NCBI GenBank assembly: GCA_028276305.1
Contig: JAPYWO010000009.1
Span: forward strand, 1 to 12,439
Length of the DNA: 12,439 bases
Direction of reading: 5' to 3'
From: Candidatus Thermokryptus sp.
GTDB taxonomy: Bacteria > Bacteroidota > Ignavibacteria > Kryptoniales > Kryptoniaceae
Shown here: positions 1 to 12,439 of the stretch, piece by piece
How the letters are laid out: each line of letters opens with the position of its first letter
Numbering within the stretch: position 1 is the stretch's first letter
The notes under the pieces: model-generated
What the model was told of the DNA's origin: nothing
The model's database searches: none
The model's input: the letters and a program-made list of their open reading frames with translations, nothing else
Translations under genes and position numbers: made by a program

Positions 1-119
1 CCGCAACTAACATAGCAGAGTTCACATCCGATGCATTTCTCGACGATAATAGTTGGATACCAGGGGATATCTTTCCTAGGAATCCCGTGCCAAGTTTGAT
101 TTGATAAATCCTTTGCCAT
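1..119 (-). CDS. 4Fe-4S ferredoxin family protein (N-terminal part, cut by window edge)
   Basis: Only the first 39 codons are visible. They read from an ATG at 119 with a strong AGGAGG Shine-Dalgarno site (complement of 127-134). The protein carries a WHGIPRKDIPWYP segment followed by C29-x2-C32-x2-C35-x3-C39, the classic ligand pattern of one [4Fe-4S] cluster. Small ferredoxins with this leader are known electron carriers in redox or metal-handling clusters. The gene lies downstream of the porin gene in the same direction, after a 118-bp gap. That gap holds nothing recognisable besides the ribosome binding site. The partner and full length are unknown because the gene leaves the window. Confidence 0.8.
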   Translation of the reverse strand, partial: MAKDLSNQTWHGIPRKDIPWYPTIIVEKCIGCELCYVSC

Positions 120-237
120 TTTGTTTACCTCCTAAATATTTATAAAATATATGGATTTATTTTACACTTAATTTTTTCTTATTCGTAATCCTTTTCTTCT
201 TATCTTTTCTACAAATTTTGTCAGCCATTGACTTTAA

Positions 238-1647
238 TCATTCCTTTGGTTTAATCTTTTTCTCCGCAGTCCATTGATAAAGCATTTGGAAAGCAAACCA
301 GGTCGAACTTTTCGCATTATGATTATTTATGGGTCGAAGGTCTCCGGGAATAAAATAACCGAAAATACTAATTATCTGGAGTTGTTTTGATACTTGATAA
401 TTAAAATAGAGATTAAATTCATTACCCAAAAAGTGTTTGCCTTCTTGCAATTTCATCGTTCCAAGCAAAGTAACATCATCGGGCACCGGAATATAAAACC
501 AATGGAAATTAGTCTCAATTCTCATATTTTTAATAGGGAAAAAGTGAATCAAAATTTCTCTATCATCCAGATTTGACCAGGATGTAATATTCATCCAACC
601 ATAGTACTGGTCTTTAGAACCAAACGCGAAGTCGAATGTTTTTATCTTACTGTCAGAATTTTTCCCTCCCGAGGCATAGCTTTCTCTAATTGCAAATATT
701 GGGTTAGCAGGGATAAAATAAAATTGGTAACCTAATTTCCCAACAATTCCGAAAGCATCTATCGATTTGCCATTTTCCTTGCCAAACTCTTTCACCATTG
801 TAAAGTCATAAACAAAGTGATGAAAATCATTATTGAATAGCCTCAGTCCAATCCATTGCCTTGTAAAGTTGAATGTATTTGCATATGGAGCCGAGCCGGG
901 TTTTTTAATGGCATAGAAAGGTTCGAAAGAAGAAATTTTAGCCCAATCGTAATGGGCATATAAACCGCCACCCCAAAATTCTGTTTTGGTGAATGGTATT
1001 GATATTCTTTCGGGGTCGTGAATTTTTGTCCCACCAGCAAAGACATCAATAAAATTGGATTTATTTTTGTAAGAAATTTTGAAAGCATCCCAAGTCCAAC
1101 GACCAGTGTTTCCCCAGTCCCCGGGTCCAAATATTCGATTATCACCATAAGCTATTTTTTGTCTCCCGAATGTAAATGTCAAATTTTTTAAAGCTTCGCG
1201 GAGGGATAAATATAAATCGTGAATTTCAAAAAATTCCTCATTAGGATTCATTATGTAATAAGGCTCTTTCGTATTCTTGGCTCTGACTTTAAATGCATCG
1301 GGATATTTCGCATTTCGTAAAGACCAGCCAAAGGCACGAGAATCTTGCAGATGGAAGGAAATATTGAACCAAGGGATAGGACGCAAATTAATGCCGGCAA
1401 TGACCCTTTGTAAAAGCATTTTATCATTAAGAGAACCAATAGCATTTGGGCTGTCGTCTCCATAATTTTTTACATTCATCCCGTTCCAAAGCTCAAAACG
1501 CTCACGGATTCTTACATCAAATTCTATCTTTGATGAATCAATTTGTGCTGATAATTTTACACTATTAATTATGGCAAGGAGAAAAAGAATGTAGATGATT
1601 TTAGTTATTGTCATATGTTTTCTTATTTTAACACGATATGGTAACAT
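238..1647 (-). CDS. Alginate-export-family outer membrane channel protein
   Basis: This 469-residue protein has an N-terminal signal peptide with hydrophobic core IIYILFLLAII and a likely cleavage after LSAQ (about residue 35). The mature part shows the alternating aromatic pattern of an outer-membrane beta barrel and ends in a basic tail. An early RIRERFELWNGMN segment, and an FGRQKIAYGDNRIFGPGDW segment in the first half followed by a W-x-W-D-A-F motif, match what I know of the alginate-export (AlgE-like) porin family. In this phylum such porins are not restricted to alginate, so the substrate is open. Start choice is uncertain: the first ATG has AAAAGG upstream, but Met12 (position 1614) would give a more usual signal peptide. 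It follows the TauE gene after a 259-bp gap and probably has its own promoter (1711-1738). Confidence 0.75.
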   Translation of the reverse strand: MLPYRVKIRKHMTITKIIYILFLLAIINSVKLSAQIDSSKIEFDVRIRERFELWNGMNVKNYGDDSPNAIGSLNDKMLLQRVIAGINLRPIPWFNISFHLQDSRAFGWSLRNAKYPDAFKVRAKNTKEPYYIMNPNEEFFEIHDLYLSLREALKNLTFTFGRQKIAYGDNRIFGPGDWGNTGRWTWDAFKISYKNKSNFIDVFAGGTKIHDPERISIPFTKTEFWGGGLYAHYDWAKISSFEPFYAIKKPGSAPYANTFNFTRQWIGLRLFNNDFHHFVYDFTMVKEFGKENGKSIDAFGIVGKLGYQFYFIPANPIFAIRESYASGGKNSDSKIKTFDFAFGSKDQYYGWMNITSWSNLDDREILIHFFPIKNMRIETNFHWFYIPVPDDVTLLGTMKLQEGKHFLGNEFNLYFNYQVSKQLQIISIFGYFIPGDLRPINNHNAKSSTWFAFQMLYQWTAEKKIKPKE

Positions 1648-1710
1648 AAAATTAAAACCTTTTCAAAATCAAACTTCATTAATTTTCATTTTAGCTACAA
1701 AGAGCGGATG

Positions 1711-1738
1711 TTTAAATTGCCTGTCGTTGCGTAGTCAA
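1711..1738 (-). promoter_or_regulatory. Candidate promoter for the alginate-export-type gene
   Basis: On the minus strand TTGACT (1738-1733) and TTTAAA (1716-1711) are separated by 16 bases, a sigma-70-like pair with a weak -10. It sits about 64 bp upstream of the porin start. The rest of 1648-1906 holds no gene that I can support. This is pattern matching only. Confidence 0.3.
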
Positions 1739-1906
1739 GAAATCCAACGAAAAAAGAGTACAATAAATACAAAATGTGCGTTAGCTGAAGTCTTTTCGGG
1801 GCGAAGCCAAGCGATAAACCAGCGTTTTGTGTGTAATATTATCTGTCATTTGATTTTGTCATCGTTACAAGCAAAGTGGCTTTGAAAGTATCCAAGTATA
1901 ACTTTT

Positions 1907-2656
1907 TCATAACACACCCCAAATTAATTTTATAGCGATTCCTAAAAGAACAACAGCATAAATTTGTTTTACCAATTTCGGTTTTGCTTTTTCAGACATA
2001 AATGTTGCTCCAAGTTGTGATCCAAAAATAATTGCGATAACGGCAAAAATAGTTAAAGTCCAATTCATTTGTCCTTTTGCTGCGTGCCCTAAATATCCAC
2101 TTAATGACGAGAAGGTTACAACGAAAGCGGTAGTAGCTGCAGCTTCTTTAGTTTTATATCCCATCCACATCAAAATTGGGGCGATAATAAATCCACCGCC
2201 GATGCCAAGTAATCCACCGATGAATCCTGCGAACGCTCCAACTCCGGCTCCAATAATTGATCTTTTCTTAAATGGCATAATTCTTTCAGGCTCTTTTTGG
2301 GTTGAAGCCCAAAGCGTTCTGCCTGCGGCGACAACAACTGCAAGAGCAAATAAAAGTGTCAATGGTTTTTCTGGGACAAATTTAGATGTATATGCACCGA
2401 TAGGAGAAAAAATTAATGCTGCAATTGCCATTGCGAATCCGCCTTTCCAATCAACTAATTTTTTTCTTGAATAAGGAATGAGCGCAAGAAGTGTGTTCAA
2501 TCCATTTAACAATAAACCTAAGGGAATTGCTACTTCCTTCATTGAAAAACCAGCCCATTTAAGAATTGGTACATAAACCATTCCACCGCCCAATCCAAGC
2601 ATTGCAAAGACGAAAGAAACTAAAAATAATAATATTGATATTATTAGGTATAACAT
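1907..2656 (-). CDS. TauE/SafE family sulfite/anion exporter-like membrane protein
   Basis: This is a 249-residue hydrophobic protein with about eight membrane segments. It has the two repeated halves of the TauE/SafE family, each with the glycine signature: GLGGGMVYVP at about residues 21-30 and GGLLGIGGG at about 147-155. Family members move sulfite, sulfoacetate, taurine-related or other anions across the inner membrane; many are uncharacterised. I chose the ATG at 2656, where the first membrane helix begins. It lies 19 bases past the stop of the FmdE gene, though it has no clear Shine-Dalgarno site. An alternative GTG at 2713, overlapping the FmdE gene by 38 bases, would add 19 polar residues. 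Tight spacing indicates co-transcription with the upstream genes. The transported anion cannot be told from sequence. Confidence 0.85.
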   Translation of the reverse strand: MLYLIISILLFLVSFVFAMLGLGGGMVYVPILKWAGFSMKEVAIPLGLLLNGLNTLLALIPYSRKKLVDWKGGFAMAIAALIFSPIGAYTSKFVPEKPLTLLFALAVVVAAGRTLWASTQKEPERIMPFKKRSIIGAGVGAFAGFIGGLLGIGGGFIIAPILMWMGYKTKEAAATTAFVVTFSSLSGYLGHAAKGQMNWTLTIFAVIAIIFGSQLGATFMSEKAKPKLVKQIYAVVLLGIAIKLIWGVL

Positions 2657-2675
2657 AATTTTTACTATTATTTTT

Positions 2676-3305
2676 TCACTCGATATTTGGTAAATGAATG
2701 ATTGCTTCTTCACCTGTTCTTCCAGAACAGGGAATACAGACTATCTTTCCATCTTTAACTCGTAAATATCTTTCAAAAACATACTCGCCACATACTTCAC
2801 ACTTGGCTTTGTTAAAAGCTTCTTTAACAGGAGTGTATTTGAAATCCTTTAATATAGTTACATTAAAGAGTTCATCGTTAGATGCATTAAGAACGATATC
2901 AATAATATCCTTTCTGACACTTTCCGGTATTTCAGTTGGTTCAATTCCTTGTTTGCGATACTTAAAAAATTCGTGTGGTGCGAGCTTATCTTGGAATTCA
3001 CTTTTAAGTGAAATCCTAACAGCATCTTTTTTACCTGGATACCAAAAGATAGCTGCAACTTTGCCGTAGTTCAATTTCTCAATCATTCCTTTTCCGAATG
3101 TCGCACCTGTTGCAGCCATAATTCCATCCTGCATACAACCTTGCGGGTGCCCAATACCCATTTCAGAAAATACATGCATTTCATGATTTAAACTTTTTTT
3201 AACACCTAATATTTCCATTGCCAAAGTTCCCATTCTGAAACCGATTGGCATAAATGGGCAACGATGGCCGTGAAATTCGAAAGTCCATTCTGGTAACTGA
3301 AACAT
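2676..3305 (-). CDS. FmdE family protein with C-terminal zinc-knuckle-like domain
   Basis: This 209-residue protein starts at an ATG with a good site (AAGGAGAC). The N-terminal two thirds match the FmdE family, named after subunit E of formylmethanofuran dehydrogenase. Visible family features are the F-x-H12-G-H14-R-C16-P motif and G-H53-P-Q-G-C57-M-Q-D60-G, which bind metal in known members. The C-terminus carries C169-x2-C172 and C190-x2-C193, a zinc-ribbon or knuckle seen in many FmdE proteins. FmdE homologues are widespread in bacteria that make no methane, often beside molybdenum or anion transport genes; their reaction is mostly unknown. Here it lies 25 bp after the NifX-like gene and just before the TauE gene, so the three look like one operon. 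Confidence 0.85.
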   Translation of the reverse strand: MFQLPEWTFEFHGHRCPFMPIGFRMGTLAMEILGVKKSLNHEMHVFSEMGIGHPQGCMQDGIMAATGATFGKGMIEKLNYGKVAAIFWYPGKKDAVRISLKSEFQDKLAPHEFFKYRKQGIEPTEIPESVRKDIIDIVLNASNDELFNVTILKDFKYTPVKEAFNKAKCEVCGEYVFERYLRVKDGKIVCIPCSGRTGEEAIIHLPNIE

Positions 3306-3330
3306 ATTTAGTCTCCTTATTTTATTTTTT

Positions 3331-3738
3331 TTAATGTAATTTATCTGTGTAATTTATTATTGTTCCGTTGATGACTGCTTGAATTGCTTCATCAATATTC
3401 CTTATATCCGTTATTATAGGTTTGATATTTAACTGAAGCATACTTTGGTAAGCACCACTCCCCATTCCACGTGCAAGTAAAATCTGGCAATCTTTAATTG
3501 CCTCTGCCATACTGATGTGTTTAGAATGTGAATGTTCATCAAATCCATGTTGCTCATCTGAATGATGATGTTTTCTATGTGCAAAGTTATGATGACTAAG
3601 TTTTTCGCGACGTTCTCTTTTAACTACCTTGCCGTTTTCAACAGTAAACACTTCATAAAATTTTGCTCTGCCGAAATGCTGACTGATCGTTACTCCATCA
3701 TCTGTAACTACTGCGATTTTGATTGTTTGGCTTTCCAT
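3331..3738 (-). CDS. NifX/NifB-type dinitrogenase iron-molybdenum cofactor family protein, His-rich
   Basis: This 135-residue protein belongs to the dinitrogenase iron-molybdenum cofactor biosynthesis family (a small ribonuclease-H-like fold). Signs are the IAVVTDDG start, QHFGRAKFYEVFTVENG, and the DCQILLARGMGSGAYQ segment with the conserved glycine turn. In nitrogen fixers the fold carries FeMo-co or its precursors. Stand-alone members like this one occur widely and are thought to bind metal clusters, with unclear roles. Between about residues 48 and 74 there is an insert with ten histidines in 27 residues, likely a metal-binding loop. The start has AGGAG eight bases upstream. A TetR-type operator lies 24 bp upstream of the start codon, so it is probably the first gene controlled by that regulator. 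Confidence 0.85.
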   Translation of the reverse strand: MESQTIKIAVVTDDGVTISQHFGRAKFYEVFTVENGKVVKRERREKLSHHNFAHRKHHHSDEQHGFDEHSHSKHISMAEAIKDCQILLARGMGSGAYQSMLQLNIKPIITDIRNIDEAIQAVINGTIINYTDKLH

Positions 3739-3762
3739 TTTTTTCTCCTTTTATTAAGTTAT

Positions 3763-3780
3763 TAAGTAATCGTTTACTTA
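3763..3780. promoter_or_regulatory. Operator for the TetR regulator upstream of the NifX-like gene
   Basis: TAAGTAA and TTACTTA form a perfect 7-bp inverted repeat around TCGT. Exactly the same 18 bases recur at 4421-4438 upstream of tetR. Size, symmetry and position fit a TetR-dimer operator. The short distance to the NifX-like gene suggests repression of that operon. Confidence 0.8.
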
Positions 3781-3799
3781 CCTATATTTTAAAAAAATT

Positions 3800-4402
3800 T
3801 TATTTCTTTTCTAATACTTTTTTAATCAAGCGAATCATATTCTCACAAAATTTCTCTTGCTTTTGTGCATCTGGATTGAGAGTCATTTCAATGTTTAACA
3901 AAACAGGGATTCCCATATAAAGTGTAGCTACATTATCAATATCTAGTGAATCGTTCCAAACTCCTTCATTCATTCCTTGTTTAATTATTTTTCTTATATA
4001 TTCTTTTTGAGTAAGAAGTATTTCGCGTAAACTTTTCTTTAGTTGTTGATCATTCAAGTGTGCAGCTTCTGAAAATAAAAGTATTGTTATGCCTTTATTT
4101 TCAATAAGATAGGTAATGTGGACACAAAGAAACTTAAATAATTTTTCTTCTGCACTCAAATCAGAAGAGAAAGTTATTTTTTCCTGTTCAGAAAGAAGTT
4201 CCTTTTTTACATCGTCAAGAATAGAAAGCATTATTTCTTTTTTTGACGAAAAATGTCGAAAGAGAGCTCCCTCTGTCACACCAATTTTAGAAGCTAAATT
4301 TCTTATAGAAAGTTTACCAATACCTTCAGTTGAAATAATTTCTAATACAGCTTCCTTAATCTGTTCTTTTCTTGTATCCGTGTCTAATCTTTCAGTTGCC
4401 AT
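3800..4402 (-). CDS. TetR/AcrR family transcriptional regulator
   Basis: This 200-residue protein is of normal length for the family. The N-terminal DNA-binding domain is clear: after STEGIGKLSIRNLASKIGV comes TEGALFRHFSSKKEIM, the canonical TetR recognition helix and turn (residues about 31-57). The remaining helical C-terminal part would hold the ligand pocket and dimer face; its ligand cannot be inferred. The gene is directly upstream of the NifX-like gene in the same direction. Identical 18-bp palindromes precede both, one 18 bp before this gene's ATG, so autoregulation plus control of the downstream operon is the simple reading. A sigma-70-like promoter (4470-4443) ends just before its operator. 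The ribosome binding site is weak (AAAGAAAGAAG). Confidence 0.9.
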   Translation of the reverse strand: MATERLDTDTRKEQIKEAVLEIISTEGIGKLSIRNLASKIGVTEGALFRHFSSKKEIMLSILDDVKKELLSEQEKITFSSDLSAEEKLFKFLCVHITYLIENKGITILLFSEAAHLNDQQLKKSLREILLTQKEYIRKIIKQGMNEGVWNDSLDIDNVATLYMGIPVLLNIEMTLNPDAQKQEKFCENMIRLIKKVLEKK

Positions 4403-4420
4403 TCTTCTTTCTTTAATAAT

Positions 4421-4438
4421 TAAGTAATCGTTTACTTA
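4421..4438. promoter_or_regulatory. Operator for the TetR regulator in its own promoter
   Basis: This is the second identical copy of the 18-bp palindrome TAAGTAA-TCGT-TTACTTA. It begins four bases downstream of the -10-like CATAAT of the tetR promoter, so it would cover the transcription start. That geometry fits repression by blocking RNA polymerase. Confidence 0.8.
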
Positions 4439-4442
4439 CTAA

Positions 4443-4470
4443 ATTATGATTTTTTTTTTAAAAAATGCAA
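4443..4470 (-). promoter_or_regulatory. Promoter of the tetR gene
   Basis: On the minus strand TTGCAT (4470-4465) and CATAAT (4448-4443) are 16 bases apart, with a run of A residues in the spacer. The TetR operator starts four bases further downstream. The arrangement of promoter, operator and start codon makes this a credible promoter, though the -10 is not perfect. Confidence 0.5.
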
Positions 4471-4766
4471 GTATTTTTAGAACCACTGCCTGGGAGCTGG
4501 TTATAACGTGCCCAGTTTTACTTTTAGATGAAACAGGCATTGAAAAGCGAAATAAGGGTTTTGTTTAGTTTGCAATACGCTACTTGTAGCTTTCTGGTAG
4601 CCTTCAGGTTCTTTAAGTTCTCTTTCCATAGCCCACGACTCCTTGGCGTGCATTCTTCTGTTGCACATAAGATTTTTTCCGTGCGTTCCCCAGCACATAA
4701 AAGCTTTCTATTCCTCTTATCTCGTGCCATAGCCACAATCTATAACACATTTGCGTATAATACACT
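4471..4766. other. Gene-free stretch, richer in G+C than its flanks
   Basis: These roughly 300 bases lie between the tetR promoter and the end of the broken Fic gene. Short open frames exist on both strands but overlap one another, lack ribosome binding sites, and give peptides I do not recognise. The stretch is visibly less AT-rich than its neighbours. It is bounded by GTTATAAC (4500-4507) and CTATAACACAT (4740-4750). It could be a decayed gene, a cassette remnant or a structured RNA; I cannot decide. Confidence 0.4.
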
Positions 4767-5266
4767 TTACACAAAATCATCATCTCTGCCCTCAACTATC
4801 TTTATTATGCTATCAAAAATATACTCCGCTGGTCTTCTACCTTCGGATGGTCTATAAAGGCGGATCAGTCCTGCGTCAAGCAAATTTTTTATTATGTTGT
4901 TGGCGGTAATCCTGTTGGGTAAGCCTGCCATTTGAATAAAGTTAGTGGTGCTTAGAATAGGTTGTCTAAAAAAGGCATCAAGGGCTGGGATGGCGTATTG
5001 AGACCGTGTTGCCTGTATGAACTTTTCTTTCATTTGGGTATATAGGTTAAAGGTTGCTTGGGTGCCTTCAATCCTGCTTGATAGAACTGCCTCCCTTGTG
5101 GTAAGGGGTGCAAGAAGAATGTCTGGGTTTGGTAGCCAGTGGAGTTTGCCATCAAAACGGGCGATTTCTCTGTTTGCGGTGCTGATCTTTGATATAAAGG
5201 GCTTCAACTTTAATTTTCCTGGTGGATACTCAAAGGGTATGTAAGGTTCGAGCTTGCTTACTGCAT
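4767..5266 (-). pseudogene. Fic family protein remnant, catalytic domain deleted and start frameshifted
   Basis: The reading frame joins the two ends of a Fic protein. The first part (IPFEYPPGKL through REAVLSSRIEGTQATF) is the Fic N-terminal region with the inhibitory S-x3-E-G motif. It runs directly, at about 5048, into MKEKFIQATRSQYAIPALDAFF and a C-terminal winged helix ending GRRPAEYIF. The roughly 200 residues between, with the catalytic HPFxDGNGR motif that transfers AMP to target proteins, are missing. Full-length relatives have about 370 residues; about 160 remain. The homologous frame continues upstream to 5273 without an ATG. The only nearby ATG (5266-5264) is out of frame by one base and hits a stop two codons on, so one base was probably lost there. 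A TTG at 5207 could still start a 146-residue product. Probably inactive. Confidence 0.75.
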
Positions 5267-5334
5267 ATCCGTTTTAATATTTCGCTTAGAAATTGACAAT
5301 GTGACTTTTTCTTTTATTGGCTTATTTTTGCTGG

Positions 5335-6210
5335 CTATAATGTCTCTTCGTAGGATTGCTTAATTAAACTAAATATATAATCTACATCGCTTTCTTTGTC
5401 AATTTTAACTAATCCCTTGTATCCCCATTCAAAAGATGTAATATCTTTTACTAACTTTTTGGGATCGTCATATTTTGGGGATCGCAAAAGCAAGTTTATA
5501 GAATTTTTCTTAAAATCAAAGCGACAAAAACTTTTAGTTGTCTTGTAGGTGACGCCATTTTTCTGTTCTGCTTTCTCTTGAACATTTGGCAATTCTAAAA
5601 TCCTCTCCCTAATCTCATAAAATTTTTGTCTTAGCTCTTTTGAGGTTTTATTGAGGTGGTAATTTAAATCGTGGTTTGCATATTCTACTTTTGTTATCCG
5701 TTTCCCTTTCTTGTTCTCTGCTTGTGAACTTCCTTCAATGTTGATCTCAAAAATTCCATTCTCATAAAGAGCATAGGTCCAAAGTTCTATGTTTTCTGAC
5801 ATTCTATTTATGGCGTATTTATCATATTTACTGAAAGATCGGGCAATTAAAATGAGTCGTGGTTGACTCCAATCTATTTTTATTTTCTTCCCCAATTTCT
5901 TTTCAACAGCAACTTGAAAATCACCTTTATGGTCAACCAACCAATCAAGATAAAACAAACCTTGATTTATGACACTTTCACTTTCACCCCATTTATACTC
6001 AATGATAACTGGTGAATTATTTTCATCTAATCCCAAAGTGTCAATCCTACCGCCGTGTTTTTCGCCAGTTGGAAATTCAGAGGCGATAAATTTGATTCCA
6101 AAAATCTCCTCTAAATTATTTTCAATTAAAGTTTGTAATTCTTTTTCGTTCTTAAAATTAGTGGTTTTAAGTTGCTTTATTTTATTGTTATAAATTTGGA
6201 AGATGGGCAT
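5335..6210 (-). CDS. DUF5655 domain protein with PD-(D/E)XK nuclease-like N-terminus
   Basis: This 291-residue protein starts with a region typical of DUF5655 proteins: MPIFQI, then LIENNLEEIFGIKFI. Next come GRID57TLGLDENNSPVIIE71YK73, matching the D-(x)n-E-x-K core of the PD-(D/E)XK nuclease fold, and a following Q83. The C-terminal part (from about residue 176, NHDLNYHL) is the DUF5655 domain proper. Related proteins are common in bacterial accessory regions and are often annotated as hypothetical or endonuclease NucS-like; no function is established to my knowledge. It stands alone, with the broken Fic gene behind it. A good promoter lies at 6305-6277, about 65 bp upstream. No Shine-Dalgarno site is visible before the ATG. 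Nuclease activity is an inference from the motif. Confidence 0.75.
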   Translation of the reverse strand: MPIFQIYNNKIKQLKTTNFKNEKELQTLIENNLEEIFGIKFIASEFPTGEKHGGRIDTLGLDENNSPVIIEYKWGESESVINQGLFYLDWLVDHKGDFQVAVEKKLGKKIKIDWSQPRLILIARSFSKYDKYAINRMSENIELWTYALYENGIFEINIEGSSQAENKKGKRITKVEYANHDLNYHLNKTSKELRQKFYEIRERILELPNVQEKAEQKNGVTYKTTKSFCRFDFKKNSINLLLRSPKYDDPKKLVKDITSFEWGYKGLVKIDKESDVDYIFSLIKQSYEETL

Positions 6211-6276
6211 AGTTTTTAATTAAGCATTTCTTTTTAAAACTTTGTATTGCAAAATTTTGCCTGCTTTTACTATTGT

Positions 6277-6305
6277 AGTATATGAAATTTTTAAATGAAG
6301 GTCAA
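6277..6305 (-). promoter_or_regulatory. Promoter of the DUF5655 gene
   Basis: On the minus strand TTGACC (6305-6300) and TATACT (6282-6277) are exactly 17 bases apart, each one base from the sigma-70 consensus. Transcription would start near 6270 and give a leader of about 60 bases. Confidence 0.6.
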
Positions 6306-6453
6306 GGATTTAATAAAATTGACTTTACCCATTTTATTTTAAAGTTTTTTAAAACGAAAAATGAAATTGCAAAGGAGAAATAAGGGTTTTTGTGGGGAAT
6401 GTAAAGATGAAAATTTTTGTAGAGAGATGGAGGAAAAATTTTCAAAGGACCCA

Positions 6454-6488
6454 CTCACCCTTGCCCTCCTCCCGCAGAGTGGAGAGGG
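6454..6488. repeat. REP-like GC-rich repeat, copy 1
   Basis: CTCACCCTTGC is followed by CCTCCTCCCGCAGAG and TGGAGAGGG. The CCCTC and GAGGG ends can pair into a hairpin. A near copy lies at 6519-6552. Together they occupy the right half of a gap with no credible gene (6306-6586). Similar CTCACCC...GAGAGGG elements are common dispersed intergenic repeats in many genomes. Confidence 0.6.
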
Positions 6489-6518
6489 AAGAAAGATGAA
6501 AAGATTTAAACAATAGCC

Positions 6519-6552
6519 CTCACCCTTGCACTCTCCCGCGGGGTGGAGAGGG
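6519..6552. repeat. REP-like GC-rich repeat, copy 2
   Basis: This second copy has the same CTCACCCTTGC start and a CTCTCCCGCGGGGTGGAGAG core that folds on itself. It lies 35 bp past the stop of the secreted-protein gene and might stabilise or end its transcript, but no U-tract follows. Confidence 0.6.
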
Positions 6553-6586
6553 TAGATAAAGGGAGAGAAGGGAATGAAAAAAGAAT

Positions 6587-7891
6587 TTACTTAACTAAAA
6601 CCATCTTGTTTGTCTTCGTAAAATATGGCGTTTGTAAAGTATAAAAATAAACACCACTTGGCAAACCGCTTGCATCAAATTTGACATCATAGCGACCGGG
6701 CTCCTGCTCATCATTTACCAAAGTGGCAACCTCCTGACCAAGTATGTTGTAAATGGATAACTTAACTCTTGATCTAACGGGTAAATCATAAGATATCGTG
6801 GTTGATGGATTGAATGGGTTGGGGTAGTTTTGGTGGAGTGCAAATTTTGTGGGAATTTCAGGTTCTGGTTTTGTAGAAGTTACTTTGTCTTTAATTCTAA
6901 AAATTTTAAGTAGATCGTCTTCGTAGTAAAAAACTGTTAAATATATATTACCATCAAATCTCATAAACCTTGCCACCCCCCTACCATCCAAAATCAAAGA
7001 ATCAACTAATGTAATTCTACTATACTCAAACTTGTACAATTTGCACAATTCACTAGAAGAAAAAACAACATACCCATAACTTTCATTTAACATTATCACA
7101 TCTCCAGATATGAAATTGCTTGGTCCATTTATCAATTTTTTTCTGGAAACAAGAGTAAATGATGGGATTTCAAAAATGTATAAATCACCGTTCCCTGCTA
7201 TTAAAATTATATTGGAAACGATATCACCACCTATTATCATATCATCATCTACTGGTTCTTTCATGAAAAAATTTGCTTTATAATCATTATTTCCTAGCAT
7301 ATAGTATCCAGCTATAATTGTGTAATTGTTATTATAAAAAGGCGGTGAAACTCCAAATCCAATCAAAATTGTATCATTAAATAAAAATACTCTTCCTCCA
7401 CCAATAACCCACTGAAATGTTGCAACTTTTTTAAAGGAATTGAAATTATTATAATATAGGTAACCATCAGCTGAGTTTATAAGCAGGGCTGCCCAATTCC
7501 AAGATTCAGGTAAAATTACCTCTCTTATATTACTAAAAGTGCTCCCTACGGGAATTTGATCCGTGATATCAGCTAAAGAATCTTTAGTTATATCATATAA
7601 TACAACATGCGAAGTTCTAGCAGTATCTCTATACCCAATAATAATTCCATTTTCCCATCTTCCACTACCTTTAACCGAATACACCTCGCCAAATTTTCTT
7701 CTTAATTTTGTATCGCTCAACAAAATCTCTCCTCTACTCCAATCAATAATCAACCACTTGTTATTAATGTAATACACGTGGCCCATTGAGCCCATTGATT
7801 CTTCTATTATTTTTTCAACAATCATTTCCTTACTGTGAATTGTTTGAGCATAAGAAAAAATACTGCTTATAAGAATTAAGATGAACAACAT
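6587..7891 (-). CDS. Secreted protein with type IX secretion sorting domain
   Basis: This 434-residue protein begins with a signal peptide (MLFILILISSIFSYAQ). It ends with a type A type IX secretion sorting domain from about residue 346: FALHQNYPNPFNPSTTISY, then YNILGQEVATL, then GLPSGVYFYTL and a basic MVLVK end. In Bacteroidota-type bacteria this domain directs export across the outer membrane and is normally cleaved on secretion. The region between (about residues 20-345) has repeated short beta-strand segments with aromatic residues, suggestive of a beta-propeller, but I do not recognise a family. I chose the ATG at 7891, which has AGAGGTGA at ideal spacing, rather than an upstream GTG at 7900. 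It lies 49 bp after the preceding gene in the same direction. Confidence 0.85.
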   Translation of the reverse strand: MLFILILISSIFSYAQTIHSKEMIVEKIIEESMGSMGHVYYINNKWLIIDWSRGEILLSDTKLRRKFGEVYSVKGSGRWENGIIIGYRDTARTSHVVLYDITKDSLADITDQIPVGSTFSNIREVILPESWNWAALLINSADGYLYYNNFNSFKKVATFQWVIGGGRVFLFNDTILIGFGVSPPFYNNNYTIIAGYYMLGNNDYKANFFMKEPVDDDMIIGGDIVSNIILIAGNGDLYIFEIPSFTLVSRKKLINGPSNFISGDVIMLNESYGYVVFSSSELCKLYKFEYSRITLVDSLILDGRGVARFMRFDGNIYLTVFYYEDDLLKIFRIKDKVTSTKPEPEIPTKFALHQNYPNPFNPSTTISYDLPVRSRVKLSIYNILGQEVATLVNDEQEPGRYDVKFDASGLPSGVYFYTLQTPYFTKTNKMVLVK

Positions 7892-7940
7892 AAAAATCAC
7901 CTCTTGAATTAAGTTTAAGTTTTTAATTTTTAGTTACTGC

Positions 7941-9470
7941 TTATTTTAACTGGATAGTTACTCCTTCATCAGGTAAGTATATGGATTCAGCTTTCTTTGT
8001 TTCCTTATTATATTTATTATAGAACACCCATATTGTAATTTCAGATTTATCGGGATACTCAAATTTAATTCCTATATTTGTTTTTATATACTTATTTTTA
8101 TTAGCATTATCTATTAATACCTCTTTTTCTTGCCCACCATTAATTTGAGTAGTTGTAGGATATGTAACATTACTAATAGTAGTAGTTACAGGATTATTAG
8201 AATTATTTTTAATTTTTAAATAAATTTCGCTTGTTGAACTTGCATCAACAATGTGGATCTTTGCATTAAATGTTGCGGTTTTGGGGGTGCCTTGGCCAGT
8301 GTACTCGCTCGTTGTTTTTGGAATCAAAACTGCGGATCTTGGAGTTAAATTAAATGTTAAAGTTTCTTCTACCATATCAGTTGAGGTTGAATTATTATTT
8401 TGATAGCCATTTTCATCATAATCTTGATGGCATGTAAATCTTATTTGCAGTGTATCACCATCAAAGGCATTATTATCTACTGATTTTATTATATTCTTGA
8501 ATAGATTTTTTGTCAAGTATCTACCACCACCTATATCAGTGGATGAGCCAAAGAGGTTTTGAATATATAAACTGCTTATAAGTTTTTGTTTAGGTTGAGA
8601 TAGTGGCATAGTTAAAAATTTGAGCAATCTAACTTTTATCTTTTCGTCTTTTTGCAAGATTAAATCAGTAGTGGTTAAGTTTAAATTTTGTAAAGCTGAG
8701 CTTGGAATTTTCATTACTCCGCTCCAAATAATTTCACTTGTTAAGTTAGTCCAATTTGTCCATTCATCAATTTTTGTACTTGTAGTAAATGCCACGCTGC
8801 AAACATCGTCATCGCTTAAGCCATAAAATGGATTGTAAGTAAGTTTGCCATTAGAATTTTTAAGAAAATCGCTAAATGGTTTGAATTCTTCTGTTGTTGT
8901 AACTGCAAAAATATAATAATTTTCTGAGTCAATTTGAGTAGTTTTTGTAGCGGTGTCGTATTTTGTATTAATTGAAAGATTTATTTTTGGTGGAGGTGGA
9001 AGGTATATAAGCGGTACATTGACTATTGTTGTAGAACTAAAGCCTGGTTTTGTAATTTCTTCTTCGCTTCCGTCTTTTACTGCTTTTCCTTTAAATACTA
9101 ATGTATAAGTTGCATATTTTGTTCTTCCCTGGCAACCACTTGGATCAAAATAGCAAAGATTTGGGAAAGAAAAGATAACATTAGGATAAAGCGGGTCAGT
9201 ATCATCAACATCTGCTCCTATTTTTGTGATATTTCTATTGTAGATATTCTTAAATTCAGATAGTGTTGAAGTATTAACTATCCACGAATTATTTCCTGGT
9301 GTTTGTATTTTAGTTTTCCACCATGGAGCTGGAAATGTAGCAGGACCTCCTCCGTGTGTAGTTGGCTGTGTTCCTTCAATAGGTTTTCCACGCCAAGATC
9401 CCCACTCTAACCACCTTGACTTAGAAAAGTTTTGGGGTTTCGTCAAGTAAATTTGTTTAAAATAGTTCAA
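7941..9470 (-). CDS. Protein of unknown family, Thr/Asn/Ser-rich, TTG start
   Basis: I do not recognise this 509-residue protein. It is rich in threonine, asparagine, serine and aromatic residues, in beta-strand-like runs. It has a GGGPATFPAPWW segment near the start, a NLCYFDPSGCQGR cysteine pair at about residues 105-115, and a proline stretch (LPPPPK). Such composition is usual for extracellular or surface proteins, yet no signal peptide and no type IX sorting domain are seen. The start is deduced: a TTG at 9470 sits seven bases after a perfect GGAGG, whereas the frame has no ATG in its first half. It lies 70 bp downstream of the replication-initiator-like gene and 49 bp upstream of the type IX-secreted protein, so the three may share a transcript. 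An N-terminally truncated secreted protein is an alternative. Confidence 0.65.
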   Translation of the reverse strand: MNYFKQIYLTKPQNFSKSRWLEWGSWRGKPIEGTQPTTHGGGPATFPAPWWKTKIQTPGNNSWIVNTSTLSEFKNIYNRNITKIGADVDDTDPLYPNVIFSFPNLCYFDPSGCQGRTKYATYTLVFKGKAVKDGSEEEITKPGFSSTTIVNVPLIYLPPPPKINLSINTKYDTATKTTQIDSENYYIFAVTTTEEFKPFSDFLKNSNGKLTYNPFYGLSDDDVCSVAFTTSTKIDEWTNWTNLTSEIIWSGVMKIPSSALQNLNLTTTDLILQKDEKIKVRLLKFLTMPLSQPKQKLISSLYIQNLFGSSTDIGGGRYLTKNLFKNIIKSVDNNAFDGDTLQIRFTCHQDYDENGYQNNNSTSTDMVEETLTFNLTPRSAVLIPKTTSEYTGQGTPKTATFNAKIHIVDASSTSEIYLKIKNNSNNPVTTTISNVTYPTTTQINGGQEKEVLIDNANKNKYIKTNIGIKFEYPDKSEITIWVFYNKYNKETKKAESIYLPDEGVTIQLK

Positions 9471-9540
9471 TGCGAAACCTCCGTTTGAAATGTGATTTTC
9501 TAATGCAATTATAAAAAATTTATTTTTAAATGTCAATAAG

Positions 9541-10554
9541 TTAAAGTTTGATGATTAGGTCTATTTCTGCGAGTATGCCACATTTTGAGCAAGGGAGAGA
9601 GTATTTACCGCCTACTTTTAGTTCAGCAATTCCTTTATGATTACATGACTTACAGGTTATAAGGACTGGGACTGAATCGCCTTTCTTTTTGCCTCTGATA
9701 AATCTATAAAATTCGTTGTGTATTAGATACCTGTCTTTTAGGATTTTAAGTAAAAGTTTAAATGGGTGTGATACGAGTTTGTATTTATACCTGTAGTTGA
9801 TAAGGTCCATAACAAAGAGGACTCTATCAATTCCGAATTTATCAATAAGGGGTTGAATGTTGATATTGGAGAATAAGCCCTCTCCCTTAGTGATGATTTC
9901 TTTTTGAGCGGGTTGGGGTTTGATTGAGTTGTCAACATCATCATCGTTTTTTCGGGATGATGATGATTTTTGTTTTTCTTCTTTAATATGGTTTTTCTTA
10001 GGTTTTTGCTTTTTTCGTTTAACTTTTTGATTTTTAATTGATTTATTCGGTTTTGCTGTTTGATTTTGTCCGTGTGGCGGACAAATTACTTTATTTTGTC
10101 CGTCTGGTGGACAAATTCCCTCGTTGCAATTGTGGATAACTTCAGATTGAGTTTCAGTTGTTTTGCCATTGTTTTTGTGGTTATCGTAGTAATTCACATT
10201 GAGTTCCCAAATATCAACAATCTCATAAACATTTTTGGGTCTTCCTCGCTTGCCTTTTTTAGTTCCTGCTGGTTTGATAAGACCGAGATTTAAGAGTTTC
10301 TGGAGTGATTTTTGGATGCGATATTTACTTACCTTCATTTTACCAGCAAGGTATCGGATAGAAGCCCAACATTGCCCGTTGTCTCCGGCGATTCGTTTGA
10401 TGTGGATATAAAGCATCTGGTCGTAGATGTCAAGTTCGGGGTGATCAAGGATAATGTTTGGGGTTGCTGTGAAATACTTTCGGTTTGGCTGGAATGGGAG
10501 ATGGTATTGAGAAATTTGACTTTTACTGCAATTATTATTATTTTGTAATTGCAT
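9541..10554 (-). CDS. Replication-initiator-like protein (winged helix plus zinc ribbon)
   Basis: The 337-residue protein has three parts. Residues about 45-115 form a winged helix (WASIRYLAGKMKVSKYRIQ, then LLNLGLIKPAG and a basic wing KKGKRGRPKNVYEI). Residues about 120-225 are low-complexity, with two copies of ICPPxGQN followed by a very basic and serine/aspartate-rich linker. The C-terminus carries C301-x2-C304 and C322-x2-C325, a zinc ribbon. This plan resembles replication initiators of plasmids and phages (for example RepA_N or DnaD-related types), but I cannot name a family. Support comes from context: inverted repeats and a DnaA box inside the gene, and divergent partition genes. 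The ATG at 10554 has AAAGGTGA five bases upstream; a GTG at 10563 would lie inside that site. A promoter is at 10664-10636. A generic regulator is the alternative. Confidence 0.6.
   Translation of the reverse strand: MQLQNNNNCSKSQISQYHLPFQPNRKYFTATPNIILDHPELDIYDQMLYIHIKRIAGDNGQCWASIRYLAGKMKVSKYRIQKSLQKLLNLGLIKPAGTKKGKRGRPKNVYEIVDIWELNVNYYDNHKNNGKTTETQSEVIHNCNEGICPPDGQNKVICPPHGQNQTAKPNKSIKNQKVKRKKQKPKKNHIKEEKQKSSSSRKNDDDVDNSIKPQPAQKEIITKGEGLFSNINIQPLIDKFGIDRVLFVMDLINYRYKYKLVSHPFKLLLKILKDRYLIHNEFYRFIRGKKKGDSVPVLITCKSCNHKGIAELKVGGKYSLPCSKCGILAEIDLIIKL
10065..10115. repeat. Two 21-bp inverted repeats, 30-bp period, inside the rep-like gene
   Basis: TTTGTCC-(7)-GGACAAA occurs at 10065-10085 and again at 10095-10115, exactly 30 bp apart. 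The arms are perfect in both copies. They encode the repeated ICPPxGQN peptide of the initiator-like protein. Same-face spacing of about three helical turns, perfect dyads and a nearby DnaA box fit initiator-binding iterons of an origin lying inside its own gene. Confidence 0.65.
10131..10139 (-). promoter_or_regulatory. DnaA box
   Basis: The minus strand reads TTATCCACA, the strict consensus DnaA box, 15 bp from the inverted repeats within the rep-like gene. A single perfect nine-mer could occur by chance (roughly one in ten windows of this size), but its position beside the dyads is suggestive. Confidence 0.45.
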
Positions 10555-10616
10555 ACTGCTCACCTTTGAATTTGTTTGTGATTTCGGCCCCGACGGTTGC
10601 GCGTCGGGGTTTTTTG
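10551..10616 (+). ncRNA. Candidate antisense RNA to the rep-like gene leader
   Basis: On the plus strand TTGACT (10516-10521) and TATTTT (10539-10544) are 17 bases apart. Transcription from there would start near 10551 and stop at the strong terminator ending at about 10615. The resulting RNA of about 65 bases would be fully complementary to the start codon, ribosome binding site and leader of the rep-like mRNA. That is the design of antisense copy-number control in many plasmids. The -10 is weak, so this is a hypothesis built on the orphan terminator. Confidence 0.3.
10588..10615 (+). terminator. Intrinsic terminator, plus strand
   Basis: CCCCGACG (10588-10595) pairs perfectly with CGTCGGGG (10602-10609) around a six-base loop, followed by six T residues. 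No plus-strand gene ends here, and the hairpin lies in the leader of the leftward rep-like gene. It would stop an antisense transcript or shield the divergent region. Confidence 0.75.
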
Positions 10617-10635
10617 TTTTTGTGTATTTATTTGC

Positions 10636-10664
10636 AATTTAATTTTTGTTGAGAAAAATGTCAA
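10636..10664 (-). promoter_or_regulatory. Promoter of the rep-like gene
   Basis: On the minus strand a consensus TTGACA (10664-10659) is followed after 17 bases by TAAATT (10641-10636). Transcription would begin near 10629, giving a leader of about 75 bases that includes the hairpin at 10609-10588. Confidence 0.5.
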
Positions 10665-10728
10665 GTGGGTGGGGGTTAAATTAAATGTATTTTGCTCTAC
10701 CCTATCGTTTGTCCTTTTAATTTTTTTG

Positions 10729-10742
10729 CTGTTTTTAAACAG
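10729..10742. repeat. 14-bp palindrome beside the first array
   Basis: CTGTTT and AAACAG flank TT, a perfect dyad 14 bp before the first 72-bp array and about 65 bp upstream of the rep-like promoter. It may be a separate protein-binding site in the divergent control region. Confidence 0.4.
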
Positions 10743-10756
10743 ATATAAAAGATTTA

Positions 10757-10828
10757 ACGGAAAAAATTTCCGACGGAAAAATTTTCCGATGGAAAAATAT
10801 ACCGGTGGAAGAATTTTCCGCTGTAAAG
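10757..10828. repeat. 72-bp array of 16-bp palindromic units, copy 1
   Basis: Four 16-bp units lie head to tail: ACGGAAAAAATTTCCG, ACGGAAAAATTTTCCG, ATGGAAAAATATACCG and GTGGAAGAATTTTCCG, then a partial CTGTAAAG. The first two units are perfect dyads (CGGAAA/TTTCCG); the others are degenerate. It lies between the rep-like gene and the 144-residue gene. The array matches copy 2 at 68 of 72 positions. This looks like a multi-site binding platform for a centromere-binding or initiator protein. Confidence 0.85.
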
Positions 10829-11199
10829 ACGATTAAATTGAGATATAGATTAGAGGGGTTTATTGAGTTAGAAATTTAAGATTTGTGATCTGGTTATTTT
10901 AAGGAAAGGTTAATTTTAGTGCATTAAAAGGAATATGTTAAGTTAAAGTTTTTGATGAGGTTATTTAAATGTTTTTGAAATATGTGAAGTTGATCATGAA
11001 ATTTTAAGTATAAAAATGAGAATTTGCAAAAAAAGGGGAAAATTTTTATTTTTGTGACGATGAAAGGTTTATAGTTATAAAGCATATAATTCGCCTACCG
11101 ATAGGATATATCATTTCCCTACTCCGATATTGCCTACCAAGTATATAAGTTTATTCATAATCAATAGAACGATTTGTTGAAAAACAAAGGAGAGAAGTA
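10829..11199. other. AT-rich gene-free stretch with a candidate promoter for the 144-residue gene
   Basis: No gene is visible in these 370 bases, which are strongly AT-rich. Near the right end GTGACG (11054-11059) and TATAAA (11076-11081) are 16 bases apart, overlapping a second TATAAT at 11085-11090, so a rightward promoter is likely there. Two GCCTACC heptamers (11093-11099 and 11132-11138, each close to a CCGATA) follow at the expected transcription start. They may be an operator for the next gene. The AT-rich part could serve as a DNA-unwinding region, but nothing proves it. Confidence 0.4.
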
Positions 11200-11634
11200 A
11201 TGATCAAAATCAATTTCTCAAAGGGGGATGATGGTATAACTTTATCGGTTGATATAAGTTTCAGTATAGATTATATGAAGTTTACGGAGATACTGGAGGA
11301 TTTAAAGAATAATTATCTGGATAAGGAAAGCGTTAAAATGTATGATTCGGTATGGATGAATGCTAAGTCGTTTATTCCGGAGTCAAAGTTAGGGATTTTA
11401 GGGGTTTATTACTTTGCGATGACAACTATGGCGAATATGCTTATTGAATATATGGGTGATGTTAAGTTATTTGGGGATATAGAAGCGGAGGATTTGAAAA
11501 ATATTTTAAAGGATAGATTCCTGGAGTTTTTCGGTGATGTTGTTGAGAGAGATGTTATTATACTTATTTTGACCCTGATGGCGTTGACGAAGTATGAAAT
11601 CAAATTAGATGGGTTGATGAACATAACCGCATAG
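11200..11634 (+). CDS. Protein of unknown function between the two repeat arrays
   Basis: I do not recognise this 144-residue protein. It has a beta-rich N-terminus (MIKINFSKGDDGITLSVDI), then mostly helical, acidic sequence, a YYFAMTTMANMLIEYMGDV segment in the middle, and a hydrophobic DVIILILTLMAL stretch near residues 117-128. No helix-turn-helix or ribbon-helix-helix is evident and no signal peptide is present. The gene is well formed: AAAGGAGA lies six bases upstream of the ATG, a promoter candidate is further up, and a strong terminator begins eight bases after the stop. Its place between two copies of the 72-bp array, next to parA, suggests a part in replication or segregation of the element. 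That is inference from position only. Confidence 0.75.
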   Translation: MIKINFSKGDDGITLSVDISFSIDYMKFTEILEDLKNNYLDKESVKMYDSVWMNAKSFIPESKLGILGVYYFAMTTMANMLIEYMGDVKLFGDIEAEDLKNILKDRFLEFFGDVVERDVIILILTLMALTKYEIKLDGLMNITA

Positions 11635-11641
11635 CGAATTT

Positions 11642-11675
11642 ACCCGGTCTCAGTGTGGGACCGGGTTTTATTTAT
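11642..11675 (+). terminator. Intrinsic terminator of the 144-residue gene
   Basis: ACCCGGTC (11642-11649) pairs perfectly with GACCGGGT (11659-11666) around a nine-base loop, followed by a T-rich tail (TTTATTTATTTTTG). It begins eight bases after the stop codon and separates this gene from the parA control region. Confidence 0.85.
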
Positions 11676-11694
11676 TTTTGTGTGGGGAGTATCA

Positions 11695-11766
11695 ACGGAA
11701 GAAATTTCCGACGGAAAAATTTTCCGATGGAAAAATATACCGGTGGAAAAAATTTCTGCTGTAAAG
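11695..11766. repeat. 72-bp array of 16-bp palindromic units, copy 2
   Basis: The organisation is the same as copy 1 at 10757-10828: four 16-bp units plus CTGTAAAG, in the same orientation, with only four base differences (one in unit 1, three in unit 4). The array ends 10 bp before the -35 element of the parA promoter. Repeat arrays just upstream of parA are the usual place for the centromere (parC/parS) of type Ib partition systems and also serve as the operator for the partition operon. Confidence 0.85.
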
Positions 11767-11776
11767 TCGCTGGGTC

Positions 11777-11805
11777 TTGACAATTATCATTTTTTTATGT
11801 ATCAT
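11777..11805 (+). promoter_or_regulatory. Promoter of the parA-like gene
   Basis: A consensus TTGACA (11777-11782) is followed after exactly 17 bases by TATCAT (11800-11805). Transcription would start near 11812, about 40 bases before the ATG. The second array abuts it upstream, so a protein bound there could regulate it. Confidence 0.75.
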
Positions 11806-11850
11806 TTAGTGTATCTTTTACATAGTGAGAAAACAAAGAGACACAAGCAA

Positions 11851-12439
11851 ATGATGAAGACGATTGCGGTAATCAACTACAAGGGCGGTGTGGGGAAGAC
11901 GACGATATCAATGTATTTGTCGTCAGCGCTTGTAAGGTTTTTTAACAAGAGGATACTTCTGATAGATATTGATCCGCAGGCGAACGCAACGGAGACGCTT
12001 TTGCCACTTGGGGTAGATGTTAAGAGGATTGGGACGATGAGGGATTTTTTAAATCCGGATAGTGATAGGACATTGGAGTCGTGTATAATTCCATCAAGGA
12101 TAAACGGGATTGATTTGGTGCCGAACGATCCTGATATACTTTTGATTGACGAGAGAATACATGGGGATGAGAACATAATGGTAAAGTTAGCTGAGGCGAT
12201 AAGGAAGTTTGACAGTTTGGAGAGGGTTTCAACTTATGATTTTTGTTTCATTGATTGTCCGCCGTATATATCGCATTATGCTTTGATGGCGCTTCTTGCG
12301 AGTGATTATTATATTGTACCGCTTGAGGCGGATGATTCATTTAGTTTGAATGGGGTTGAGATACTTTCATTTAAGGTGAAGGATATAAAGGAAGTCAACA
12401 AGAAGCTCAGGTTATTGGGTTATGTAATTAACAAGCTTG
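11851..12439 (+). CDS. parA: ParA family partition ATPase (N-terminal part, cut by window edge)
   Basis: The first 196 codons are visible. The protein begins directly with the ATPase domain: deviant Walker A KGGVGKTT (residues 11-18, both signature lysines present), Walker A' LLIDIDPQANAT (36-47), and Walker B FCFIDCPP (131-138, Asp135). No helix-turn-helix domain precedes it, so it is the short type Ib kind or a Soj/MinD-like relative. ParA proteins bind DNA without sequence preference when loaded with ATP and position plasmids or chromosomes together with a centromere-binding partner. The partner gene would be expected downstream, outside the window. The start is one of two successive ATGs (11851, 11854) with only a weak AGAG site upstream. 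A strong promoter and the second repeat array precede it. Confidence 0.9.
   Translation, partial: MMKTIAVINYKGGVGKTTISMYLSSALVRFFNKRILLIDIDPQANATETLLPLGVDVKRIGTMRDFLNPDSDRTLESCIIPSRINGIDLVPNDPDILLIDERIHGDENIMVKLAEAIRKFDSLERVSTYDFCFIDCPPYISHYALMALLASDYYIVPLEADDSFSLNGVEILSFKVKDIKEVNKKLRLLGYVINKL

Follow-up and report, generated by a model that had tools for sequence, protein, structure and literature searches.

Paired 16-bp repeat arrays around a gene of no known family beside parA: candidate centromere and operator sites of a partition module

Two 72-bp repeat arrays enclose ORF144, a gene of no known family, and one of them adjoins a promoter-like site of parA. They are best explained as the centromere/operator of a ParA partition module resembling type Ib, a putative assignment that was made from the sequence and that we hold with about even confidence. 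The window, i.e. the whole stretch of DNA analysed, is the complete contig C366 (12,439 bp). It belongs to an assembly of 390 contigs that is 71.55% complete and may mix strains.

Array 1 (positions 10757-10828, + strand) and array 2 (11695-11766, + strand) each consist of four 16-bp units followed by a final CTGTAAAG. They share their orientation and 68 of 72 bases, and they start 938 bp apart with 866 bp in between. When both intergenic regions were dinucleotide-shuffled 300 times, the best 72-mer match reached 41/72; the first-pass annotation had described the two arrays of four and a half units correctly. A search for the single unit GGAAAAATTTTCC on both strands with up to two mismatches gave 16 matches where 2.2 were expected for the window, and 12 of them fell in the arrays. 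Units 1 and 2 had both been taken for perfect dyads. This was true of unit 2 (12/13 positions, the central base being unable to pair) but not of unit 1, which scored 10/13 in array 1 and less than 10 in array 2. A further perfect dyad, TTTCCGACGGAAA, has its centre where units 1 and 2 meet, so that the phase of the binding unit may differ from the one originally proposed. The sequence adjoining array 1 (10829-11050) is 76.6% A+T.

Between the arrays, ORF144 (11200-11634, + strand) is an intact frame of 144 codons that matched nothing in Pfam at an E-value of 0.1, in agreement with the earlier description of a flanked 144-residue gene without known family. Behind array 2, parA (11851-12439, + strand, cut by the contig end) matched PF13614 with an E-value of 4e-37 and the PHROG 164 ParA-like partition protein with an E-value of 2e-46. 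The Pfam match begins at residue 2 of the 11851 start, and an N-terminal helix-turn-helix domain is absent from this start. A Walker-type ParA that begins with its ATPase domain and has no N-terminal DNA-binding domain of its own is a type Ib trait and favours partition; the C-terminal part of the protein is missing in the window. The position of array 2 points the same way. A gap of 10 bp separates its end from the downstream -35 box of a promoter-like site, TTGACA-17-TATCAT (11777-11805, + strand, 11/12 match), and a repeat array at the par promoter is likewise typical of type Ib. The claim that one array abuts the parA promoter therefore held. The promoter-like site sits between array 2 and the parA start although the reading frame stays open through array 2; this open frame (11653-11850, + strand) is in frame with parA in the window as well as in a second copy on contig C15.

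Each array lies upstream of a + strand gene, and array 2 directly precedes a strong promoter-like site, as would be seen if the arrays were only operators of the parA promoter and of ORF144 and had no part in segregation or replication. We regard such a restriction to regulation as unlikely. Array 1 is 371 bp away from the ORF144 start, and among the promoter-like sites listed there was no strong one on the + strand between array 1 and ORF144, an observation that weakens the partition reading too. Moreover, four and a half tandem units exceed what a simple operator usually needs.

Under the favoured partition reading, we infer that a ParB-like protein would bind the arrays and act in regulation and segregation, as follows. 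This DNA-binding protein, whose gene probably lies downstream of parA and so beyond the end of the contig, would be the partner of ParA and occupy the 16-bp units cooperatively. From array 2, it would control the parA promoter; the ParB-like protein of type Ib systems is described as a regulator of the par operon (PMC3235114). Arrays 1 and 2 would jointly build a partition complex, which ParA would carry across the nucleoid, and ORF144 would probably serve as an accessory of the module, comparable by position to ParC of pMF1. This reading is weakened by the fact that the window and C15 contigs both stop inside parA, before any ParB-like gene, and no continuation of the last 200 bases of the window was found in the assembly. 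It is also weakened by the plasmids that carry a related parA: among four fetched of 15 listed, only one has a six-copy repeat array upstream of parA (about 0.9-1.1 kb away, with a gene in between), and the other three gave two-copy repeat matches or none in the 301-701 bp searched. Four viral ParA relatives with 30-36% identity were noticed as well.

The block of rep, array, ORF144, array, and parA recurs in diverged form on C15 of the same assembly. As evident from the comparison of the two copies, array 1 is identical at 69 of 72 positions and array 2 at 71 of 72, and the parA promoter region (11767-11850) at 83 of 84. Identity was 86.7% for rep, 96.1% for ORF144, 96.1% for the first 128 bp of parA, and 92.8% for the spacer 10829-11050, which also contains a 42-bp gap and two single-base gaps. 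The C15 rep carries one in-frame TGA; that the block on C15 keeps its arrays despite this internal stop favours partition. So does the finding that the arrays changed less than rep (4/144 versus 134/1008 differences, Fisher P 5e-5). On the other hand, the arrays are not significantly better conserved than the neighbouring spacer (4/144 versus 16/221, P 0.10), which detracts from the argument. Seven array positions vary. Three of them separate array 1 from array 2 in the window and on C15 alike, implying that the array duplication is older than the split of the element copies; of the others, three are private to C15 array 1 and one to window array 2. The proposed duplication of a whole array is in line with this pattern, and recent conversion within the element, which had also been suggested, is not needed to explain it.

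A third copy of rep lies on C210, a 3858-bp contig with 2.6 kb upstream of the gene. Neither a unit with up to two mismatches nor ORF144 nor parA was found on this contig. The arrays thus accompany ORF144-parA in both of two copies but rep in only two of three, which favours sites of the par genes over sites of rep. Iterons would accompany rep; here, the C210 rep is array-free on its contig, and on C15 the arrays are kept beside an interrupted rep. As a side observation on C15, the translations of the genes behind the second element copy (locus L004, 4634-9451) resemble by eye a type I restriction-modification system.

A wide occurrence of the unit across the host genome, away from any parA, would have spoken against a module function. 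When the 23-mer GGAAAAATTTTCCGATGGAAAAA was searched with up to three mismatches in the 390 contigs (72% complete), all 10 matches fell in the four arrays, two per element copy, and a genome-wide dispersed repeat was rejected on these grounds. The arrays might still be regarded as a palindromic repeat of REP or MITE type without function in the module, because the units are palindromic and are implied inside the genes of the P0080 protein family treated below. We consider this very improbable: the assembly contains only four arrays, found at corresponding positions in the two copies of the module, and both copies retain them although rep has diverged further.

The search of related genomes for the unit that had been recommended earlier yielded, among the matches listed, nothing comparable to the arrays. 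With a 76-bp array query and up to 15 candidates scored per genome, the best listed E-value in 60 related genomes was 2e-5, compared with 1.4e-23 or lower for the four arrays. The 2e-5 match (43 bp, 84%, genome G036) covers about 1.5 units in apparent coding sequence and was read as a chance match in A+T-rich sequence. The same was concluded for weak matches on contig C274 and in genome G006, both of which lie in one gene that by eye resembles malic enzyme. The exact 23-mer GGAAAAATTTTCCGATGGAAAAA was absent from the collections of genome contigs and viral contigs, and two adjacent palindromes were absent from the viral contigs; these collections may omit the window's own genome. Searches with the array unit returned one match of E 0.8 in plasmids and one of E 0.9 in phages, and Rfam gave no match at its gathering score.

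The relatives of ORF144 form 31 clusters including the window's own. All are 144 residues long, and the others are 92-97% identical to it. Between the window and C15, dN was 0.025 and dS was 0.11, which suggests that the sequence of ORF144 is under purifying selection. Its predicted structure was too poor for use (mean pLDDT 42). ORF144 relatives were found neither in 60 related genomes (E 0.001) nor in viral contigs nor in phages, and a tblastn search of 72,556 plasmid records also found none (E 0.1). A PHROG tail-protein match (E 0.009) that covered only residues 100-115 was weak and was taken as chance. Two ORF144 clusters, P0029 and P0031, are labelled pantothenate kinase by a source, a label to which the family searches lend no support.

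ORF144 is followed by an intrinsic terminator-like hairpin (11642-11666, + strand) of 11 pairs, 7 of them G-C, with a T-rich tail. Its leader (11051-11199) is identical at 147 of 149 positions between the window and C15 copies; of the measured stretches above 100 bp, none is better conserved. By eye, the leader has repeated GCCTACC and CCTATCG words, and CCTATCG/CGATAGG and GCCTACC words recur in two highly conserved intergenic blocks, 10700-10715 and 11090-11140, where they are possibly a second operator.

The rep-like gene (9541-10554, - strand) is divergent from ORF144 and parA. Its product resembles initiators of phage O/DnaD type, with matches to PF13730 (E 6e-10) and to PHROGs replication initiation families (best E 1e-16). 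A promoter-like site, TTGACA-17-TAAATT, precedes it (10636-10664, - strand, 10/12 match); the TTGACA of this site was also seen by eye upstream of the C210 rep. Rep relatives were absent from 60 related genomes (E 0.001), genome contigs, plasmids, and phages, and viral contigs contained one 30% match (L051).

The gene contains candidate sites of its own. The window has just one perfect DnaA box, TTATCCACA, which lies inside rep (10131-10139, - strand); the two one-mismatch matches lie in rep and in ORF144. Two copies of the dyad TTTGTCC-N7-GGACAAA follow on the - strand at 10095-10115 and, 30 bp on, at 10065-10085. GTTATCCACA and two dyads 30 bp apart are present in all three rep copies; the dyad reads TTTGTCC-N7-GGACAAA in the window and on C210 and TTGTCCA-N5-TGGACAA on C15. 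Judged from these sequences, the in-gene dyads and the DnaA box (10065-10115 and 10131-10139) are probably the origin of the element.

At the protein level the dyads correspond to hexapeptides (CPxxGQ, CSxxEQ, FSxxEK), both arms of which tend to change together across homologous Rep proteins. Units that fit x[PS]xx[GE][QK] were counted in clusters P0032-P0079; other units stayed uncounted, and P0042, P0047, P0048, P0052, P0074, and P0075 gave no linker with a slightly looser pattern. Among the 89 units, the inner pairs were S..E (59), P..G (25), P..E (3), and S..G (2), and the outer pairs were C..Q (64), R..Q (11), F..K (8), C..K (4), L..Q (1), and V..Q (1), the outer pair not being kept in 17 of 89. 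In the 21 distinct hexapeptides the inner pairs numbered 11, 6, 2, and 2 (Fisher P 0.018). The in-gene dyads and their co-changing arms fit an origin inside the gene, and thus the 16-bp arrays need not be sites of Rep. The idea that the arrays are iterons of the window's own Rep is weakened by these dyads and by the array-free C210 contig. That rep has in-gene sites of its own, and that the only perfect DnaA box is there and none is near the arrays as an iteron origin would have it, again favours partition. Co-changing repeat arms also suggest that in-gene initiator origins could be found from protein databases alone.

A different initiator must nevertheless be weighed. The C-terminal domain of Rep is common to P0080-P0086 of an initiator-like family (P0080-P0087). 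For most Rep clusters, the match to P0080 reaches 48-51% and covers about one-third of P0080, and BLAST aligned nothing beyond this domain between Rep and P0080-P0086. The winged-helix part is duplicated in P0084-P0087. The linker of the family reads NF[RH]W[KR][KN][FL]PxE[KN]xS, and array 2 translated in its open frame gives IFRWKNIPVEKISAV. Six of the eight members were tested for the unit peptide with 300 shuffles per protein, P0086 being left out as a near-duplicate of P0085 and P0087 because it is without the region. The peptide was present in all six in one fixed reading of the array, the same frame that stays open through array 2, with ungapped BLOSUM62 scores of 52-69 compared with 50 or less in shuffles, although these six proteins are homologous and hence not independent. 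The window's own Rep (P0032), P0049, and P0059 scored at chance level. By codon arithmetic, the P0080-family peptide implies array units 16 bp apart inside the genes of that family, and it predicts palindromes resembling GGAAAA(A)TTTTCC there.

These findings weaken the partition reading, because a unit inside initiator-like genes fits iterons too. The arrays could be the iterons of a second initiator of P0080/P0084 type that has the same units inside its own gene, in which case the additional copies, those not in that gene, would serve to titrate or handcuff the initiator or would be a second origin. We hold this to be a possible, if clearly minority, explanation. It draws on the peptide in six of six proteins, the matching 16-bp spacing, the C-terminal domain shared by most Rep clusters and P0080, and the A+T-rich stretch beside array 1. 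It would also gain from a coincidence of contig sizes: P0087, a P0084-like fragment, and the ORF144 cluster P0009 are known from one contig each, in both cases 10747 bp long, so that a P0084-like gene may sit on the same element. Contig sizes coincided in 0.4% of trials of a crude post hoc jitter model, and five longest-contig sizes are common to ORF144 and Rep clusters, the window's own included; we treat the coincidence as a lead and not as a finding. However, the one perfect DnaA box lies within rep and not next to the arrays, the in-gene dyads of the window's Rep are different, and Rep, P0049, and P0059 are at chance level for the unit peptide. No P0080-type gene was found in the assembly contigs (72% complete) beyond the C-terminal similarity of their three reps. 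A model of P0084 had a mean pLDDT of 52, was better in two winged-helix regions and at the C-terminal end, and matched nothing in the PDB at E 0.001.

Both functions might also be combined. A single initiator of P0084 type with tandem winged helices, its gene following parA, would then use the 16-bp unit as in-gene origin and as centromere/operator, with ORF144 as accessory. On the present sequences this seems improbable; if true, it would be a simple natural case of one initiator and one site serving replication and partition. Between the split centromere and the iterons that the first-pass annotation had offered, the promoter-like site, the C15 copy, and the array-free C210 rep thus tilt the balance to partition, and the P0080-family peptide leaves the iterons some weight.

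Partition by arrays on both sides of a gene, which had been called an unusual layout, is less so than claimed, since pMF1 and pSM19035 have several ParB-binding arrays. In the parCAB system of the Myxococcus plasmid pMF1, as described, ParB-bound iterons flank the operon and also occur within a replication-associated ORF, and an unknown gene, parC, precedes parA and encodes a protein that raises ParB binding (PMC3235114). Both cases have an ORF of unknown family before parA, repeats near the par genes and towards the replication region, and, for the window putatively, type Ib character. They differ in that pMF1 has a three-gene operon with its iterons outside, whereas in the window the unknown gene and parA are separated by array 2 and have terminator- or promoter-like signals of their own, the likeness of ORF144 to parC being one of position. 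The pMF1 iterons inside a replication-associated ORF also mean that units inside a replication gene do not alone prove iterons of replication.

In the delta-omega-parS system of pSM19035, short contiguous repeats form several arrays that reach into the promoters of copS, delta, and omega and act as centromere and operator; at least four contiguous repeats are reported to be needed for full activity (PMC9499535). The repeats there are 7-bp non-palindromic heptads bound by a ribbon-helix-helix ParB, in contrast to the 16-bp, largely palindromic units here. In Deinococcus radiodurans, direct repeats upstream of parAB (cisII/cisMP) are reported as both ori and parS (PMC7671480). The location upstream of par genes is shared, but cisII/cisMP contain putative DnaA boxes, whereas the two arrays described here have no adjoining perfect box. 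The lambda-type origin has its iterons inside the O gene (PMC7466680), which is comparable to the in-gene dyads and DnaA box of the window's rep and to the unit implied inside the P0080-family genes, but the 16-bp arrays of the window are outside rep. The archaeal pNOB8 system has the gene order aspA-parB-parA, a winged-helix binder, and one 23-bp palindrome (PMC5120986). It resembles the present module in having a ParA and a palindromic putative centromere nearby, a winged-helix binder being only a guess here, and differs in its single palindrome, gene order, and archaeal host. The arrangement in the window has known parallels, but its make-up is new. Should partition be the right reading, the known ParA modules would gain one in which a conserved gene of no known family stands between two separate arrays; the elements that carry it have a rep and an ORF144 that match nothing in the plasmid and phage collections searched.

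The rest of the window contributed some minor observations. Positions 1-9540 were compared with six genomes of the same genus, up to 40 candidates being scored per genome, and all but one (2167-2233) of the matches listed fell within 6559-6861, a stretch made up of the C-terminal region of a secretion-tail protein and the sequence just downstream. The intergenic stretch 6430-6560 has CCCTCACCCTTGC...GGAGAGGG-like words of a dispersed repeat, with 77-89% matches on C221, C279, C202, C165, C257, C63, and C206. A 146-residue frame at 4767-5207 (- strand) contains only the N-terminal domain of Fic/DOC proteins (PF13784) and is perhaps a remnant. Directly after rep, a perfect promoter match, TTGACA-17-TATAAT, was noted at 9508-9536 (- strand). 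The stretch 9483-9540 matches C210 at 88% right after the C210 rep, where by eye another gene seems to follow, which suggests exchangeable cargo behind rep.
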